Source of the DNA: Cupriavidus sp. U2
GTDB lineage: Bacteria; Pseudomonadota; Gammaproteobacteria; Burkholderiales; Burkholderiaceae
DNA: 64,000 nt
Assembly: GCF_009663685.2 (NCBI RefSeq)
Contig: NZ_RCOG02000004.1
Coordinates: 62,001-126,000, forward strand
Direction: 5' to 3'
This document shows, one piece after another, positions 1-64,000 of this stretch (the stretch's first letter is position 1; each line of letters starts with the position of its first letter). A model generated the notes under the pieces. The model searched no databases, was not told the DNA's origin, and worked only from the letters and a program-made list of their open reading frames with translations. The translations under genes and the position numbers were made by a program.

Positions 1-1
1 C

Positions 2-343
2 GACGCCGATCCGGCCGCGGTGCTGGCCGAGGCCCAGCGCAGCCTGGCCGCGGTATGCGAAGAAAACGGTGCCCTGGTGCTGACCGATATCTTTGGTGCC
101 ACGCCCGCCAACATTGCCGCGCGCCTGGCCGAGCCGGGCCGCGTCAAGGTGCTGGCTGGCGTGAACCTGCCGATGCTCGTGCGCGCGATCTGCTATCGCG
201 CCGAAAAGCTTGACCAGCTGGCCACCAAGGCATTGGCCGGCGGCTCGCAAGGGGTGCTGCAGATTGGCACGACCGCCGTCCAGAATCAAACCGCAAATCA
301 TCCCGACAAATATGCTGCAGAGGGACACCACCATCATCAATAA
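2..343 (+). CDS. PTS EIIA component, mannose/fructose family (3' part only)
   Basis: This is the C-terminal part of an EIIA of the mannose superfamily; the gene begins upstream of the window. The visible protein carries the family's core (TDIFGATPANIA and VLAGVNLPML). The N-terminal phosphorylated histidine lies outside the window. In Burkholderiales such EIIA proteins receive phosphate from HPr and are usually regulatory rather than sugar-specific. The end of the frame overlaps ptsH by 32 bases, so the two genes are probably translationally linked. The C-terminus reads EGHHHHQ, a by-product of the overlap with the HPr frame. Family assignment is firm; substrate or target is not known. Confidence 0.85.
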   Translation, partial: DADPAAVLAEAQRSLAAVCEENGALVLTDIFGATPANIAARLAEPGRVKVLAGVNLPMLVRAICYRAEKLDQLATKALAGGSQGVLQIGTTAVQNQTANHPDKYAAEGHHHHQ

Positions 344-581
344 GCTCGGGCTCCATGCCCGCGCATCCGCCAAGCTGACGCAGCTGGCGGGCAATTTCAA
401 AAGCCAGGTCAAGATGTCCCGGAACGGCCGCCAGGTGGATGCCAAGAGCATCATGGGCGTCATGATGCTGGCTGCCGGCATTGGCTCGACGGTCACGATC
501 GAAATCGACGGCCCCGACGAGCAGGAGGCGATGGACGCCGTGCTGGCGCTGATTGCCAACCGCTTCGGCGAAGGCGAGTGA
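312..581 (+). CDS. ptsH: Phosphocarrier protein HPr
   Basis: HPr carries phosphate from enzyme I to EIIA proteins in the cytoplasm. The 89-residue protein has normal length. His15 sits in GLHARAS, the site phosphorylated by enzyme I. Ser46 sits in AKSIMGVMML, the site targeted by HPr kinase/phosphorylase. The ATG at 312 is chosen because it gives the standard N-terminus (MLQRDTTIINK); an in-frame start upstream would add an unrelated extension. It overlaps the preceding EIIA gene and is followed by ptsI 49 bases later, as one operon. A bifunctional HPr kinase is encoded at 53598-54569, so Ser46 is probably functional. Confidence 0.95.
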   Translation: MLQRDTTIINKLGLHARASAKLTQLAGNFKSQVKMSRNGRQVDAKSIMGVMMLAAGIGSTVTIEIDGPDEQEAMDAVLALIANRFGEGE

Positions 582-630
582 GGCCTGGCGCCACACCCAG
601 AATTCCTTAACGTTCCTGACGGAGCGGGTC

Positions 631-2388
631 ATGCCCTTTGCCTTGCACGGCATTCCGGTTTCTCGTGGGGTCGCCATCGGGCGGGCCCATATCCTGGCGC
701 CGGCTGCGCTGGATGTTTCGCACTACCTGGTCGACGAAGACCGTCTCGACGCCGAGGTGGAGCGATTACGCGCGGCGCGCGCGGCCGTGCGGGCGGAACT
801 GGTGACCCTGAAGCGCGACCTGCCGCGCGACGCGCCCGAGGAAATGGGCGCGTTCCTGGACGTCCACGCGATGATCCTCGACGACGAGGCGTTGTCGCGC
901 GAGCCCGAGGAACTGATCCTCCAGCGCCGGTACAACGCCGAGTGGGCGCTGACCACGCGGCTTGAAGAACTGATGCGCCAGTTCGATGAAATCGAGGACG
1001 AGTACCTGCGCGAGCGCAAGGCCGACATCCAGCAGGTGGTGGAACGGATCCTGAAGGTGCTGGCCGGCGCGCCCGTGCTGGCCCCCGCGCCGGTGCCGGC
1101 CCTGGCCCCCGATGGCGAAGCCGCGCCCGGCGTGATCGTGGTGGCGCACGACATCGGCCCGGCCGACATGCTTCAGTTCAAGCACACGGTGTTCCACGGG
1201 TTCGTGACCGATCTGGGCGGGCGCACGTCGCATACCGCGATCGTGGCGCGCAGCCTGGACATCCCGGCCGCCGTGGGCGTCAAGAGCGCCAGCGAGCTGA
1301 TCCGCCAGGACGACTGGATCATCATCGACGGCGATGCCGGCCTGGTCATCGTTGATCCGTCGGCCATCATTCTGGAGGAATACCGCCACCGCCAGAGCGA
1401 ACGCGCGCTGGAGAAAAAGCGGCTGCAGCGGCTGCGGCACATGCCGGCCGTCACGCTGGACGGGCTGGAAATCGAGCTGCTGGCCAATATCGAACTGGCC
1501 GAGGATGCCGGTGCCGCGCTGGCCGCCGGTGCGGTCGGCGTGGGCCTGTTCCGCTCGGAATTCCTGTTCATGAACCGCCGGAACGAAATGCCCGACGAGG
1601 ACGAACAGTTCCTGGCCTACCGCAATGCCGTGGAGGCCATGCACGGCCTGCCCGTGACGATCCGCACGATCGACGTGGGGGCCGACAAGCCGCTGGACGG
1701 CCTGGGCGAAGACTTCGAGACCGCGCTGAACCCGGCGCTGGGGCTGCGGGCCATCCGCTGGTCGCTGTCGGAACCGGCGATGTTCCTGACCCAGTTGCGC
1801 GCGTTGCTGCGGGCGTCGGCGTTCGGGCCGGTGCGGCTGCTGATCCCGATGCTGGCCCACGCCAGCGAGATCGACCAGACGCTGGACCTGATCGAGCAGG
1901 CCAAGCGCCAGCTGGACGAGCGCAGCCAGCCGTACGATCCTGGCATCAAGATCGGGGCCATGATCGAGATCCCCGCTGCCGTGCTGCTGCTGCCGCTGTT
2001 TCTCAAGCGGATGGATTTCCTGTCGATCGGCACCAACGACCTGATTCAGTACACGCTGGCGATCGACCGCGCCGACAACGCCGTGGCCCACCTGTACGAC
2101 CCCCTGCATCCGGCGGTGCTGCAGCTGATTGCACGCACCATCCGTGACGCCAACCACGCCGGCGTGCCGGTGGCGGTCTGCGGCGAAATGGCAGGCGATC
2201 CGGCGATGACCCGCCTGCTGCTGGGCATGGGCCTGCGCGAATTCTCGATGCATCCGGCCCAGCTGCTGCGGGTGAAGCAGGAAGTCATCCACGCCGATTG
2301 CGGGCGGCTGTGCAAGGTCGTGGACCAGATCCTGACCTGCTACGAGCCCGAGGAACAGGCGGCGGCCCTGAAGCTCTTGTCGGCATAG
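631..2388 (+). CDS. ptsI: PTS enzyme I (phosphoenolpyruvate-protein phosphotransferase)
   Basis: Enzyme I autophosphorylates with PEP and passes the phosphate to HPr. The 585-residue protein has the N-terminal phosphohistidine domain with the active-site His201 in GGRTSHTAIVARS. The C-terminal PEP-binding barrel contains FRSEFLFM, IGAMIEIPAA, SIGTNDLIQYTLA and the catalytic Cys517 in AVCGEMAGD. ATG 631 follows GGAG at 621 with good spacing; an earlier in-frame start at 553 would overlap ptsH and add an unrelated extension. A short proline/alanine linker near residues 150-166 separates two parts of the N-domain. It is the last gene of the EIIA-ptsH-ptsI operon. Confidence 0.96.
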   Translation: MPFALHGIPVSRGVAIGRAHILAPAALDVSHYLVDEDRLDAEVERLRAARAAVRAELVTLKRDLPRDAPEEMGAFLDVHAMILDDEALSREPEELILQRRYNAEWALTTRLEELMRQFDEIEDEYLRERKADIQQVVERILKVLAGAPVLAPAPVPALAPDGEAAPGVIVVAHDIGPADMLQFKHTVFHGFVTDLGGRTSHTAIVARSLDIPAAVGVKSASELIRQDDWIIIDGDAGLVIVDPSAIILEEYRHRQSERALEKKRLQRLRHMPAVTLDGLEIELLANIELAEDAGAALAAGAVGVGLFRSEFLFMNRRNEMPDEDEQFLAYRNAVEAMHGLPVTIRTIDVGADKPLDGLGEDFETALNPALGLRAIRWSLSEPAMFLTQLRALLRASAFGPVRLLIPMLAHASEIDQTLDLIEQAKRQLDERSQPYDPGIKIGAMIEIPAAVLLLPLFLKRMDFLSIGTNDLIQYTLAIDRADNAVAHLYDPLHPAVLQLIARTIRDANHAGVPVAVCGEMAGDPAMTRLLLGMGLREFSMHPAQLLRVKQEVIHADCGRLCKVVDQILTCYEPEEQAAALKLLSA

Positions 2389-2391
2389 CAC

Positions 2392-2415
2392 AACCCTTAA
2401 ATCCTTAGGGTTTTT
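2392..2415 (+). terminator. Candidate intrinsic terminator after ptsI
   Basis: A 6-bp stem (AACCCT at 2392-2397 with AGGGTT at 2407-2412) is followed directly by a run of T. It lies four bases after the ptsI stop. The stem is short and only half GC, so this is a weak call. Confidence 0.4.
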
Positions 2416-2437
2416 GCCGCCGTCTTGGCGGATATTA

Positions 2438-2464
2438 CGCCACTTTTCCATACGAAAAGTGGCG
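2438..2464. repeat. Perfect 11-bp inverted repeat between ptsI and bfd
   Basis: CGCCACTTTTC at 2438-2448 is exactly complementary to GAAAAGTGGCG at 2454-2464, with a 5-base loop. There is no T-run on either side, so it is not a standard terminator. It could be an mRNA 3'-end hairpin for ptsI or a protein-binding site. Confidence 0.6.
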
Positions 2465-2527
2465 TGCCGGATGCCTTTTCCGGTCATTTCAATGGCGCTG
2501 TGCACGACGCTTCCCATGTGGATTAAT

Positions 2528-2561
2528 GGGAATTGTTATCATTTTCGATCTCTGTTATTCT
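2528..2561 (+). promoter_or_regulatory. bfd promoter overlapped by a Fur-like box
   Basis: A -35-like TTGTTA (2533-2538), 17-base spacer and -10-like TATTCT (2556-2561) lie 53 bases ahead of the bfd start. On the minus strand, 2546 to 2528 matches the 19-base Fur consensus at 14 positions by eye (GAAAATGATAACAATTCCC). The match covers the -35 element, as expected for repression by iron-loaded Fur. This is inference from pattern; no scan was run. Confidence 0.6.
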
Positions 2562-2613
2562 GCCTCTCATCGCGTGCGGCATGCCGGTGCCGCCAGCCCT
2601 CAGGAGGCAAGTT

Positions 2614-2895
2614 GTGTACGTCTGCATCTGCAATCAGGTTACCGACCATGAGATTCATGGTGCCGCTCATCTTGGCGTGACCACGCTCGACGAGCTGGCC
2701 GAAACGCTAGGCGTGGGAACCTGCTGCGGCCGCTGCCGCGACTGCGCGCAGCAAGTGCTTTGCGAAGGCGTTGCCGCCGTGAAGACCATCCAGATCGTTG
2801 ACATTTCAGCCTGTTCGCCGGCTGCGTCACATGCCATAATGGACGCTCGTGACCCGGCAGTCGCGAACGACCAGCGTAACGCGCTGGTTGCCTGA
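2614..2895 (+). CDS. bfd: Bacterioferritin-associated ferredoxin Bfd
   Basis: Bfd is a small [2Fe-2S] protein that reduces the heme of bacterioferritin so stored iron can leave. The four cluster cysteines fall at Cys4, Cys6, Cys38 and Cys41, the same positions as in E. coli Bfd. GTG 2614 is preferred because AGGAGG at 2602-2607 lies at ideal distance; an in-frame ATG at 2581 lacks such a site. The first 60 residues form the BFD domain; residues 61-93 are a tail with no recognised feature. A Fur-like box lies over its promoter and bfr follows after a terminator. Confidence 0.92.
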   Translation: MYVCICNQVTDHEIHGAAHLGVTTLDELAETLGVGTCCGRCRDCAQQVLCEGVAAVKTIQIVDISACSPAASHAIMDARDPAVANDQRNALVA

Positions 2896-2931
2896 TTCAG
2901 GAAGCGTTCACACCGAACAACGCGTGAATTG

Positions 2932-2967
2932 AAAAGCGCGCCCACGGATTCGTCCGCGGCGCGTTTT
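2932..2967 (+). terminator. Intrinsic terminator between bfd and bfr
   Basis: A GC-rich stem with a TTCG tetraloop (2949-2952) is flanked by AAAA on the left and TTTT on the right. It separates bfd from bfr, so the two genes are likely transcribed independently or with attenuation between them. Confidence 0.75.
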
Positions 2968-3062
2968 GTCGTTCCAGACCGTTGCATCTCGCTGCATTTC
3001 GTCGCCTTCGTCCATTCGCCGGGTTCGTTTGTTGTCTGCAACATCCGCATCAGGAGCCCCGA

Positions 3063-3542
3063 ATGAAAGGTGACAAGAAGGTCATCCAGCATCTGAACGC
3101 ACAGCTCAAGAACGAGCTGACCGCGATCAACCAGTATTTCCTCCACGCACGCATGTACCGCCACTGGGGCCTGAAGAAGCTCGGTGATGTCGAGTACAAG
3201 GAGTCGATCGGCGAAATGAAGCACGCCGATCGGCTGATCGACCGCATCCTGATGCTCGACGGGCTGCCCAACCTGCAGGACCTGCACAAGCTGCTGATCG
3301 GCGAAGACACGCCCGAAATGCTCAAGTGCGACCTGAAGCTGGAGCAGACCGCGCACGCCACGGTCAAGGAAGGCATTGCGTACTGTGAATCCGTTGGCGA
3401 CTACGTCAGCCGCGAACTCCTGGTCGATATCCTCACGGACACCGAAGAGCATATCGAGTACCTGGAGACGCAGCTGGACCTGATCGACAAGGTCGGCCTG
3501 CAGAACTACCTGCAGTCGCAGCTGGAACCGGGCGAGCAATAA
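3063..3542 (+). CDS. bfr: Bacterioferritin (heme-type subunit, one ferroxidase ligand missing)
   Basis: Bacterioferritin forms a 24-subunit shell that oxidises and stores iron. The 159-residue protein matches E. coli Bfr in length. Heme-binding Met52 and ferroxidase residues Glu18, Glu51, His54, Glu94 and His130 are present. Position 127, normally glutamate in the second ExxH motif, is threonine ([10 protein letters not shown]). The bases at 3433-3453 support this reading. A subunit of this kind may depend on a second Bfr with a complete centre. CAGGAG at 3051 precedes the ATG. Its partner Bfd is encoded just upstream. Confidence 0.93.
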
Positions 3543-3694
3543 GCGCGCTGGCTTCCGACCCAGCCGCGGCCTGACCGATCACCGGCGGGCGCGGCCGGGC
3601 AAGCGCGTGGCGCGGGATGGCGCCACGCCCCGGTGTGGAGCGGGTTGGTAACCCTTCTCATTCGGATTCTTGTCTCCATCCAGTCACATTGCGC

Positions 3695-3741
3695 CAAAAA
3701 AATGGCGACCCGGCGGGGAGGGGGCTCCACCGCGGGTCGCC
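3695..3741 (-). terminator. Intrinsic terminator of the ctpA-moeB operon
   Basis: On the minus strand GGCGACCC (3741-3734) pairs with GGGTCGCC (3711-3704) and the stem is followed by a run of seven T. It lies about 60 bases after the moeB-like stop codon. Confidence 0.8.
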
Positions 3742-3803
3742 AGGTTTCCAGGCAACATTCCTGCGTTTTTCCGTTTTCCTGCGCGGTTCGGCCTCGCTTG
3801 GTC

Positions 3804-4556
3804 CTAGTGCGCCTGTCCGCAGACCTCGCAACTGGGCGTACGCGCCAGGCGCATCGTGGTCCATTCCATCGTCATGGCATTGACCATCAGCAGCCGGCCG
3901 GCCAGCGTTTCGCCTACGCCGGTCAGCAGCTTCAGCGCCTCGGCCGCCTGCACGGTGCCGACCATGCCGACCAGCGGCGCGAACACGCCCATCGTGGCGC
4001 AGGCCGCTTCCGGGGCGGGTTCGGATGGCGGAAACAGGCACCCGTAGCACGGCGCGTCGGGGTTGCGCAGGTCGTACACACTGACCTGGCCGTCGAAGCG
4101 CAGCGCCGCGCCGGAAACCAGCGGCCGGCGATGCTTCAGGCAGGCCCGGTTGACGGCCTGGCGCGTGGCGAAGTTGTCGCAGCAATCGAGCACGACATCG
4201 GCCTGTGCTACCAGTGCATCAAGCTCCACATCGCCGACGCGTTGCGCCACCAGCCGGATATCGACGTCCGGATTGATGCGCAGCAGCCCTTCCCGGGCGG
4301 ACTCCACCTTGGGCCGCCCCACGTTGGCAGTGGTATGCAGGATCTGGCGCTGCAGGTTGGTCAGGTCCACATCGTCGTCGTCGACGATCGTGATGCGGCC
4401 CACGCCGGCCGACGCCAGGTAGGGCAGGGCGGCCGCACCGAGGCCACCTGCGCCGATCACCAGCGCATGGCCAGCCAGCAGGCGCTCCTGGCCCTCGATG
4501 CCCACTTCATCCAGCAGGATATGGCGCGAATAGCGCAGCAGCTGATCGTCGTTCAT
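3804..4556 (-). CDS. moeB: MoeB/ThiF-family adenylyltransferase
   Basis: E1-like enzymes of this family adenylate the C-terminal glycine of MoaD or ThiS for sulfur transfer in molybdopterin or thiamine synthesis. The 250-residue protein has the ATP-binding loop GAGGLG (35-40), a zinc site made by Cys170/Cys173 and Cys243/Cys246, and a conserved Cys186 in the crossover loop (AACATMGVFAP). Length matches MoeB. It follows ctpA by 100 bases on the same strand, an order common in Burkholderiales. MoeB and ThiF cannot be separated from sequence here, so the symbol is tentative. Confidence 0.88.
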   Translation of the reverse strand: MNDDQLLRYSRHILLDEVGIEGQERLLAGHALVIGAGGLGAAALPYLASAGVGRITIVDDDDVDLTNLQRQILHTTANVGRPKVESAREGLLRINPDVDIRLVAQRVGDVELDALVAQADVVLDCCDNFATRQAVNRACLKHRRPLVSGAALRFDGQVSVYDLRNPDAPCYGCLFPPSEPAPEAACATMGVFAPLVGMVGTVQAAEALKLLTGVGETLAGRLLMVNAMTMEWTTMRLARTPSCEVCGQAH

Positions 4557-4656
4557 GGTTTGGCGGCAAATGAAAAACGGCCCGACGGTGGCATGCCGCG
4601 GGCCGCAGGATGAGGGGAAAGCGCGCCGCGCGCCCAGCGCGGGCGGCGCGGGTCCG

Positions 4657-6267
4657 TTACTTCTGACCGGTCGGCGTGCCCAAGGGCTGGCCGATCGGCG
4701 CGCTCGCGGGCGGCTGGCTGGCCGGCGCGGGCTTGGCCGGGGCCGGAGCGGGCTTGGCGGCCGGCTTGGCCGGGGCCGTGCCTGCCTTTTCTTCCTTGGT
4801 GTCGGGCTTGCCGGCCGTGCCCGTGGCTTCCAGGCGCGACTTCGACTTCTGCACCGGCTTGCCGTCGAGCTGGGCGATGGCCTGCTGCAGCATGAAGTCC
4901 TCGGCCGAACCGAATTCCACCGGCTTCTTCTTGCGATCCTTCTCGCGTTCTTCCGGCGTCTTCTTCGCGTTTTCCTCTTCCAGGCGGCGCAGCTCGTCCA
5001 CGCGGCGCTGTTCGCGCTCGTTCATTTCCGGCTCTTCCGACTCCTGCTTGTTGTGCAGGTGGCGCTCGGTGTCGATCTCGCGCGTGATCAGTGCATCATC
5101 CGGATCGCCTTCCGGGTTCTGGTCGACCGGGATGTCCGGGCGGATGCCCTTGGCCTGGATCGACTTGCCCGACGGCGTGTAGTAGTACGCAATCGTCAGC
5201 TTGATGCCGGTGTCGTTGGTCAGCGGGCGCACGGTCTGCACCGAACCCTTGCCGAACGTGGTCTTGCCCATGATCAGCGCGCGCTTGTGATCCTGCAGCG
5301 CGCCGGCCACGATTTCCGAGGCCGATGCCGAGTAGGCATTGGTCAGCACGATCATCGGCAGCTTCTTGAACTGCGCGGGCAGGTCCTTGAGCGGATCGTC
5401 CTCGAGCGACGACAGGCGGTAGTTGTTGAACGTGGCCTTGTAGACGCGCTTGGCATCGGGCACCTGTCCGTTGGTGGACACCACTGTCGCGTCGTCCTGC
5501 AGGAACGCTGCCGCCACGCCCACCGCGCCCTGCAGCACGCCGCCGCCGTTGTTGCGCAGGTCCAGGATGATGCCCTTCAGGTTCGGGTTCTTGTCCGCCA
5601 TGTCCTTCAGGCGGCGGCCCAGGTCGGCCACGGTGCGTTCCTGGAAGCTCGTCAGGCGCACCCAGCCGATGGTGTTGTTGTCGAGCATCTTGGTCTTGAC
5701 CGACTGCACGCGGATTTCGGCGCGCGTGATCGAGACCGGGAACGTGCGTTCCTCGCTCTTGCGATAGATGGTCAGCGTGACCTTGGTGCCCGGCTCGCCG
5801 CGCATGCGCTTGACCGCCTGTTCCAGCGGCAGGCCGCGCACGGGCTTGTCGTCGATACGCGTGATCAGGTCGCCCGGCTGGATGCCGGCGCGGAAGGCGG
5901 GGGTGTCCTCGATCGGGTTGATGACCTTGACCAGGCCTTCTTCCTGCGAAATCTCGATGCCCAGGCCGGCAAAGCGGCCGCGGGTGCCTTCCTGCAGTTC
6001 CTTGAAGTCCTTCTCGTCCAGGTAGGCCGAGTGCGGGTCGAGGCTGGCGACCATGCCCTTGATGGCTTCGGTCAGCAGCTTCTTGTCGTCGACCGGCTCC
6101 ACGTACTCGCGCTTGATCTGCCCGAAGATGTCGGACATCAGCCGCAACTGGTCGAGCGGCAGCGGCCCCGAGCTGTTCTGCGCGGTGGCCGAGATTTGCA
6201 GCGTGGCCAGCACGCCGGCGACGACGCCGACTGAGACGAGGCTAATGTTCTTGAGCGTCTTACGCAT
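4657..6267 (-). CDS. ctpA: C-terminal processing peptidase, S41 family
   Basis: Periplasmic S41 serine proteases degrade or trim proteins from their C-termini; in several Gram-negatives they act on peptidoglycan hydrolases. The 536-residue product starts with an N-terminal hydrophobic segment (residues 8-26) and continues with a PDZ domain (roughly 90-175) and the S41 domain. The catalytic Ser315 (SASASEIVAG) and Lys340 (TTFGKGSVQT) have the usual 25-residue spacing. The last 150 residues are low complexity: charged EREQRRVDELRR-type coil, then Ala/Pro/Lys-rich. ATG 6267 gives a proper signal region; an upstream start would add an unrelated proline-rich stretch. moeB lies downstream. Confidence 0.92.
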   Translation of the reverse strand: MRKTLKNISLVSVGVVAGVLATLQISATAQNSSGPLPLDQLRLMSDIFGQIKREYVEPVDDKKLLTEAIKGMVASLDPHSAYLDEKDFKELQEGTRGRFAGLGIEISQEEGLVKVINPIEDTPAFRAGIQPGDLITRIDDKPVRGLPLEQAVKRMRGEPGTKVTLTIYRKSEERTFPVSITRAEIRVQSVKTKMLDNNTIGWVRLTSFQERTVADLGRRLKDMADKNPNLKGIILDLRNNGGGVLQGAVGVAAAFLQDDATVVSTNGQVPDAKRVYKATFNNYRLSSLEDDPLKDLPAQFKKLPMIVLTNAYSASASEIVAGALQDHKRALIMGKTTFGKGSVQTVRPLTNDTGIKLTIAYYYTPSGKSIQAKGIRPDIPVDQNPEGDPDDALITREIDTERHLHNKQESEEPEMNEREQRRVDELRRLEEENAKKTPEEREKDRKKKPVEFGSAEDFMLQQAIAQLDGKPVQKSKSRLEATGTAGKPDTKEEKAGTAPAKPAAKPAPAPAKPAPASQPPASAPIGQPLGTPTGQK

Positions 6268-6472
6268 GAGGGCTGCCTGAGCTTTTGTGGATGATGCGAA
6301 AGGGAAATCCGTGGCCGGAGGGGTTACGCCCGGCGCGGATTGACCGACAGTATAAGAGGGTGCGCAGAAAAAGACCCGCGGGCCACCACACCATGGTGGG
6401 GGCGGCCACACAAGGCCGTGTCGCGCCTACCCGGATGCTGCCCGGGCCGGCGCGTGCGCGCACCAGCGGCGG

Positions 6473-7219
6473 TCAGCGGGACTTGCCCTGGTTGGCCACG
6501 GCGGCCAGCGAAGCGGCAATCGCTTCCTGGTCGCCCAGGTAGTAGTGGCGCAGGGGGCGCAGGTCGGCGTCCAGCTCGTAGACGCGCGGGGTGCCGTTGG
6601 GGATATTGAGGCCGACGATATCGTCATCCGAAATCTGATCCAGGTACTTCACGAGCGCGCGAATGCTGTTGCCGTGGGCGGCAATCACGACGCGCTTGCC
6701 GGATTTGATGTCTGGAGCGATGGATTCGTTCCACAGCGGCATGACGCGGGCGACCGTATCCTTCAGGCATTCGGTCAGCGGCACCTGCTCGCGCGGCACA
6801 TTGGCGTAGCGCGGGTCGTTGAACGAGGCGCGTTCGTCGGTCGGCTCCAGCGCGGGCGGCGGCGTGTCGTAGCTGCGGCGCCACACCAGCACCTGCTCGT
6901 CGCCATACTTCTTGGCGGTTTCCGCCTTGTTCAGGCCGGCCAGGGCGCCGTAATGGCGTTCGTTCAGGCGCCATTCGTTGCGCACCGGAATCCACATCAG
7001 GTCCATTTCGTCCTGGACGTGCCAGAGCGTGCGGATGGCGCGCTTGAGCACCGACGTGTAGGCCACGTCAAAGGTGAAGCCGGCTTCCTTCAGGAGCTGG
7101 CCGCCCTGTTTGGCCTGCGCCACGCCGGTATCGGTCAGGTCGACGTCAACCCAGCCGGTGAAGCGGTTTTCGAGATTCCACGTGGATTCGCCGTGGCGGA
7201 TGAGGACGAGCTTGTACAT
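6473..7219 (-). CDS. gpmA: 2,3-bisphosphoglycerate-dependent phosphoglycerate mutase
   Basis: This glycolytic and gluconeogenic enzyme interconverts 3- and 2-phosphoglycerate. The 248-residue protein carries the phosphohistidine motif [10 protein letters not shown] (His9), the second histidine in [12 protein letters not shown], and the family signature [18 protein letters not shown] 7219 gives the standard N-terminus [12 protein letters not shown]; a long upstream in-frame extension is not coding. It is transcribed away from the rhodanese gene, with 144 bases between the two starts. Confidence 0.96.
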
Positions 7220-7327
7220 TGCAGCTTCCAGGGTAGTAAGTAACCTGCGGCGCGCGGCGCCTGCGTCACGCCCGGGCGTGGCAGGCGCCGCCCGAAATAA
7301 TCGGCGCTGGCGCGAAACCGCGTATTT

Positions 7328-7333
7328 TATAAT
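7328..7333 (+). promoter_or_regulatory. -10 element ahead of the rhodanese-grxC-secB run
   Basis: A perfect TATAAT lies 30 bases before the GTG start at 7364. No good -35 is visible at 16-18 bases upstream. It is the only AT-rich patch in the gpmA-rhodanese gap. Confidence 0.45.
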
Positions 7334-7363
7334 GCCGCCGACCCAACCCAACGGAATGCCAAC

Positions 7364-7777
7364 GTGAATTTCTTCGCCGATTACAACAACCTGGCCCTGA
7401 TCGCGATCGCCGTGGTCTCGGGCGGCCTGCTGGCCTGGCCGCAAATCAAGGCCGGCACGGGCGGCAAGCGCGTCAATACGGCTGCCGCCACGCAGCTGAT
7501 CAACAAGCGCAACGCGGTGGTGGTGGACATCCGCGACGCCGCCGAATTTGCCAAGGGCCATCTGCCCCAGGCCAAGAGTGCGCCACTTGCCGATATCGGC
7601 AACCGCGCGGCCGGCCTTGCAAAGGACAAGGCGGTCCCCATCATCGTGGTGTGCCAGAACGGCCAGCGTTCGAGCAAGGCGCAAGCAGCCCTCAAGGAAG
7701 CCGGTTACAGTGAGGTATATGCGCTGGAAGGCGGCATGGCTGCGTGGCAGCAGGCCGGCCTGCCGGTGATCAAGTAA
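7364..7777 (+). CDS. Membrane-anchored rhodanese-like protein
   Basis: A 137-residue protein with an N-terminal membrane anchor (residues 8-26) and one rhodanese domain. The active-site loop is CQNGQRSS with Cys97 as the expected persulfide-forming residue. Rhodanese domains transfer sulfane sulfur; the physiological acceptor here is unknown. The start is GTG 7364, the only start that retains the anchor. It lies upstream of grxC and secB on the same strand, a conserved order in Burkholderiaceae that suggests a role linked to thiol or envelope homeostasis (inference). Confidence 0.85.
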
Positions 7778-7864
7778 TTCAACAGCCCCCTTCAACATGC
7801 AGCACGCGGCGCGGTACTGCCCTGGGCGGTCCGCGCCGCTGTTTTTTAGTCAAGGAGAATCCGC

Positions 7865-8122
7865 ATGGCCCGCGTCGTCATGTACAGCACGGTTGTGTGC
7901 CCCTATTGCCAGATGGCAGAGCGCCTGCTCAAGCAGCGTGGCGTGGAAACGATCGAGAAGATCCTGATCGACCGCGAGCCGGGCCGGCGTGAGGAAATGA
8001 TGACCCGTACGGGCCGTCGTACCGTGCCGCAGATCTATATCGACGAAACCCATGTGGGCGGCTTCGACGACCTGTCCGCGCTGGATCGCCAGGGCGGCCT
8101 CGTCCCGCTGCTGGCCGCCTGA
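7865..8122 (+). CDS. grxC: Glutaredoxin 3
   Basis: Glutaredoxins reduce protein disulfides with glutathione in the cytoplasm. The 85-residue protein has the dithiol active site CPYC (Cys12, Cys15), the cis-proline motif TVPQIYI and the glutathione-binding GGFDDL. AAGGAG at 7852-7857 precedes the ATG. It lies 87 bases after the rhodanese gene and is followed by secB. Confidence 0.94.
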   Translation: MARVVMYSTVVCPYCQMAERLLKQRGVETIEKILIDREPGRREEMMTRTGRRTVPQIYIDETHVGGFDDLSALDRQGGLVPLLAA

Positions 8123-8324
8123 GCCGGCCGGAAGCTCGCGGCGGGGTGCAGGGGCGCCGGCTTCGCTGCGCTGCAGCAGATCAAGCGATAAATCTGATAA
8201 TGCCGCAGCACGGTGAATTCGCCATCGGCGTCATGTACCATATGCGCTTTCCAAACAGCCGGGGCTTCGGCATCCGGCTGCGCATGGCGCAGCGCGCCCA
8301 AACCGATCCATCCGGAAGCCTTTC

Positions 8325-8843
8325 ATGAGCGACCAGCAACAAGCCACCCAGCAGGACGACCAGCCCTTCTTCAACATCCAGCGCGTGTACCTGAAGGACA
8401 TGTCGCTCGAGCAGCCGAACTCGCCGGCCATCTTCCTCGAATCGGAAGCCCCGTCGGTGGAAGTGCAGGTCAACGTCGGCGCGGCTCAGCTGCAGGAAGG
8501 CATTTTCGAAGTGGTGGTGACGGGCACCGTGACGACCAAGGTGCAGGACAAGGTGGCATTCCTGGTGGAAGCCCATCAGGCCGGCATCTTCGATATCCGC
8601 AACGTGCCGGCCGAGCAGCTGGACCCGCTGCTGGGCATCGCCTGCCCGACCATCCTGTACCCGTACCTGCGCGGCAACATCGCCGACGTGATCACGCGTG
8701 CCGGTTTCCAGGCCATCCACCTGTCGGAAATCAACTTCCAGGCGCTGTACGAGCAACGCCTGCAGGCTGCCATGGAAGAGGCACAAGCCCAGGGCGGCAA
8801 CTCGGGCATCGTGCTGCCGGACGGCAGCCAGGCTCGCCACTGA
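8325..8843 (+). CDS. secB: Protein-export chaperone SecB
   Basis: SecB is a tetrameric cytoplasmic chaperone that keeps preproteins unfolded and hands them to SecA. The 172-residue protein is typical: [17 protein letters not shown] near the N-terminus, and the conserved [22 protein letters not shown] split core around residues 105-126. The start ATG 8325 gives the usual acidic, Gln-rich N-terminus. A strong terminator follows. grxC-secB-gpsA order is the same in enterobacteria. Confidence 0.96.
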
Positions 8844-8869
8844 TCCGCGCCACGGCCGGATTAGACGAA

Positions 8870-8891
8870 AAACGGGGCTTCGGCCCCGTTT
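8870..8891 (+). terminator. Intrinsic terminator after secB
   Basis: AAACGGGGC (8870-8878) and GCCCCGTTT (8883-8891) form a 9-bp stem around a TTCG tetraloop, 26 bases after the secB stop. Confidence 0.8.
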
Positions 8892-8974
8892 GCGCTTTCT
8901 GATGGCCCACGGTCCCGTGACATCCATACTGTCTGCATGACCGCGCATCCGTGCGGCCCGATCCTCGATCTGCC

Positions 8975-10000
8975 ATGAAACTGACCATCCTGGGCGCCGG
9001 AGCATGGGGCACCGCTCTGGCCAGCCACGCTGCCGCCGATACCCGCCACGACGTGGTGCTCTGGGGGCGCGATGCGGACCAGCTGGCCGACATCACCGCC
9101 ACAGGTACCAACGCGACCTACCTGTCCGGCGTGACGCTGTCACCCCGGCTGGCCTGCGAAGCCGATTTCGACCGCGCCGTCGACCATGCGCTGGCCGACG
9201 CACAGGGCCTGCTGGTGGTGGCCACGCCGGTATCGGGCCTGCGCGAGATGACGCGCCGGCTGGCGGCGCGCCGCCGCGGGCCGCTGGCCATGCTGTGGCT
9301 GTGCAAGGGCTTCGAGGCCGATACCCACGCGCTGCCACACCAGATGGTGCGCGAGGAACTCGACGCGCTGGGCGTGGCGCCCGGCGAGATCGAATACGGC
9401 GTGCTGACCGGGCCGAGCTTTGCCAGGGAGGTGGCGCAGGGATTGCCGTGCGCGCTGACCGTGGCGGGCTCGACGCACGCGCTGGCGGATCGGGCCCAGG
9501 CGGCGTTCCACCATCACGCGATGCGCATCTATGGCAGCGACGACCTGATCGGCGTCGAGGTCGGCGGTGCGGTCAAGAACGTGCTGGCCATCGCCACGGG
9601 CGCCAGCGACGGGCTGGGACTGGGCCTCAATGCGCGCGCGGCGCTGGTGACGCGGGGCCTGGCTGAAATGACGCGCCTGGGCCTGGCGCTCGGCGGCCGC
9701 ATGGAGACCTTCATGGGTCTGGCGGGCATGGGCGACCTGATCCTGACCGCCACGGGCGACCTGTCGCGCAACCGCAAGGTGGGCCAGCAACTGGCCAGCG
9801 GCAAGACGCTCGAACAGATCCTGCATGACCTGGGCCACGTGGCCGAAGGCGTGCGCTGCGCGCGGGCGGTGGCCGAACTGGCCGCGCGCAAGGGCGTGGA
9901 GATGCCGATCACGCGGGCGGTGTGCGCGGTGCTGTTCGACGGCTTGCCGGCGGCCGATGCCGTCGACCGCTTGTTGCAGCGCGACGCCCGGGACGAGTAA
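8975..10000 (+). CDS. gpsA: NAD(P)-dependent glycerol-3-phosphate dehydrogenase
   Basis: GpsA reduces dihydroxyacetone phosphate to sn-glycerol-3-phosphate for phospholipid synthesis. The 341-residue protein has the N-terminal dinucleotide fold ([12 protein letters not shown]), the substrate loop [11 protein letters not shown], and the catalytic lysine in [14 protein letters not shown]. The C-terminal domain has GMGDLILT and [13 protein letters not shown] 8975 is preferred over an earlier start because [12 protein letters not shown] is the conserved N-terminus. A nested palindromic element follows the stop. Confidence 0.95.
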
Positions 10001-10022
10001 CGCATCGGGTGATGGAACGGCC

Positions 10023-10141
10023 GGCCCTCTCCCCCGCCCCTCTCCCGCGCGCGGGAGAGGGGAGCACACAGGACGCATAGCAAAGGCTGCCGGTTGGCTC
10101 CCCTCTCCCGCCTGGCGGGAGAGGGGCCGGGGGAGAGGGCC
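10023..10141. repeat. Nested palindromic (REP-like) element after gpsA
   Basis: An outer 14-bp inverted repeat (10023-10036 with 10128-10141, arm GGCCCTCTCCCCCG) encloses two further hairpins built from the same sequence: CCCCTCTCCCGC with GCGGGAGAGGGG (10037-10062), and CCCCTCTCCCGCC with GGCGGGAGAGGGG (10100-10126). The whole would fold as a three-way junction. A related single hairpin lies at 19314-19338. CTCTCCCGC/GCGGGAGAG elements are common dispersed intergenic repeats in proteobacteria. Confidence 0.75.
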
Positions 10142-10158
10142 AGCGCATCGAGAACCGC

Positions 10159-11148
10159 ATGGACATATTCACTCGCCGCCGGGCGCTTCAGGCCCTGACC
10201 ACCTGCGCCGCCGCGCTCGCGTGGCCCGCGCTGGCGCAGGCCGACACCTGGCCCGCCAAGCCGATCCGCATGATCGTGCCGTTTCCGGCCGGCTCGTCGC
10301 CGGATCTGATCGCCCGCATCGTCACCGAGAAACTGGCTGCCGTGCTCGGGCAGGCCGTGGTGGTCGAGAACCGGCCCGGCGCGGGCGGCAATATCGGCAC
10401 GGGGCTGGTGGCCAAGGCCGCGCCCGATGGCTACACGCTGCTGTTCACGATCAATGGCCCGCTGGTGACGGCGCCGTCGCTGTATCGCCATTTGAGCTAT
10501 GACCCGATGAAGCAGCTGGCCCCGGTGACGCTGGTGGCCACGTCGCCCAACGTGCTGGTCATCGATGCCCGGCTGCCCGTGCACAGCCTGCGCGAGTTCG
10601 TGGCGCTGGCGAAGTCGAAGCCGGGCGTGATGAACTATGGATCGGTCGGTAACGGCAGCGCGGCGCACCTGGCGATGGAGCAGCTCAAGGCGATGGCCGG
10701 CATCGACCTGCAGCACGTGCCCTATGCGGGATTTCCGCAGATCACGACGGCAATCGTCGGCGGCCAGGTGCAGGCGGGCTTCATGGTGCCGGCGATTGCC
10801 ATGCCGCTCGTGACGGCCGGCAAGCTGCGGCTGCTGGCGGTGACGTCGTCGGGGCGCACCGGCTTGCTGCCTTCGGTGCCGACGGTGGCGGAGTCGGGTT
10901 ATCCGGGCTTCGAGGCGATCTCGTGGCAGGCCATTCTTGCGCCGGCCGGGACGCCGGCGCCGATCGTGGACCGACTCTATCGCGAACTGGTCACGATCAT
11001 CGGCAGCGCCGACGTGCGCGACAAGATGCGCGCGCAGTATTTCGTGCCGGCCGGTACGGCGCCGGCATCGCTGCGGCAGACGATGGTCAGCGAGAAGGCA
11101 CGCTGGGACAAGGTGATCCGCGCGGCCAACGTGCAGCCGGAGGACTGA
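10159..11148 (+). CDS. Bug-family (TctC-like) periplasmic binding protein
   Basis: A 329-residue secreted solute-binding protein of the tripartite tricarboxylate receptor family, hugely expanded in Cupriavidus and Bordetella. The N-terminus carries a signal peptide with RRR and an ALA-QA cleavage region near residues 26-29. Family motifs WPAKPIRMIVPFPAGSSPD, VVENRPGAGGNIG and APDGYTLL are present. No TctA/TctB membrane partner lies nearby, so it is an orphan receptor. The ligand cannot be predicted. The ribosome site is weak; ATG 10159 is chosen because it supplies the signal peptide. Confidence 0.88.
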   Translation: MDIFTRRRALQALTTCAAALAWPALAQADTWPAKPIRMIVPFPAGSSPDLIARIVTEKLAAVLGQAVVVENRPGAGGNIGTGLVAKAAPDGYTLLFTINGPLVTAPSLYRHLSYDPMKQLAPVTLVATSPNVLVIDARLPVHSLREFVALAKSKPGVMNYGSVGNGSAAHLAMEQLKAMAGIDLQHVPYAGFPQITTAIVGGQVQAGFMVPAIAMPLVTAGKLRLLAVTSSGRTGLLPSVPTVAESGYPGFEAISWQAILAPAGTPAPIVDRLYRELVTIIGSADVRDKMRAQYFVPAGTAPASLRQTMVSEKARWDKVIRAANVQPED

Positions 11149-11175
11149 CGCCGGACGCGTCTGGCGTGGGCGCGC

Positions 11176-11646
11176 TCAGGCGCCGCCCGCGAAGCCGTTC
11201 TGGCGCCAGGCCTCGAACACGACCACGGCGACCGTGTTCGACAGGTTGAGGCTGCGGTTGTTGGGGCGCATCGGCAGGCGGATGCGCTGCGCGGCGGGAA
11301 ACCACTCGCGCCGCTGGGGCGCCAGGCCGCGCGTTTCCGATCCGAACACGAACCAGTCGCCCGGCTGGAAGCTGACCTGGCCGAACGGCGTGGACCCGTG
11401 CGTGGTCAGCGCGAACATGCGGGTGGGGTCGGGCTGTTCGGCCGCCATCAGCGCGTCCCAGCTTTCGTGCACGCGCATCGTCGCGTACTCGTGATAGTCC
11501 AGCCCCGCGCGCCGCATGCGCGCGTCTTCCAGCGGAAATCCCAGCGGTTTGACCAGATGCAGCTGTGCGCCCGTATTGGCGCACAGGCGGATCACATTGC
11601 CGGTATTCGGCGGGATTTCGGGTTCGACAAGGACGACGTTGAACAT
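11176..11646 (-). CDS. trmL: tRNA (cytidine/uridine-34-2'-O)-methyltransferase TrmL
   Basis: TrmL is a SPOUT methyltransferase that 2'-O-methylates the wobble base of tRNA-Leu. The 156-residue protein is family length and has the SPOUT knot motifs EPEIPPNTGNVIRLCAN (motif 1), GSETRGL (motif 2) and LPMRPNNRSLNLSNTVAV (motif 3). It ends convergently with the Bug gene and lies downstream of comF on the same strand (52-base gap). Confidence 0.94.
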   Translation of the reverse strand: MFNVVLVEPEIPPNTGNVIRLCANTGAQLHLVKPLGFPLEDARMRRAGLDYHEYATMRVHESWDALMAAEQPDPTRMFALTTHGSTPFGQVSFQPGDWFVFGSETRGLAPQRREWFPAAQRIRLPMRPNNRSLNLSNTVAVVVFEAWRQNGFAGGA

Positions 11647-11697
11647 GGGATGGCAGCAGAAAACCGGAGCGCAGCTTACCGCGTGCGCCCCGTCGTG

Positions 11698-12405
11698 TCA
11701 CGGCGTGCGCAAGGCCACCAGCGCGGTGACGCGGGCCGCGCCGTGCGCTTTCAGCACCCGCGCGGCTTCGCGCAACGTGGCGCCGGTGGTCATCACATCG
11801 TCGATCAGGCCGACATGCAGCCCGTGCGGTGACGTGTTGTGGCTGACGACAAACGCCTGTCGCAAATTGGCCTGGCGCGCGGCCAGGTCCAGCGTGCGCT
11901 GGCTGATTGTGTCGCGACGACGCGACAGCAGCGTGGCCGATGCGCGGACGCCCAGGTGACGCGCCAGCGGGCGGGCGATTTCCCAGGCCTGGTTGAAGCC
12001 GCGTTCTGCCAGGCGGGCCGGTGACAGCGGGATCGGCACCAGCAGGTTGGGAAGGTCGGTGGCGTGGCCGGTGCGGGCCACCGTGGCCAGGCGGTCCGCG
12101 ATCCATCCCGCAGCGGGCAGCCGGCCGCCGAATTTAAGCTGGAGGATCAATTGGTCGAACGGTGCGGCGTAGTCGCCAAGCGTCAGCGTGGCATCGAGCG
12201 GATCGTCGTCCGCGCACAGCCCGCAAGCCCCGTGGCTGCCCGGCGTGGCACACCGGGGGCAGCGCGATACGGGCCGCGTCAACCCATCGGCGCATGCGGC
12301 GCACACCACGTCGCGCTGCACGGCCGCGCAGACCAGGCAGGCCGATGGCAACAGCGCGCGCCACAACCGCGCGGCCGGTCCGGCAAAGACCCTTCGGGCA
12401 CGCAT
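11698..12405 (-). CDS. comF: ComF family phosphoribosyltransferase-like protein
   Basis: ComF proteins are linked to DNA uptake and later steps of natural transformation. The 235-residue product has an N-terminal double zinc finger (CLVCAAVQRDVVCAAC and CPRCATPGSHGACGLC), then a type I PRTase domain with VPIPLSPARLAERGFNQA and the PRPP loop LIDDVMTTGATL. ATG 12405 is the first start that yields only the zinc-finger protein; the open frame continues far upstream but becomes non-coding. It is divergent from the methyltransferase gene. Confidence 0.9.
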   Translation of the reverse strand: MRARRVFAGPAARLWRALLPSACLVCAAVQRDVVCAACADGLTRPVSRCPRCATPGSHGACGLCADDDPLDATLTLGDYAAPFDQLILQLKFGGRLPAAGWIADRLATVARTGHATDLPNLLVPIPLSPARLAERGFNQAWEIARPLARHLGVRASATLLSRRRDTISQRTLDLAARQANLRQAFVVSHNTSPHGLHVGLIDDVMTTGATLREAARVLKAHGAARVTALVALRTP

Positions 12406-12507
12406 GGGTCCCGGCGCGTATACTTCCGCCGGCCCGCCCCGTGCGGTCTCCGAGGGTGCGACACTTTGCCGCACCTGCTGATTCGACCCTTGCTGCCTCG
12501 CCTGTCC

Positions 12508-13446
12508 GTGTCCCTGCATGCCTCCGACTCCCCAGATGCCTGGTTGCCGCCCGCGCGGCTGACCCGGCTTGCCTTCGATCGCCGTAGCCCGCGCTTCGGC
12601 CAGCTCGATTTCCTGCTTGGCGAGATAGGCCAGCGCATGCAGGAGCGGATGGAAGTGGTCAAGCTGTCGCCGGGCCGCGCGCTCGATATCGGCTGCGGCC
12701 ATGGCCAGGGTCTGGCGGGTTTGCGCGCGCGGTTTCCCGATGCGCAGATTGCCGGGATCGATATCTCCGGCGCGATGCTGCAGCAGGCCGCCGGGCGAGA
12801 CCCACAGCGCCGGCCCGGCTGGGTGGGGCGGCTGCTGGGCAAGCGCCCGATGTTCGACCTGGTGCAGGGCGATCTTGCCACACTGCCCTTTGGCGCGGCC
12901 AGCTTCGACCTGCTGTGGTCGAATCTGGCGCTGCACTGGCATCCCGAGCCGCACCGCGTGTTCCCGGAATGGCATCGGGTCACCGCCGACGACGGGCTCG
13001 TCATGTTCTCGTTGTTTGGCCCCGACACCTTGAAGGAACTGCGTGCCGCATTCGCCGACGTGGACCTCGACGCGCACACACTGCGCTTCGTCGACATGCA
13101 CGACATCGGCGACATGCTCGTGCACAGCGGCTGGTCCACGCCCGTGATGGACATGGAGACGCTGACCGTCACCTACGAATCGCCCGAAAAGCTGCTGGAC
13201 GAAGTGCGCGCCTTCGGCGGCATGCGCCGGCCGGGCCCGGTCGGGCTGCGCGGGCGCAAGTGGCACCGCGCCGTGATTGCTGCCCTGCATCGCATGCGCA
13301 ACGAGGATGGCGTGATCCCGCTGACGTTCGAGATTGTCTACGGCCATGCATGGAAAATCCCGGCCCGCGGCAAACAGGCCACCGACGATCAGGGCCGCGC
13401 GATCATCCCCGTCGACAAGATCGGCCGCGCCCAGGCGCGCCGCTGA
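12508..13446 (+). CDS. BioC-like SAM-dependent methyltransferase
   Basis: A class I methyltransferase of about 312 residues. Motif I is LDIGCGHGQGLAGL, followed by IDISGAML and LPFGAASFDLLWSNLALHWH, the typical BioC-type layout. BioC methylates malonyl-ACP at the start of biotin synthesis, but no bio genes are nearby, so the role is an inference from similarity. The start is uncertain: GTG 12508 gives MSLHASDSPDAWLPP; no strong ribosome site is visible, and the open frame runs further upstream antisense to comF. Confidence 0.72.
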   Translation: MSLHASDSPDAWLPPARLTRLAFDRRSPRFGQLDFLLGEIGQRMQERMEVVKLSPGRALDIGCGHGQGLAGLRARFPDAQIAGIDISGAMLQQAAGRDPQRRPGWVGRLLGKRPMFDLVQGDLATLPFGAASFDLLWSNLALHWHPEPHRVFPEWHRVTADDGLVMFSLFGPDTLKELRAAFADVDLDAHTLRFVDMHDIGDMLVHSGWSTPVMDMETLTVTYESPEKLLDEVRAFGGMRRPGPVGLRGRKWHRAVIAALHRMRNEDGVIPLTFEIVYGHAWKIPARGKQATDDQGRAIIPVDKIGRAQARR

Positions 13447-13520
13447 GGCGCGCCAGCAGGACGGTTGCCCGACAATCGGGGCTTGCCGTTTGTGTTGCCT
13501 ATCGGGGCTAAAAAGCTCAT

Positions 13521-13534
13521 GCACAAATTTGTGC
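13521..13534. promoter_or_regulatory. Perfect 14-bp palindrome upstream of the cox promoter
   Basis: GCACAAATTTGTGC is an exact palindrome located 30 bases upstream of the -35 of the cox operon promoter. Position and symmetry fit a dimeric activator or repressor site. It does not match the FNR, CRP or Fur consensus. Confidence 0.45.
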
Positions 13535-13564
13535 CGATGGCAAGCACTTCGGTCAAATCCTATG

Positions 13565-13593
13565 TTGTTCGAGTATGCGAAGCGCCATATAAT
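13565..13593 (+). promoter_or_regulatory. Sigma-70-type promoter of the cytochrome oxidase operon
   Basis: TTGTTC (13565-13570), a 17-base spacer and a perfect TATAAT (13588-13593) lie about 115 bases ahead of the DUF2244 gene that opens the operon. This is the best promoter-like sequence in the 263-base gap. Confidence 0.6.
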
Positions 13594-13709
13594 GGGCCGG
13601 TTTGTCGCAGTGGTCCCCTGGCACAAGAACGTTCCTGGAAGGCACTCCGCACGTGCGCTCCTGGGGCGGATTTCGTCCCGGGCGTGCATCCGATGCAGAG
13701 TGGTTGGCG

Positions 13710-14291
13710 ATGCAAGACTTGGGTATCGCATTCCAGACGGCAGTAGGTGACTCCGGCGGAAATCCCGGCGGACGTACCCCCTTGCCGGCCAACGACTGGC
13801 TGATGAAGCGGAATTGTTCGCTCTCTCCGCGCCAGGTCGGCTGGTTCTACTTCTCCATCGCATGTTTTTCCATTGCCATCGCGGCGTTTCTGACCGTGTG
13901 GCATGGGGCCTGGCTCGTGCTGCCGTTTGCTGGCCTGGAACTGACCGGGCTGGGGATTGCCCTGCTGGCGTATGCGCGCCATGCGACGGATCATGAACGC
14001 GTGAGTGTGACCGACGGCATGCTGGTCGTGGAGACAGCCAGCGCCAGTCGGGTCACGCGGGAAGTCTTCAATCCACAGTGGGTGCGGATTGAACTGGGTG
14101 AATCGTTCCGGGCGCTCGTGGTTCTGCGGTCGGGCAAGCGCACCGTGCGGGTGGGGTCGTATCTGGACCCGCACCGGCGGCGCAAGTTCGCGCAGGAACT
14201 CGCAGCGGCCCTGCATGACGTCCGGACCGGACGGGGTGCGGCGCAGGGCGGGGACAGATTTGAATCTGTAAATTGGGTAGATAAACAATGA
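13710..14291 (+). CDS. DUF2244 integral membrane protein
   Basis: A 193-residue protein with two adjacent membrane segments (about residues 45-64 and 67-88) and a soluble C-terminal domain, the pattern of DUF2244. The function is unknown, but the gene regularly precedes coxB in alpha- and betaproteobacteria, which points to an oxidase-related role. Its stop overlaps the coxB start as ATGA (14288-14291), so the two are translationally coupled. ATG 13710 is preferred; the open frame extends upstream to a TTG at 13602 close to the promoter, so the N-terminus is not certain. Confidence 0.75.
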   Translation: MQDLGIAFQTAVGDSGGNPGGRTPLPANDWLMKRNCSLSPRQVGWFYFSIACFSIAIAAFLTVWHGAWLVLPFAGLELTGLGIALLAYARHATDHERVSVTDGMLVVETASASRVTREVFNPQWVRIELGESFRALVVLRSGKRTVRVGSYLDPHRRRKFAQELAAALHDVRTGRGAAQGGDRFESVNWVDKQ

Positions 14292-15553
14292 AAATGTGGA
14301 AGAAGGCATCCGCAGCATGTCTTGCAGGCACGTCCCTGCTTGTCAGCCAGGCGGCCTCCGCGGTCAGTGACATGCCGGGTGGCCCAGCCGTCCGACAGCT
14401 GAACCTGGCCGAACCCGTTACAAAGATCGCCGAACAGATTCACTGGCTGAACTGGATGATGCTGATCATCTGCACGGTGATCTTCATCGCCGTGTTCGGC
14501 GTGATGTTCTATTCCATCTTCAAGCACCGCAAGAGCAAGGGCGCGAAGTCGGCCTCGTTCCACGAAAGCATCACCGTGGAAGTGGTCTGGACCATCGTGC
14601 CGTTCCTGATCGTGATCGCCATGGCGCTGCCGGCGACCAAGACCGTGGTGGCGATGAAGGACACCACGAACTCCGACATCACGATCAAGGCCACCGGCTA
14701 CCAGTGGAAATGGGGGTACGACTACCTCAAGGGCCAGGGCGAGGGCATCTCGTTCGTGTCCACGTTGACCACGCCGCGCGAGCAGATCAACAACCAGCAG
14801 GAAAAGTCGAACACCTACCTGATGGAGGTGGACAACGAGCTGGTGGTGCCGGTCAACAAGAAGATCCGCATCGTCACGACCGCCAATGACGTGATCCACG
14901 CCTGGATGATCCCGGCGTTCGGCGTCAAGCAGGATGCGATCCCTGGCTTCGTGCGCGACACGTGGTTCCGCGCCGAGAAGACCGGCGTCTACCGTGGCCA
15001 GTGCGCCGAGCTGTGCGGCAAGGAACACGCGTTCATGCCGATCGTGGTGCGCGTGGTGTCCGATGGCGAATACGCCAAGTGGGTCGACGACAAGAAGAAG
15101 CTGATGGCCGCGGCGGCCGACGATCCCAACAAGACCTGGACGCTCGACGAAATCAAGGTGCGCGGCGAGAAGGTCTACGCCGCGAACTGCGCGGTCTGCC
15201 ACCAGCCGACCGGCAAGGGCGCGGGCGCGTTCCCGGCGCTGGACGGCTCGAAGGTCGTCAACGGCCCGAAGGCCGGCCAGATGCACATCCTGCTGGAAGG
15301 CAAGGGCGGCATGCCGTCGTGGAAGCAGCTCTCGGATACCGAGCTGGCCGCGGTCATGACGTACACGCGTAACAGCTGGAGCAACAAGACCGGCGAAGTG
15401 ATCCAGCCGGCGGACTTCTCGCAAGCCCGCGCCGGCAAGTTCCCGGAAGGCGGCGGCGCACAGGCCGCAGCCGGCGACACGGCCCCGAGGAAGGCCGCCA
15501 CGCCGACCAACGACAAGCAGGCCAGCCTCGCGGGCAACCGCGTCGCAGGCTGA
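14288..15553 (+). CDS. coxB: Cytochrome c oxidase subunit II with fused cytochrome c domain
   Basis: Subunit II accepts electrons from cytochrome c through its CuA centre. The 421-residue protein has a signal peptide (cleavage after QAASA near 25), two membrane helices (about 55-78 and 98-118), and the CuA domain with HAWMIPAFGVKQ and CAELCGKEHAFM. A C-terminal cytochrome c domain follows, with the heme motif CAVCH and a downstream GGMPSW that likely supplies the methionine ligand. The tail is Ala/Pro-rich. Fusion of a c-type domain is typical of caa3-type oxidases and of Burkholderiales subunit II. It is coupled to DUF2244 and followed by coxA. Confidence 0.95.
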   Translation: MKMWKKASAACLAGTSLLVSQAASAVSDMPGGPAVRQLNLAEPVTKIAEQIHWLNWMMLIICTVIFIAVFGVMFYSIFKHRKSKGAKSASFHESITVEVVWTIVPFLIVIAMALPATKTVVAMKDTTNSDITIKATGYQWKWGYDYLKGQGEGISFVSTLTTPREQINNQQEKSNTYLMEVDNELVVPVNKKIRIVTTANDVIHAWMIPAFGVKQDAIPGFVRDTWFRAEKTGVYRGQCAELCGKEHAFMPIVVRVVSDGEYAKWVDDKKKLMAAAADDPNKTWTLDEIKVRGEKVYAANCAVCHQPTGKGAGAFPALDGSKVVNGPKAGQMHILLEGKGGMPSWKQLSDTELAAVMTYTRNSWSNKTGEVIQPADFSQARAGKFPEGGGAQAAAGDTAPRKAATPTNDKQASLAGNRVAG

Positions 15554-15595
15554 CCCGCGGCAGCCCCGCATTCAGGAATTGATGGAGTCATTGCG

Positions 15596-17227
15596 ATGAG
15601 TACCGCTACCCCGGAGACACTGGGCCATCCGCACGACCACGCGCACGATCACGACCATGGTCACGGCCATGACGATCACGCGCACGATCATCCGCATGGC
15701 TGGCGCCGCTGGCTGTTCGCGACCAACCACAAGGACATCGGCACGCTGTACCTGCTGTTCTCGTTCACGATGCTGCTGTCGGGCGGCGCGCTGGCACTGC
15801 TGATCCGCCTGGAGCTGTTCGAGCCGGGCCTGCAGTTCTTCCGCCCCGAACTGTTCAACCAGTTCACCACGATGCACGGCCTGATCATGGTGTTCGGCGC
15901 GATCATGCCGGCGTTCGTGGGCTTTGCTAACTGGATGATCCCGCTGCAGATCGGCGCCTCGGACATGGCGTTCGCGCGCATGAACAACTTCAGCTTCTGG
16001 CTGATGCCGCCGGCCGCGCTGCTGCTGGTGGGCTCTTTCTTCGCACCGGGCGGCGCCACCGCCGCCGGCTGGACGCTCTACGCGCCGCTGTCGGTGCAGA
16101 TGGGCCCGGGCATGGACATGGCCATCTTCGCCATGCACATCATGGGCGCGTCGTCGATCATGGGCTCGATCAACATCATCGTGACCATCCTCAACATGCG
16201 CGCCCCCGGCATGACGCTGATGAAGATGCCGATGTTCTGCTGGACGTGGCTGATCACCGCCTACCTGCTGATCGCCGTGATGCCGGTGCTGGCTGGCGCC
16301 ATCACGATGGTGCTGACAGACCGCCACTTCGGCACGAGCTTCTTCTCGGCCGCCGGCGGCGGTGACCCGGTGATGTACCAGCACATCTTCTGGTTCTTCG
16401 GGCACCCCGAGGTGTACATCATGATCCTGCCGGCGTTCGGCATCATCTCGCACGTGGTGCCGGCCTTCGCGCGCAAGCGCCTGTTCGGCTACAGCTCGAT
16501 GGTGTACGCCACGGCGTCGATCGCCATCCTGTCGTTCATCGTGTGGGCCCACCACATGTTCACCACGGGCATGCCGGTGACGGGCCAGCTGTTCTTCATG
16601 TATGCGACGATGCTGATCGCGGTGCCCACGGCCGTGAAGATCTTCAACTGGATTGCCACGATGTGGCGCGGCTCGATGACGTTCGAGACCCCGATGCTGT
16701 TCGCGATCGGCTTCATCTTCGTGTTCACGATCGGCGGCTTCACGGGCCTGATGCCGGCCGTGGCGCCGATCGACATCCAGCTGCAGGACACATACTTCAT
16801 CGTGGCGCACTTCCACTATGTGCTGGTGGCCGGCTCGCTGTTCGCGCTGTTCGCGGGCTTCTACTACTGGGGTCCGAAGTGGAGCGGGTTCATGTACGAC
16901 GAGATGCGCGGCAAGATCCATTTCTGGGGCTCGCTGATCTTCTTCAACGTGACCTTCTTCCCGATGCACTTCCTGGGCCTGGCCGGCATGCCGCGTCGCT
17001 ATGCCGACTACCCGACCCAGTTCACGGACTTCAACGCCGTGGCGTCGCTGGGTGCGCTGGGCTTCGGCCTGATGCAGGTGTACTTCTTCTTCGCCGTGGT
17101 GCTGCCATCGTACCGTGGCGGCCAGGCTGCCGGCGACAAGCCGTGGGATGGCGCCGAAGGCCTGGAGTGGACCGTGCCGTCGCCGGCCCCGTTCCACACC
17201 TTCGAAGAGCCGCCGGTGGTGAAGTAA
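15596..17227 (+). CDS. coxA: Cytochrome c oxidase subunit I with histidine-rich N-terminus
   Basis: Subunit I is the proton-pumping heme a/a3-CuB core. The 543-residue protein has twelve membrane helices and the canonical motifs FATNHKDIGTLY, TMHGLIMVFGAIMP (low-spin heme ligand), WFFGHPEVYIMILPAFG (CuB histidine and cross-linked tyrosine), HHMFTTGMP and VAHFHYVLV. Residues 11-34 contain 12 histidines alternating with Asp, Ala, Gly and Pro, an extension absent from model enzymes that may bind metal (inference). GGAG precedes ATG 15596. Confidence 0.97.
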   Translation: MSTATPETLGHPHDHAHDHDHGHGHDDHAHDHPHGWRRWLFATNHKDIGTLYLLFSFTMLLSGGALALLIRLELFEPGLQFFRPELFNQFTTMHGLIMVFGAIMPAFVGFANWMIPLQIGASDMAFARMNNFSFWLMPPAALLLVGSFFAPGGATAAGWTLYAPLSVQMGPGMDMAIFAMHIMGASSIMGSINIIVTILNMRAPGMTLMKMPMFCWTWLITAYLLIAVMPVLAGAITMVLTDRHFGTSFFSAAGGGDPVMYQHIFWFFGHPEVYIMILPAFGIISHVVPAFARKRLFGYSSMVYATASIAILSFIVWAHHMFTTGMPVTGQLFFMYATMLIAVPTAVKIFNWIATMWRGSMTFETPMLFAIGFIFVFTIGGFTGLMPAVAPIDIQLQDTYFIVAHFHYVLVAGSLFALFAGFYYWGPKWSGFMYDEMRGKIHFWGSLIFFNVTFFPMHFLGLAGMPRRYADYPTQFTDFNAVASLGALGFGLMQVYFFFAVVLPSYRGGQAAGDKPWDGAEGLEWTVPSPAPFHTFEEPPVVK

Positions 17228-17275
17228 GCGCAGGGACGTCGTAGTTTTACGAAATATTGCGAAGTAGCGCGAACC

Positions 17276-17301
17276 GGCCGGATGCCCACGGGCGTCCGGC
17301 C
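17276..17301 (+). repeat. Strong hairpin between coxA and the small assembly gene
   Basis: GGCCGGA (17276-17282) pairs with TCCGGCC (17295-17301); the inner bases extend the stem to about 11 pairs with a four-base loop. No T-run follows. It could stabilise the coxBA message or dampen read-through into the assembly genes. Confidence 0.45.
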
Positions 17302-17316
17302 AGCGAGATCCGAATC

Positions 17317-17463
17317 ATGCAGCCCTCAGCAAAAAGCCCGTCGCAACTGGAACGCCAGGCCAGCCAGAAAGCCGCCAACCGGCGCCTGGGATGGATCCTG
17401 TTGTCGGTGGCGCTGGTTTTTTTCCTGGGATTTGTCGCCAAGATGAAGTTCCTGGGCGGCTGA
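17317..17463 (+). CDS. Small single-helix cytochrome oxidase assembly protein
   Basis: A 48-residue protein: a polar, Gln/Ser-rich N-terminus, then one hydrophobic helix (LGWILLSVALVFFLGFVAKM, residues 24-43). Small proteins of this kind sit between coxA and ctaG throughout the Burkholderiales and are thought to assist oxidase assembly. ATG 17317 is chosen because the frame upstream of it is not conserved-looking. The function is inferred from position. Confidence 0.7.
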   Translation: MQPSAKSPSQLERQASQKAANRRLGWILLSVALVFFLGFVAKMKFLGG

Positions 17464-17499
17464 TCCGATAAGAACAAGGCAATCGCCGGAGACAAGGCA

Positions 17500-18099
17500 G
17501 TGGACGCGCAGGACAAAGCCCTCGAGAAGCGTTTCAACCGCGGCATGATGATGCGGCTGCTGGTCGTGGTGACGCTGATGTTCGGCTTTGGCTACGCGCT
17601 GGTGCCGCTGTACAAGGCCATCTGCGACATCACCGGGCTGAACGTGGTGACCACGCGCGACCTGTATGGCGCCGGCGCGGCGGTAAAAAATACCCAGGTC
17701 GACACGACCCGCACGATTACCGTGGAGTTCGATTCGAATGCGCGCGGCCCGTTTGCGTTCCGGCCGGTCAGGCATTCGATGGAGGTGCACCCGGGCGAGC
17801 TGACGACGATCGTCTACGAAGTGGCCAATGGCCAGTCGCGCGACATCTCGGCGCAGGCGATCCCGAGCTACGCGCCGAAGCAGGCCACGGAGTATTTCAA
17901 GAAGGTGGAGTGCTTCTGCTTCAAGCAGCAGACGCTCAAGGCGAACGAGGCGCGCGAGATGCCGGTGGTCTTCGTGGTCGATCCGAAGCTGCCGAAGGAT
18001 GTGAAGGTCATCACGCTGTCGTACACGTTCTTCGAGATCGGCACGCCGGTGGCGCAGGCCCCGGAAGCCGGGGTGACGGCAACGCAGCAGGGCAGCTGA
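17500..18099 (+). CDS. ctaG: Cytochrome c oxidase assembly protein CtaG/Cox11
   Basis: Cox11 inserts copper into the CuB site of subunit I. The 199-residue protein has one N-terminal membrane helix (about residues 18-38), then an Ig-like periplasmic domain. The copper-binding motif CFCF lies in KKVECFCFKQQTL, and the conserved YNVTP-like region reads QAIPSYAPKQATEYF. The start is GTG 17500. It is followed 11 bases later by a DUF2970 gene. Confidence 0.94.
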   Translation: MDAQDKALEKRFNRGMMMRLLVVVTLMFGFGYALVPLYKAICDITGLNVVTTRDLYGAGAAVKNTQVDTTRTITVEFDSNARGPFAFRPVRHSMEVHPGELTTIVYEVANGQSRDISAQAIPSYAPKQATEYFKKVECFCFKQQTLKANEAREMPVVFVVDPKLPKDVKVITLSYTFFEIGTPVAQAPEAGVTATQQGS

Positions 18100-18110
18100 G
18101 GAGGCTGGGC

Positions 18111-18326
18111 ATGGCGACGGACGATCCGGTGCATCGCAAGGCGTCATTCGTACAGACGGTGCGCGCGGTGCTGTGGTCGTTCATCGGGCTGCGCAAGGGG
18201 TCGGAGCATGAATCCGACATGGCGCGCCTGAACCCGGTGCATGTGATCATCGCCGGGCTGATTGCGGCAGCGGTGTTCGTGGCGGTACTGATCGCCATCG
18301 TGCGCGTCGTGGTCAGCCAGGCATAG
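18111..18326 (+). CDS. DUF2970 small membrane protein
   Basis: A 71-residue protein with an amphipathic N-terminal half containing SFIGLRKG, followed by one membrane helix (HVIIAGLIAAAVFVAVLIAIVRVVV). It matches the DUF2970 pattern found in betaproteobacterial cox operons. A strong ribosome site (GAGGAGG at 18098-18104) overlaps the ctaG stop and fixes ATG 18111. The function is unknown. Confidence 0.78.
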   Translation: MATDDPVHRKASFVQTVRAVLWSFIGLRKGSEHESDMARLNPVHVIIAGLIAAAVFVAVLIAIVRVVVSQA

Positions 18327-18422
18327 CAAGGCAGCAGATACAAAGCAAGCACGCCGCCGGCCAGATGTCGGGGCCGGACGGGCGGATAACATGAATCGAG
18401 ACTTTGAGCTGGAGATAGAAGA

Positions 18423-19283
18423 ATGAGTGCGAATCGCGCAAACGCCCCGTACTACTTCGTGCCGGGCCCGTCGCGCCATCCGATCACGGCGGCGTTCGGC
18501 CTGCTGATGACCGGCGCGGGAGCGGCCGGTTGGGTCAACGGGCAGCCGTGGGCGCCGTACCTGTGCGGCTTCGGGCTGATCTGGTTCCTGTTCGTGCTCA
18601 AGAGCTGGTTCGGCGACGCCATCGGCGAATCCGAGGGCGGGCTGTACGGCAAGAACATCGACGTGTCGTTCCGCTGGTCGATGGGCTGGTTCATCTTCTC
18701 GGAAGTGATGTTCTTCGCGGCGTTCTTCGGTGCGCTGTTCTACGCCCGCACCATCGCCATGCCGTGGCTGGGCGACCTGAACAACAAGATCATCTGGCCG
18801 GACTTCTCGGCCGTGTGGCCGAACACGGGCCCGGCGGGCACCGTGGAAACCTTCCAGACCATGGGTCCGTGGCCGATCCCGACGATCAACACGGCGCTGC
18901 TGCTGACCTCGGGCGTGACGCTGACCTGGGCGCACCACGCGCTGCTGGCCGGCAAGCGCAACCAGCTGATCCAGGGCCTGGTGCTGACCATCCTGCTGGG
19001 CGCGATCTTCATGTGCCTGCAGGTCTACGAATACATGCACGCCTACCACGAGCTGAACCTGAAGCTCACGTCGGGTGTCTATGGTTCGACGTTCTTCCTG
19101 CTCACGGGCTTTCACGGCTTCCACGTGACGATGGGCGCGATCATGCTGGCGGTGGTGCTGGGCCGCGTGCTCAAGGGCCACTTCACGCCGGACCACCACT
19201 TCGCGTTCGAAGGCGCCGCCTGGTACTGGCACTTCGTGGACGTGGTCTGGCTGGGTCTGTACGTGGTCGTGTACTGGTTGTAA
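18423..19283 (+). CDS. coxC: Cytochrome c oxidase subunit III
   Basis: Subunit III is the third core membrane subunit; it stabilises the proton uptake pathway. The 286-residue protein has seven predicted helices with SMGWFIFSEVMFFAAFFGALFYAR, QVYEYMHA and TGFHGFHVTMGAIML, all hallmark stretches. GGAGATAGAAGA precedes ATG 18423. It closes the plus-strand structural operon; a bidirectional terminator follows. Confidence 0.96.
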   Translation: MSANRANAPYYFVPGPSRHPITAAFGLLMTGAGAAGWVNGQPWAPYLCGFGLIWFLFVLKSWFGDAIGESEGGLYGKNIDVSFRWSMGWFIFSEVMFFAAFFGALFYARTIAMPWLGDLNNKIIWPDFSAVWPNTGPAGTVETFQTMGPWPIPTINTALLLTSGVTLTWAHHALLAGKRNQLIQGLVLTILLGAIFMCLQVYEYMHAYHELNLKLTSGVYGSTFFLLTGFHGFHVTMGAIMLAVVLGRVLKGHFTPDHHFAFEGAAWYWHFVDVVWLGLYVVVYWL

Positions 19284-19313
19284 CACCGGGTGGTGTCTGC
19301 GCGCTCCCCCAGC

Positions 19314-19338
19314 CGCTCTCCCGCGCGGCGGGAGAGCG
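19314..19338. repeat. REP-like hairpin after coxC
   Basis: CGCTCTCCCGC (19314-19324) and GCGGGAGAGCG (19328-19338) form an 11-bp stem with a GCG loop. The core CTCTCCCGC/GCGGGAGAG is the same as in the larger element at 10023-10141, so both belong to one dispersed repeat family. Confidence 0.6.
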
Positions 19339-19358
19339 AAGCCAGCCAGCCACAAACG

Positions 19359-19396
19359 AAAAGCGCCGCGTGAGGTCAGACTCAGCGGCGCTTTTT
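19359..19396. terminator. Bidirectional terminator between coxC and the twin-helix gene
   Basis: AAAAGCGCCGC (19359-19369) pairs with GCGGCGC (19385-19391) followed by five T. The A-run on the left makes it usable from both sides, and it sits between convergent genes. Confidence 0.8.
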
Positions 19397-19414
19397 GTTT
19401 GGCATCCGGACGGC

Positions 19415-19624
19415 TCAGGGGGACATGTGGATGCCGGTGCTCTGAATCCAGCCCATCCAGTGCGAGAACAGGATGAACAGGAACAGTGCAATCGAGAAGC
19501 CAACGCGCAGCATCAGCGAGCGCATCATGTTGGGCGTGCGGCCGCGGTCGCGCATCATGAAGAACAGCGCGGACGCCAGGCTGCCGATGATCAGGATAAA
19601 GGCGACGATGATGACAAAGCGCAT
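19415..19624 (-). CDS. Twin-transmembrane protein (DUF2909)
   Basis: A 69-residue protein made of two membrane helices (about 3-23 and 39-59) joined by a basic loop (RDRGRTPNMMRSLMLR). It matches the DUF2909 family usually found opposite SURF1 in cox loci. It runs on the minus strand, convergent with coxC and divergent from the SURF1 gene. The function is unknown; the conserved position suggests oxidase biogenesis. Confidence 0.75.
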   Translation of the reverse strand: MRFVIIVAFILIIGSLASALFFMMRDRGRTPNMMRSLMLRVGFSIALFLFILFSHWMGWIQSTGIHMSP

Positions 19625-19681
19625 GTGGGGGCTCTTTTCGGCAAGCGCCCATTATGGCATCGCCGCCGCCGGAGGAAACCC

Positions 19682-20443
19682 GTGACGACCCGCAGGCGGT
19701 GGCGCGCGCCGGGCGCGGTGCCGACGATTGCCGCGCTGGTGGTGATCGCGGTGACCTGCGCGCTGGGCAACTGGCAGCTGGGCCGTGCGCACGAGAAGAC
19801 CGGCCGCGCCGCGCGGCTGGCGGCGGCAGCGGCGCAGGCGCCGGTCGATCTGACAGCAGGGCAGGGGAATCCCGCGGCTTTGGTCGATCGCCACGTGCGC
19901 GCACGCGGCAGCTTCGACGACAGCCGCACCGTGCTGCTGGACAACCGGCCGCATGGCAACGGCACCGACAGCCGTGCCGGATTTCTGGTGCTGACGCCGC
20001 TGCGGCTGGCCACGGGTGGGCAGGTGCTGGTGCTGCGCGGCTGGCTGCCACGCGACGCGCAGGACCGCACGCGCATCGCGCCTTTCCCGACGCCGGCCGG
20101 CGAGGTCACCCTCGAAGGCACCGCGCTGGCCGCCGTGCCGCGCGTGTACAGCCTCGGCCAGGACCCCGCCGCGGAAGCCGGCCGCAAGATACGTCAGAAT
20201 ATCGACCTTGCCGCGTATGCGCGTGAGATCGGTACGCCACTGCTGCCAGTGGTGCTGGAACAGTCGAGCGATACGGGCGACGGGCTGGCGCGCGACTGGG
20301 CGCCCGCCGATTCCGGCGCCGACCGCCACTATGGCTACGCCGCGCAGTGGTTCGGCCTGGCCGCCCTGACCGTGGTGCTGGTGGCCGTGCTGGGGTGGCG
20401 CCGTGCCCGGCGCGAGGCAGGACCGGCCACGGCCACCGAATGA
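19682..20443 (+). CDS. SURF1-family cytochrome oxidase biogenesis protein
   Basis: SURF1 proteins support heme a delivery and maturation of subunit I. The 253-residue protein has the expected two terminal helices (about 11-28 and 222-240) and conserved GNWQLGRAHEK, RGSFDDSRTVLLDNRP and VLVLRGWLPRD. GTG 19682 is chosen because GGAGG at 19671 is well placed and the protein then starts just before the first helix. It opens the second cox assembly run: SURF1, SCO-like, ctaA, ctaB, SCO. Confidence 0.88.
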   Translation: MTTRRRWRAPGAVPTIAALVVIAVTCALGNWQLGRAHEKTGRAARLAAAAAQAPVDLTAGQGNPAALVDRHVRARGSFDDSRTVLLDNRPHGNGTDSRAGFLVLTPLRLATGGQVLVLRGWLPRDAQDRTRIAPFPTPAGEVTLEGTALAAVPRVYSLGQDPAAEAGRKIRQNIDLAAYAREIGTPLLPVVLEQSSDTGDGLARDWAPADSGADRHYGYAAQWFGLAALTVVLVAVLGWRRARREAGPATATE

Positions 20444-20470
20444 CCCGAGAGTGATCAGATTGATCGAACG

Positions 20471-21127
20471 ATGAACGTACAGACATCCTCCATGCCGCAG
20501 CAAGATCCCTCGGCCACGCCCGACCCCCGCATCGATGCCCGCACGCGCCGTGGCCGTCTGCAAATGCTGATGCTGCTGCTGGTGTGCGCATCGCCGGTGC
20601 TGTTCTCGTATTTCACCTATTACGTGATCAAGCCGACCGGCGGCAGCACCAACTATGGCGCACTGGTGGACCCGCAGCGCCCGATGCCGGCCGTCGAACT
20701 GGTCAACGAGCGCGGCGAGGCCGTGCCGCTGACGTCGATGCGCGGCAAGTGGCTGATGCTGATGACCGATCCGTCCGCCTGCGACGAAGCCTGCGCGCGC
20801 AAGCTGTTCACGATGCGCCAGATCCGCGCGGGGCAGGGCGAGGACCGCGAGCGGATCGTGCCGGTCTGGCTCATCCAGGACGCCGGTAAAGTGGACGATC
20901 GGCTATCTACCGCCTACAACGAACCCTATGCCGGCGTGCGCTTCCTGCGCATGGACCGTGCGGCCATCGCGCAATGGCTGCCGGCCCAGGAAGGCGGCCG
21001 CGTCGAGGACACGCTGTTCCTGGTCGATCCGCTGGGCAATCTGATGATGCGCTGGCCGAAGGACCCCGACCCGAAGAAGGTGAGCGGCGACCTGAAGAAG
21101 CTGCTCAAGTATTCGCGCATCGGCTGA
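20471..21127 (+). CDS. Membrane-anchored thioredoxin-fold protein with CxxxC, cox locus
   Basis: A 218-residue protein with one membrane helix (about 31-53) and a soluble domain resembling thioredoxin/SCO proteins: KWLMLMTDPSACDEACARKL places Cys104 and Cys108 at the SCO-type CxxxC spacing, and FLVDPLGNLMMRW corresponds to the strand after the redox loop. There is no equivalent of the SCO copper-binding histidine that I can see. Its position between SURF1 and ctaA suggests a thiol reductase or copper-handling role in oxidase assembly (inference). Confidence 0.7.
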   Translation: MNVQTSSMPQQDPSATPDPRIDARTRRGRLQMLMLLLVCASPVLFSYFTYYVIKPTGGSTNYGALVDPQRPMPAVELVNERGEAVPLTSMRGKWLMLMTDPSACDEACARKLFTMRQIRAGQGEDRERIVPVWLIQDAGKVDDRLSTAYNEPYAGVRFLRMDRAAIAQWLPAQEGGRVEDTLFLVDPLGNLMMRWPKDPDPKKVSGDLKKLLKYSRIG

Positions 21128-21204
21128 CGCGCGCCGGAACCATCCTGGCGCACCGACCGATCCCATCCCGATCGTTTTTTCGTTGAATTACCGGCTGTAC
21201 CCAA

Positions 21205-22308
21205 ATGCTGCTCCAGCTCGCCATCATCGGCATCCTGATCGCCCTGCTGCCACTGTCCTATGTGATGGTGCGCGGCAGCCGTGACAAATACCGCAAGCTC
21301 GTGTGGATCACGGCGTTCCTGACGCTGGACCTGATCATGTTCGGCAGCTTTACGCGGCTGACCGACTCGGGCCTGGGCTGCCCGGACTGGCCGGGTTGCT
21401 ATGGCCATTCGAACCCGCATGCGGCGATGGAGCCGATCCGCGCGGCCGAGACGGCGCTGCCGAGCGGCCCGGTCACGCTGGTCAAGGCCTGGATCGAGAT
21501 GATTCATCGCTATTTCGCCATGGCGGTGGGTGTGCTGATCATCTCGCTGATGGTACTGGCCTGGGTGAGGCGGCGCGAACTCAGGCAGTCGCCATGGTTT
21601 GCCACGGGCGTCTTCGTGCTGGTCTGTGTGCAGGGTGCCTTCGGCATGCTCACGGTCACCATGAAGCTGCAGCCGATCATCGTGGTCACGCACCTGATGC
21701 TGGCCATGCTGCTGCTGGCATCGCTGATCTGGCTGGGCTCGCGCAACGACCAGCCGCACGTGGTGGCACCGCAGGCGGCGTCCCTGCGCTGGGCGGGCCT
21801 GCTGGCCATCGTGCTGCTGGGGGTCCAGATCTTCCTGGGCGGCTGGGTCAGCACCAACTACGCAGTGCTGGCCTGCACCGACTTCCCGCTCTGCAACGGC
21901 CAGCTGGTGCCCGAGATGGACTTCCGCCATGGCTTCACGCTGTGGCGCCAGCTGGGCATGACGGCCGATGGCGACTACATCCCGCACACGGCGCTGGTGG
22001 CCATCCACTGGGTGCATCGCGGCTTTGCGTTCGTGGTGCTGGGCTACCTGCTGTGGTTCGGCCTGCGCGCCCGCCGGCTGGAAGGGCTGGCGCGCCACGG
22101 CAAGTGGCTGCTGGCCGTGCTGGCGCTGCAACTGGCCACCGGGATGTCGAACATCGTGTTCGACTGGCCGCTGGTGGCGGCGGTGGCACATAACGGCGGA
22201 GCAGCCCTGTTGCTGATGCTGTTGCTCCGTCTCAACTACAATATCGGCCTCGCGACCCGCTCCGCAGGCGCCGCCGCCCAGTCCGCAATAGCGGCGCGCG
22301 CCACATGA
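21205..22308 (+). CDS. ctaA: Heme A synthase (COX15/CtaA)
   Basis: CtaA oxidises the methyl group at C8 of heme O to give heme A. The 367-residue protein has eight membrane helices and conserved motifs [63 protein letters not shown] and [11 protein letters not shown], which supply the heme-ligating histidines. It overlaps ctaB by ATGA at 22305-22308. Confidence 0.94.
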
Positions 22309-23243
22309 AGGACAAGATGCCCCCCGTGGTTACCGCTACCCACCCCCACTCTTCCGTGGGCCGGATTCGTCACCTGGCCCGCCAATACGCCGCACTGACC
22401 AAGCCGCGCGTGACGCAACTGGCCGTGTTCTGCTCGGTCATCGGCATGTTCCTGGCCACGCCGGGCATGGTGCCCTGGTCGGTCCTGATCGGCGGCGCCG
22501 CCGGTATCTGGCTGCTGGCCGGCGCGGCCTTCGCCATCAACTGCCTGGTGGAACAGAAGATCGACGCGCTGATGCGCCGCACGGCCTGGCGCCCGTCCGC
22601 CACCGGCGAGATCACCACCACGCAGACGCTGATCTTCTCGGCCATCCTCGGGGGCGCGGGCATGTGGCTGCTGCACGTGTTCGCCAACGACCTGACGATG
22701 TGGCTGACCTTCGCCACGTTCCTGGGCTACGCGGTGGTCTACACGATCCTGCTGAAGCCGGCCACGCCGCAGAACATCGTGATCGGCGGGCTGTCGGGCG
22801 CCATGCCGCCGGCGCTGGGCTGGGCCGCCGTGGCGGGCACCGTGCCGGCCGAGGCCTGGTTCCTGGTGCTGATCATCTTCACGTGGACGCCACCGCACTT
22901 CTGGGCGCTGGCGCTATATCGCCGCGCGGACTATGCCAAGTCCGGCCTGCCGATGCTGCCCATTACCCACGGCGAGCGCTACACGCTGCTGCATATCCTG
23001 CTGTACACGCTGGTGATGATCGCGGCCACGCTGCTGCCGTTCGTCTACGGCATGAGTGGCGTCATCTACCTGGTGGCCGCGCTGGCACTGGGCCTGGTGT
23101 TCCTGGGCTACGCCTGGAAGCTGTTCCGCAACTACTCGGACCAGCTCGCGCAGCGCACCTTCCGCTATTCGATCCTGTACCTGTCGCTGCTGTTCGCGGC
23201 GCTGCTGGTGGACCACTACTTCAAGTTCGTGCCGCAGGTCTGA
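22305..23243 (+). CDS. ctaB: Protoheme IX farnesyltransferase (heme O synthase)
   Basis: CtaB adds a farnesyl group to heme B to form heme O. The 312-residue UbiA-fold protein has the prenyl diphosphate motif [20 protein letters not shown]; the first acidic residue of the usual N-xxx-D pattern is Glu here. The second conserved region reads [28 protein letters not shown]. About nine helices are visible. It is coupled to ctaA by a 4-base overlap. Confidence 0.94.
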
Positions 23244-23338
23244 CCGGTCTGCCTGCGGCATCTTGCCGCGCCCGGAGTCCACGGCCGGCGTGATCGGCGA
23301 TACTTCCGGGCGTATCTTGCTTCCCATCGCTCCGACGC

Positions 23339-23953
23339 ATGCCGACCTCCGCCTCTGGCTTTTTCGCCACATTTCGCCGCTTTTGCCTGCTCGCCCTGTG
23401 CACCGCGCTCCTGGCCGCCTGCGGGCAGCCGAAGCCGTCGTTCAAGAACGTCGATATCTCGGGCGCCAGCGACTTCGGCAAGGATTTCGCGCTGCAGGAC
23501 CCCGCCGGCAAGACCCGCACGCTGGGCGACTTCAAGGGCAAGGTGGTGCTGATGTTCTTCGGTTACACGCATTGCCCGGACGTCTGCCCGACCACCATGG
23601 TCGAGCTCAAGCAGGTGATGGAGCAACTGGGTCCCGATGCCGACAAGGTGCAGGTGCTGTTCGTCACGGTGGACCCGGACCGCGATACCGGCGCGCTGCT
23701 GGGCCAGTACGTGCCGGCCTTCGACGCGCGCTTCCTGGGCCTGCGCCCGGCTGACGAGGCCGCGCTCAAGCAGGTGACCAAGGACTTCAAGGTGTACTAC
23801 GCCAAGGTGCCGGGTTCCTCGCCGAACAACTACACGATGGATCACTCGGCCGGCAGCTACGTATTCGACCAGAACGGCCAGCTGCGGCTGTTCATCCGCC
23901 ACGGCCAGGGCCCGGAGCCGATCGCCCACGACCTGAAGGCGCTGATGTCCTGA
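23339..23953 (+). CDS. SCO1/SenC-family copper chaperone lipoprotein
   Basis: SCO proteins deliver copper to the CuA site of subunit II. The 204-residue protein has a lipoprotein signal with lipobox LLAAC (Cys28), the redox/copper motif CPDVC (Cys79, Cys83) and the ligand His169 in YTMDHSAGS. Together with the CxxxC protein at 20471, CtaG and the SURF1 protein it makes up the assembly set of this locus. A strong bidirectional terminator follows. Confidence 0.93.
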   Translation: MPTSASGFFATFRRFCLLALCTALLAACGQPKPSFKNVDISGASDFGKDFALQDPAGKTRTLGDFKGKVVLMFFGYTHCPDVCPTTMVELKQVMEQLGPDADKVQVLFVTVDPDRDTGALLGQYVPAFDARFLGLRPADEAALKQVTKDFKVYYAKVPGSSPNNYTMDHSAGSYVFDQNGQLRLFIRHGQGPEPIAHDLKALMS

Positions 23954-24007
23954 TGTCCTGACGGACGTGCCGGGCGTGCGGCGGCGATGCCGGCACGCCG
24001 GGAAACA

Positions 24008-24035
24008 AAAAGGCCGGTCAATCGACCGGCCTTTT
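24008..24035. terminator. Bidirectional terminator between SCO and rpoH
   Basis: AAAAGGCCGGTC (24008-24019) and GACCGGCCTTTT (24024-24035) form a perfect 12-bp stem with an AATC loop, between the convergent SCO and rpoH genes. Confidence 0.88.
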
Positions 24036-24074
24036 GCTTGTTGCGCTTGCAGCGTGTTACCAAATGGGCGCAGA

Positions 24075-25010
<936 letters not shown>

Positions 25011-25079
25011 TATGACTCCTTTCGCATCCGGCGGTGGGTTGCCGGTGTGTCCCGGAAGGACACCGCATTGCAACGCATA

Positions 25080-25106
25080 TTAGCACTCGAACCGGACGAG
25101 TGCTAA
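25080..25106 (-). promoter_or_regulatory. CIRCE element (HrcA operator) upstream of rpoH
   Basis: TTAGCACTC and GAGTGCTAA are separated by exactly nine bases, a perfect match to the CIRCE consensus. On the minus strand the left arm overlaps a -35-like TTAGCA and the right arm runs into a -10-like TAATAT 18 bases on, so bound HrcA would cover the rpoH promoter. HrcA is the repressor of CIRCE-bearing heat-shock operons. Confidence 0.92.
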
Positions 25107-25364
25107 GTTAGAGGGCCGATAGGGTTGATAGTTCCGTCACATCGAGGCCGCAATCCCGATAGCATCCGATCGTCGTTGGCTTCGGTTCGCGCCCGAGTCC
25201 CCACAAGGCCTGGCGGGTAGCGTGCGCCCGACAGGAATATTAGAGAAGGCGAAGGTCAATCGGTTTCCGACGAATTCACTGCAAATTCGGGATGGTGAAT
25301 TGCGGCATTCGCTACACTGAAGTTGTTTTCCAGCCGCATTGCACCATTCCTTGGAGACGTTTCC

Positions 25365-26237
25365 ATGTCTGCTATCGAACACTTGCTGAAGCCGCACGTG
25401 CGGGATATCGGCGAGTTCACCGTCCGCCGCCTGCTGCCCGCCGCCACGACCCAGACCGTCGGGCCGTTCATTTTCTTCGACCACATGGGCCCCGTGGAAA
25501 TGGCGCCGGGGCAGGGCATGGATGTGCGCCCGCATCCGCATATCGGTCTGGCCACGGTGACATACCTTTTCGAAGGCGAGATCATGCACCGGGACAGCCT
25601 GGGTAGCGAACAGGTGATCCGGCCGGGCGACGTGAACTGGATGACGGCTGGCACCGGCATCGTCCATTCGGAACGTTCGCCGGATGCGGCCCGCGAGGCA
25701 GGCCCGCGCCTGCATGGCATCCAGACCTGGGTGGCACTGCCGCTGGCCCATGAGAACGATCCGCCGTCGTTCCACCACCATCCGGGCGCAACGCTGCCCA
25801 AGCTGGAACTGCCCGGCGTTCGGATGACGGTGATTGCCGGCGATGCCTTCGGCGCTGAATCCCCGGTGCGGGTATACAGCCGCACGCTCTACGTGGCCAT
25901 CGAGATGGATGCCGGCGCCAGCCTGGTGATTCCGGCGGAACATGTGCAACGCGGCGTCTATCCGGTGGACGGCAACCTGGAAATGGATGGCGAGACGCTG
26001 CCCGCCGAGCATCTGGTGGTGTTGACGCCGGGCGAGCCGGTGACCATCACGGCGACCATGCCGTCGCGCGTGATGCTGCTTGGCGGCGACCCGACCGACG
26101 GCCGCCGCTTTATCTTCTGGAACTTCGTGGCGAGCAGCAAGGAGGCCATCGAGCAAGCCAGCCAGCGTTGGCAGGACGACCAGTTCCCCCACGTGCCCGG
26201 CGAAACGGAGCGCATCCCGCTGCCGGTGCGGCGTTAG
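25365..26237 (+). CDS. Pirin family protein
   Basis: A 290-residue bicupin. The N-terminal domain has the pirin metal-binding motif HPHIGLATVTYLFEGEIMHRDSLG and the downstream HSE (TAGTGIVHSE), which together supply three histidines and a glutamate. Bacterial pirins include quercetin 2,3-dioxygenases and redox-sensitive regulators, so the exact activity is open. GGAG at 25353 supports ATG 25365. The 258-base gap to rpoH holds the CIRCE element and no further gene. Confidence 0.88.
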   Translation: MSAIEHLLKPHVRDIGEFTVRRLLPAATTQTVGPFIFFDHMGPVEMAPGQGMDVRPHPHIGLATVTYLFEGEIMHRDSLGSEQVIRPGDVNWMTAGTGIVHSERSPDAAREAGPRLHGIQTWVALPLAHENDPPSFHHHPGATLPKLELPGVRMTVIAGDAFGAESPVRVYSRTLYVAIEMDAGASLVIPAEHVQRGVYPVDGNLEMDGETLPAEHLVVLTPGEPVTITATMPSRVMLLGGDPTDGRRFIFWNFVASSKEAIEQASQRWQDDQFPHVPGETERIPLPVRR

Positions 26238-26295
26238 GCCGCAGCGCGGCCGACTTGCCCCCGCCGCCTATCAGCGCGCTGGCCGGGTTGGGCGA

Positions 26296-27318
26296 TCAGA
26301 GCGGGCTGGCCCAGGCCACGCGCGTGGCCTGCCGCAGGCAATCCTTGATCGTGGCGATCTGGGTGGCGATGGGGGCGGGCACCGGCTCGGCGCCATCGAG
26401 CACCTTGCGGATCCAGGCCGCCGTGTCGGCCACGTCGGTGCCGGCCGGTAGCGCCGGCACTTCGGCGATGGAACCGCCCACCGGGTCCACCATCGTGCGC
26501 TGATGCCCGTCGTGCAGCCAGTCGATGCGCGTGGTGCGGCGGGCATCGGCCACCACCTCGCCCTCGGTGCCCCGGCCCAGCAGCACGTTGGCCGGCTCGT
26601 GCGAGAAATAATCGGTCAGTGTTTCGCGATATTCGGGGTGGGTGTAGCTGTACAGACGCAGGGCTTCGGCCGGCGTATGGGCGCCCACCGGCTGCAGCAT
26701 CTTGACGATCGTGTGCGACGAATTGCGCAGGCCGATGATGGCGCGCTTGTCGAGCAGGGCCGACAGCGCGGGCGACAGCACGTCGATAGGCAGCACGGCC
26801 AGCGGGTTCGTTGCCGCACGCAGCTGGTCCTGCGCGGCCTGGGTGGTGGCGCACAGCGGCACGCCCAGCGCGTCGAACAGGGCCATGCTGGTCACGCGGC
26901 CGTGGAACGCGCGCACGCCATGCACCAGCGTCGGCACGCCATCGCGCGCCAGCAGCATCGCCAGCAGCGGCACCAGGTTGGGCTGCTTGCGCGCGCCGTT
27001 GTAGCTGGGGATCACCACCACGGGCTTGTCGGGCGGCGCCGCCAGCGGCTGGCAATGCTGGTGCGCGGCTTCAAGCATGCCGGCCAGTTCGTGCGGGGCC
27101 TCGCCCTTGATGCGGTACGCCATCAGCACCGCGCCCAGTTCAATGTCGGAAACGCGGCCTGCCAGCATGGCGTCGAACAGCGCCTGGACATCCTCGCGCG
27201 GCAGCGCGCGGGCGCCGTTGACGCCGCGGCCGATTTCCTTGATGTACTTTGCCGCCAAAAATGGCGAATCTGCTGCTGTGGTCATGATGACTGCCGGAAT
27301 CGTGGGGGTGGGGTTCAT
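26296..27318 (-). CDS. ybiB: YbiB-like protein (TrpD2 family, glycosyltransferase family 3 fold)
   Basis: The 340-residue protein has the N-terminal helical domain and C-terminal nucleoside-phosphorylase-like fold of anthranilate phosphoribosyltransferase homologues (SDIELGAVLMAYRIKGE, VVIPSYNGARKQPNLVPLLA, GLRNSSHTIVKMLQP). The E. coli homologue YbiB binds nucleic acids and lacks TrpD activity. The glycine-rich PRPP loop of true TrpD is replaced by SYNGARKQPN. It lies 41 bases after the nitrate ABC ATPase on the same strand, possibly as the last gene of that operon. The start may be ATG 27318 or ATG 27285. Confidence 0.82.
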   Translation of the reverse strand: MNPTPTIPAVIMTTAADSPFLAAKYIKEIGRGVNGARALPREDVQALFDAMLAGRVSDIELGAVLMAYRIKGEAPHELAGMLEAAHQHCQPLAAPPDKPVVVIPSYNGARKQPNLVPLLAMLLARDGVPTLVHGVRAFHGRVTSMALFDALGVPLCATTQAAQDQLRAATNPLAVLPIDVLSPALSALLDKRAIIGLRNSSHTIVKMLQPVGAHTPAEALRLYSYTHPEYRETLTDYFSHEPANVLLGRGTEGEVVADARRTTRIDWLHDGHQRTMVDPVGGSIAEVPALPAGTDVADTAAWIRKVLDGAEPVPAPIATQIATIKDCLRQATRVAWASPL

Positions 27319-27359
27319 GATAGCCCACGATTGCCGCCGGCAATGGGTCCCACCGGGCC

Positions 27360-28163
27360 TCAGGCGGCTTCCTGCAGCGCCGGGTTGCGCTGCTTGCGGT
27401 ACAGGAAGTCCAGCACGGCCGTGCGGCAGGCGTGATAGGTCTTGTCGTCGGCCAGCGCCACGCGGTCGCGCGGTCGCCGGATATCGACGCTGACGATCTC
27501 GCCGATGGTGGCCGCCGGGCCGTTGGTCATCATGACGATGCGGTCAGCCAGCAGCACGGCCTCGTCCACATCGTGCGTGACCATGACGACGGTGCTCTTC
27601 GTACGCGCCACGATCTTGATCAGTTCGTCCTGCAGATGGGCACGGGTCAGCGCATCGAGCGCACCGAACGGCTCGTCCATCAGCAGCACCTTGGGCTGCA
27701 TCGCCAGCGCCCGGGCGATGCCCACGCGCTGCTTCATGCCGCCCGAGATCTCGTGCGGATACTTGCCTTCGGCGTGGGTCAGGCCCACCAGCGCCAGCGT
27801 GTCGTGCGTGCGGGCCTTCAGCTGCGCCTTGCTCTCCGTGGCGCCGAACACGCGCTCCACGCCCAGGTGGACGTTTTCGAAGCACGTCAGCCAGGGCAGC
27901 AGCGAATGGTTCTGGAAGACCACGGCGCGCTCCGGCCCGGGCCCGGCGATCTCGCGCCCGGCGCAGATCAGCGCGCCGGCGGTGGGCGTGGTCAGCCCGG
28001 CGATCAGGTTCAGCAGCGTGGACTTGCCGCAGCCCGAATGCCCGATCAGCGTGATGAACTCGCCTTCCGCAACCGACAGGTTGATGTCGCGCAATGCCAC
28101 AAACGGGCCCTTGCGCGTCTTGAACGTCTGGCCGACGTGTTCGATGCTGACGAATTTTTCCAT
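27360..28163 (-). CDS. Nitrate/sulfonate-type ABC transporter ATP-binding protein
   Basis: The ATPase of a nitrate-type ABC importer, 267 residues. Walker A is GHSGCGKST, the Q-loop region VVFQNHSLLPW, the signature SGGMKQR, Walker B VLLMDEP and the switch histidine lies in VMVTHDVDEAVLLADR. It matches NrtD/NasD of the nitrate-sulfonate-taurine family. It is 13 bases downstream of the permease gene and is controlled from the leader ahead of the binding-protein gene. Confidence 0.9.
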   Translation of the reverse strand: MEKFVSIEHVGQTFKTRKGPFVALRDINLSVAEGEFITLIGHSGCGKSTLLNLIAGLTTPTAGALICAGREIAGPGPERAVVFQNHSLLPWLTCFENVHLGVERVFGATESKAQLKARTHDTLALVGLTHAEGKYPHEISGGMKQRVGIARALAMQPKVLLMDEPFGALDALTRAHLQDELIKIVARTKSTVVMVTHDVDEAVLLADRIVMMTNGPAATIGEIVSVDIRRPRDRVALADDKTYHACRTAVLDFLYRKQRNPALQEAA

Positions 28164-28176
28164 GACGGGGCTCCGA

Positions 28177-29097
28177 TCAGGTGTTGCCGTAGCTGAAGCG
28201 GCGCGCCAGGGCCAGCAGCAGGTGCTCCAGCACCAGGCCGACCACGCCGATGATGAAGATGGCGATGACGATGTGCTCGACCTTCAGGTTGTTCCACTCG
28301 TCCCACAGCCAGAAGCCGATGCCGGTGCCGCCGGTCAACATCTCGGCGGCCACGATCACCAGCCACGCGGTGCCGATGGATAGCCGCACGCCGGTCAGCA
28401 TGTACGGCAGCACGGCCGGGAACAGCACGCTGCGGAAGATCTTCCATTCGGACAGGTCCAGCACGCGCGCCACGTTCAGGTAGTCCTGCGGCACGCGCGT
28501 CACGCCCACCGCCGTGTTGATGATCATCGGCCAGATCGAGCAGATGAAGATGGCCCAGATGGCGGCCGGGTTGGCGGCCTTGAACAGCAGCAGGCCGATG
28601 GGCAGCCAGGCTAGCGGCGACACGGGCCGCAGCAGGCTGATGACCGGCGCCGCCATCGCGTTCAGGAAGGCGAAACGCCCCAGCAGGAAGCCGGCCGGAA
28701 TGCCGATTACCGCCGCCAGGCCGAAGCCCGCCGCCACGCGCGCCAGCGACGCCAGCACGTTCCAGCCGATACCCTGGTCGTTCGGGCCGTTGCGATAGAA
28801 CGGATCGGCAAACAGCGGCACGGCGGCATTCCACGTGGCACCGGGCGTCGGCAATGCCGGGATCAGCGTGGCGATGCCGTGCCAGACCAGCAGGAACAGC
28901 ACGAAGCCGGCCAGCGGCGGCACGCACTTGAGCACGAAGCCGGCTACGGCCTCGCGCCGCGCGGCCTGCTTCGCCTGGATGGCAAGCTCCTGGGCGCGGC
29001 GGCGCGTCTGTTCCTTGGCTTCCGTATCGAGGACATCGGCATCCATGGCGGCTCCTTGCGGAGTAGTGGGGGTAACGGCAGGGGCGAGGGCATTCAC
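28177..29097 (-). CDS. nrtB: Nitrate ABC transporter permease
   Basis: The membrane subunit of the nitrate importer, 306 residues. After a charged N-terminal extension (residues 20-50, Glu/Arg/Gln-rich) it has about six helices and the ABC-coupling loop region ARVLDLSEWKIFRSVLFPAVLPYMLTGVR, matching the NrtB family. It starts 50 bases after the binding-protein gene and is followed by the ATPase. Confidence 0.9.
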   Translation of the reverse strand: MNALAPAVTPTTPQGAAMDADVLDTEAKEQTRRRAQELAIQAKQAARREAVAGFVLKCVPPLAGFVLFLLVWHGIATLIPALPTPGATWNAAVPLFADPFYRNGPNDQGIGWNVLASLARVAAGFGLAAVIGIPAGFLLGRFAFLNAMAAPVISLLRPVSPLAWLPIGLLLFKAANPAAIWAIFICSIWPMIINTAVGVTRVPQDYLNVARVLDLSEWKIFRSVLFPAVLPYMLTGVRLSIGTAWLVIVAAEMLTGGTGIGFWLWDEWNNLKVEHIVIAIFIIGVVGLVLEHLLLALARRFSYGNT

Positions 29098-29147
29098 GGC
29101 AGGCTCCTTTCCAGAGGGCGATCAGGTCGCGAATAACGCGTGCGGGG

Positions 29148-30458
29148 TCAGAGGGCGCCGGCTTTGATCTTGAAGCCGTCGGCGTAGGCCTTCGGGTCCT
29201 TGGCGGCGTCCCAGGTCACGCCGTCGATCAGCTTCGCGGTCCGGAAATCGCTCTTGGGCAGCGGCACCTGCGCGGCGGCGGCGGCCTGCTTGAACACGTC
29301 GATGCGGTTCACCTGCCTGGCCACGGCCAGGTAGTCGGGGTGGTCCTTCAGCAGGCCCCAGCGCTTCTGCTGCGTCAGGAACCACATGCCGTCCGACAGG
29401 AACGGGTAGTTGGCCAGGCCGTCCTGATAGAACTTCATCGAATCGGGGTCGTCCCAGGTCTTGCCCAGGCCGTTGCTGTAGCGGCCCAGCATGCGGTCCA
29501 GGATGATGTCCATGTCGGTGTTGACATAGGACTTGGCCGCGATGGTCTCGGCGGTCTTGCGGCGGTTCGAGGCCGATGCATCGATGAACTTCGATGCTTC
29601 GAGGACGGCCGCCACCATCGCGCGGGCCGTGTTCGGATTTTTCTGGACGAAATCCGATGTGGTGCCCAGCACCTTCTCGGGATGATCCTTCCAGATGGCC
29701 TGGGTGGTTTCGGCCGTGAAGCCGATCTTGTCGGCGATGGCACGCGCGCCCCACGGTTCGCCCACGCAGAAGCCGTCCATGTTGCCCACGCGCATGTTGG
29801 CTACCATCTGCGGCGGCGGCACGGTGATGGCCTTGGCGTCCTGCATCGGGTTGATGCCGTTGGCGGCCAGCCAGTAGTAGAGCCACATCGCATGCGTGCC
29901 GGTGGGGAAGGTCTGCGCGAACACGTACTCGCGCTTTTCGCGGGTCATCAGCGCCTTCAGGCTGGCACCGTCCTTGACGCCCTTTTCCGCCAGCTTCTGC
30001 GACAGCGTGATGGCCTGGCCGTTGTGGTTCAGGTTCATCAGCACCGCCATGTCCTTCCGGGGCCCGCCGATGCCAAGCTGCACGCCGTAGACCAGGCCGT
30101 AGAGCACGTGCGCGGCATCGAGTTCGCCATTGACCAGCTTGTCTCGCACGGCCGCCCACGACGCCTCCTTGCTCGGCGTGATCTTGATGCCGTACTTCTT
30201 GTCCAGGCCCAGCGTCGACGCCATGACCACCGACGCGCAGTCGGTCAGCGGGATGAAGCCGATCCTGACTTCGGCCTTCTCGGGCGCATCGGAGCCGGCT
30301 GCCCAGGCACCGCTGCGCACCAGCGGATCGACCAGCGTCATCACGCTGGCGCCGGCAAGGGTGGCCAGCGCGCGCCGGCGGCCGTGGCTGGCCGGAGCGC
30401 GGTCGGCGGCCGCGTTGTCGGCGACGTTGGGCTTGGCAATCTTGAGGCGAGAGGGCAT
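29148..30458 (-). CDS. nrtA: Nitrate ABC transporter substrate-binding protein with Tat-type signal
   Basis: A 436-residue NrtA/NasF-type nitrate-binding protein. The N-terminus has a GRRRALATLAGASVM stretch resembling a twin-arginine signal with cleavage near residue 54. Family motifs VRIGFIPLTDCASVVMA, NLNHNGQAITLS, GTHAMWLYYWLAANGINP and GFCVGEPWGARAI are present. GGAG lies eight bases before ATG 30458. Immediately upstream are a strong terminator and two hexaloop hairpins, so expression is probably antitermination-controlled by NasT. Confidence 0.92.
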   Translation of the reverse strand: MPSRLKIAKPNVADNAAADRAPASHGRRRALATLAGASVMTLVDPLVRSGAWAAGSDAPEKAEVRIGFIPLTDCASVVMASTLGLDKKYGIKITPSKEASWAAVRDKLVNGELDAAHVLYGLVYGVQLGIGGPRKDMAVLMNLNHNGQAITLSQKLAEKGVKDGASLKALMTREKREYVFAQTFPTGTHAMWLYYWLAANGINPMQDAKAITVPPPQMVANMRVGNMDGFCVGEPWGARAIADKIGFTAETTQAIWKDHPEKVLGTTSDFVQKNPNTARAMVAAVLEASKFIDASASNRRKTAETIAAKSYVNTDMDIILDRMLGRYSNGLGKTWDDPDSMKFYQDGLANYPFLSDGMWFLTQQKRWGLLKDHPDYLAVARQVNRIDVFKQAAAAAQVPLPKSDFRTAKLIDGVTWDAAKDPKAYADGFKIKAGAL

Positions 30459-30476
30459 TGCGATGGCTCCGAGAAG

Positions 30477-30640
30477 AAAAAAGGCGTCCCGACCGCAGCC
30501 CCAGGCTTCAACAGAAGCCGGGAGGTGCGGTGCAGGACGCCGTTGTCCGATGCCGCGCGGGCCGTCGTTGGCGCGCGTGCATGCATGTTGTGGTTGATAC
30601 CGGGCACTACAGGGTGATGCCGGCCGTCGTTGGCCTTGCC
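30477..30640 (-). promoter_or_regulatory. ANTAR-type antitermination leader of the nrtABC operon
   Basis: Read on the minus strand, hairpin P1 is GGCC-AACGAC-GGCC (30635-30622) and hairpin P2 is CGCGC-GCC-AACGAC-GGC-CC-GCGCG (30577-30554). Both have the same six-base loop with A at position 1 and G at position 4, the signature recognised by ANTAR proteins. They are followed by a long terminator whose outer stem is GGCGTCC with GGACGCC (30541 to 30483), then six U at 30482-30477, ending 19 bases before the nrtA start. The linker between hairpins, about 45 bases, is longer than in textbook examples. Confidence 0.8.
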
Positions 30641-30647
30641 AGCCATT

Positions 30648-30664
30648 ACGCAAGCGTCATGCCA
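30648..30664 (-). promoter_or_regulatory. Sigma-54-type promoter of the nrtABC leader
   Basis: The minus strand reads TGGCATGACGCTTGCGT, close to the sigma-54 consensus TGGCAC-N5-TTGCW with the invariant GG-N10-GC spacing. Transcription would start near 30638-30640, just at the base of hairpin P1. Sigma-54 itself is encoded at 55995-57476. Confidence 0.6.
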
Positions 30665-30919
30665 TGCCCGTTGCGGTGCACAACACCGTGCGGCCGGCGG
30701 CGCTTTTCACCAGGCCGAGGCGCCACGCGTGCGGACGGTGCACGCGGGGGCCTGCGGCGCAGGTCCCCGGGAGCGGAAAGTCAGCGCGAAACCGTGCGGG
30801 GAAGGCGGCGGGTGGCGGAACTGGTGCAGCGCCGCGCCCGCGCATGCACCGGGCTGGTGTGGGGGAGGGAAGCGGGAGGAAGGTGTGGCGGAACGTATGG
30901 CGGAAGGTCTGGACAGGCG
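30665..30919. other. Non-coding stretch between nasT and the nrt promoter
   Basis: These 255 bases are GC-rich and hold no convincing gene. An inverted repeat CGGTG-CACAA-CACCG sits at 30675-30689, just upstream of the sigma-54-type promoter, and might be an activator site, but it does not match the NtrC consensus well. Open frames on both strands look like chance. Confidence 0.4.
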
Positions 30920-31555
30920 TCAGCCCATCACGTCGATCACGCGCTGGGCGGCTTCCACGAGCTTGATGCCACGCTCCATCGCCATCGAACGCAGCCGCTT
31001 GTAGGCCTCGTCCTCGGTGATGCCGCGCGACTCCATCAGCAGGCCCTTGGCGCGCTCCACGGTCTTGCGCTCGGCCAGCTTGAGTTTGGTGGCGTCCAGC
31101 TCGGCGCGCAGCTGCTGGTCGAGCTCGAACCGCGCATAGGCCACGTCCAGCACGGTCTTGACGCGCTCGGCGCGCAGGCCGTCGACGATATAGGCCGTGA
31201 TGCCGGCCGACAGCGCGGCCTTGATGCGCTGGGAATCGTCGTTGTCGGTGAACAGCACGATCGGGCGCGGCGCGTGCTGGGTGGACACGCAGACATGCTC
31301 GATGGTGTCGCGGGCGGCCGATTCGGACGCGATGATGACCAGGTCGGGCAGCGTGGCCGCGATCACATCGGGCAGCCGCAGGTCGGCGTCCACGGTCTGC
31401 ACCGTCGTGAAGCCGGCCTGCGCCAATCCGGCGCGGATCGTCTCCACATTGAGCGGATCGGCGTCGTGCGGGTCGCGCACCAGCAGGATGCTCAGGGTGC
31501 GGGAGCCTGCGGCCGGCGGTGGACTGGCAGGTGGGGGCGAGGTGCGGCGGTTCAT
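30920..31555 (-). CDS. nasT: ANTAR-domain antiterminator NasT
   Basis: The 211-residue protein has an N-terminal pseudo-receiver domain (about 20-140) and a C-terminal ANTAR domain (about 155-208: [17 protein letters not shown], then [17 protein letters not shown]). The receiver strand that normally ends in the phosphorylated aspartate reads [10 protein letters not shown], so phosphorylation there is unlikely. NasT binds dual-hexaloop leader RNAs and prevents termination of nitrate assimilation operons; such a leader lies just downstream. NasT is normally held by the nitrate sensor NasS, which is not encoded next to it. ATG 31555 avoids an unlikely N-terminal extension. Confidence 0.92.
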
Positions 31556-31736
31556 GACGGTCGCTTGGTTGCACTGCAATATGCAAGATTCGCGCCGGGG
31601 TTGCCTGCACTGTATGCCACCGTACGCCGGGTGTATGCTTTGCCCCTGCCGCGCCCCCGGTTTCCGCATCGAAACCGGGGCACGCCGAATGCACCGGCGC
31701 GGCGTCCCATCAAAAAGAGAAAGCAGGAGAGTTTGG

Positions 31737-32438
31737 ATGACCGAGTTCGTATTCGCCCCGCAGGCCCCCGTCGGGGTGCCGGTCCGTGGCAGCAGCGCTA
31801 GCTTCCCCGTGCGCCGGGTCTATTGCGTGGGCCGCAATTATGCCGCGCATGCACGTGAAATGGGCTCGGACCCCGACCGCGAACCGCCGTTCTTCTTCTG
31901 CAAGCCGTCCGACGCGGTCAGCTACGTGCCCGACAACACCGAAGGCACGTTCCCGTACCCGCCGGGCACCGGCAACTGCCACTACGAGGTGGAGCTGGTG
32001 GTGGCCATCGGCAAGGGCGGCAAGGACATCCCCGTGGAACAGGCCGCCAGCCACGTCTACGGCTACGCCATCGGCCTGGACATGACGCGCCGCGACCTGC
32101 AGAACGAGTCGAAGAAGACCGGCCGCCCCTGGGAAACCGGCAAGGCGTTCGACAAGTCGGCACCGATCGGCCCGATCGTGCCGGTGTCCGCCATCGGCCA
32201 CCCGGAAAAGGGCGCCGTGACGCTGGCCGTGAACGGCGTGGAAAAGCAGCGCGGCGACTTGTCGGACCTGATCTGGTCGGTGCCGGAAATGGTGTCGTAC
32301 CTGTCGAAACTGTTCGAACTGCAGCCGGGCGACCTGATCTACAGCGGCACGCCCGAAGGCGTGGGCCCGGTGGTCAGGGGCGACGTCATGCAGTGCCACG
32401 TGGCCGGCGTGGGCGACCTGACCGTCAAGGTGGTCTGA
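31737..32438 (+). CDS. Fumarylacetoacetate hydrolase family protein
   Basis: The 233-residue single-domain FAH-fold protein likely hydrolyses fumarylpyruvate or a related acylpyruvate. The N-terminal part has [16 protein letters not shown]; metal-binding acidic residues fall in [15 protein letters not shown] and [18 protein letters not shown] at 31726-31730 supports ATG 31737. It is followed four bases later by a maleylacetoacetate/maleylpyruvate isomerase gene, so the pair probably handles the end of a gentisate or homogentisate-type ring-cleavage pathway, although no dioxygenase gene is in the window. Confidence 0.88.
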
Positions 32439-32442
32439 GGCC

Positions 32443-33090
32443 ATGCTTGCGCTCCACAGCTACTTCCGCAGCTCGGCCTCGTTTCGCGTACGCATCGCCT
32501 TGAACCTGAAGGGGCTGCCCTACGACTACAAGGGCGTGCACCTGCTCAAGGGCGGCGGCATGCAGCTCAAGCCCGAGTACCGCGCGCTGAACGCCGACGG
32601 CGTGGTGCCGACGCTGGTGGTCGACGGCCGTCCGCTGATCCAGTCGATGGCCATCATCGAATACCTCGACGAGACCCATCCCGAGCCGGCACTGCTGCCG
32701 AAAGACCCGTTCGAGCGCGCCGTGGTGCGCGGCCTGGCCCAGGAAATCGCCTGCGAGATCCATCCGCTGAACAACCTGCGGGTGCTCAAGTACCTGAAGC
32801 ACGAACTGAAGGTATCGGACGAGGCCAAGGACGGCTGGTACCGGCACTGGATCGAGCAGGGCTTCGCCTCGCTGGAGATCAACCTGCAGCAGCTGGGCCG
32901 TGTGGGCCGCTACGCATTTGGCGATACGCCGACGCTGGTGGACCTGTGCCTGGTGCCGCAGGTGTTCAACTCGCAGCGATTCAACGTGGACCTGACCCCG
33001 TTCCCGACCATCGCGAAGATCCACGCCAACTGCATGGAACTGGAAGCGTTCCAGAAGGCGGCACCGGCCGCGCAGCCCGATAGCGAGTAG
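32443..33090 (+). CDS. maiA: Maleylacetoacetate (or maleylpyruvate) isomerase, zeta-class GST
   Basis: A 215-residue glutathione-dependent isomerase. The zeta-class motif appears as SYFRSSASFRVRIALN; the usual SSCS reads SSAS, so the cysteine is alanine. The glutathione-binding region QSMAIIEYLDETHP and the C-terminal LVDLCLVPQVFNSQRFNVDL are typical. Some maleylpyruvate isomerases also vary at this cysteine. It forms a two-gene unit with the FAH-fold gene and ends at a strong terminator. Confidence 0.9.
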   Translation: MLALHSYFRSSASFRVRIALNLKGLPYDYKGVHLLKGGGMQLKPEYRALNADGVVPTLVVDGRPLIQSMAIIEYLDETHPEPALLPKDPFERAVVRGLAQEIACEIHPLNNLRVLKYLKHELKVSDEAKDGWYRHWIEQGFASLEINLQQLGRVGRYAFGDTPTLVDLCLVPQVFNSQRFNVDLTPFPTIAKIHANCMELEAFQKAAPAAQPDSE

Positions 33091-33119
33091 GCTTCGGCGG
33101 TTCGTTTTGGCCAGCAAAG

Positions 33120-33149
33120 AAAAACCCCGGCGTAGATGCCGGGGTTTTT
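33120..33149. terminator. Bidirectional terminator after maiA
   Basis: AAAAACCCCGGC (33120-33131) and GCCGGGGTTTTT (33138-33149) form a perfect 12-bp stem with A- and T-runs on the two sides, between the convergent maiA and Abi-like genes. Confidence 0.9.
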
Positions 33150-33153
33150 CTTG

Positions 33154-34089
33154 TCAGAAGTGGAACGCTGCGAGCTGCCGCCTTCGCTTGCTTGCAGGAG
33201 AGGGATATCGCCGGGAACGGTGGTTCGAGACTTCGCTTGCCTCGGATAGCGCATCGAGCACTCTCCGATATGTGCCTGCAGTGCCGCCCATCGTTCTGTA
33301 CGTGGCCAGCGCATGTCGGCTCAGCAAGGAGCGAAGCTTGCACCAGTGATCGGTGGCGCGGATATGGTTGGCGACCTTGGGAGATATCCAGCCGGCGATC
33401 CAACTGACCCTTTCCATTGCCGCACTCAGACTTGCAACGGTATGCCGAGGTCGGCGGGGAATAAAGCCTACGTTGCCATGAAGGTCGAACTCTGGACATG
33501 CCCAGAGGGCCTCGTGGTGGCCAATCCTGTTTCGGATATCCCGGACGCGCGCCAGCAATCTCACGAGGCGTTCACGAAAGTTCTTCGAACCATGCGGTGT
33601 GAGCGCGGTCTCGGGCGCATAGGGAAATGCCTGCCGAAGCACGATCGCCTGGAGGTCGGGGGGATGCGATGGATGCCCCAGACCCTTGACCAGCTGCTCC
33701 CAAAAGCCGAAGGAAAGGCCCGCCACGATATCGTCTGGCGTGACGGCGGTATCGCCCCCCCGGCTACCTTTCTTCTTCGCGATAGCCGCTTCTATATCCT
33801 GCTGGGTTCGCGGGGACAATCGATGATATGCATCAAGCTTGCGGTCGCCAGAACTCGCCATGCAATCGCGTCTTGTCATCCAGGGGGCGCTGTCCGTACC
33901 CCCGCAGTACTGTGACAACGCGCGATGCAGTGCATTGCGGAGCGCGACTTCGAAATCGCCGAGGATAGGCAGCAGTGCCGCGGAGACGGCCTGATTCCAG
34001 CAGTAAGCGCCAATCAGGTCCTTGTACGAGCGTGTGGAAAAAAATCTCTCGACCGCCGAGAGTCGCGGTACGGCGAAGTGGTGCAGCAT
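33154..34089 (-). CDS. Abi-like protein with HEPN-type RNase motif
   Basis: A 311-residue protein resembling the Abi family: residues 8-60 read FAVPRLSAVERFF and AYCWNQAVSAALLPILGDFEVALRNALHRAL, typical of the N-terminal helices. The motif RNRIGHHEAL near residue 195 fits the HEPN catalytic pattern R-polar-x3-H. HEPN proteins include toxins and abortive-infection RNases. No antitoxin gene lies beside it. ATG 34089 follows GGGG at five bases and a TATAGT -10 at 34128-34123; a TTG at 34155 is possible but lies upstream of that -10. The gene looks richer in A+T than its neighbours. Confidence 0.72.
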   Translation of the reverse strand: MLHHFAVPRLSAVERFFSTRSYKDLIGAYCWNQAVSAALLPILGDFEVALRNALHRALSQYCGGTDSAPWMTRRDCMASSGDRKLDAYHRLSPRTQQDIEAAIAKKKGSRGGDTAVTPDDIVAGLSFGFWEQLVKGLGHPSHPPDLQAIVLRQAFPYAPETALTPHGSKNFRERLVRLLARVRDIRNRIGHHEALWACPEFDLHGNVGFIPRRPRHTVASLSAAMERVSWIAGWISPKVANHIRATDHWCKLRSLLSRHALATYRTMGGTAGTYRRVLDALSEASEVSNHRSRRYPSPASKRRRQLAAFHF

Positions 34090-34187
34090 CCAGACCCCAA
34101 ATTGCTTTTCTTCTTCCCTGTCACTATACTCGCCAGCGAGACAGGGGTTTTCCAAGCAATTGGTCGTGCCCTTGTATTTTGAGGAGG

Positions 34188-34208
34188 AGCCCCGCGTCAG
34201 CGGGGCTT
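34188..34208. terminator. Hairpin between ftsY and the Abi-like gene
   Basis: GCCCCGC (34189-34195) and GCGGGGC (34200-34206) with a GTCA loop, followed on the plus strand by only three T and on the minus strand by no T-run. It lies 33 bases after the ftsY stop and may act as a weak ftsY terminator. Confidence 0.4.
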
Positions 34209-34240
34209 TGCCTTTGCAGGGCCGGAACGCCGGCTGGGTA

Positions 34241-35506
34241 TCACCCCAGCAGCGCCTCCGCGAACTCCTCGGCCTTGAACGGCTGCAGGTCTTCCACTTT
34301 CTCGCCCACGCCGATGAAGTACACCGGCACCGGGCGCTGGCGGGCGATGGCGGCCAGGATGCCGCCCTTGGCCGTGCCGTCGAGCTTGGTCACGATCAGG
34401 CCGGTCAGGCCCAGCGCGTCGTCGAAGGCGCGGGTTTGTGCCAGGGCGTTCTGGCCCGTGTTGGCGTCGATCACCAGCAGGCATTCGTGCGGGGCCGTGG
34501 GCATGGCCTTGCCGATCACGCGCTTGACCTTCTTGAGTTCTTCCATCAGGTGCAGCTGCGTGGGCAGGCGGCCGGCGGTGTCGGCCATCACGATGTCGAT
34601 CTTGCGGGCGCGGGCGGCGTTCACGGCGTCGAAGATCACGGCCGCCGGATCGCCGCTTTCCTGGGCCACCACGGTCACGTTGTTGCGCTCGCCCCAGATG
34701 GTCAGCTGTTCGCGCGCGGCGGCGCGGAAGGTGTCGCCGGCGGCCAGCAGCACCGACTGGTGGTAGCTCTGGAAGTGCTTGCAGAGCTTGCCGATGCTGG
34801 TGGTCTTGCCCGCGCCGTTCACGCCGGCAATCATCATCACCAGCGGCTGCTCGCGGCCCAGCTCCATGGTCTTTTCCAGCGGCTTGAGCAGTTGCACCAG
34901 CAGATCCTTCAGCGCGGCCTTGACGCCTTCGGCGGTCTCGATGCGATCGCTCTTCACGCGGCGGCGCAGTTCGCCCAGCAGGTACTCGGTGGCTTCCACG
35001 CCGGCATCCGACATCAGCAGCGCGGTTTCCAGTTCCTCGAAAAGGGCTTCGTCGACCTTCACGCCGACGAACAGCACGCCGATGTTGCGGCTGGTCTTCG
35101 ACAGCCCGGCTTTCAGGCGTGACATCCAGCCGCGCTTGGCCTCGGCCGTCTGCGCGGGCGGCGGCACCAGTTCCAATTCCTCGACCACGGGCGGCTCATA
35201 GGCAACCGGGGCGGGCGGGGGCGGCGGCACCTGGGCCGGCACGGGCACAGGCACCGGCACGGGCACCGGGGCTGGTGCAGGCGCCGGTGCGGGCGTGGGC
35301 ATCGGCACGGGGACCGGAACCGGCACCGGGATGGGAACAGGCGCCGGCACAGGAGCGGGCGCAGGAGCGGGGGCAGGAAGTGGTGCGGGCGCAGGGGCCG
35401 GCGAGGGTACCGGCGCGGGCGAGGGTGCGGGCGAAGGCGCAGCCGCGGGCGGCTCGACGGGCGCGGGAGCCGGCTCGGCCTTGCGCTTCTTCCAGAAACT
35501 AAACAT
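34241..35506 (-). CDS. ftsY: Signal recognition particle receptor FtsY
   Basis: FtsY is the membrane-associated GTPase that receives SRP-ribosome complexes. The 421-residue protein begins MFSFWKKRK, has a proline/alanine/valine repeat linker (residues 11-100), then the N and G domains: SRNIGVLFVGVKVDE, the P-loop [34 protein letters not shown] and TKLDGTAKGG. In E. coli the corresponding A-domain is acidic; here it is uncharged. ATG 35506 is the first start that preserves MFSFWKKRK. It is divergent from the M16 peptidase pair. Confidence 0.95.
   Translation of the reverse strand: MFSFWKKRKAEPAPAPVEPPAAAPSPAPSPAPVPSPAPAPAPLPAPAPAPAPVPAPVPIPVPVPVPVPMPTPAPAPAPAPVPVPVPVPVPAQVPPPPPAPVAYEPPVVEELELVPPPAQTAEAKRGWMSRLKAGLSKTSRNIGVLFVGVKVDEALFEELETALLMSDAGVEATEYLLGELRRRVKSDRIETAEGVKAALKDLLVQLLKPLEKTMELGREQPLVMMIAGVNGAGKTTSIGKLCKHFQSYHQSVLLAAGDTFRAAAREQLTIWGERNNVTVVAQESGDPAAVIFDAVNAARARKIDIVMADTAGRLPTQLHLMEELKKVKRVIGKAMPTAPHECLLVIDANTGQNALAQTRAFDDALGLTGLIVTKLDGTAKGGILAAIARQRPVPVYFIGVGEKVEDLQPFKAEEFAEALLG
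35207..35476 (-). repeat. Pro-Ala/Pro-Val dipeptide repeat tract inside ftsY
   Basis: These 270 bases encode residues 11-100, made almost entirely of PA and PV dipeptides. The DNA is a degenerate six-base repeat (on the plus strand GGCACC/GGCGCC/GGTGCG-like units), the kind of tract expected to vary in length between strains. Confidence 0.85.
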
Positions 35507-35566
35507 TGGGAAAGGGGTCAATACCCCGGTAGAATCAATCGCCAAAATTCTAGCAGACGGGGTCGC

Positions 35567-37102
35567 ATGAACCATTGCGCTGACTTGTCCCAGGCGGGCG
35601 CCGCCCGCATTGCATCGCCGTCCACCGGCACCGCCAGATTCTCGCGGCGCCTTCTTTCCACCCTGATCGTCGCCTCGCTTGCCGCCCCGCTGGCGGGCAC
35701 CGCCTGGGCGCAGGCCAAGGGCGAGACCGCTCGCGCAACCACCCCGCAGGGGCCGCCTTCCGGCATGGCCACCGCTGGCCAGGTGGGCCAGACCGAGGCC
35801 GGCACCACGGAATTCCGGCTGTCCAACGGCATGCGCGTGATCGTCAAGGAAGACCATCGCGCGCCCACGGTGGCGCACCAGATCTATTACCGGGCCGGCG
35901 GCAGCGACGAAGTCAGCGGCACCACCGGCGTGGCGCACATGCTCGAACACATGATGTTCAAAGGCACGCCCAAGGTGCCGATCGGCGAGTTCTCGCGTCA
36001 GATCGCCTTGCTGGGCGGCCGCGAGAATGCGCTGACCAACCGCGATTTCACGCTCTACTACCAGCAGATCGCCAAGCAGTACCTGCCGAAGATGATGGAG
36101 CTGGAGGCCGACCGCATGGCCAACCTCATCATCAAGAAGGAAGAGTTCGACCGCGAGATGAAGGTGGTGATGGAAGAACGCCGCCTGCGGACCGACGACT
36201 CCCCGCGCGGCAAGGTCTACGAACAGCTGCTGGCCACGGTCTACACGGCCATGCCGTACCGGCACCCGGTGATTGGCTGGATGGACGACCTGGTCAACAT
36301 GCGCGTGGAAGACGTGCAGGACTGGTACAGGACCTGGTACGTGCCGAACAACGCGCTGCTGGTGGTGACCGGCGACGTGAAGGCCGACGAGGTGCGCGCG
36401 ATGGCCGAACGCTACTACGGCAAGCTCAAGGCGCGCCCGCTGCCGCTGCGCAAGACACAGCTCGAGGCGCCCCAGCAGGGCATCAAGCGGATCTGGGTCA
36501 AGGCGCCGGCCGAGAATCCGTACATCGTGCTGGCCTACAAGGTGCCGCGCCTGCATGACGTGGAAAAGGACGTCGATCCGTATGCGCTGGAGGTACTGTC
36601 GGCTGTGCTGAACGGCTATGACAACGCCCGCCTGACGCGCGAACTGGTGCGCCAGCAGCGGCTGGCCGACGACGTGAACGTCGGCTACGACAGCATCAAC
36701 CGCAACGAATCGCTGTTCGTGCTCGACGGCACGCCGGCCAGCGGCCACACCACCGAGGAAATCGAGAAGGCGCTGCGCGAGGAACTGCAGCGCATTGCAA
36801 AGAGCGGGGTGTCCGAGGAAGAGCTCAAGCGCGTCAAGGCGCAGGTGGTGGCCGGACAGATCTACAAGCGCGATTCGGTGTTCGGGCAGGGCATGGAAAT
36901 CGGCGTGGCCGAGATTTCGAACATCTCGTGGCGCCAGATCGACCGCATGCTCGACAAGATCAAGGAAGTCACGCCGGCCCAGGTGCAGGCGGTTGCCGCG
37001 AAGTATTTCAGCGACGACAACCTGACCGTGGCCACGCTGCTGCCGCAGCCGATCGACCCCAACAAGCCCAAGACCGCCGCGCCCGAAGGGCTGCGCCACT
37101 GA
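35567..37102 (+). CDS. M16 family zinc peptidase (active-type subunit)
   Basis: A 511-residue secreted M16 metallopeptidase. The signal peptide ends near residue 49 (AWAQA). The inverted zinc motif is H124-MLE127-H128 in VAHMLEHMMF, and a third ligand glutamate lies about 76 residues on (VVMEERR). The C-terminal half carries the second M16 repeat. It forms an operon with a second M16 gene 22 bases downstream, the usual pairing of an active and an inactive subunit. The substrate is unknown. Confidence 0.9.
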   Translation: MNHCADLSQAGAARIASPSTGTARFSRRLLSTLIVASLAAPLAGTAWAQAKGETARATTPQGPPSGMATAGQVGQTEAGTTEFRLSNGMRVIVKEDHRAPTVAHQIYYRAGGSDEVSGTTGVAHMLEHMMFKGTPKVPIGEFSRQIALLGGRENALTNRDFTLYYQQIAKQYLPKMMELEADRMANLIIKKEEFDREMKVVMEERRLRTDDSPRGKVYEQLLATVYTAMPYRHPVIGWMDDLVNMRVEDVQDWYRTWYVPNNALLVVTGDVKADEVRAMAERYYGKLKARPLPLRKTQLEAPQQGIKRIWVKAPAENPYIVLAYKVPRLHDVEKDVDPYALEVLSAVLNGYDNARLTRELVRQQRLADDVNVGYDSINRNESLFVLDGTPASGHTTEEIEKALREELQRIAKSGVSEEELKRVKAQVVAGQIYKRDSVFGQGMEIGVAEISNISWRQIDRMLDKIKEVTPAQVQAVAAKYFSDDNLTVATLLPQPIDPNKPKTAAPEGLRH

Positions 37103-37124
37103 GGACAGAGTCCAAGGAGAAACA

Positions 37125-38483
37125 ATGTCCCTGTCCGCCATGACCATTGCATCCCCACGTCTGCTGCGCCGCCTGGCTGCCGCCGCATGCGGGGCGGCCG
37201 CGCTGCTGGCCGGCTCGGTTGCCCATGCCGCCATTCCCATCGAAAGCTGGACGGCATCCACCGGCGCCAAGGTGTTTTTCGTGCCGAGCCCGTCGATTCC
37301 GATGCTCGACGTCGATTTCGACGCCGGCAGCCGCTATGACCCGCCCGGCAAGTCGGGCCTGGCCACGCTGACCGCGGCGCTGCTCGACAAGGGCGCCAAC
37401 GCGCAGGATGGGCAGCCCGCCCGCAACGAGGCGCAGATTGCCGACGCCTTTGCCGATACCGGCGCCGATTTTGGCGGCGCAGCCGGCGGCGACCGGGGCG
37501 GCATCGGCTTGCGTACGCTGACAGCTTCGCCGGAACGTGAGCAGTCACTACGGCTGGCGGGGCAGCTGATCAAGGCACCGGCCTATCCCGATGCCGTCGT
37601 GGCGCGCGAGAAGCAGCGCCTGATTACCGCCATCCGCGAGGGCGACACGCGCCCCGGCGTGATTGCCGACAAGACGCTGTCGAAAGCGATCTACCCGAGC
37701 CATCCGTATGGCGTTTCGGCCACGCCGGAATCGGTGGGGTCCATCACGCGCGATGACCTGCTGAAGTTCTGGCGTGACAATTACACGGCCAGGCGCGCGG
37801 TGGTGACCCTGATCGGTGCCATCGACCGCAAGCAGGCCGAGCAGATTGCCGAGGATATGACGCGCGGACTGCCCGAGGGCACCCCGGCACCGAAGCTGCC
37901 CGACGTGCAGATGTCGATTCCGGCCAGCGAGAAGCGCATTCCGCACCCGGCGCAGCAGGCCAGCGTGGCCATCGGCGCACCAGCCATCGCGCGTGGCGAC
38001 CCCGATTACTTTGCCCTGCTGGTGGGCAACTACGTGCTGGGCGGCGGCGGTTTCAGCTCGCGTCTGACCGATCAGGTGCGCGAGAAGCGTGGGCTTACCT
38101 ACGGCGTGGACAGCTTCTTCGCGCCGTCCAAGCAGGCGGGGCCGTTCAGCATCACGCTGCAGACCAAGAAGGAAAACACCGACGAGGCGCTGGGGCTGGT
38201 GCGTCAGATCCTGGCCCTGTATGTGGCGCAGGGCCCGACCGATGCCGAACTGAAGGCCGCCAAGGACAACCTGGTCAATGGCTTCCCGCTGCGCATCGAC
38301 AGCAACCGCAAGCTGCTGACCAACGTGGCCAACATCGGCTGGTACGGGCTGCCCCTCGACTATCTGGATACCTGGACCGCGCAGATCAACAAGGTGACGC
38401 GGGACCAGGTGCGTGCCGCCTTCCAGCGCCACGTGCATCCCGATGTCATGGCGACGGTCATCGTCGGCGGCCCGGAAAAGTGA
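37125..38483 (+). CDS. M16 family peptidase-like protein without zinc motif
   Basis: A 452-residue secreted M16-fold protein with a signal peptide (residues 1-35, AHA end). It lacks the HxxEH motif: the corresponding region is GLATLTAALLDKGA. It keeps the C-terminal R/Y region SSRLTDQVREKRGLTYGV typical of the non-catalytic partner. AAGGAG precedes ATG 37125. It probably heterodimerises with the upstream M16 peptidase. Confidence 0.88.
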   Translation: MSLSAMTIASPRLLRRLAAAACGAAALLAGSVAHAAIPIESWTASTGAKVFFVPSPSIPMLDVDFDAGSRYDPPGKSGLATLTAALLDKGANAQDGQPARNEAQIADAFADTGADFGGAAGGDRGGIGLRTLTASPEREQSLRLAGQLIKAPAYPDAVVAREKQRLITAIREGDTRPGVIADKTLSKAIYPSHPYGVSATPESVGSITRDDLLKFWRDNYTARRAVVTLIGAIDRKQAEQIAEDMTRGLPEGTPAPKLPDVQMSIPASEKRIPHPAQQASVAIGAPAIARGDPDYFALLVGNYVLGGGGFSSRLTDQVREKRGLTYGVDSFFAPSKQAGPFSITLQTKKENTDEALGLVRQILALYVAQGPTDAELKAAKDNLVNGFPLRIDSNRKLLTNVANIGWYGLPLDYLDTWTAQINKVTRDQVRAAFQRHVHPDVMATVIVGGPEK

Positions 38484-38556
38484 TCTTCGGGCCGGATCGT
38501 TGGGCAGGACACGCCATGGCCCTGTGCCGGGGCGTGGCAGGCTCTACAATCACGGC

Positions 38557-40241
<1,685 letters not shown>

Positions 40242-40299
40242 AGCCGGAGACACATCCGGCCACTTCGTTCCGGCCCCACAAAGCAGACAGGCAGAAACG

Positions 40300-40337
40300 A
40301 AAAACCCCGCACGACCGCAAGGTCGGCGGGGTTTTTT
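40300..40337. terminator. Bidirectional terminator after the ferredoxin gene
   Basis: AAAAACCCCGC-ACGACC, loop GCAA, GGTCG-GCGGGG-TTTTTT. The A- and T-runs allow use from both sides, between convergent ferredoxin and pth. Confidence 0.9.
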
Positions 40338-40361
40338 CATGGCGCCTTGGCGCGCGCCGGT

Positions 40362-40958
40362 CTAGCGGTTCGTGTGCAGTTCCATCATCGCGCGCTCGCT
40401 CTCGCCGCGCGCCAGGACGCCGAGCGGGCCCATGCAGCGGTCGATCGCTTCATCGATCGCCTGTTGTTCTTCCTTGCGTGGCGGCTTCAGCACATAATTG
40501 ACCACGTCCTCGCGCCCCCCGGCGGAGCCGCCCGGTGTGTTGCGGGGATGGCCCACCCCAAGGCGCAGGCGCCAGTAGTCCTGCGTGGTCAGATGGGCGG
40601 AGATGTCCTTCAGGCCGTTATGGCCGCCCGAACCGCCGCCGCGCTTGAGCTTGACCGAGCCGGCCGGCAGGTCCATCTCGTCGTGCGCCACCAGGATCTC
40701 GTCGGGCAGGATCTTGTAGAAGCGCGCCAGCGACACCACGGACAGGCCCGAGCGGTTCATGAACGTGGACGGCTTGAGCAGCCAGATGTCCTGGTCCCAC
40801 AGCCGGGCGCGGCCGGCCAGGCCGTGGAAGCGGCCTTCCACGCGCAGCGTGGTGCTGCCCACGCGGGCGAGCTGGTCGACCAGCCAGAAACCGGCGTTGT
40901 GGCGGGTGGCCTCGTATTCCGCCCCGGGATTGCCGAGGCCGACGATGAGCTTGATCAT
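40362..40958 (-). CDS. pth: Peptidyl-tRNA hydrolase
   Basis: Pth recycles peptidyl-tRNA released from stalled ribosomes. The 198-residue protein has GLGNPGAEYEATRHNAGFW with catalytic His20, the KPSTFMNRSG motif, HDEMDLPAG and GGGSGGHNGLKDI. ATG 40958 gives the conserved MIKLIVGLGNPG start. It follows rplY with a terminator between them, in the order prs-rplY-pth. Confidence 0.96.
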   Translation of the reverse strand: MIKLIVGLGNPGAEYEATRHNAGFWLVDQLARVGSTTLRVEGRFHGLAGRARLWDQDIWLLKPSTFMNRSGLSVVSLARFYKILPDEILVAHDEMDLPAGSVKLKRGGGSGGHNGLKDISAHLTTQDYWRLRLGVGHPRNTPGGSAGGREDVVNYVLKPPRKEEQQAIDEAIDRCMGPLGVLARGESERAMMELHTNR

Positions 40959-41011
40959 GGGCTGAAAAAAGCGAAAAAGCAGGCGTGAAAGGATACGCGA
41001 AAACCGCGTAC

Positions 41012-41044
41012 GAAAAAAAACCGCCGGCGAACCGGCGGTCTTTT
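41012..41044 (-). terminator. Intrinsic terminator after rplY
   Basis: On the minus strand ACCGCCGG-TTCG-CCGGCGGT is followed by a run of eight T (41020-41013). It lies 18 bases after the rplY stop and before pth. Confidence 0.88.
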
Positions 41045-41061
41045 CGTGAAGCGCGGGCAGC

Positions 41062-41673
41062 TTAGGCAGCCGGCGTTTCGCCTTCGCCTTCAGCGGCTTC
41101 CGACGACTGGGCGCCAGCCGGCAGCGAGATGCTGGCCACGGCCGGGTTGTCGTCACCGTGGGTGATGGCGGTCACGCCCTTCGGCAGCTTCAGGTCCGAC
41201 AGGTGGATGGTCTGGTTCAGTTCGGCTGCGGCCAGATCCACTTCGATGAACTCGGGCAGGTCGGCCGGCAGGCACGACACTTCCAGGTCGTTCAGGATGT
41301 GGTTCACGATGCCGTGGCCCAGCTTCACGCCAGGAGCGGTTTCCTGGTTCATGAAGTGCAGGGGCACCTTCACGTGGATCTTTTCCGTGGCCGACACGCG
41401 CTGGAAGTCAACGTGCAGCACCAGCGGCTTGAACGGGTGCATCTGGAATGCGCGCAGCAGAGCCTTTTCAGCCTTGCCAGCCACTTCCAGGTCCAGGATC
41501 GACGAGTGGAACGCTTCCTTCTTCAGGGCGTGCCACAGGGCGTTGTGATCCAGTTCGATCATCTTCGGCTCGGCGGCGCCGCCGTAGATGATGCCGGGGG
41601 TCTTGCCCGAATTGCGCAGGCGGCGGCTCGCACCCGTTCCCTGTACGCTACGCTCGAAAGCTACTACTTTCAT
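41062..41673 (-). CDS. rplY: 50S ribosomal protein L25/general stress protein Ctc
   Basis: The 203-residue long form of L25, which binds 5S rRNA. The N-terminal L25 domain (residues 1-90; [18 protein letters not shown] and [10 protein letters not shown]) is followed by the TL5/Ctc C-terminal domain ([35 protein letters not shown]) and a short acidic tail. GGAG lies seven bases before ATG 41673. It is downstream of prs. Confidence 0.95.
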
Positions 41674-41837
41674 GTTCAACTCCAGATGTGAAGAAGGCTG
41701 TCCGCGACCAGACAGCCTCGACTGACGATACGACACTCAAACCGTACCGCATGAATCACATTGGCCACCCTGAGGTGGCCAATGCGGTAAACCCAAAATT
41801 CTAGCAGGCTTTTGCCCGTCCTGCGCTTGCTTACCGA

Positions 41838-42791
41838 TCAGTGGTCGGCAAACAGCGACATGATCGAGTCACCCTTGACGATCCGGGTGAAGGTCTCGGC
41901 CAACAGCGGGGCGGTCGAAACCTGGCGGATCTTGCCGGACTGGCGGGCTTCGTCGGACAGTGGAATCGTGTCGCAGACCACCACTTCGTCCAGCTCCGAA
42001 GCGGCGATGCGGGCAGCGGCGCCGCCCGACAGCACCGGGTGCGTACAGTAGGCAAACACCTTCAGCGCGCCACGTTCCTTCAGCACCTGGGCGGCCTTGC
42101 ACAGCGTGCCGCCGGTATCGATCATGTCGTCCATGATCACGCAGTTGCGGCCGGCCACTTCACCGATGATGTTCATCACCTCGGACACATTGGCCTTGGG
42201 ACGACGCTTGTCGATGATGGCCAGGTCGCAGTCGAGCTGCTTGGCCAGCGCACGGGCACGCACCACGCCGCCGACGTCCGGCGAAACCACCAGCAGGTCG
42301 CCGTAGTTCTTCTCGCGCAGGTCGCCCAGCAGAACCGGCGAAGCGTAGATGTTGTCGACGGGGATATCGAAGAAGCCCTGGATCTGGTCGGCGTGCAGGT
42401 CCATCGTCAGGACGCGCTCCACACCGGCGACTTCCAGCATGTTGGCCACGATCTTGGCCGAGATGGCCACGCGGGCGGAACGCGGACGGCGATCCTGGCG
42501 CGCATAGCCAAAGTAAGGCATGGCGGCGGTGATGCTGCGTGCCGAGGCGCGCTTGAGCGCATCGACCATCACCATCAGTTCCATCAGGTTGTCGTTGGTC
42601 GGCGCGCAGGTGGACTGCAGCACGATGACGTGCTTGCCGCGAACGTTTTCCTGGATTTCTACCTGGACTTCACCGTCGGAGAAACGGCCGACCAGAGCTT
42701 TGCCCAGCGGAATGCCGAGGTGCTGTACGACAGCCTCCGCGAGTTTAGGGTTGGCATTGCCGGTAAATACCATCAAGCCTTCGACGCTCAT
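41838..42791 (-). CDS. prs: Ribose-phosphate pyrophosphokinase
   Basis: Prs makes PRPP from ribose-5-phosphate and ATP. The 317-residue protein has [13 protein letters not shown], the flexible-loop region [32 protein letters not shown] and the PRPP-binding loop [16 protein letters not shown] 42791 with AGGTG upstream is preferred; an in-frame GTG at 42800 would add three residues. A TATAGT at 42877-42872 between the tRNA and prs may give it its own promoter. Confidence 0.96.
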
Positions 42792-42885
42792 TCGGGGCAC
42801 CTGTCTTGCTGCTGGGGGAGCTTTGCGCCACCGGCCAGCGCCGGTAGCGATATCTGCATGTCCGTCTGGACACTATAGGAAGTAA

Positions 42886-42962
42886 TGGCAGGGGAAGAAG
42901 GATTCGAACCTTCGAATGCCGGAATCAAAATCCGGTGCCTTGACCAACTTGGCGACTCCCCT
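42886..42962 (-). tRNA. tRNA-Gln (anticodon TTG)
   Basis: Read on the minus strand, the 7-bp acceptor AGGGGAG pairs with TTCCCCT (one G-U), the anticodon arm is CCGGA-TTTTGAT-TCCGG giving anticodon TTG, and the T-arm contains GGTTCGAATCC. The CCA end is encoded (42888-42886). Its place between ispE and prs is conserved in Burkholderiaceae. Confidence 0.97.
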
Positions 42963-43027
42963 ACACAACCTTTAACGTCTGTCGCCGAACCGAACTTTAC
43001 TTCAGTACTTCGCCAAACGAAAACCTG

Positions 43028-43918
43028 CTATGCGAACGTTGCGAGCGGGTGGTGAGACAAACTTTTCACACACCTGCCATCCCAATCGGACGGCAACCTT
43101 TCCATCACCTTCCGCGCATCCTGCTCGTCTTCGAAACGGGCAAATACGCAGGCTCCGGAACCGGTCATCCTTGCATGCGGACTATATTGTCTCAGCCATT
43201 CAAGGGCTCGGGCAACTTCGCCGAACTTCGCTGTTGCTATCGCTTGCAAGTCGTTGCGACCGAAAGCGAATTTGTTTGTGCAAGCAGCGAAGTCCGCAAC
43301 TATAGAGATCGGGGAATCCCTTGTCAAGCGTTCATCCGAAAAAATTGCGGCAGTCGGTACATGCTGGCGCGGATGGATAACCACGAACCAGCTCTCGGGC
43401 AGTGCCACGGGCGTCAGTTCCTCGCCCACGCCTTCGGCGAAGGCGTTCTGGCCGAACACGAAAACGGGCACGTCGGCGCCCAGCGCAAGACCGATGCGCA
43501 TCAGTTCTTCGCGCGGCACGCCCGCGCCCCAGAGATGGTTCAGCGCCAGCAGCGTGGTGGCCGCGTCTGACGATCCGCCACCGATGCCGCCGCCCATCGG
43601 CAGGATCTTGTCGATGGCGATGTCCGCGCCGAAGCGCGTGCCGCAGGCCTGCTGCAGCGCGCGTGCCGCGCGCACCACCAGGTCGGTATCGGCGGGCACG
43701 CCGGGGATGTCCGTGACCCGCGCGATCACGCCGTCGTCGCGGCGGTGAAAGTGCAGGGTGTCCGACCAGTCGATCAGCTGGAACACCGTTTGCAGCGTGT
43801 GGTAGCCGTCAGGGCGGCGGCCCGTCACATGCAGGAACAGGTTGAGCTTGGCCGGCGCGGGGCAGTTGCGCAGTTCGGTGGGTGGCAGGGCGGTGCCTGC
43901 GGTCATGGCTTGCGTCAT
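43028..43918 (-). CDS. ispE: 4-diphosphocytidyl-2-C-methyl-D-erythritol kinase
   Basis: IspE phosphorylates CDP-methylerythritol in the MEP isoprenoid pathway. The 296-residue GHMP kinase has [22 protein letters not shown], the ATP loop [17 protein letters not shown] and the C-terminal [15 protein letters not shown] 43918 overlaps the lolB stop (ATGA), so the two are coupled. The tRNA-Gln gene follows 65 bases downstream. Confidence 0.96.
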
Positions 43919-44529
43919 TGTTCGGATTTGGGATCGATCACCAGCCGCACGGACAGCGGCGCTTCGTTGCCGTCGCGCGCCATGTCGATGCGGCGCGGCT
44001 GGGCGGGAGGGGCAGGGGTGCCTTCGGGCGCGTCCTGCCAGGTCACGTAGCGCACCGTCCAGCCGCTTTGCTTGAGCGTATCGGGCCGTCCGCTGGTGTC
44101 GCGCGTGACGCTGGATGGCGCGCCGGGCGCGGGCCGCGCATGCAGCCAGTCGCGCATGCCGGAGACCGGCAGCGAGAAGCCCAGCGCCTGCTCCATCAGG
44201 CTGTCCACCTCGGGGGCATTGCGCGGTTTTTCGTTGGGCAGGTCGAGCGTGGCGCCGGACGGGGTGCTGGTCACCACGGCCAGCGTCTGACCCAGCGGCG
44301 AGATCAGGTCGAGCCGCACGTTGCGGCCCTGTTCCTGCCAGCGAAAGCTGCCTTGCACGCCCTCGCTGCGGCCGTAGCGCGTGTAGTTGGCGGCGAAGCG
44401 CCCGGTGTAGTGCTCGCTGCGCGCGGTCTCGCTGGCGTCGAAACTGCGGGATGGCGTGATGGTGCTGCACGCGGCAAGCCAGAGCGGGGCGGCCACGCAG
44501 AGCAGGGCCAGGCGTCGGGATCGGAGCAT
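43915..44529 (-). CDS. lolB: Outer-membrane lipoprotein receptor LolB
   Basis: LolB accepts lipoproteins from LolA and inserts them in the outer membrane. The 204-residue precursor has a lipoprotein signal with LWLAAC (Cys21), and the LolB pattern [35 protein letters not shown], which I quote only as GRFAANY and [19 protein letters not shown] 44529 places the lipobox correctly. It is coupled to ispE and follows a TPR gene. Confidence 0.92.
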
Positions 44530-44676
44530 GTGCAAGATGTCGGGAGTTGGACGGCGTTCGATGTTCGCTGGCGACACAACGCGGTGGCCGGGGCGATGGC
44601 CTGGCACCGGATGGATCGCCAGAAAGCAGCGCCCGGGCGCGGGGCCCGGGCAGCCAGACAAGATACCAAATGCGGG

Positions 44677-46497
44677 CTACTTCGACAGCGATACGCTCTG
44701 GTTGTAGCGGCGCAGCGTGTCGACCAGCGTGGGGTTCTCGGGCTCCACCTTGGCCGCCTCGGTCCACGTCTTGCGCGCTTCCTCGTGCTGGCCCAGTTGC
44801 CAGAGCACTTCACCCAGGTGCGCGCCGATCTCGGCTTCGGGCGCCTTGCTGTAGGCGGTCTTCAGCAGGTCGGCGGCGGGCTGCAGTTCACCCTGGCGAT
44901 ACTTGACCCACGCCAGGCTGTCCATGATGTACGGATCGTCGGGCCCCAGTTCCGATGCGCGTTCAAGCAGCTTGCGCGCCTCGGGCAGGCGCTCGTTGCG
45001 ATCGGCCAGCGAATAGCCAAGCGCGTTGTAGCCCTGCTTCTGCTCGGGCTGCAGTGCGATGACCTTGCGCAGGCCCTTTTCCATGCTGTCGTAACGCTTT
45101 TCGCGTTCGTCGAGCATGGCCAGCTCATAGAGCCAGTCGGCATTCTCGGGCTCGACCTTCACCCGTTCGTTCAGCACCTTGCGCGCGCGATCGTAGGCCT
45201 TGGCTTCGAGCAGTGCGCCCACTTCGGCCTGGCGGATCGCGGTCATGCGCTGGGCGCGCTGCAATGGATCGGAAATATCCTCGGCATCGGCCAGCAGGTC
45301 GCCGAACACGGCCTGGGCGTCGTCGAGCTTGCCCATGCGCGCCAGCAGCTGGCCGCGCTTGGCCTGCGCCGCGGTGGCCAGGCGGCCGTCCTCGATCCTG
45401 TCGAGCCATCCGATGGCCGCCGGGTAGTCCTTCTTTTCCTCGGCGATCTGGGCCAGGTACTGGTACGCGATGTCGGGGCTGGCAGCCGGCGACTTCTCGG
45501 CCATCTGCAGGTATTCCTTCAGATAGCGTTCGGCGTCGTCGTAGTTGCGGGCCTGCAGGCTGGTCAGTCCCAGCGCCAGCGGCACGCGGGGGTCGTTCGG
45601 GGCCACCTTGCGCAGCACCTCGAATTCGGCGCGGGCGGCTTCCATGTCGTTCTTCTGCAGATACAGTCGCGCCAGCGTGATGTGACCATTGACCGACGAA
45701 GGCGACTTGGCCAGGAACCGCTTGAGCACCTCGATCGACTTGTCGGTGGCCGACTCGGCCTGCAGTTCGGCCGCCATCAGTGCGGCGGGCTCCAGGTCGG
45801 GCTTGATGCGCAGCGCCTGGTCCAGTTCGGCCAGCGCGCCGGCATTGTCGCCGGCGGCCTCGCGCGCACGCGCCAGGGCCAGATGCGTTTCGGCCAGCTT
45901 CGCGTCGTTGGCCGTGATGCGCTGGAGCACGCCCACTGCGCCAGCCGGATCGCTGGTGCGGGCCATCTGCTGCTGCATCAACAGGATCGCTTCGCCGCGA
46001 TGGTTGGCCGGGGCGGCTGCCAGTTGCTGCACCAGCAGCGGTTCGGCGTCTTCCCAGCGACCATTGAGCACCAGCAGCGTGGACAGGACCTGTCGCGCCG
46101 CGGGCGACTTCGGTGCCAGGTCGGCCCAGAGGCGCGCCCCGTCGAGTGCCTGCTGCGCGACGCGCGCATTGAAGGCGATTTCCGTGGCCCGTTGCGCCAG
46201 GCGCGGATCGCGCGTTTCGCGCGCCAGGTCCATGTAGGTGCGGTAGGCCGGTCCCACCAGCCCGCGCTGCATCGAGATTTCGGCAGCCAGCACGCGGTAC
46301 AGGATGTCCGGGGTCAACGCGACGTTCGGCAGCGGCGTGCGTGGGGCCTTGGCGCCGGTGGACGGCGCAGGCACTTCGATGACTTCGTCATCGTCCTGCG
46401 CGACCGTTGCCGGGGCGGCGTGGGCCAGCGATGCAAACGCCAGGCACGCGGCCACGCCCAGGGCGCGCGCATGGCGACGGAAACGGAAAGTGTTCAT
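44677..46497 (-). CDS. Secreted tetratricopeptide-repeat protein
   Basis: A 606-residue exported TPR protein. The signal peptide spans residues 1-26 (LAFASLAHA). The rest is built of about a dozen TPR-like helical pairs, for example [20 protein letters not shown] and [20 protein letters not shown] followed by [12 protein letters not shown]. The gene precedes lolB-ispE, as in most Burkholderiales, and may help lipoprotein or envelope assembly (inference). An in-frame ATG at 46548 is possible; ATG 46497 is chosen because it yields a clean signal peptide. Confidence 0.85.
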
Positions 46498-46590
46498 CTG
46501 GATGGGTTCCGGGCGCATGGCTTGAGAGGGCAAGATTTTGTCCGGCATGAAAGCAAAGCTCCGGCGCACGGGGCGTGGGAATGGATGGGG

Positions 46591-46615
46591 GCATTGTAGC
46601 CTGCCGCTACAATGC
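46591..46615. promoter_or_regulatory. Dyad with two divergent TACAAT elements between the TPR gene and mutM
   Basis: GCATTGTAGC (46591-46600) and GCTACAATGC (46606-46615) form a perfect 10-bp inverted repeat with a 5-base centre. Each arm contains TACAAT on one strand, a good -10 for the gene on that side. No -35 is evident. It could be a symmetric divergent promoter or an operator. Confidence 0.5.
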
Positions 46616-46769
46616 GCTGCTTGCCCCGCGGGGCGATTACGTATGGGAACCCGCACATGCAGGCCTGGCGGCAGGGAATTCCCTGCGTCATTGGAGCGCA
46701 AAAGCCGTCCATAGGTTCTGCGAGGTTGGGAAAGCGGGGCCGGATTCCGGCCGAAAATCACGGGGTGCC

Positions 46770-47672
46770 ATGCCAGAACTACCGGAAGTCGAAGTCACGC
46801 GGCGCGGTTTGCTGCCGCACGTGGTGGGGCGCCGCATCGTCCAGGTGACCGTGCGTCATCGCGGACTGCGCTGGCCCGTGGAGCCCGAACTCGAGGCGCG
46901 CCTGACCGGCCGCGTGATCGGCCGCATCGAACGGCGGGGCAAATACCTGCTGCTGGAATGCCTGCCGGCGCCTGCTGGCGGGCGAAGCCCGGGGCCCGAA
47001 AACGATTCGCCCGGCTGGCTGCTTGTCCACCTGGGCATGACCGGCACGCTGCGTGTGTACCCCGACGCGCCGCCGGCAGGCCCCCACGACCACCTCGACA
47101 TCGCACTGGCACCGGCCAGCGCCCCGGGTGGCGTGCAAGACGGCTCCCTCATGGTGCTGCGCTTCCGCGACCCGCGCCGCTTCGGCGCGATCATCTGGAC
47201 CCCGCTGGCCGAAGCGGCGCTGTCCGAACACCCGCTGCTGCGGCGCCTCGGCATCGAGCCCTTCGACCCGCGTTTCGACGGCGGGTGGTTCCACCGGCTC
47301 ACGCGCGGCCGCTCGGTGGCGATCAAGCAGGCGCTGCTGGCCGGTGAGATCGTCGTCGGCGTGGGCAACATCTACTGCTCGGAAAGCCTGTTCCGCGCGG
47401 GTATCCGTCCCACCACGCCGGCGGGCAAGATCAGCCTGGCGCGGTACGACAAGCTGGCCGCCGCCGTGCGGGAAACGCTGACCGAAGCCATTGCGCGGGG
47501 CGGCAGCACGCTGCGCGACTTCGTGGGCAGCGACGGCAGCAGCGGTTACTTCCAGCTCGACTGCCTGGTTTATGACCGCGCAGGCGAGCCATGTCGCGTT
47601 TGCGGCACACCAATCCGGCAGATCGTCCAGGGCCAGCGTTCCACCTTCTACTGCCCGCATTGCCAGCACTGA
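46770..47672 (+). CDS. mutM: Formamidopyrimidine-DNA glycosylase
   Basis: MutM removes 8-oxoguanine and ring-opened purines from DNA. The 300-residue protein begins PELPEVEV after Met, with the catalytic proline and glutamate, and has the central [22 protein letters not shown] helix-two-turns-helix region, quoted here as [16 protein letters not shown]. The zinc finger is [11 protein letters not shown]...FYCPHC. It is slightly longer than E. coli MutM because of a loop near residues 70-80. mutY lies 2.4 kb downstream. Confidence 0.96.
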
Positions 47673-48032
47673 AACTGTCCCCCGGAACTGCCGTCCGGCG
47701 TTGTTGAGCCGGCAACGGCCGGCGCTGGCTGGCACGGCGCCGACCATGGCAATCCGATGGCGAAACCTTGTCGCAATACATTGCCGATGGGTCGGCGCAA
47801 CACTCCGTGCACAGAACCGTAACAAGGGACGTGAATTCCACAAAATGTGTCCGGAAACCTGTATCGTGTGCCCAGTCATAAAAAGTTACAAAAACGGCCG
47901 GATTCGCCCCCATGACAACGGCGTCCGGCGAAGACGAGTGGCTTCGGGTCCGCGGGTCAACGGACAAGCCCGGTGCCAGTCGTGCAGTACGCGCCCAACA
48001 CCATAAATCCAAGCCGACACAGCGAATCACTC
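47673..48032. other. 360-base gap between mutM and the dynamin-like gene
   Basis: No convincing gene is seen. The right half has an AT-richer patch around 47840-47900 (CATAAAAAGTTACAAAAAC) that is a likely promoter region for the dynamin-like gene, but no clear -35/-10 pair stands out. Confidence 0.4.
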
Positions 48033-49976
48033 ATGACGAGCCTCGCCCAACAATTCGAACAATATGGCGCCTGGAGAACCGGGGTCCTTCAGTCACTCGC
48101 CGAATTCCAGTCCTGGCTGCAACAGTACGACTTGCATGACGCCACCGCGGACGACCGCGCCCAGCGCATCCAGAGCGTGCTCAAGAGCGACCGCCTCAAG
48201 GTGGCGTTCATTGCCGAGTTTTCGCGCGGCAAGAGCGAGCTGATCAACGCCATCTTCTTTGCCGACTACGGTCGCCGCATCCTGCCTTCGTCCGCCGGAC
48301 GGACGACGATGTGCCCGACCGAGCTGCGCTACGACGAGCACGAGCCGCCCTGCATCCGGCTGTTGCCGATCGAAACGCGCCTGCAGGACGCCTCGACGGC
48401 CGACTTCATGGAGCCCGGCTCGTCCAATTCGCACTGGACCACGGTGCCGCTGGACCCGTCGTCGCCCGAGGGCATGCTGGCCGCTTTCCAGCACGTGGTG
48501 GAAACCACGCGCGTGACGCCGGCCATGGCCGAATCGCTTGGCCTGTACAACGAGAACGACCCCGATGCCGCCTATTCGGTCGATGCCGACGGCATGGTCG
48601 AGATCTCGCGCTGGCGCCATGCGGTGATCAACTTCCCGCATCCGCTGCTGCGCCAGGGCCTGGTGATCCTGGACACGCCGGGCCTGAACGCGATCGGTAC
48701 CGAGCCGGAACTGACGCTGCGGCTGATTCCCGATGCGCACGTGGTGGTGTTCGTGCTGGCCGCCGATGCCGGCGTGACCAAGAGCGACCTTGCGCTGTGG
48801 CGCAGCCACGTGGGCGCAGGCCATCGCCGGGGCTGCCTGGCCGTGCTCAACAAGATCGACGGCCTGTGGGACCCGCTGAAGTCGTCGCCCGAGATCGCGG
48901 GCGAGATCGCGCGCCAGGTTCGCACCACGGCGCAGACGCTCGGCATCGAGGAGCGCCGCGTGTATCCGGTGTCGGCGCAGAAGGGCCTGGTGGCCAAGGT
49001 CACGCACGATCAGCCCATGCTGGTGCGCAGCAACCTGATGCAGTTCGAGAACGTGCTGTCCGACCAGCTGATTCCGCGGCGGCGCGAGATCGTGTCAGAC
49101 CAGGTGCATCGCCTGGTGCAGGAGATGTCGCGCGGTGCGCAGCAGCTGCTGCAGAGCCGCCGGCGCGATATCGTCGAGCAGCTGTTCGAACTGCGCGGCC
49201 TGCGCGGCAAGAACCACGCGATGGTCAAGCACATGCTGATGCGCGTGCAGAGCGAAAAGGAAGAGTTCGAGCAGAGCATCGCCAAATTCCAGGCGCTGCG
49301 CCTGGTGTTCGGCCGCCACAGCGCCGACATCATCAAGAGCCTGCAGTTGCGCGACGTGCGCCGCACCATGCGGGACAAGCGCGAGCAGATGAAGGAGCGA
49401 TTCTTCTCGCGCGGCCTGCGCGAAGACATGGAGGCGCTGTTCGGCCAGCTTGCCGGGCTGATCCAGGACGCCGACCAGAAGATCGCCGGCCTGCACCAGC
49501 TGGTGGACAGCATGTATCGCCGCTTCAACGCCGAGCATGGCTTCACGCTGCCGTCGCCGATGCAGTTCGTGACGTCGCGCTACGCGGCCGAACTGCAGGA
49601 GACGCTGGCGCTGGTCAACGCGCACTTCGGCACCGTCAACATGCTGACGCGTTCGCGTCCGCAACTGGTCCAGAATGCGTTTGCGACGATGGCCAGCCGC
49701 GTGCTGGAAAACTTCCGCGACCTGAACCGCGACATCGAGATCTGGCTCAAGTCGGTGATGACGCCGCTGGAAGCGCAGGTGCGAGAGCACCAGAAGCAGC
49801 TGCGCCGCCGCGTGGATTCGATCGAGCGCATCCACGAGGCCACCGACACGCTGGAAAGCCGCATCGCCGAACTGGAGGATGTGCTGAACGGCCTGGACGA
49901 GCGCAGCACCCGGATCGAATCCTTCACGCGCAAGCTGGTGGAGGTCCCCGTCCAGGCTGCGGCCCGCGCTGCATAG
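48033..49976 (+). CDS. Dynamin-like GTPase family protein
   Basis: A 647-residue large GTPase of the bacterial dynamin-like class. G1 reads AEFSRGKSELINAIF (residues 61-75), the switch threonine lies in SSAGRTTMCPTELRY, G3 is LDTPGLNAIG and G4 is LNKIDGLWD. The C-terminal half is long helical and charged (EEFEQSIAKFQALRL, then heptad-like LESRIAELEDVLNGLDER), suggesting a stalk and coiled coil. No transmembrane segment is obvious. It sits between mutM and mutY; a terminator separates it from mutY. The function is not known. Confidence 0.85.
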   Translation: MTSLAQQFEQYGAWRTGVLQSLAEFQSWLQQYDLHDATADDRAQRIQSVLKSDRLKVAFIAEFSRGKSELINAIFFADYGRRILPSSAGRTTMCPTELRYDEHEPPCIRLLPIETRLQDASTADFMEPGSSNSHWTTVPLDPSSPEGMLAAFQHVVETTRVTPAMAESLGLYNENDPDAAYSVDADGMVEISRWRHAVINFPHPLLRQGLVILDTPGLNAIGTEPELTLRLIPDAHVVVFVLAADAGVTKSDLALWRSHVGAGHRRGCLAVLNKIDGLWDPLKSSPEIAGEIARQVRTTAQTLGIEERRVYPVSAQKGLVAKVTHDQPMLVRSNLMQFENVLSDQLIPRRREIVSDQVHRLVQEMSRGAQQLLQSRRRDIVEQLFELRGLRGKNHAMVKHMLMRVQSEKEEFEQSIAKFQALRLVFGRHSADIIKSLQLRDVRRTMRDKREQMKERFFSRGLREDMEALFGQLAGLIQDADQKIAGLHQLVDSMYRRFNAEHGFTLPSPMQFVTSRYAAELQETLALVNAHFGTVNMLTRSRPQLVQNAFATMASRVLENFRDLNRDIEIWLKSVMTPLEAQVREHQKQLRRRVDSIERIHEATDTLESRIAELEDVLNGLDERSTRIESFTRKLVEVPVQAAARAA

Positions 49977-50002
49977 CCGTTCCGCCATCGTTGGTATCAT
50001 GT

Positions 50003-50033
50003 GGCGCCGCCTTCGAGCGGCGCCTTTTCTTTT
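50003..50033 (+). terminator. Intrinsic terminator before mutY
   Basis: GGCGCCGC (50003-50010) and GCGGCGCC (50017-50024) form a perfect 8-bp stem with loop CTTCGA, followed by TTTTCTTTT. It lies 26 bases after the dynamin-like gene and 13 bases before the mutY start. Confidence 0.88.
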
Positions 50034-50046
50034 CCAGACTCCCGCA

Positions 50047-51210
50047 ATGCCCCGCAAGCCTGCTCCCGTGCCCGTGCTCCACGACGAAACCGCCGTACCT
50101 GCCGATTTCGGCATGCGTGTGGTCGCATGGCAGCGCCAGCATGGCCGGCATGACCTGCCGTGGCAGAACACGCGCGACCCGTACCGCATCTGGCTCTCGG
50201 AGATCATGCTCCAGCAGACCCAGGTGGCGGCCGTGATCGAGTACTTCCGGCGATTCGTGTCGGCGCTGCCCACCGTGGCCGCGCTGGCTGCCGCGCCGGC
50301 CGACGAGGTCATGGCGCTGTGGGCCGGCCTGGGCTACTACTCGCGTGCGCGCAACCTGCATCGCTGTGCGAAGGCCGTCATGGAAGACCACGGCGGCGTG
50401 TTTCCCACCGATCCGGCCGTGCTCGTCACGCTGCCCGGCATCGGGCGCTCGACGGCGGCGGCCATCGCCGCGTTCAGCGCGGGCGTGCGCTCGCCCATCC
50501 TCGACGGCAACGTCAAGCGCGTCTTTGCGCGCGTGTTCGGCATCCACGGCTACCCCGGCGAACGTGCCGTCGAGACGCGCATGTGGGCGCTGGCCGGCCA
50601 GGCGTTGCCGCCGGCCGGACCGAACCAGGCCGAAGACATGGTGGCCTATACGCAGGGGCTGATGGATCTGGGTGCGACGATCTGCTCGCGTGGCAAGCCG
50701 GCGTGCCTGGGCGATGCGGACAGCTGCCCGCTCGCGGTGGACTGCGTGGCGCGCCGGGACGGCCTGACGGCGCTGCTGCCCACGCCCAGGCCGCGTGCCG
50801 CGATTCCCGAGCGCAGCACCGTGATGCTGATCGTGCGCCATGGCCGCGATGTGCTCGTCAACCTGCGGCCCGACAGCGGCATCTGGGGCGGGCTGTGGAG
50901 CCTGCCGGAGATCGCCGTGGACAGCCTGCCGTTCGACGCGGAAGCCGCCGAGGATGCCGCGCTGGAGACGGCGCGGCAATTCGGCCAGCCCGTGCGCGCG
51001 CATCTGGCTGGCGAACTGACGCACGTTTTCACGCACTTCCGGTTGTTGATCCGTGCGGTCCGCGTGGACCTGGACGCTGCAACGCGGCCCGCCAACGGCG
51101 ATATGGGCCAGGCGCGGCGCTGGCTGTCGCTGGACGACCTTGACGCGCTGGGCACGCCGGCACCCGTGCGGCGCCTGCTGGAAGACCAGGCGCGCATCGG
51201 ACTTTTCTGA
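50047..51210 (+). CDS. mutY: A/G-specific adenine glycosylase
   Basis: MutY removes adenine mispaired with 8-oxoguanine. The 387-residue protein has LPWQNTRDPYRIWLSEIMLQQTQV (catalytic Glu region, quoted as WLSEIMLQQTQV), the helix-hairpin-helix LPGIGRSTAAAIAAF with the catalytic Asp in ILDGNVKRV, and a C-terminal NUDIX-like domain for 8-oxoG. The iron-sulfur cysteines are spaced C-x6-C-x6-C-x5-C (CSRGKPACLGDADSCPLAVD then C), instead of the usual x6-x2-x5. ATG 50047 is the start after the upstream terminator. Confidence 0.95.
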   Translation: MPRKPAPVPVLHDETAVPADFGMRVVAWQRQHGRHDLPWQNTRDPYRIWLSEIMLQQTQVAAVIEYFRRFVSALPTVAALAAAPADEVMALWAGLGYYSRARNLHRCAKAVMEDHGGVFPTDPAVLVTLPGIGRSTAAAIAAFSAGVRSPILDGNVKRVFARVFGIHGYPGERAVETRMWALAGQALPPAGPNQAEDMVAYTQGLMDLGATICSRGKPACLGDADSCPLAVDCVARRDGLTALLPTPRPRAAIPERSTVMLIVRHGRDVLVNLRPDSGIWGGLWSLPEIAVDSLPFDAEAAEDAALETARQFGQPVRAHLAGELTHVFTHFRLLIRAVRVDLDAATRPANGDMGQARRWLSLDDLDALGTPAPVRRLLEDQARIGLF

Positions 51211-51254
51211 ATTTCTGAATTCCCGAGTTTCCGGCGTTCTGACGATCGGTGCCG

Positions 51255-51908
51255 TCAGACGATGTGGTGCTGCCGCATGTAGCGGTGGACGATTTCGATG
51301 CGCATGCCGGCATCGGGCAGCGCCATCAGCATCTGCTTGGCCTTGAGCGGCACGGGCAGCAGTTCGCATAGCCGGTTGGCCACCCAGGTCGGGTCGTCCC
51401 AGAGATAGGGTTCGGCAAACGGCAGCCGGGACTTGTCGGGCTGTTCGCTATGCACCGATGCCACGATGCGGCGCAGCGCCTCCAGGCACTCGCTCAGCAG
51501 CTCCAGCTTGCAGTCGATGACATCGTCGGGCAGCACTTCGGCCTGGGCCACCAGCAAGCCGTCGTCGCGCGTGGCATGGGACAGCACGCGGAAGCGCCGC
51601 CGTCCGCGGGTCTCGATCAGCAGCACGCCCAGCTGCTCCATGTTGCAGTCGACGATCTGCGCCAGGCAGCCGATTTCCTCGGGCACCGTTTCGTGGCCGG
51701 CACGTGCGACTTCCTCGCCGCTGGTGATCAGGCAAACGCCGAACGGCGTGCCATCGCGCATGCAGTTGCGCACCATGTCGACGTAGCGTTTCTCGAACAC
51801 CCGCAGAGGCAGGCGGCCGTCGGGGAAGAGTACCGTGTTGAGGGGAAACAGTGGCAGCGCCTCGATGATGGCGCCCGGGGATGCGGTGTCTGGGGGGAGT
51901 GTCGACAT
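51255..51908 (-). CDS. LON-substrate-binding (N-terminal Lon) domain protein
   Basis: A 217-residue protein consisting of a LON N-terminal-type domain: LPLFPLNTVLFPDGRLPLRVFEKRY and a GRRRFRVLS core; no ATPase or protease part is present. Stand-alone proteins of this kind are common in proteobacteria and have no established function. ATG 51908 is preferred; the upstream in-frame extension is Arg/Pro-rich. It lies convergent with mutY and 57 bases downstream of rapZ. Confidence 0.85.
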   Translation of the reverse strand: MSTLPPDTASPGAIIEALPLFPLNTVLFPDGRLPLRVFEKRYVDMVRNCMRDGTPFGVCLITSGEEVARAGHETVPEEIGCLAQIVDCNMEQLGVLLIETRGRRRFRVLSHATRDDGLLVAQAEVLPDDVIDCKLELLSECLEALRRIVASVHSEQPDKSRLPFAEPYLWDDPTWVANRLCELLPVPLKAKQMLMALPDAGMRIEIVHRYMRQHHIV

Positions 51909-51965
51909 GCGATTGGCCGCTCCAGTGGCGGGACGGCGCCGGGGCCGTTCCCTCAAGCCCGCGTG

Positions 51966-52892
51966 TCAGCCGGCCGGGGCCAATTCGCGGTGTCTGACCA
52001 GCACATTACCATGGGCCCGGAAATAGTTGGCGAGTCGTTCGGCAATGAACACCGACCGATGCTGGCCGCCCGTGCAGCCGATGGCCACGGTCAGGTAGCT
52101 GCGGTTGTCCGCAATGAAACTCGGCAGCCACTTCTCGACATAGGCACGAATGTCCTCGGCCATGGCCAGCACCATCGGCTGGCTCTGCAGGAAGTCCGCC
52201 ACCGGCGCGTCGCGGCCGGTCAGCGGGCGCAGGGCCAGATCGTAATAGGGGTTTGGCAGCGAGCGCACATCGAACACCATGTCCGCGTCGCTCGGCACGC
52301 CGTGCTTGAAGCCGAACGATTCGAACAGCAGCGTGAGCGACTGGCCGCTGGCGCTGTCGTTGCGAATCAGTTCCTTGACCCAGCTGCGCAGCGTGTTGGT
52401 GCGCACATTGCTGGTATCGATGCGATGGGCGGACTCGGACAACGGGCTGAGCAGCCCGCGTTCCATTTCGATGGCTTCGATCAGCGATGTACTGACCGTT
52501 GCGCCCGGTCCGCCCGGCCCGGCACCTTCCGGGACGCCCAGCGGCGCACCGTCCGGGCCTACGCCGACGCGGGTCGACAGCGGGTGGCGGCGGCGCGTCT
52601 CCGAATACCGCTGCACCAGCGCATCGGTATTGGCCGTCAGGAACAGCACCTGCACCTGATGATGGGCGGAAAGCTCGCGGACGGTGTCCGGCAGCCGCGC
52701 CAGCGACTCGCGGCTGCGAATGTCCGTGGCCACGCCAAGATGGGTATAGCCCTGGTCGGCCAGATAGGCCGTGAGTTCGGGGATGAACTGGGCCGGCAGG
52801 TTGTCGACGCAGTAGTAGCCTGCATCTTCCAGGACGTTCAGGGCGACCGACTTGCCGGAGCCGGAAATTCCGGTGATGAGAATGATCCGCAT
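51966..52892 (-). CDS. rapZ: RNase adapter protein RapZ
   Basis: RapZ is a P-loop protein that in E. coli binds small RNAs and guides RNase E to them in glucosamine-6-phosphate control. The 308-residue protein has Walker [20 protein letters not shown], and the C-terminal [24 protein letters not shown] and [12 protein letters not shown] motifs. A Gly/Pro-rich insert of about 25 residues (near 108-133, [19 protein letters not shown]) lies in the N-domain. It belongs to the rpoN-hpf-ptsN-hprK-rapZ series. Confidence 0.94.
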
Positions 52893-52947
52893 AGCGACGC
52901 AAGGATAGCACCGCAAGGTAACCGCGTCATGACAGCTTGTCCCAGAC

Positions 52948-52980
52948 AAAAATGGCGAATCGCAGAGGATTCGCCATTTT
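52948..52980. terminator. Bidirectional-looking terminator between the PsiF gene and rapZ
   Basis: AAAAATGGCGAATC (52948-52961) and GATTCGCCATTTT (52968-52980) form a 13-bp stem with loop GCAGAG. On the minus strand it ends in TTTTT, so it terminates the PsiF-repeat gene upstream of rapZ. Confidence 0.82.
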
Positions 52981-53063
52981 CCGAGGGAACATTGCCCGGA
53001 TCGGGCCGCGTAACGGTTTGTGAACCCCGGAGTGATGAAACCCGGCGTTGCGAACCGCGCCGA

Positions 53064-53402
53064 TCAGGTTGCCGGCTTGGCCGACAGGCACTCGCTCTGT
53101 GCCTTCTTGTATTCGTCGCCCTTCTTGCCCTTGTTGGCCTTGGCGCACGCGGCCATCTTTTCCTGCTGGGTCTTCGGCTCGGCGGCGGGGGCGGGGCCGC
53201 TGGCCGACAGGCACTCGCTCTGCGCCTTCTTGTATTCGTCGCCCTTCTTGCCCTTGTTGGCCTTGGAGCAGGCCGCCATCTTTTCCTGCTGCGCGGTCTT
53301 GCCAGACTTCTCGGCAGCGGCCGGAGCCGAGGCGCCCTGGGCAAACGCGGCCGTGGCGAACAGGGGGGTAACCAGCAAACACATCGCGATCAGCTTTTTC
53401 AT
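53064..53402 (-). CDS. Secreted PsiF-repeat protein with two tandem repeats
   Basis: A 112-residue exported protein. A signal peptide (residues 1-22, AAFA end) is followed by two nearly identical PsiF repeats, each reading QEKMAAC(S/A)KANKGKKGDEYK and then KAQSECLSA. Each repeat carries two cysteines that could pair. E. coli PsiF is phosphate-starvation inducible with unknown function. ATG 53402 is chosen because it starts the signal peptide. The gene interrupts the usual hprK-rapZ adjacency and is bounded by terminators on both sides. Confidence 0.85.
   Translation of the reverse strand: MKKLIAMCLLVTPLFATAAFAQGASAPAAAEKSGKTAQQEKMAACSKANKGKKGDEYKKAQSECLSASGPAPAAEPKTQQEKMAACAKANKGKKGDEYKKAQSECLSAKPAT
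53079..53293. repeat. Direct repeat of about 90 bases within the PsiF gene
   Basis: Copies at 53079-53170 and 53202-53293 are offset by 123 bases (41 codons) and nearly identical at DNA level, so the duplication is recent or homogenised. Confidence 0.85.
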
Positions 53403-53546
53403 GCTTCTCTCCTGGCTGTGGAAACACATCGTGGCCGCGCGCCATGCGGGCGTCTGGCGGAACCTGGGCTCGGCGCCCATTACAGCACAAAACGGCGGCC
53501 GCCCGCAGTTCGTTGACGAAGGGCGATGCCAGGCTTGTAAGCAAAT

Positions 53547-53576
53547 GAAAAACGCCCGCGAATGAAGCGGGCGTTT
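53547..53576 (-). terminator. Intrinsic terminator after hprK
   Basis: AAACGCCCGC and GCGGGCGTTT form a perfect 10-bp stem with loop TCATTC on the minus strand, followed by TTCAT. It lies 22 bases after the hprK stop. Confidence 0.85.
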
Positions 53577-53597
53577 GCAGACGGGCGCGGCAGCGGC

Positions 53598-54569
53598 TCA
53601 GAGCAGGCGACCCTGGCCGCGCGATACCACGTCGGCCTGCATGGCCGCGCGCTGGCGGTCCATGAAGTCGCGCAGCGTGTCGATGCCGCGCAGCCGCAGG
53701 ATCGTGTTGCGCACGGCGGCTTCGACCAGAACGGCCAGGTTGCGGCCGGCCGCCACCTGGATCTTCACCATGTGGATCGGCAGGCCCAGCACGTCGAGGT
53801 ACTGGGAATCGAGCGGCAGCCGTTCGAATTCGCCATCGTTGCGGCGTACCAGCTGCACCACGAGCTTGAGCTTCATCTTCCGGCGCACCGCCGTTTCGCC
53901 AAAGATCGTCTTGATATCGAGCAGGCCCAGGCCGCGCACTTCGAGCAGGTTCTGCAGCAGCGGCGGACAGCGGCCTTCGATGAAGTCGGGGCCCAGCCGG
54001 ACGAAATCGACGGCATCGTCCGCCACGAGGCCGTGGCCGCGCGAAATCAGTTCCAGGCCCAGCTCGCTCTTGCCCAGGCCCGATTCGCCCATGATCAGCA
54101 CGCCCATGCCGAGGATGTCCAGAAATACCCCGTGCATCGTCACGCGCGGCGCGGAGATGCGCGACAGGTAGAGGCGCAGGTGATCGATCACGGCCGCCGA
54201 GGACACCGGCGTGGTGAACAGCGGGGTCGACGAGCGCGTGCAGCGCAGTTCAAGGTCGGGCGGGGGCTCCATGCCGTCGGCCACCACCAGGAACGGCGGC
54301 TCCAGCAGGATCAGTTCACCCATCTGGCGCTTGCGCGGTTCGTCGTCCAGACGTTGGTAATACTGGATTTCTGGCTTGCCGAGCACCTGGATCCGGTTCG
54401 GGTGGATCAGGTTCAGGTGGCCCACCAGATCGGCGGCGGAAGTGGCTTCGCGGGCGAATTCGACGTCAAAGGCCCGGTCGGCACCTTCCAGACCGGCGAC
54501 CCACGACAGTTTGATGTCGGCTGCGTTGTCGTCGAAGATCGACTGCGAGGTGACGCCGGTGAGTTCCAT
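53598..54569 (-). CDS. hprK: HPr kinase/phosphorylase
   Basis: HprK phosphorylates and dephosphorylates Ser46 of HPr. The 323-residue protein has His146 in the HGVFLDI region, Walker [10 protein letters not shown] (161-169), [10 protein letters not shown], and the HprK signature [16 protein letters not shown]. In betaproteobacteria it links the PTS to nitrogen-PTS and envelope regulation. Its substrate HPr, with Ser46 intact, is encoded at 312-581. It follows ptsN by 66 bases. Confidence 0.95.
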
Positions 54570-54635
54570 GCGGGATGCTTTCTACGAGGGGGGCGGTATG
54601 GCTTCAGGCGGCCAGCCAGGCCGGCCTGTGGATCG

Positions 54636-55091
54636 TCACGGATGCCATTCGGTCAGCAACTGGTGGACGGCTTCGGGCGAGGGCAGCGTGGCCAGGCCTT
54701 CGCGCATCTCGCGGTCCGACAGCAATTGTGCGATTTCCGAGAGAATTTCGAGGTGCTGCTGGGTGGCCTGTTCGGGCACCAGCAGGAAAATCAGCAGAGA
54801 GACCGGCTTGCCGTCGGGCGATTCGAACGGAATCGGCTCGGCCAGGCGCATGAAGCCGGCCAGCGGCTGCTTCAGGCCCTTGATACGGCCGTGCGGGATG
54901 GCGACGCCGGCACCCAGGCCGGTCGACCCCAGCGATTCGCGGGCGAAAAGGTTGTCCGTGACGGTGGCGCGGGCCACACCATGGTTGTTCTCGAACAGGA
55001 GCCCGGCTTGCTCGAAGACCCGCTTCTTGCTGGTGACGGTGACGTCGAGATGGATGTTGCCGGGTGGCAGCAATTTGGCCAAACGATTCAT
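54636..55091 (-). CDS. ptsN: Nitrogen-PTS EIIA (EIIA-Ntr)
   Basis: PtsN is a phosphorylatable regulator of the nitrogen PTS that controls potassium transport and other targets. The 151-residue protein has the conserved LFARESLGSTGLGAGVAIPHGR with the phosphorylation site His67. ATG 55091 gives MNRLAKLLPPGNI, the usual start. A TATAAT on the minus strand at 55211-55206 may belong to its own promoter, since a terminator separates it from hpf. Confidence 0.94.
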   Translation of the reverse strand: MNRLAKLLPPGNIHLDVTVTSKKRVFEQAGLLFENNHGVARATVTDNLFARESLGSTGLGAGVAIPHGRIKGLKQPLAGFMRLAEPIPFESPDGKPVSLLIFLLVPEQATQQHLEILSEIAQLLSDREMREGLATLPSPEAVHQLLTEWHP

Positions 55092-55494
55092 GGGCGATGC
55101 ACGAGAAGTCAGGTTGGCGATACGGCGCACAAATGCCGTCCCGCCGGATGGGGCAATTCAGGATATCGAGTGCTTGGTGGACGCCCGCATTGGAACGTCC
55201 GGCTCATTATAGAGCAGGGCCACAGCGCGCTTGTGCACTGCAGCGCCGGCGCCGCGGGTGGTGCCGCGGATTGGCCGGCCGGATTGCCCACCCGGATATT
55301 GCCGCCGGCGCCCGCATGATCTTCCGTCACGCGGCCTGCCGTTCGGATTACCGGGACCGTTCTGCCTGTCGTTCTTGTATGGCGCAGCATACACCGAGCC
55401 GCGCAAGATGCGAACACCCCCGGCGAATCAATTGGTTTCGGCCGTGGTGCGAAGGTAACGGAGAATTTCAGCCCCACGCGGGCGCGTGCCCATC
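55092..55494. other. Gap between hpf terminator and ptsN
   Basis: No supported gene in these 403 bases. A perfect -10 (TATAAT on the minus strand, 55211-55206) lies 115 bases upstream of ptsN; no good -35 is seen at standard spacing. Open frames on both strands appear to be chance. Confidence 0.45.
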
Positions 55495-55521
55495 AAAAAA
55501 GCCGCGCAGATGCGCGGCTTT
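55495..55521 (-). terminator. Intrinsic terminator after hpf
   Basis: On the minus strand GCCGCGC-ATCT-GCGCGGC is followed by six T. It lies about 70 bases after the hpf stop. Confidence 0.88.
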
Positions 55522-55590
55522 GCTCTCTTCCTGTCAGTCCTTTCGGGGACGCTGACGTCCGCCTCAAGGGGCAGTTAAGGATTTGCCAGC

Positions 55591-55944
55591 CTATTGTTGC
55601 TGTAGCTGGGCTTCAGCCATCTGGTACTTGACCGCTTCCCGGTCATGACCCTGCACGCGGTCCTTGTAGCGGATCACCTGCCGGTCGAGCTTGTCGACCA
55701 GACAGTCGATCGCCGCGTACAGGTCTTCATGGTGCGCTTCGACGAAGATGTCCTTGCCCTTGAGATGCAGATTGATTTCCGCGTACTGACGCTTGTCCTT
55801 TTCCTTGTGGTTGTCGACAGATAGCAGCACGCTCACGCCAATGACCTGATCGAAATGCCTGACAATTCGCTCCAGTTTCGTTTCCACATACTCACGCAGC
55901 GGCGGCGTGATGTCGAGGTGGTGTCCACTGATCTTGAAGTTCAT
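55591..55944 (-). CDS. hpf: Ribosome hibernation-promoting factor (short HPF/RaiA type)
   Basis: HPF binds the small ribosomal subunit in stationary phase. The 117-residue protein matches the short type, with [24 protein letters not shown], quoted as [16 protein letters not shown], and the [19 protein letters not shown] core. A short Gln-rich tail ends it. It lies directly after rpoN, as in many proteobacteria. Confidence 0.93.
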
Positions 55945-55994
55945 AGCGCTTCTCCTTCTGAAAGAGCCGCACCAGGCAGGCGGTTGCGGCTCGG

Positions 55995-57476
55995 CTACAA
56001 AGACTTGCGGAGATTGACTGCGGGGATCTTCAGTGCTTCGCGATATTTGGCCACCGTGCGGCGTGCGACCACAAAGCCCTGTTCGCCCAGCAATTCGGCG
56101 ATGCGGCTGTCGGAAAGAGGATTCCTGGGTTCTTCGGCTCCTATCAGTTGCTTGATCAGCGCGCGGATCGCCGTGGAAGAGGCCGCGCCGCCCGTCTCCG
56201 TGGAGACGTGGCTACCAAAGAAGTACTTCAACTCGAAAGTACCCATTGGCGTGGCCATGTATTTGTTCGTGGTCACCCGGGAAATGGTCGACTCGTGTAA
56301 ACCGAGTGTATCGGCAATTTCCCGCAAAACCAAGGGCCGCATCGCTATTTCGCCGTGCGAAAAAAAGTTCTTCTGACGCTCCACAATTGCCTGCGCCACA
56401 CGCAGGATCGTGTCGAATCTTTGCTGGATGTTCTTGATAAGCCACCGCGCTTCCTGCAGCTTTTGCTGCAGTCCCGCAGCCCCCGCTTCGCCTTTTGCAC
56501 CGCGCAAGATCTGCGCATACATGTCGTTGATGCGCAGGCGCGGCATCACATCCGGATTCAGCTGGGCAATCCAGCCGCTGCCGCTCTTGCGCACGAACAC
56601 GTCCGGCACCACGAAATCGGCCTCGGGGCGGCTGTACGCATGCCCTGGGTACGGCGCCAGCGAGCGGATCAGGTCATGCGCCGCCTTTAGTGCAATTTCG
56701 TCCACCTGCAGCGCTTTCTTGAGGCGCGTGTAATCCCTGACCGCCAGCAGTTCAAGATGATGATTGACGATGGACAGCGCCAGTTCGCGCTGCGGATGCT
56801 GCAACCGTTTCAATTGCAGGCTCAGGCATTCGGCGGCATTGCGGGCGCCAACGCCCGGCGGATCGAAGCTCTGCAGCAGCGTCAGCATCGCCTGCACTTC
56901 TTCCACCTCGAATTCGAGTTCTTCGGGCAGTTCGGTGCAGATTTCCTCGAGTGACGCACTCAGGTATCCGTCGTCGTCGAGCGATTCGATCAGGAAGATG
57001 GCCAGGCCCTTGTCGCGCGCCGAAATCTTGAGCGGCGTCAGCTGTTCCATCAGGTATTCGCGCAGCGTAGGGTCCGCATCGCGCAACTGCATCGGCGTCT
57101 TTTCGTCTTCGTCGTTCTGCGGACGGCGCGCGAAGTCGTCGAGGCTCCAGTCGTTGCCATAGTCCTCGCCACCGGAATCGCTGAAGCCTTCTTCCTCGCC
57201 GCCGGACGCATGTTCGCTGCGGTCGTCGCCGTTGGTCTGCGGTTCGGACGGTGCCGGCGCCGGGGCGCTTTGCAGGTTGACGGAGCCGTCGGCCGCCACG
57301 CGCAGCGGGCTTTCGATCCAGTCGTTCTCGCGTTCCAGCAGCGGGTTTTCCGTCAGCGCCTGTTCCACCTCCTGTTGCAGTTCGAGCGTGGAAAGCTGAA
57401 GCAGCCGGATGGACTGCTGCAGTTGCGGCGTCAGGGCCAGATGTTGGGAGAGGCGTAGCTGAAGCGAAGGTTTCAT
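55995..57476 (-). CDS. rpoN: RNA polymerase sigma-54 factor RpoN
   Basis: RpoN recognises -24/-12 promoters and needs activator ATPases. The 493-residue protein has the Gln/Leu-rich region I ([21 protein letters not shown], quoted as [18 protein letters not shown]), an acidic region II (about 55-125), the core-binding domain, the helix-turn-helix [19 protein letters not shown] and the RpoN box [10 protein letters not shown] near the C-terminus. A candidate target promoter lies at 30648-30664. Confidence 0.96.
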
Positions 57477-57651
57477 GCGACCTATTCTATGCGCATCTTT
57501 CCGTTGTTGGAACGGAATTTGCTACAACCTATCGCTTCGGCTTCGTGATCGGCAACGGCTTTGAAATAGCCGTAGGCAAGTGCGGTAAAAATGACCTGCC
57601 GATGACCTGCCGAAAACCTGTCGGCAGTGTGGCCGCGGAGGCGGCCGGGCC

Positions 57652-58452
57652 TTACATGCGGAAGTTTTCGCCCAGGTAGACGCGGCGTACCGACTCGTTG
57701 GCGATGATTTCCTCGGGCTGGCCGGCGGCCAGCACGGTGCCTTCGCTGATGATGTACGCGTGGTCGCAGATCCCCAGCGTTTCGCGCACGTTATGGTCGG
57801 TGATCAGCACGCCGATATTGCGCGCCTTCAGGAAGCTCACGATGCGCTGGATTTCGCCCACGGCGATCGGGTCCACGCCGGCGAACGGTTCGTCGAGCAG
57901 GATGAAGCGCGGCGACGACGCCAGCGCGCGCGCGATTTCCACGCGGCGCCGCTCGCCGCCCGACAGCGACAGTGCCGGGTTGTTGCGCAGATGCGCGATC
58001 TGCAGGTCGTCGAGCAGCGAATCCAGGCGGCGTTCGATCTCGGCCTTGGGCAGTGGCTTGCCGTTTTCCACCTGCAGTTCCAGCACCGCGCGGATGTTCT
58101 CTTCCACGTTGAGCTTGCGGAATACCGACGCTTCCTGCGGCAGGTACGAAAGGCCCATGCGGGCGCGTTCGTGAATGGCCAGTCCGCTGATGTGCTCGTC
58201 GTCGAGCACGATGTCGCCTTCGTCCAGCGCCACCAGCCCCACGATCATGTAGAACGACGTGGTCTTGCCGGCGCCGTTGGGGCCCAGCAGCCCCACCACC
58301 TCGCCGCTTTTCACATCGAGCGATACGTCCTTGACCACCGTGCGCGTGCCGTAGCGTTTCTTCAGGTGACGCACGACCAGCGTGCTGCTGTCGGTGCGGA
58401 CGGCGGATGCGGAGGACGTGGCAGAGGCGGTGAGCGTGGCGGAATCGTTCAT
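57652..58452 (-). CDS. lptB: LPS export ABC transporter ATP-binding protein
   Basis: LptB powers LPS extraction from the inner membrane with LptFG. The 266-residue protein has a 25-residue Ser/Ala/Thr-rich N-terminal tail, Walker [21 protein letters not shown], signature LSGGERRR, Walker B FILLDEP and the switch ITDHNVRE. It follows lptA by 23 bases and precedes rpoN. Confidence 0.95.
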
Positions 58453-58475
58453 CAGGACTGGCTGGAGGTAAGGCG

Positions 58476-59120
58476 TTAAGGCTTGGGCGCGGTGGACGGC
58501 TTCAGATCCAGCGGTGCGCCCGCAGCGGCGGGGGCGCTGGCGTCCGAGCGCGGCGACAGCACCGCGCGCACGCGGCCCGACGTATTGCCGGCCGTGGTGT
58601 TGTTGTCGCCGCCGGTGGCGGTGTAGTACTCGTTGCGGCTGTCGTAGGTGATCACGGCGCCGCGGATCTCGTCGATGATCTTCGCGCCCACGCCCGACAC
58701 GCGCGCCGCGCGGGCATGCCCGATCAGCTTGTTGATCTCGGACTTGCCGTCGTATTCGATGCGGTCGCCCCAGCCGTCGATGTACTCGTCCACGCCGTCG
58801 CGCTTCTGGCGGATATACGCCTGACGGCCGGGCTTGGACGTGGCGATGGCGTACTGGTAACCCTCGGGGTCGGTGCGCAGCTCGGCCGCGTCGGACTTCA
58901 GCACCATGGTGCCCTTGGTCAGCACCACGTTGCCGGTGAGGGTGTAGATCTGCTTGACGTCATCGTAGCTGGCGTTGTCGGCCTCCAGCACCAGCGGCTT
59001 GCCCTGGTCGGCGCGCTCGGCAAAGGCCGGCGCGGCCAGCGTCAGGCCGAGGGCGGCGATGGACGCCAGCAGGGCGGGCGCGAGGCGGCGACAGGGCGAT
59101 GTCGTCAGGGATGCAGTCAT
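58476..59120 (-). CDS. lptA: LPS transport periplasmic protein LptA
   Basis: LptA forms the periplasmic bridge for LPS. The 214-residue precursor has a signal peptide (cleavage near AFA, residue 34), then the OstA-like beta-jellyroll: [23 protein letters not shown], quoted as [20 protein letters not shown], and a disordered Pro/Ala-rich tail. It lies between lptC and lptB. Confidence 0.93.
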
Positions 59121-59184
59121 GTTTGGCGAATGGTGAGATAAAGACGGCGGCCAGGATGCGCCGGAGCGTTTGCGTCCCCCGGGG

Positions 59185-59814
59185 TCACTGGGTCCTGGCC
59201 TGCCCCTGCGGCGGGTTCATGATGATGGTGCCGCGTACGTTGCCCAGCAATTGTACTTCGCGGGTGACGTTGTTGAAGATCATGCCGTTGGCCGTCATGA
59301 CCGACGGGCCGCGCGTCAGCTCCACCGCCTTGTCGGTCTTGACGATGTCGTCATTGACCAGCAACTGGAAGTACTGCGATGCCGCGGTCATGCGCGGGTC
59401 CTTGGACGGGTCGACGCCAGCCTGGCGGACCACGAACGCATTGCCGTAGAGATCGATGATCGAGCCCTCGGCGTTCATGGTGCCGCGCTGGGAATTGGCG
59501 GTGACCGGCGGGCGGTCCGGCTCGTACGAACGCATGGCCGGGGTGGTTACCTCGTAGGTCTGGTCGTCCTCGAAGTGCACCATCTTCACGCCCGTGAAGC
59601 GCAGCTTGGTGGTGCCGTCCTCGGCCAGTTCTGTGGCCGAGAAACGGTCCATCCAGTAATCGGGCTCATGGCGCTTGACGCGCGACTGCTCGCTGGCCTC
59701 GCGCGGCGAGTTCAGCTGCACCAGCCAGAACGTGCTGCCGGCGACGATGGCCATCAGCAGCAGCGGCAGCAGCCGCATGATCATGCCGATGAGTCTGGAC
59801 AGGAAGTCCGGCAT
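59185..59814 (-). CDS. lptC: LPS export protein LptC
   Basis: LptC is a membrane-anchored partner of LptBFG that passes LPS to LptA. The 209-residue protein has one N-terminal helix (about 10-31) and a periplasmic domain containing HEPDYWMDRFSATEL and LYGNAFVVRQAG. It starts only three bases after the kdsD stop, so no kdsC gene separates the two. Confidence 0.92.
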   Translation of the reverse strand: MPDFLSRLIGMIMRLLPLLLMAIVAGSTFWLVQLNSPREASEQSRVKRHEPDYWMDRFSATELAEDGTTKLRFTGVKMVHFEDDQTYEVTTPAMRSYEPDRPPVTANSQRGTMNAEGSIIDLYGNAFVVRQAGVDPSKDPRMTAASQYFQLLVNDDIVKTDKAVELTRGPSVMTANGMIFNNVTREVQLLGNVRGTIIMNPPQGQARTQ

Positions 59815-59817
59815 CGT

Positions 59818-60801
59818 TCAGATGACCTTGGCGCGCGTCAGGTCATGGATATGGAGCGCGCCCACCAGGCGGCCGTCGCCATCGACGACGAGCAACTGGT
59901 TGATGCGGTTCGTTTCCATGATCTGCACGGCTTCCACGGCGAGCTGGTCCAGATGGACCGTACGCGGGTTGTGGTGCATGACCTCGCCAATCGGCACGGT
60001 CTTCCAGTCGCGCGGGGTTTCCAGCAGGCGGCGCAGGTCGCCGTCGGTGAAGACGCCCACGGCCCGGCCGTCGGGGTCCACCACGGCGGTCATGGCCATG
60101 CCCTTGCGCGTGATTTCCATCAGCGCCTGGGCCAGCGGCGTGCTTTCGCGCACCTCCGGCACGGCGTTGCCGGTGCGCATGACATCGCGCACGTGGGTCA
60201 GCAGCTTGCGGCCCAGCGCACCGCCCGGGTGCGACCGGGCAAAGTCTTCCTCGCCGAAGCCGCGGGCGTCGAGCACGGCCACCGCCAGGGCGTCGCCCAG
60301 GGCCAGCGCGGCCGTGGTGCTGGCCGTGGGGGCCAGGTTCAGCGGGCAGGCTTCCTGCGCCACGGCGCCGTCCAGGTGGGCGTCGGACAGCTTGGCCAGG
60401 TTCGATTCGGCGTTGCCCGTGATCGAGATCAGGCCGGCGCCAATGCGCTTGACGATCGGGACGATCGACAGCAGTTCGGCCGTTTCACCGGAATTGGAGA
60501 AGGCGATCAGCACGTCGTCGCGCGTGATCATGCCGAGGTCGCCATGGCTGGCCTCGGCCGGATGGACGAAAAACGACGGCGTGCCCGTGGACGCCAGCGT
60601 GGCGGCCACCTTGCGGCCGATATGGCCGGACTTGCCGATGCCCGAGACCACCACGCGGCCCGTGCAGCCGAGAATCATCTCGACGGCCCGGGTAAAGGCG
60701 GGGGTCAGGCGGCCGGCCAGCGCCGAAACGGCGTCGGCCTCGATCTGGAGGGTGTGGCGAGCGAGCGCGAGTGCTCGATTCGCATCGAAATTGGCTATCA
60801 T
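59818..60801 (-). CDS. kdsD: Arabinose-5-phosphate isomerase KdsD
   Basis: KdsD converts ribulose-5-phosphate to arabinose-5-phosphate for Kdo synthesis. The 327-residue protein has an SIS domain (about 35-175; VVSGIGKSGHIGRKVAATLASTG, quoted as GIGKSGHIGRKVAATLAS, and HPAEASHGDLGM) and two CBS domains (about 200-327). ATG 60801 gives the standard N-terminus. It is divergent from the antiporter gene. Confidence 0.95.
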   Translation of the reverse strand: MIANFDANRALALARHTLQIEADAVSALAGRLTPAFTRAVEMILGCTGRVVVSGIGKSGHIGRKVAATLASTGTPSFFVHPAEASHGDLGMITRDDVLIAFSNSGETAELLSIVPIVKRIGAGLISITGNAESNLAKLSDAHLDGAVAQEACPLNLAPTASTTAALALGDALAVAVLDARGFGEEDFARSHPGGALGRKLLTHVRDVMRTGNAVPEVRESTPLAQALMEITRKGMAMTAVVDPDGRAVGVFTDGDLRRLLETPRDWKTVPIGEVMHHNPRTVHLDQLAVEAVQIMETNRINQLLVVDGDGRLVGALHIHDLTRAKVI

Positions 60802-60950
60802 GGCGCTGGAGTATACCAACGAATGCGATGGCGTCTGGCCCGGCAACCCGCCCGGCTGCCACGACGACCGCCGCGCTTGCCGTCTTTTGCCGGCGGGGTG
60901 CAGATGCCGGCTCAGGCGCGTGCCCGGCCGTCGTTTTTGAAGCCTGCCGA

Positions 60951-62930
60951 ATGCATTCTCCGCTGGAACTGACCCTCGTGCTGCTGGCCGCCGCCGTTTT
61001 TGGCGTGGTGGCCTTCCGCATGCTGCAACTGCCACCCATGCTGGGCTATCTGGCGGTTGGCATCCTGATCGGCCCCCACGCATTGGGGCTGGCCAGCGAT
61101 ACGGGCCAGACCAAGTACCTGGCGGAATTCGGCGTGGTCTTCCTGATGTTCTCGATCGGCCTGGAATTCAGCCTGAGCAAGCTGCGCGCCATGAAGCGGC
61201 TGGTGTTCGGGCTGGGCGGGTCGCAGGTGGCGCTGTCGCTGCTGGCCGTGCTGCCGGCCAGCTGGCTGTTCAGCTGGGCGTTCCCGCTGACCTGGCAGGC
61301 GTCGGTGGCGCTGGGCGGCGCGCTGGCCATGTCGTCGACGGCCATCGTCGTGAAAATGCTATCCGAGCGGATGGAGCTGGAAAGCGAGCACGGCCGCAAC
61401 ATCATCAGCGTGCTGCTGTTCCAGGATCTGGCCGTGGTGCCGCTGCTGATCATCATCCCGGCACTGTCGCGCGATCCCGGCGACCTGGCCTGGGCGCTGG
61501 GGCTGGCCACGGTCAAGATCGTGGTGGCCCTGGGCCTGATCTTCTTCGTCGGGCAGCAGCTGATGAGCCGCTGGTTCCACATCGTGGCGGCGCGCCGGTC
61601 GCAGGAACTGTTCATGCTGAACCTGCTGCTGGTCACGCTGGGCATGGCCGCGCTGACCGAACGGCTGGGCCTGTCGATGGCGCTGGGCGCGTTCATGGCC
61701 GGCATGCTGATTTCCGAGACCCCGTACCGCCACCAGGTGGAAGAAGACATCAAGCCGTTCCGCGACGTGCTGCTGGGGCTGTTCTTCGTCACCATCGGCA
61801 TGTTGCTCAACGTGCGCGTGGTGTTCGACCATATCTGGCTGGTGCTGGGCCTGCTGGTGGTGCCGATCCTGTTCAAGCTGGTGCTGATCACCGGGCTGGC
61901 ACGGCTGTTCGGGTCGCGCCAGGGCGTGGCCATCCGTACCGGCCTGGGGCTGGCGCAGGCCGGCGAATTCGGTTTCGTGCTGCTGAACCAGATCGACGGC
62001 ATGGGGCTGGTGGACCCGGTGCTGATCCAGGTGATCCTCGCGTCGATGCTCCTGTCGATGCTGGCCGCGCCGTTCCTGATCCAGTACAGCGACGCCATCG
62101 TGCTGCGCTTTGCCGCCAACGAATGGCTGATGCAGTCGCTGAACATGACCCGTATCGCGGCCCAGAGCCTGCAGACCGAAAAGCACGCCATCATCTGCGG
62201 CTATGGTCGCAGCGGGCAGAACCTGGCGCACATGCTGGAGCGCGAGGGCATTACCTATGTGGCGCTGGACCTCGACCCCGACCGCGTGCGCGAGGCGGCC
62301 GCGGCCGGGGACACCGTGGTCTATGGCGATGCCGGGCGGCGCGAATCGCTGATTGCCGCCGGTATCCACCGGGCCGCGCTGGTGGTGATCACGTATGCCA
62401 ATACGCCCTCGGCGGTAAAGGTGCTGCACCACGTGCAGGAACTGGCGCCCGCGATGCCGGTGATCGTGCGCACGGTGGACGATTCGGAACTCGATACGCT
62501 GCAGAAGGCTGGGGCCACCGAGGTGGTGCCGGAAATCATCGAGGGCAGCCTGATGCTGGCGTCGCATGCGCTGGTGCTGCTGGGGGTGCCGATGCGCCGG
62601 GTGGTGCGCGGCGTGCAGCAGGCGCGCGACGCGCGCTACAGCCTGCTGCGCGGCTACTTCCACGGCCGCGACGACGAGGAAGACATGGTGGAGCGCGATA
62701 CGGTGCGGCTGCACTCGGTATCGCTTGGGCCCGAGCATACGGCGGTGGGGCGGCGCCTGGGCACGCTGGGGCTGGAGCGCATCGGCGTGGAGGTCACGGC
62801 GGTGCGCCGGCGCGGCATCCGGGCCTTCGATCCCGAGCCCGAAACCGTACTGGAGCCGGGCGACATCGTCGTGCTGCGCGGCACGCCCGAGGCGCTGGAA
62901 TCGGCCGAAGAACGGCTGGTGCGGCAGTAG
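60951..62930 (+). CDS. CPA2-family monovalent cation:proton antiporter (KefB/YbaL-like)
   Basis: A 659-residue protein with about twelve membrane helices (LGYLAVGILIGPHALGL, FSIGLEFSLSKLRAM, LGAFMAGMLISETPYRHQVE), a TrkA-N nucleotide-binding domain (about 405-520; AIICGYGRSGQNLAHMLE) and a TrkA-C domain (about 575-655). It probably exports potassium in exchange for protons. The symbol is left empty because KefB, KefC and YbaL cannot be separated. It is divergent from kdsD, the order seen in the E. coli-like Kdo/LPS cluster where yrbG occupies this place. Confidence 0.9.
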   Translation: MHSPLELTLVLLAAAVFGVVAFRMLQLPPMLGYLAVGILIGPHALGLASDTGQTKYLAEFGVVFLMFSIGLEFSLSKLRAMKRLVFGLGGSQVALSLLAVLPASWLFSWAFPLTWQASVALGGALAMSSTAIVVKMLSERMELESEHGRNIISVLLFQDLAVVPLLIIIPALSRDPGDLAWALGLATVKIVVALGLIFFVGQQLMSRWFHIVAARRSQELFMLNLLLVTLGMAALTERLGLSMALGAFMAGMLISETPYRHQVEEDIKPFRDVLLGLFFVTIGMLLNVRVVFDHIWLVLGLLVVPILFKLVLITGLARLFGSRQGVAIRTGLGLAQAGEFGFVLLNQIDGMGLVDPVLIQVILASMLLSMLAAPFLIQYSDAIVLRFAANEWLMQSLNMTRIAAQSLQTEKHAIICGYGRSGQNLAHMLEREGITYVALDLDPDRVREAAAAGDTVVYGDAGRRESLIAAGIHRAALVVITYANTPSAVKVLHHVQELAPAMPVIVRTVDDSELDTLQKAGATEVVPEIIEGSLMLASHALVLLGVPMRRVVRGVQQARDARYSLLRGYFHGRDDEEDMVERDTVRLHSVSLGPEHTAVGRRLGTLGLERIGVEVTAVRRRGIRAFDPEPETVLEPGDIVVLRGTPEALESAEERLVRQ

Positions 62931-62964
62931 GCGCCGGCTTTACCGTTTCACCCGGTCGGACGGA

Positions 62965-63381
62965 TCAGGCGCTGCGCGTTTGCCGTCCGTCTTGCGGAGT
63001 TTGTCGGCGCGGGCTGTTGCCGTCGACCCAGGAGGCGGGTAGATCACTCAGTACCGCCCGGGCGTCGAGCGACCGGATCGGTACATCGGTATCGGCGGGG
63101 ATACGGCCTTCGTTCTGGAGTAACAAGTAGCGCATGCAGCACACGCGCAGGAAAGACGCGAAGTTGGCGGTGAGCGACGCCTCGCCGCGATGTTCGGCCA
63201 ACTCGTCGTGCAGGCGCGCCAGCAGCTGGTTGATGCTCATGCCGTCACGCTGCGCCAGTTCTTCCAGCACTTCCCAGAACAGGTTTTCGAGCCGGATGCT
63301 GGTCGCCACGCCGTGCAGGCGCAGCGACCGCGACTGGGTCTGGTACGAATCCGGATTGGCCCGGATGAAGATCTCACACAT
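62965..63381 (-). CDS. Ribbon-helix-helix domain protein
   Basis: A 138-residue protein with a ribbon-helix-helix-like N-terminal half: SRSLRLHGVATSIRLENLFWEVLEEL, quoted as GVATSIRLENLFWEVLEELA, followed by RDGMSINQLLARLHDEL. This fits the RHH_4 family found across proteobacteria. The C-terminal third is polar and probably disordered. Function is unknown; DNA binding is likely by fold. It lies 46 bases after the DJ-1/PfpI gene on the same strand. Confidence 0.78.
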   Translation of the reverse strand: MCEIFIRANPDSYQTQSRSLRLHGVATSIRLENLFWEVLEELAQRDGMSINQLLARLHDELAEHRGEASLTANFASFLRVCCMRYLLLQNEGRIPADTDVPIRSLDARAVLSDLPASWVDGNSPRRQTPQDGRQTRSA

Positions 63382-63427
63382 GCGAACTCCCGTGCGCCGC
63401 GACCGGGCTGGCCGCGTTCGGAAGCCT

Positions 63428-64000
63428 CTACTCTACGATCCGCGTTCCCAGCACGGCAAGAAACTGCGCCAGCCAGGCCGGATGTGCCGGCCACGCCGGG
63501 GCGGTCACGAGGTTGCCATCGGTATGGGCCTGGTCCACGGGGATATCGGCGTACTTGCCGCCGGCCAGCCGCACTTCGGGGGCGCAGGCCGGGTAGGCAG
63601 AGCAGGTGCGGCCTTCCAGCACATCGGCCGCAGCCAGCAACTGGGCGCCGTGGCAGACCGCCGCGATCGGCTTGTTGGCCTGGGCGAAGTGACGCACGAT
63701 CTCGATCACGCGGTCGTTCAGGCGCAGGTATTCCGGCGCGCGGCCGCCCGGAATCACCAGGGCGTCGTAGCTGGCCGGGTCCACATCGGCGAACGTGGCA
63801 TTGAGCGTGAAATTGTGGCCGCGCTTTTCGGTGTAGGTCTGGTCGCCCTCGAAGTCATGGATGGCGGTGGCGCAGGCGTCACCGGCCTTCTTGTCGGGGC
63901 AGACCGCGTGGACCGTGTGGCCCACCATCTGCAGTGCCTGGAACGGCACCATGGTCTCGTAGTCCTCGGCGAAATCGCCGACCAGCATCAGAATCTTCTT
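63428..64000 (-). CDS. DJ-1/PfpI family protein (5' end outside window)
   Basis: At least 190 residues of a DJ-1/PfpI-superfamily protein; the frame stays open to the window edge, where it reads [15 protein letters not shown], so the start lies just outside. The nucleophile elbow is AVCHGAQLL and the glutamate partner lies in DFAEDYE. The [10 protein letters not shown] loop is typical of PfpI/YhbO-like members. These are proposed to act as glyoxalase, deglycase or stress proteins. Confidence 0.9.

Follow-up and report, generated by a model that had tools for sequence, protein, structure and literature searches.

The DNA analysed here (the window) is a stretch of 64,000 nucleotides from Cupriavidus sp. 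U2. On its minus strand, between nasT (31558-30920) and the ATG of nrtA at 30458, lies a leader that contains a predicted promoter, three hairpins with six-base loops, and an intrinsic terminator. We number the hairpins P0, P1, and P2 from the 5' end, and we call a six-base loop with A at position 1 and G at position 4 an A1/G4 hexaloop. The features are:

30920 to 31558, minus strand: nasT, ANTAR antiterminator (PF03861; PDB 6wsh, E = 1.1e-15); its start codon is not settled.
30650 to 30664, minus strand: predicted sigma54-type promoter, TGGCATGACGCTTGC, by the GG/GC spacing of its sequence; predicted +1 near 30638.
30622 to 30635, minus strand: P0, 5'-terminal hexaloop hairpin GGCC-AACGAC-GGCC (54-leader alignment and covariation; called P1 in the preliminary description).
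30552 to 30580, minus strand: P1, hexaloop hairpin with loop AACGAC at 30569-30564 and a CC bulge (A1/G4 in most genus leaders, and covariation; called P2 in the preliminary description).
30535 to 30548, minus strand: P2, hexaloop hairpin GGAC-AACGGC-GUCC, which excludes the terminator.
30477 to 30541, minus strand: intrinsic terminator, stem 30541-30483 followed by six U at 30482-30477; -47.5 kcal/mol alone.
29148 to 30458, minus strand: nrtA, nitrate-binding protein, the first gene after the leader (PF13379, E = 4.4e-106; PDB 2g29, NrtA, E = 4.8e-83).
28177 to 29097, minus strand: nrtB, nitrate ABC transporter permease (TIGR01183, above its cut-off).
27360 to 28163, minus strand: nitrate ABC transporter ATPase of the nrtC/D type (TIGR01184, above its cut-off).

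The structure that NasT matches, 6wsh, is EutV (PMC8934654), and nasT was the only ANTAR gene that a search with PF03861 found in the genome. Across the genus, an ANTAR protein is encoded in 59 of 60 genomes, and the exception (G012) is only 54% complete. ANTAR matches (profile positions 2-52) also occur in long open frames, of 456-496 amino acids, in G004, G009, G017, G036, and G057. These proteins may be NasR-like fusions of a sensor to an ANTAR domain. (G004 and G057 lack a match to the nrtA leader and have a narK-type match.)

ANTAR proteins are described as binding A1/G4 hexaloops in pairs of hairpins, the second of which lies within the base of the terminator (PMC3369931). The linker between the hairpins is 5-12 nt in the eut leaders, where eutP is impaired when it is 3 nt or 14 nt long (PMC3369931), and 2-25 nt in a definition of ANTAR targets as dual stem-loops (PMC8164766). 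We listed hairpins with a six-base loop, A at position 1, G at position 4, and at least three closing pairs in the 361 bases from 30400 to 30760, and found three on the minus strand, with loops at 30631, 30569, and 30544. Depending on the end chosen for the P1 helix, 3-6 nt separate P1 from P2, which is within the 2-25 nt range and at the edge of the 5-12 nt range; the gap of about 45 nt between P0 and P1 is outside both. The 3' half of P2 (GGCGUCC) is the start of the 5' arm of the terminator, so that P2 and the terminator are mutually exclusive, and this overlap, which P1 does not have, is what makes a switch possible. With their short linker, P1 and P2 match the usual dual hexaloop of ANTAR targets. 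P0 is additional to this pair and lies at the 5' end, directly behind the predicted sigma54-type promoter.

The preliminary description of this DNA had reported two AACGAC hexaloop hairpins about 45 bases apart, a GC-rich terminator with six U that ends 19 bases before nrtA, and an adjoining ANTAR gene. All of these are present (the two loops are at 30631-30626 and 30569-30564). It had missed P2, however, and had therefore paired the wrong hairpins, P0 and P1, as the dual motif; it is P1 and P2 that fit the published geometry.

Upstream of P0, at 30664-30650, is TGGCATGACGCTTGC, which we take to be a sigma54-type element because it agrees with the sigma54 consensus (GG and GC doublets at -24 and -12, with a fixed spacing). 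If this promoter is used, transcription would begin near 30638, just before P0 and not downstream of the hairpins, and P0 would extend from about +4 to +17. A TGCACCGC box lies just upstream of the sigma54 element, near 30680 in the window. In a search for NtrC-like boxes, run without a control, 23 of 54 leaders from the genus had a TGCACCGC box, which started 14-16 bases ahead of the promoter element.

When the RNA is folded from the predicted +1, the minimum free energy (MFE) structure (-81.1 kcal/mol) holds P0, P1, and the terminator. Forcing P2 to form gives -69.9 kcal/mol, at a cost of 11 kcal/mol relative to the terminator fold. P0, P1, and the terminator are also in the MFE structure of 30680-30440 (z = -3.47; 0 of 200 shuffles were as low). 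Positions 30650-30476 fold at -84.1 kcal/mol (z = -3.73, again with 0 of 200 shuffles as low) into a structure with P1 and the terminator and without P0, because P0 is paired there with bases that precede the predicted +1. Much of the leader's excess over shuffled sequences is supplied by the terminator alone. The plus strand also folds (z = -2.89); we assign the element to the minus strand because of the gene order and the polarity of the terminator.

These folds bear on the pairing that had been proposed originally, in which P0 and P1 form the dual motif across a 45-nt linker and neither overlaps the terminator. Both hairpins are in two of the three MFE structures (P1 alone is in that of 30650-30476), and they have the same loop. 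However, eut linkers are 5-12 nt, and 14 nt is already too long for full function (PMC3369931), while P2 fits the published geometry. Furthermore, P0 and P1 lie outside the terminator, which could still form if only these two hairpins were bound. We consider this pairing very unlikely.

We found the leader by DNA similarity in 54 of 60 genomes of the genus, including Cupriavidus sp. U2. The six genomes without a match are the incomplete G012 and G004, G020, G033, G057, and G031; a match to the narK family was found in G004, G020, G033, and G057, and G031 is not among the genomes listed for that search. (Additional short DNA matches in G019, G024, and G025, L056-L058, were taken as chance: L056 and L057 contain no A1/G4 hexaloop, and the one in L058 is far from the match.) All 54 leaders have the promoter element (TGGCA[CT]N5TTGC), P0 with an AACGNN loop, and P2 with a terminator, and 51 have the A1/G4 hexaloop of P1, which is missing from L011, L022, and L054. 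The last two letters of the P0 loop are GC in 24 leaders, AC in 20, AG in 7, AA in 2, and CT in 1, and the 51 P1 loops have fourteen different sequences. The terminator overlaps P2 in 54 of 54 leaders, as compared to a mean of 8.3 and a maximum of 13 when the sequence after P2 is shuffled. The position of P0, as an index from the promoter, is nearly fixed (33 in 45 leaders, 34 in 4, 32 in 3, and 36 in 2), and the distance between the loops of P1 and P2 is 24-27 nt; the distance between P0 and P2 ranges from 59 to 100 nt. Two rigid modules thus emerge, promoter-P0 and P1-P2-terminator, which are joined by a highly variable linker.

The stems of P0 and P1 also covary. Among 26 distinct rows, 4 of the 7 pairs of P0 are changed on both sides, which 2 of 500 shuffles reach, and the covariation score is 0.177 versus 0.082 (0 of 500 shuffles reach it); the number of pair types, by comparison, is reached by 117 of 500. 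For P1 and P2, we used an alignment of 28 of the 54 leaders, without L011 and L022 (which have lost P1), from which we also built a search model. Here, 4 of the 7 pairs of P1 are changed on both sides; 0 of 500 shuffles reach the covariation score, and 40 of 500 reach the count of two-sided changes. Because the relatives are not independent, none of the shuffle figures in this analysis is a p-value. The four pairs of P2 are invariant in the 28-leader alignment, so covariation says nothing about P2.

The preliminary description would have been refuted by a lack of conservation of its two loops among close relatives, and these comparisons show that both are conserved. Its suggestion that the leader is a structural variant also holds, but the reason is the three hexaloops and not the long linker or the CC bulge that it had named: the bulge is real in this leader but is not conserved, as the stem is without it in L004 and L005, which are close relatives. 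As for the idea that these are chance hairpins, GC-rich DNA such as this readily yields short stems, but given the conservation, the covariation, and the shuffle controls, we regard this as almost inconceivable.

Beyond the genus, we searched 220 genomes of the order for a pattern made of the promoter and P2 letters, without any letters from P0 or P1. This gave 19 sites in 18 genomes, including a second site in Cupriavidus sp. U2 (on contig C22) and some close pairs; a backward control pattern gave 1 match. An A1/G4 hexaloop with at least 4 pairs was present in the first zone, where P0 would be, in 17 of the 19 sites (composition shuffles: mean 0.42, maximum 3, in 500 rounds) and in the middle zone in 10 of 19 (mean 0.71, maximum 5). 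Both were present in 8 of 19, which therefore have all three hexaloops with P2. At two sites, L245 and L246, there is an A1/G4 hexaloop in the middle but not at the 5' end; by eye, their 5' hairpin seems to be a plain one.

These results can be set against the proposal that P0 has nothing to do with NasT and acts as a stem at the 5' end, either shielding the mRNA or aiding promoter escape. 5'-terminal stems generally slow mRNA decay, and P0 is pinned to the predicted +1. However, protection requires no particular loop, yet positions 1-4 of the P0 loop are AACG in 54 of 54 leaders while positions 5-6 vary, and the A1/G4 hexaloop recurs in 17 of the 19 order-wide sites. We think that this explanation of P0 is distinctly improbable.

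We also scanned all of the genomes with a long-spacing pattern that includes promoter, P0, and P2 letters, which matched at least 120 stretches. The matches listed contain 128 sites, of which 6 were dropped by stem limits, and the remaining 122 were not thinned for relatedness. Because the P0 loop letters are fixed by the pattern, these sites inform us about the middle hairpin, the stems, the terminators, and the genes. Among the matches listed are sites from Cupriavidus, Ralstonia, Pandoraea, Paraburkholderia, Massilia, Rhodoferax, Xanthomonas, Chromobacterium, and Sulfuricella. In 120 of the 122 listed sites, P2 is overlapped by the terminator (shuffled mean 23.5, maximum 37). A middle A1/G4 hexaloop is present in 47 of 122 (dinucleotide shuffles: mean 3.9, maximum 9, in 200 rounds), and other pairs of loop letters occur in the middle 0-8 times each. 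The other 75 of the 122 listed leaders have no middle A1/G4 hexaloop of at least 4 pairs, so three hexaloops are not required. Class-wide patterns matched in just 2 of 369 genomes each (for the long-spacing pattern, this includes Cupriavidus sp. U2), which is too sparse for a rate. The 28-leader model had matches at E ≤ 0.01 in 127 of 200 family genomes, but many of these were weak and were not counted as leaders.

We grouped the genes that follow the 122 listed sites by similarity and named the groups from samples (one representative each for NirB, SUMT, PilJ, and NrtA). The next gene encodes an MFS protein at 46 sites (22 with three hexaloops), NrtA at 28 (21), NirB at 25 (1), SUMT at 7 (0), and a PilJ-domain protein at 6 (1); it is of another kind or unclear at 5 sites, and none was found at 5. 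Seven of the 46 MFS proteins were sampled, and the best match of each was to the NarK family, below the curated cut-off of that family. The PilJ-domain proteins, one of which was checked, lie behind the NasT-type leaders L113, L123, L134, L198, L199, and L203; this is possibly another nitrate-responsive gene.

Three architectures can be distinguished: two hexaloops, the first of them near the 5' end; a 5' hexaloop, another kind of middle, and P2; and three hexaloops. The two-hexaloop type was found, among the matches listed, in nine g24 genomes, one of which has two such leaders. Cupriavidus sp. U2 itself uses two architectures, as the nrtA leader has three hexaloops and the leader on contig C22 has no middle A1/G4 hexaloop. 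This second NasT-type leader (L232; C22:27961-27856, minus strand) lies ahead of a gene for a NarK-like MFS transporter. The best weak matches of the 28-leader model in this genome score about 21 bits and the C22 site scores 17.9 bits; we retained the site despite this score because the sigma54 pattern matched there.

The main rival to our assignment pairs P2 with P0 and makes P1 a mere spacer, a hairpin that brings the two closer together and has kept its hexaloop by chance. The loops of P0 and P2 are present in all 54 genus leaders and P1 has lost A1/G4 in three of them. Similarly, narK-type and nirB leaders often have P0, no middle A1/G4 hexaloop, and P2, and so does the second target in Cupriavidus sp. 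U2. On the other hand, P1 keeps A1/G4 in 51 of 54 leaders through fourteen loop sequences, its stem covaries, it is at a nearly constant distance from P2 (24-27 nt versus 59-100 nt for P0), and middle A1/G4 hexaloops are in clear excess over shuffles (47 versus 3.9 in the listed sites). Overall, a P0-P2 pair with P1 as a spacer seems unlikely.

NasT is reported to bind the nasA leader once nitrate frees it from NasS (PMC3795266). We found no NasS-like protein in Cupriavidus sp. U2 by a search for homologues of NrtA or by a search with PF13379: the next best match to NrtA scored 21.5 bits, and the next PF13379 protein scored 92 bits versus 356 for NrtA. The only close homologue of NrtA or NasS found in the genome is thus NrtA itself, encoded in this operon; by eye, its N-terminus resembles a twin-arginine export signal. 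In other taxa (L131 and L127), a NasS-like protein is encoded on the same stretch as nasT (315-349 bits against the NrtA of Cupriavidus sp. U2), and by eye these proteins have no signal peptide. NasT of Cupriavidus sp. U2 seems to be without NasS.

That an ANTAR (NasT) antitermination leader precedes nrtA, as originally proposed, is well supported at the level of sequence, because the adjoining ANTAR gene is the only one found and because the combination of hexaloops, a terminator, and nitrate genes is seen repeatedly. The original observation is partly confirmed and its interpretation partly supported. We propose that the leader is probably a nitrate-responsive NasT antitermination switch with three hexaloops, in which P0 is an extra 5' docking hairpin. 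Transcription would start from the sigma54 promoter near 30638. By default, the long terminator would swallow P2 and RNA polymerase would halt before nrtA. Nitrate-activated NasT would bind the hexaloops of the nascent RNA and keep P2 folded, so that the terminator could not form and the nrt operon would be transcribed. P0 might catch NasT as the RNA emerges, raising its local concentration; alternatively, P0 might pass NasT to P1 and then to P2.

Several observations count against this proposal. Some of the covariation measures are reached by many shuffles (117 of 500 for P0 and 40 of 500 for P1-P2), P0 is lost in one of the folds, L245 and L246 lack the 5' hexaloop, and the g24 leaders have just two hexaloops. 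P2 can be forced to form only at a cost of 11 kcal/mol, and our searches of this genome found no NasS-like protein. Two reported systems also argue against it. In Bradyrhizobium, NasT hairpins are predicted in the leaders of narK and bjgb, but narK-bjgb-flp goes up when nasT is mutated (PMC6759348), so predicted NasT hairpins are no guarantee of activation. In Paracoccus, only one of the two leader hairpins is reported to matter strongly for induction (PMC5424462).

More tentatively, and with somewhat less than even confidence, we suggest that sigma54-driven NasT leaders begin as a class with a hexaloop at about +8, and that in many Burkholderiales and some other proteobacteria this hexaloop is a rung of a three-hexaloop relay. 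NasT would be loaded at the 5' end, near the promoter, and would then move on to P1 and from there to P2 in the terminator, which would couple the promoter type, the 5' end of the RNA, and antitermination. A question raised recently is what an ANTAR dimer does with two hexaloops when it cannot hold both together (PMC8934654), and a natural third hexaloop that is fixed at the predicted 5' end, with a variable linker, makes this question approachable through changes in single loops.

In Rfam searches of the window, only a tRNA scored above its gathering threshold, and we took weak matches to mir-H3, CRISPR-DR20, BcKCsr2, and HIV-1_DIS as chance. The narK RNA family (RF03032) scored 21.8 bits, below its gathering threshold of 43.2, and P11 (RF00625) scored 20.5 bits, below its threshold of 70; RF03032 was above its gathering threshold in 0 of 200 family genomes. 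The consensus of both families contains a GGCAC..UGC element and two hairpins, one with the loop AACGNN and the other, an ACGAC- or GGAC-hairpin, with the loop AAAGNC. RF03032 and RF00625 look like NasT dual-hexaloop leaders with a sigma54 promoter, and promoter DNA seems to be part of these RNA models. Three-hexaloop leaders would suggest that the two Rfam families are NasT leaders including their promoter, and would widen the definition used in searches for ANTAR targets (two hairpins with a linker of 2-25 nt; PMC8164766).

The switch itself is already of a known kind, and what sets this leader apart is the third hexaloop. The published definitions of ANTAR targets that we examined are dual only, and we found no three-hexaloop ANTAR leader in the open-licence PMC literature, which does not by itself establish absence from print. 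The consensus of RF03032 and RF00625 shows two hexaloops, as compared to three here. Like the eut, nasF, and amiE leaders as they are described in PMC3369931, this leader has two A1/G4 hexaloops with a short linker, and the second hairpin is embedded in the 5' base of the terminator; unlike them, it has a third hexaloop at the predicted 5' end, a variable linker, and an adjacent sigma54-type promoter. It shares NasT, nitrate genes, leader hairpins, and control by read-through with the Paracoccus nasA and Bradyrhizobium leaders (PMC5424462, PMC3795266, PMC6759348), but in Paracoccus the leader is described with hairpins HI and HII, and NasT has NasS as its partner, whereas here there are three hexaloops and our searches found no NasS-like protein. 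Finally, as reported for EutV, the dimer contacts hexaloops singly, P1 and then P2, and the minimal site is one hexaloop (PMC8934654). Our proposal likewise involves single-hexaloop sites that are bound in succession during transcription, but in contrast to the two hexaloops of the EutV system, the nrtA leader would be a natural three-step version.
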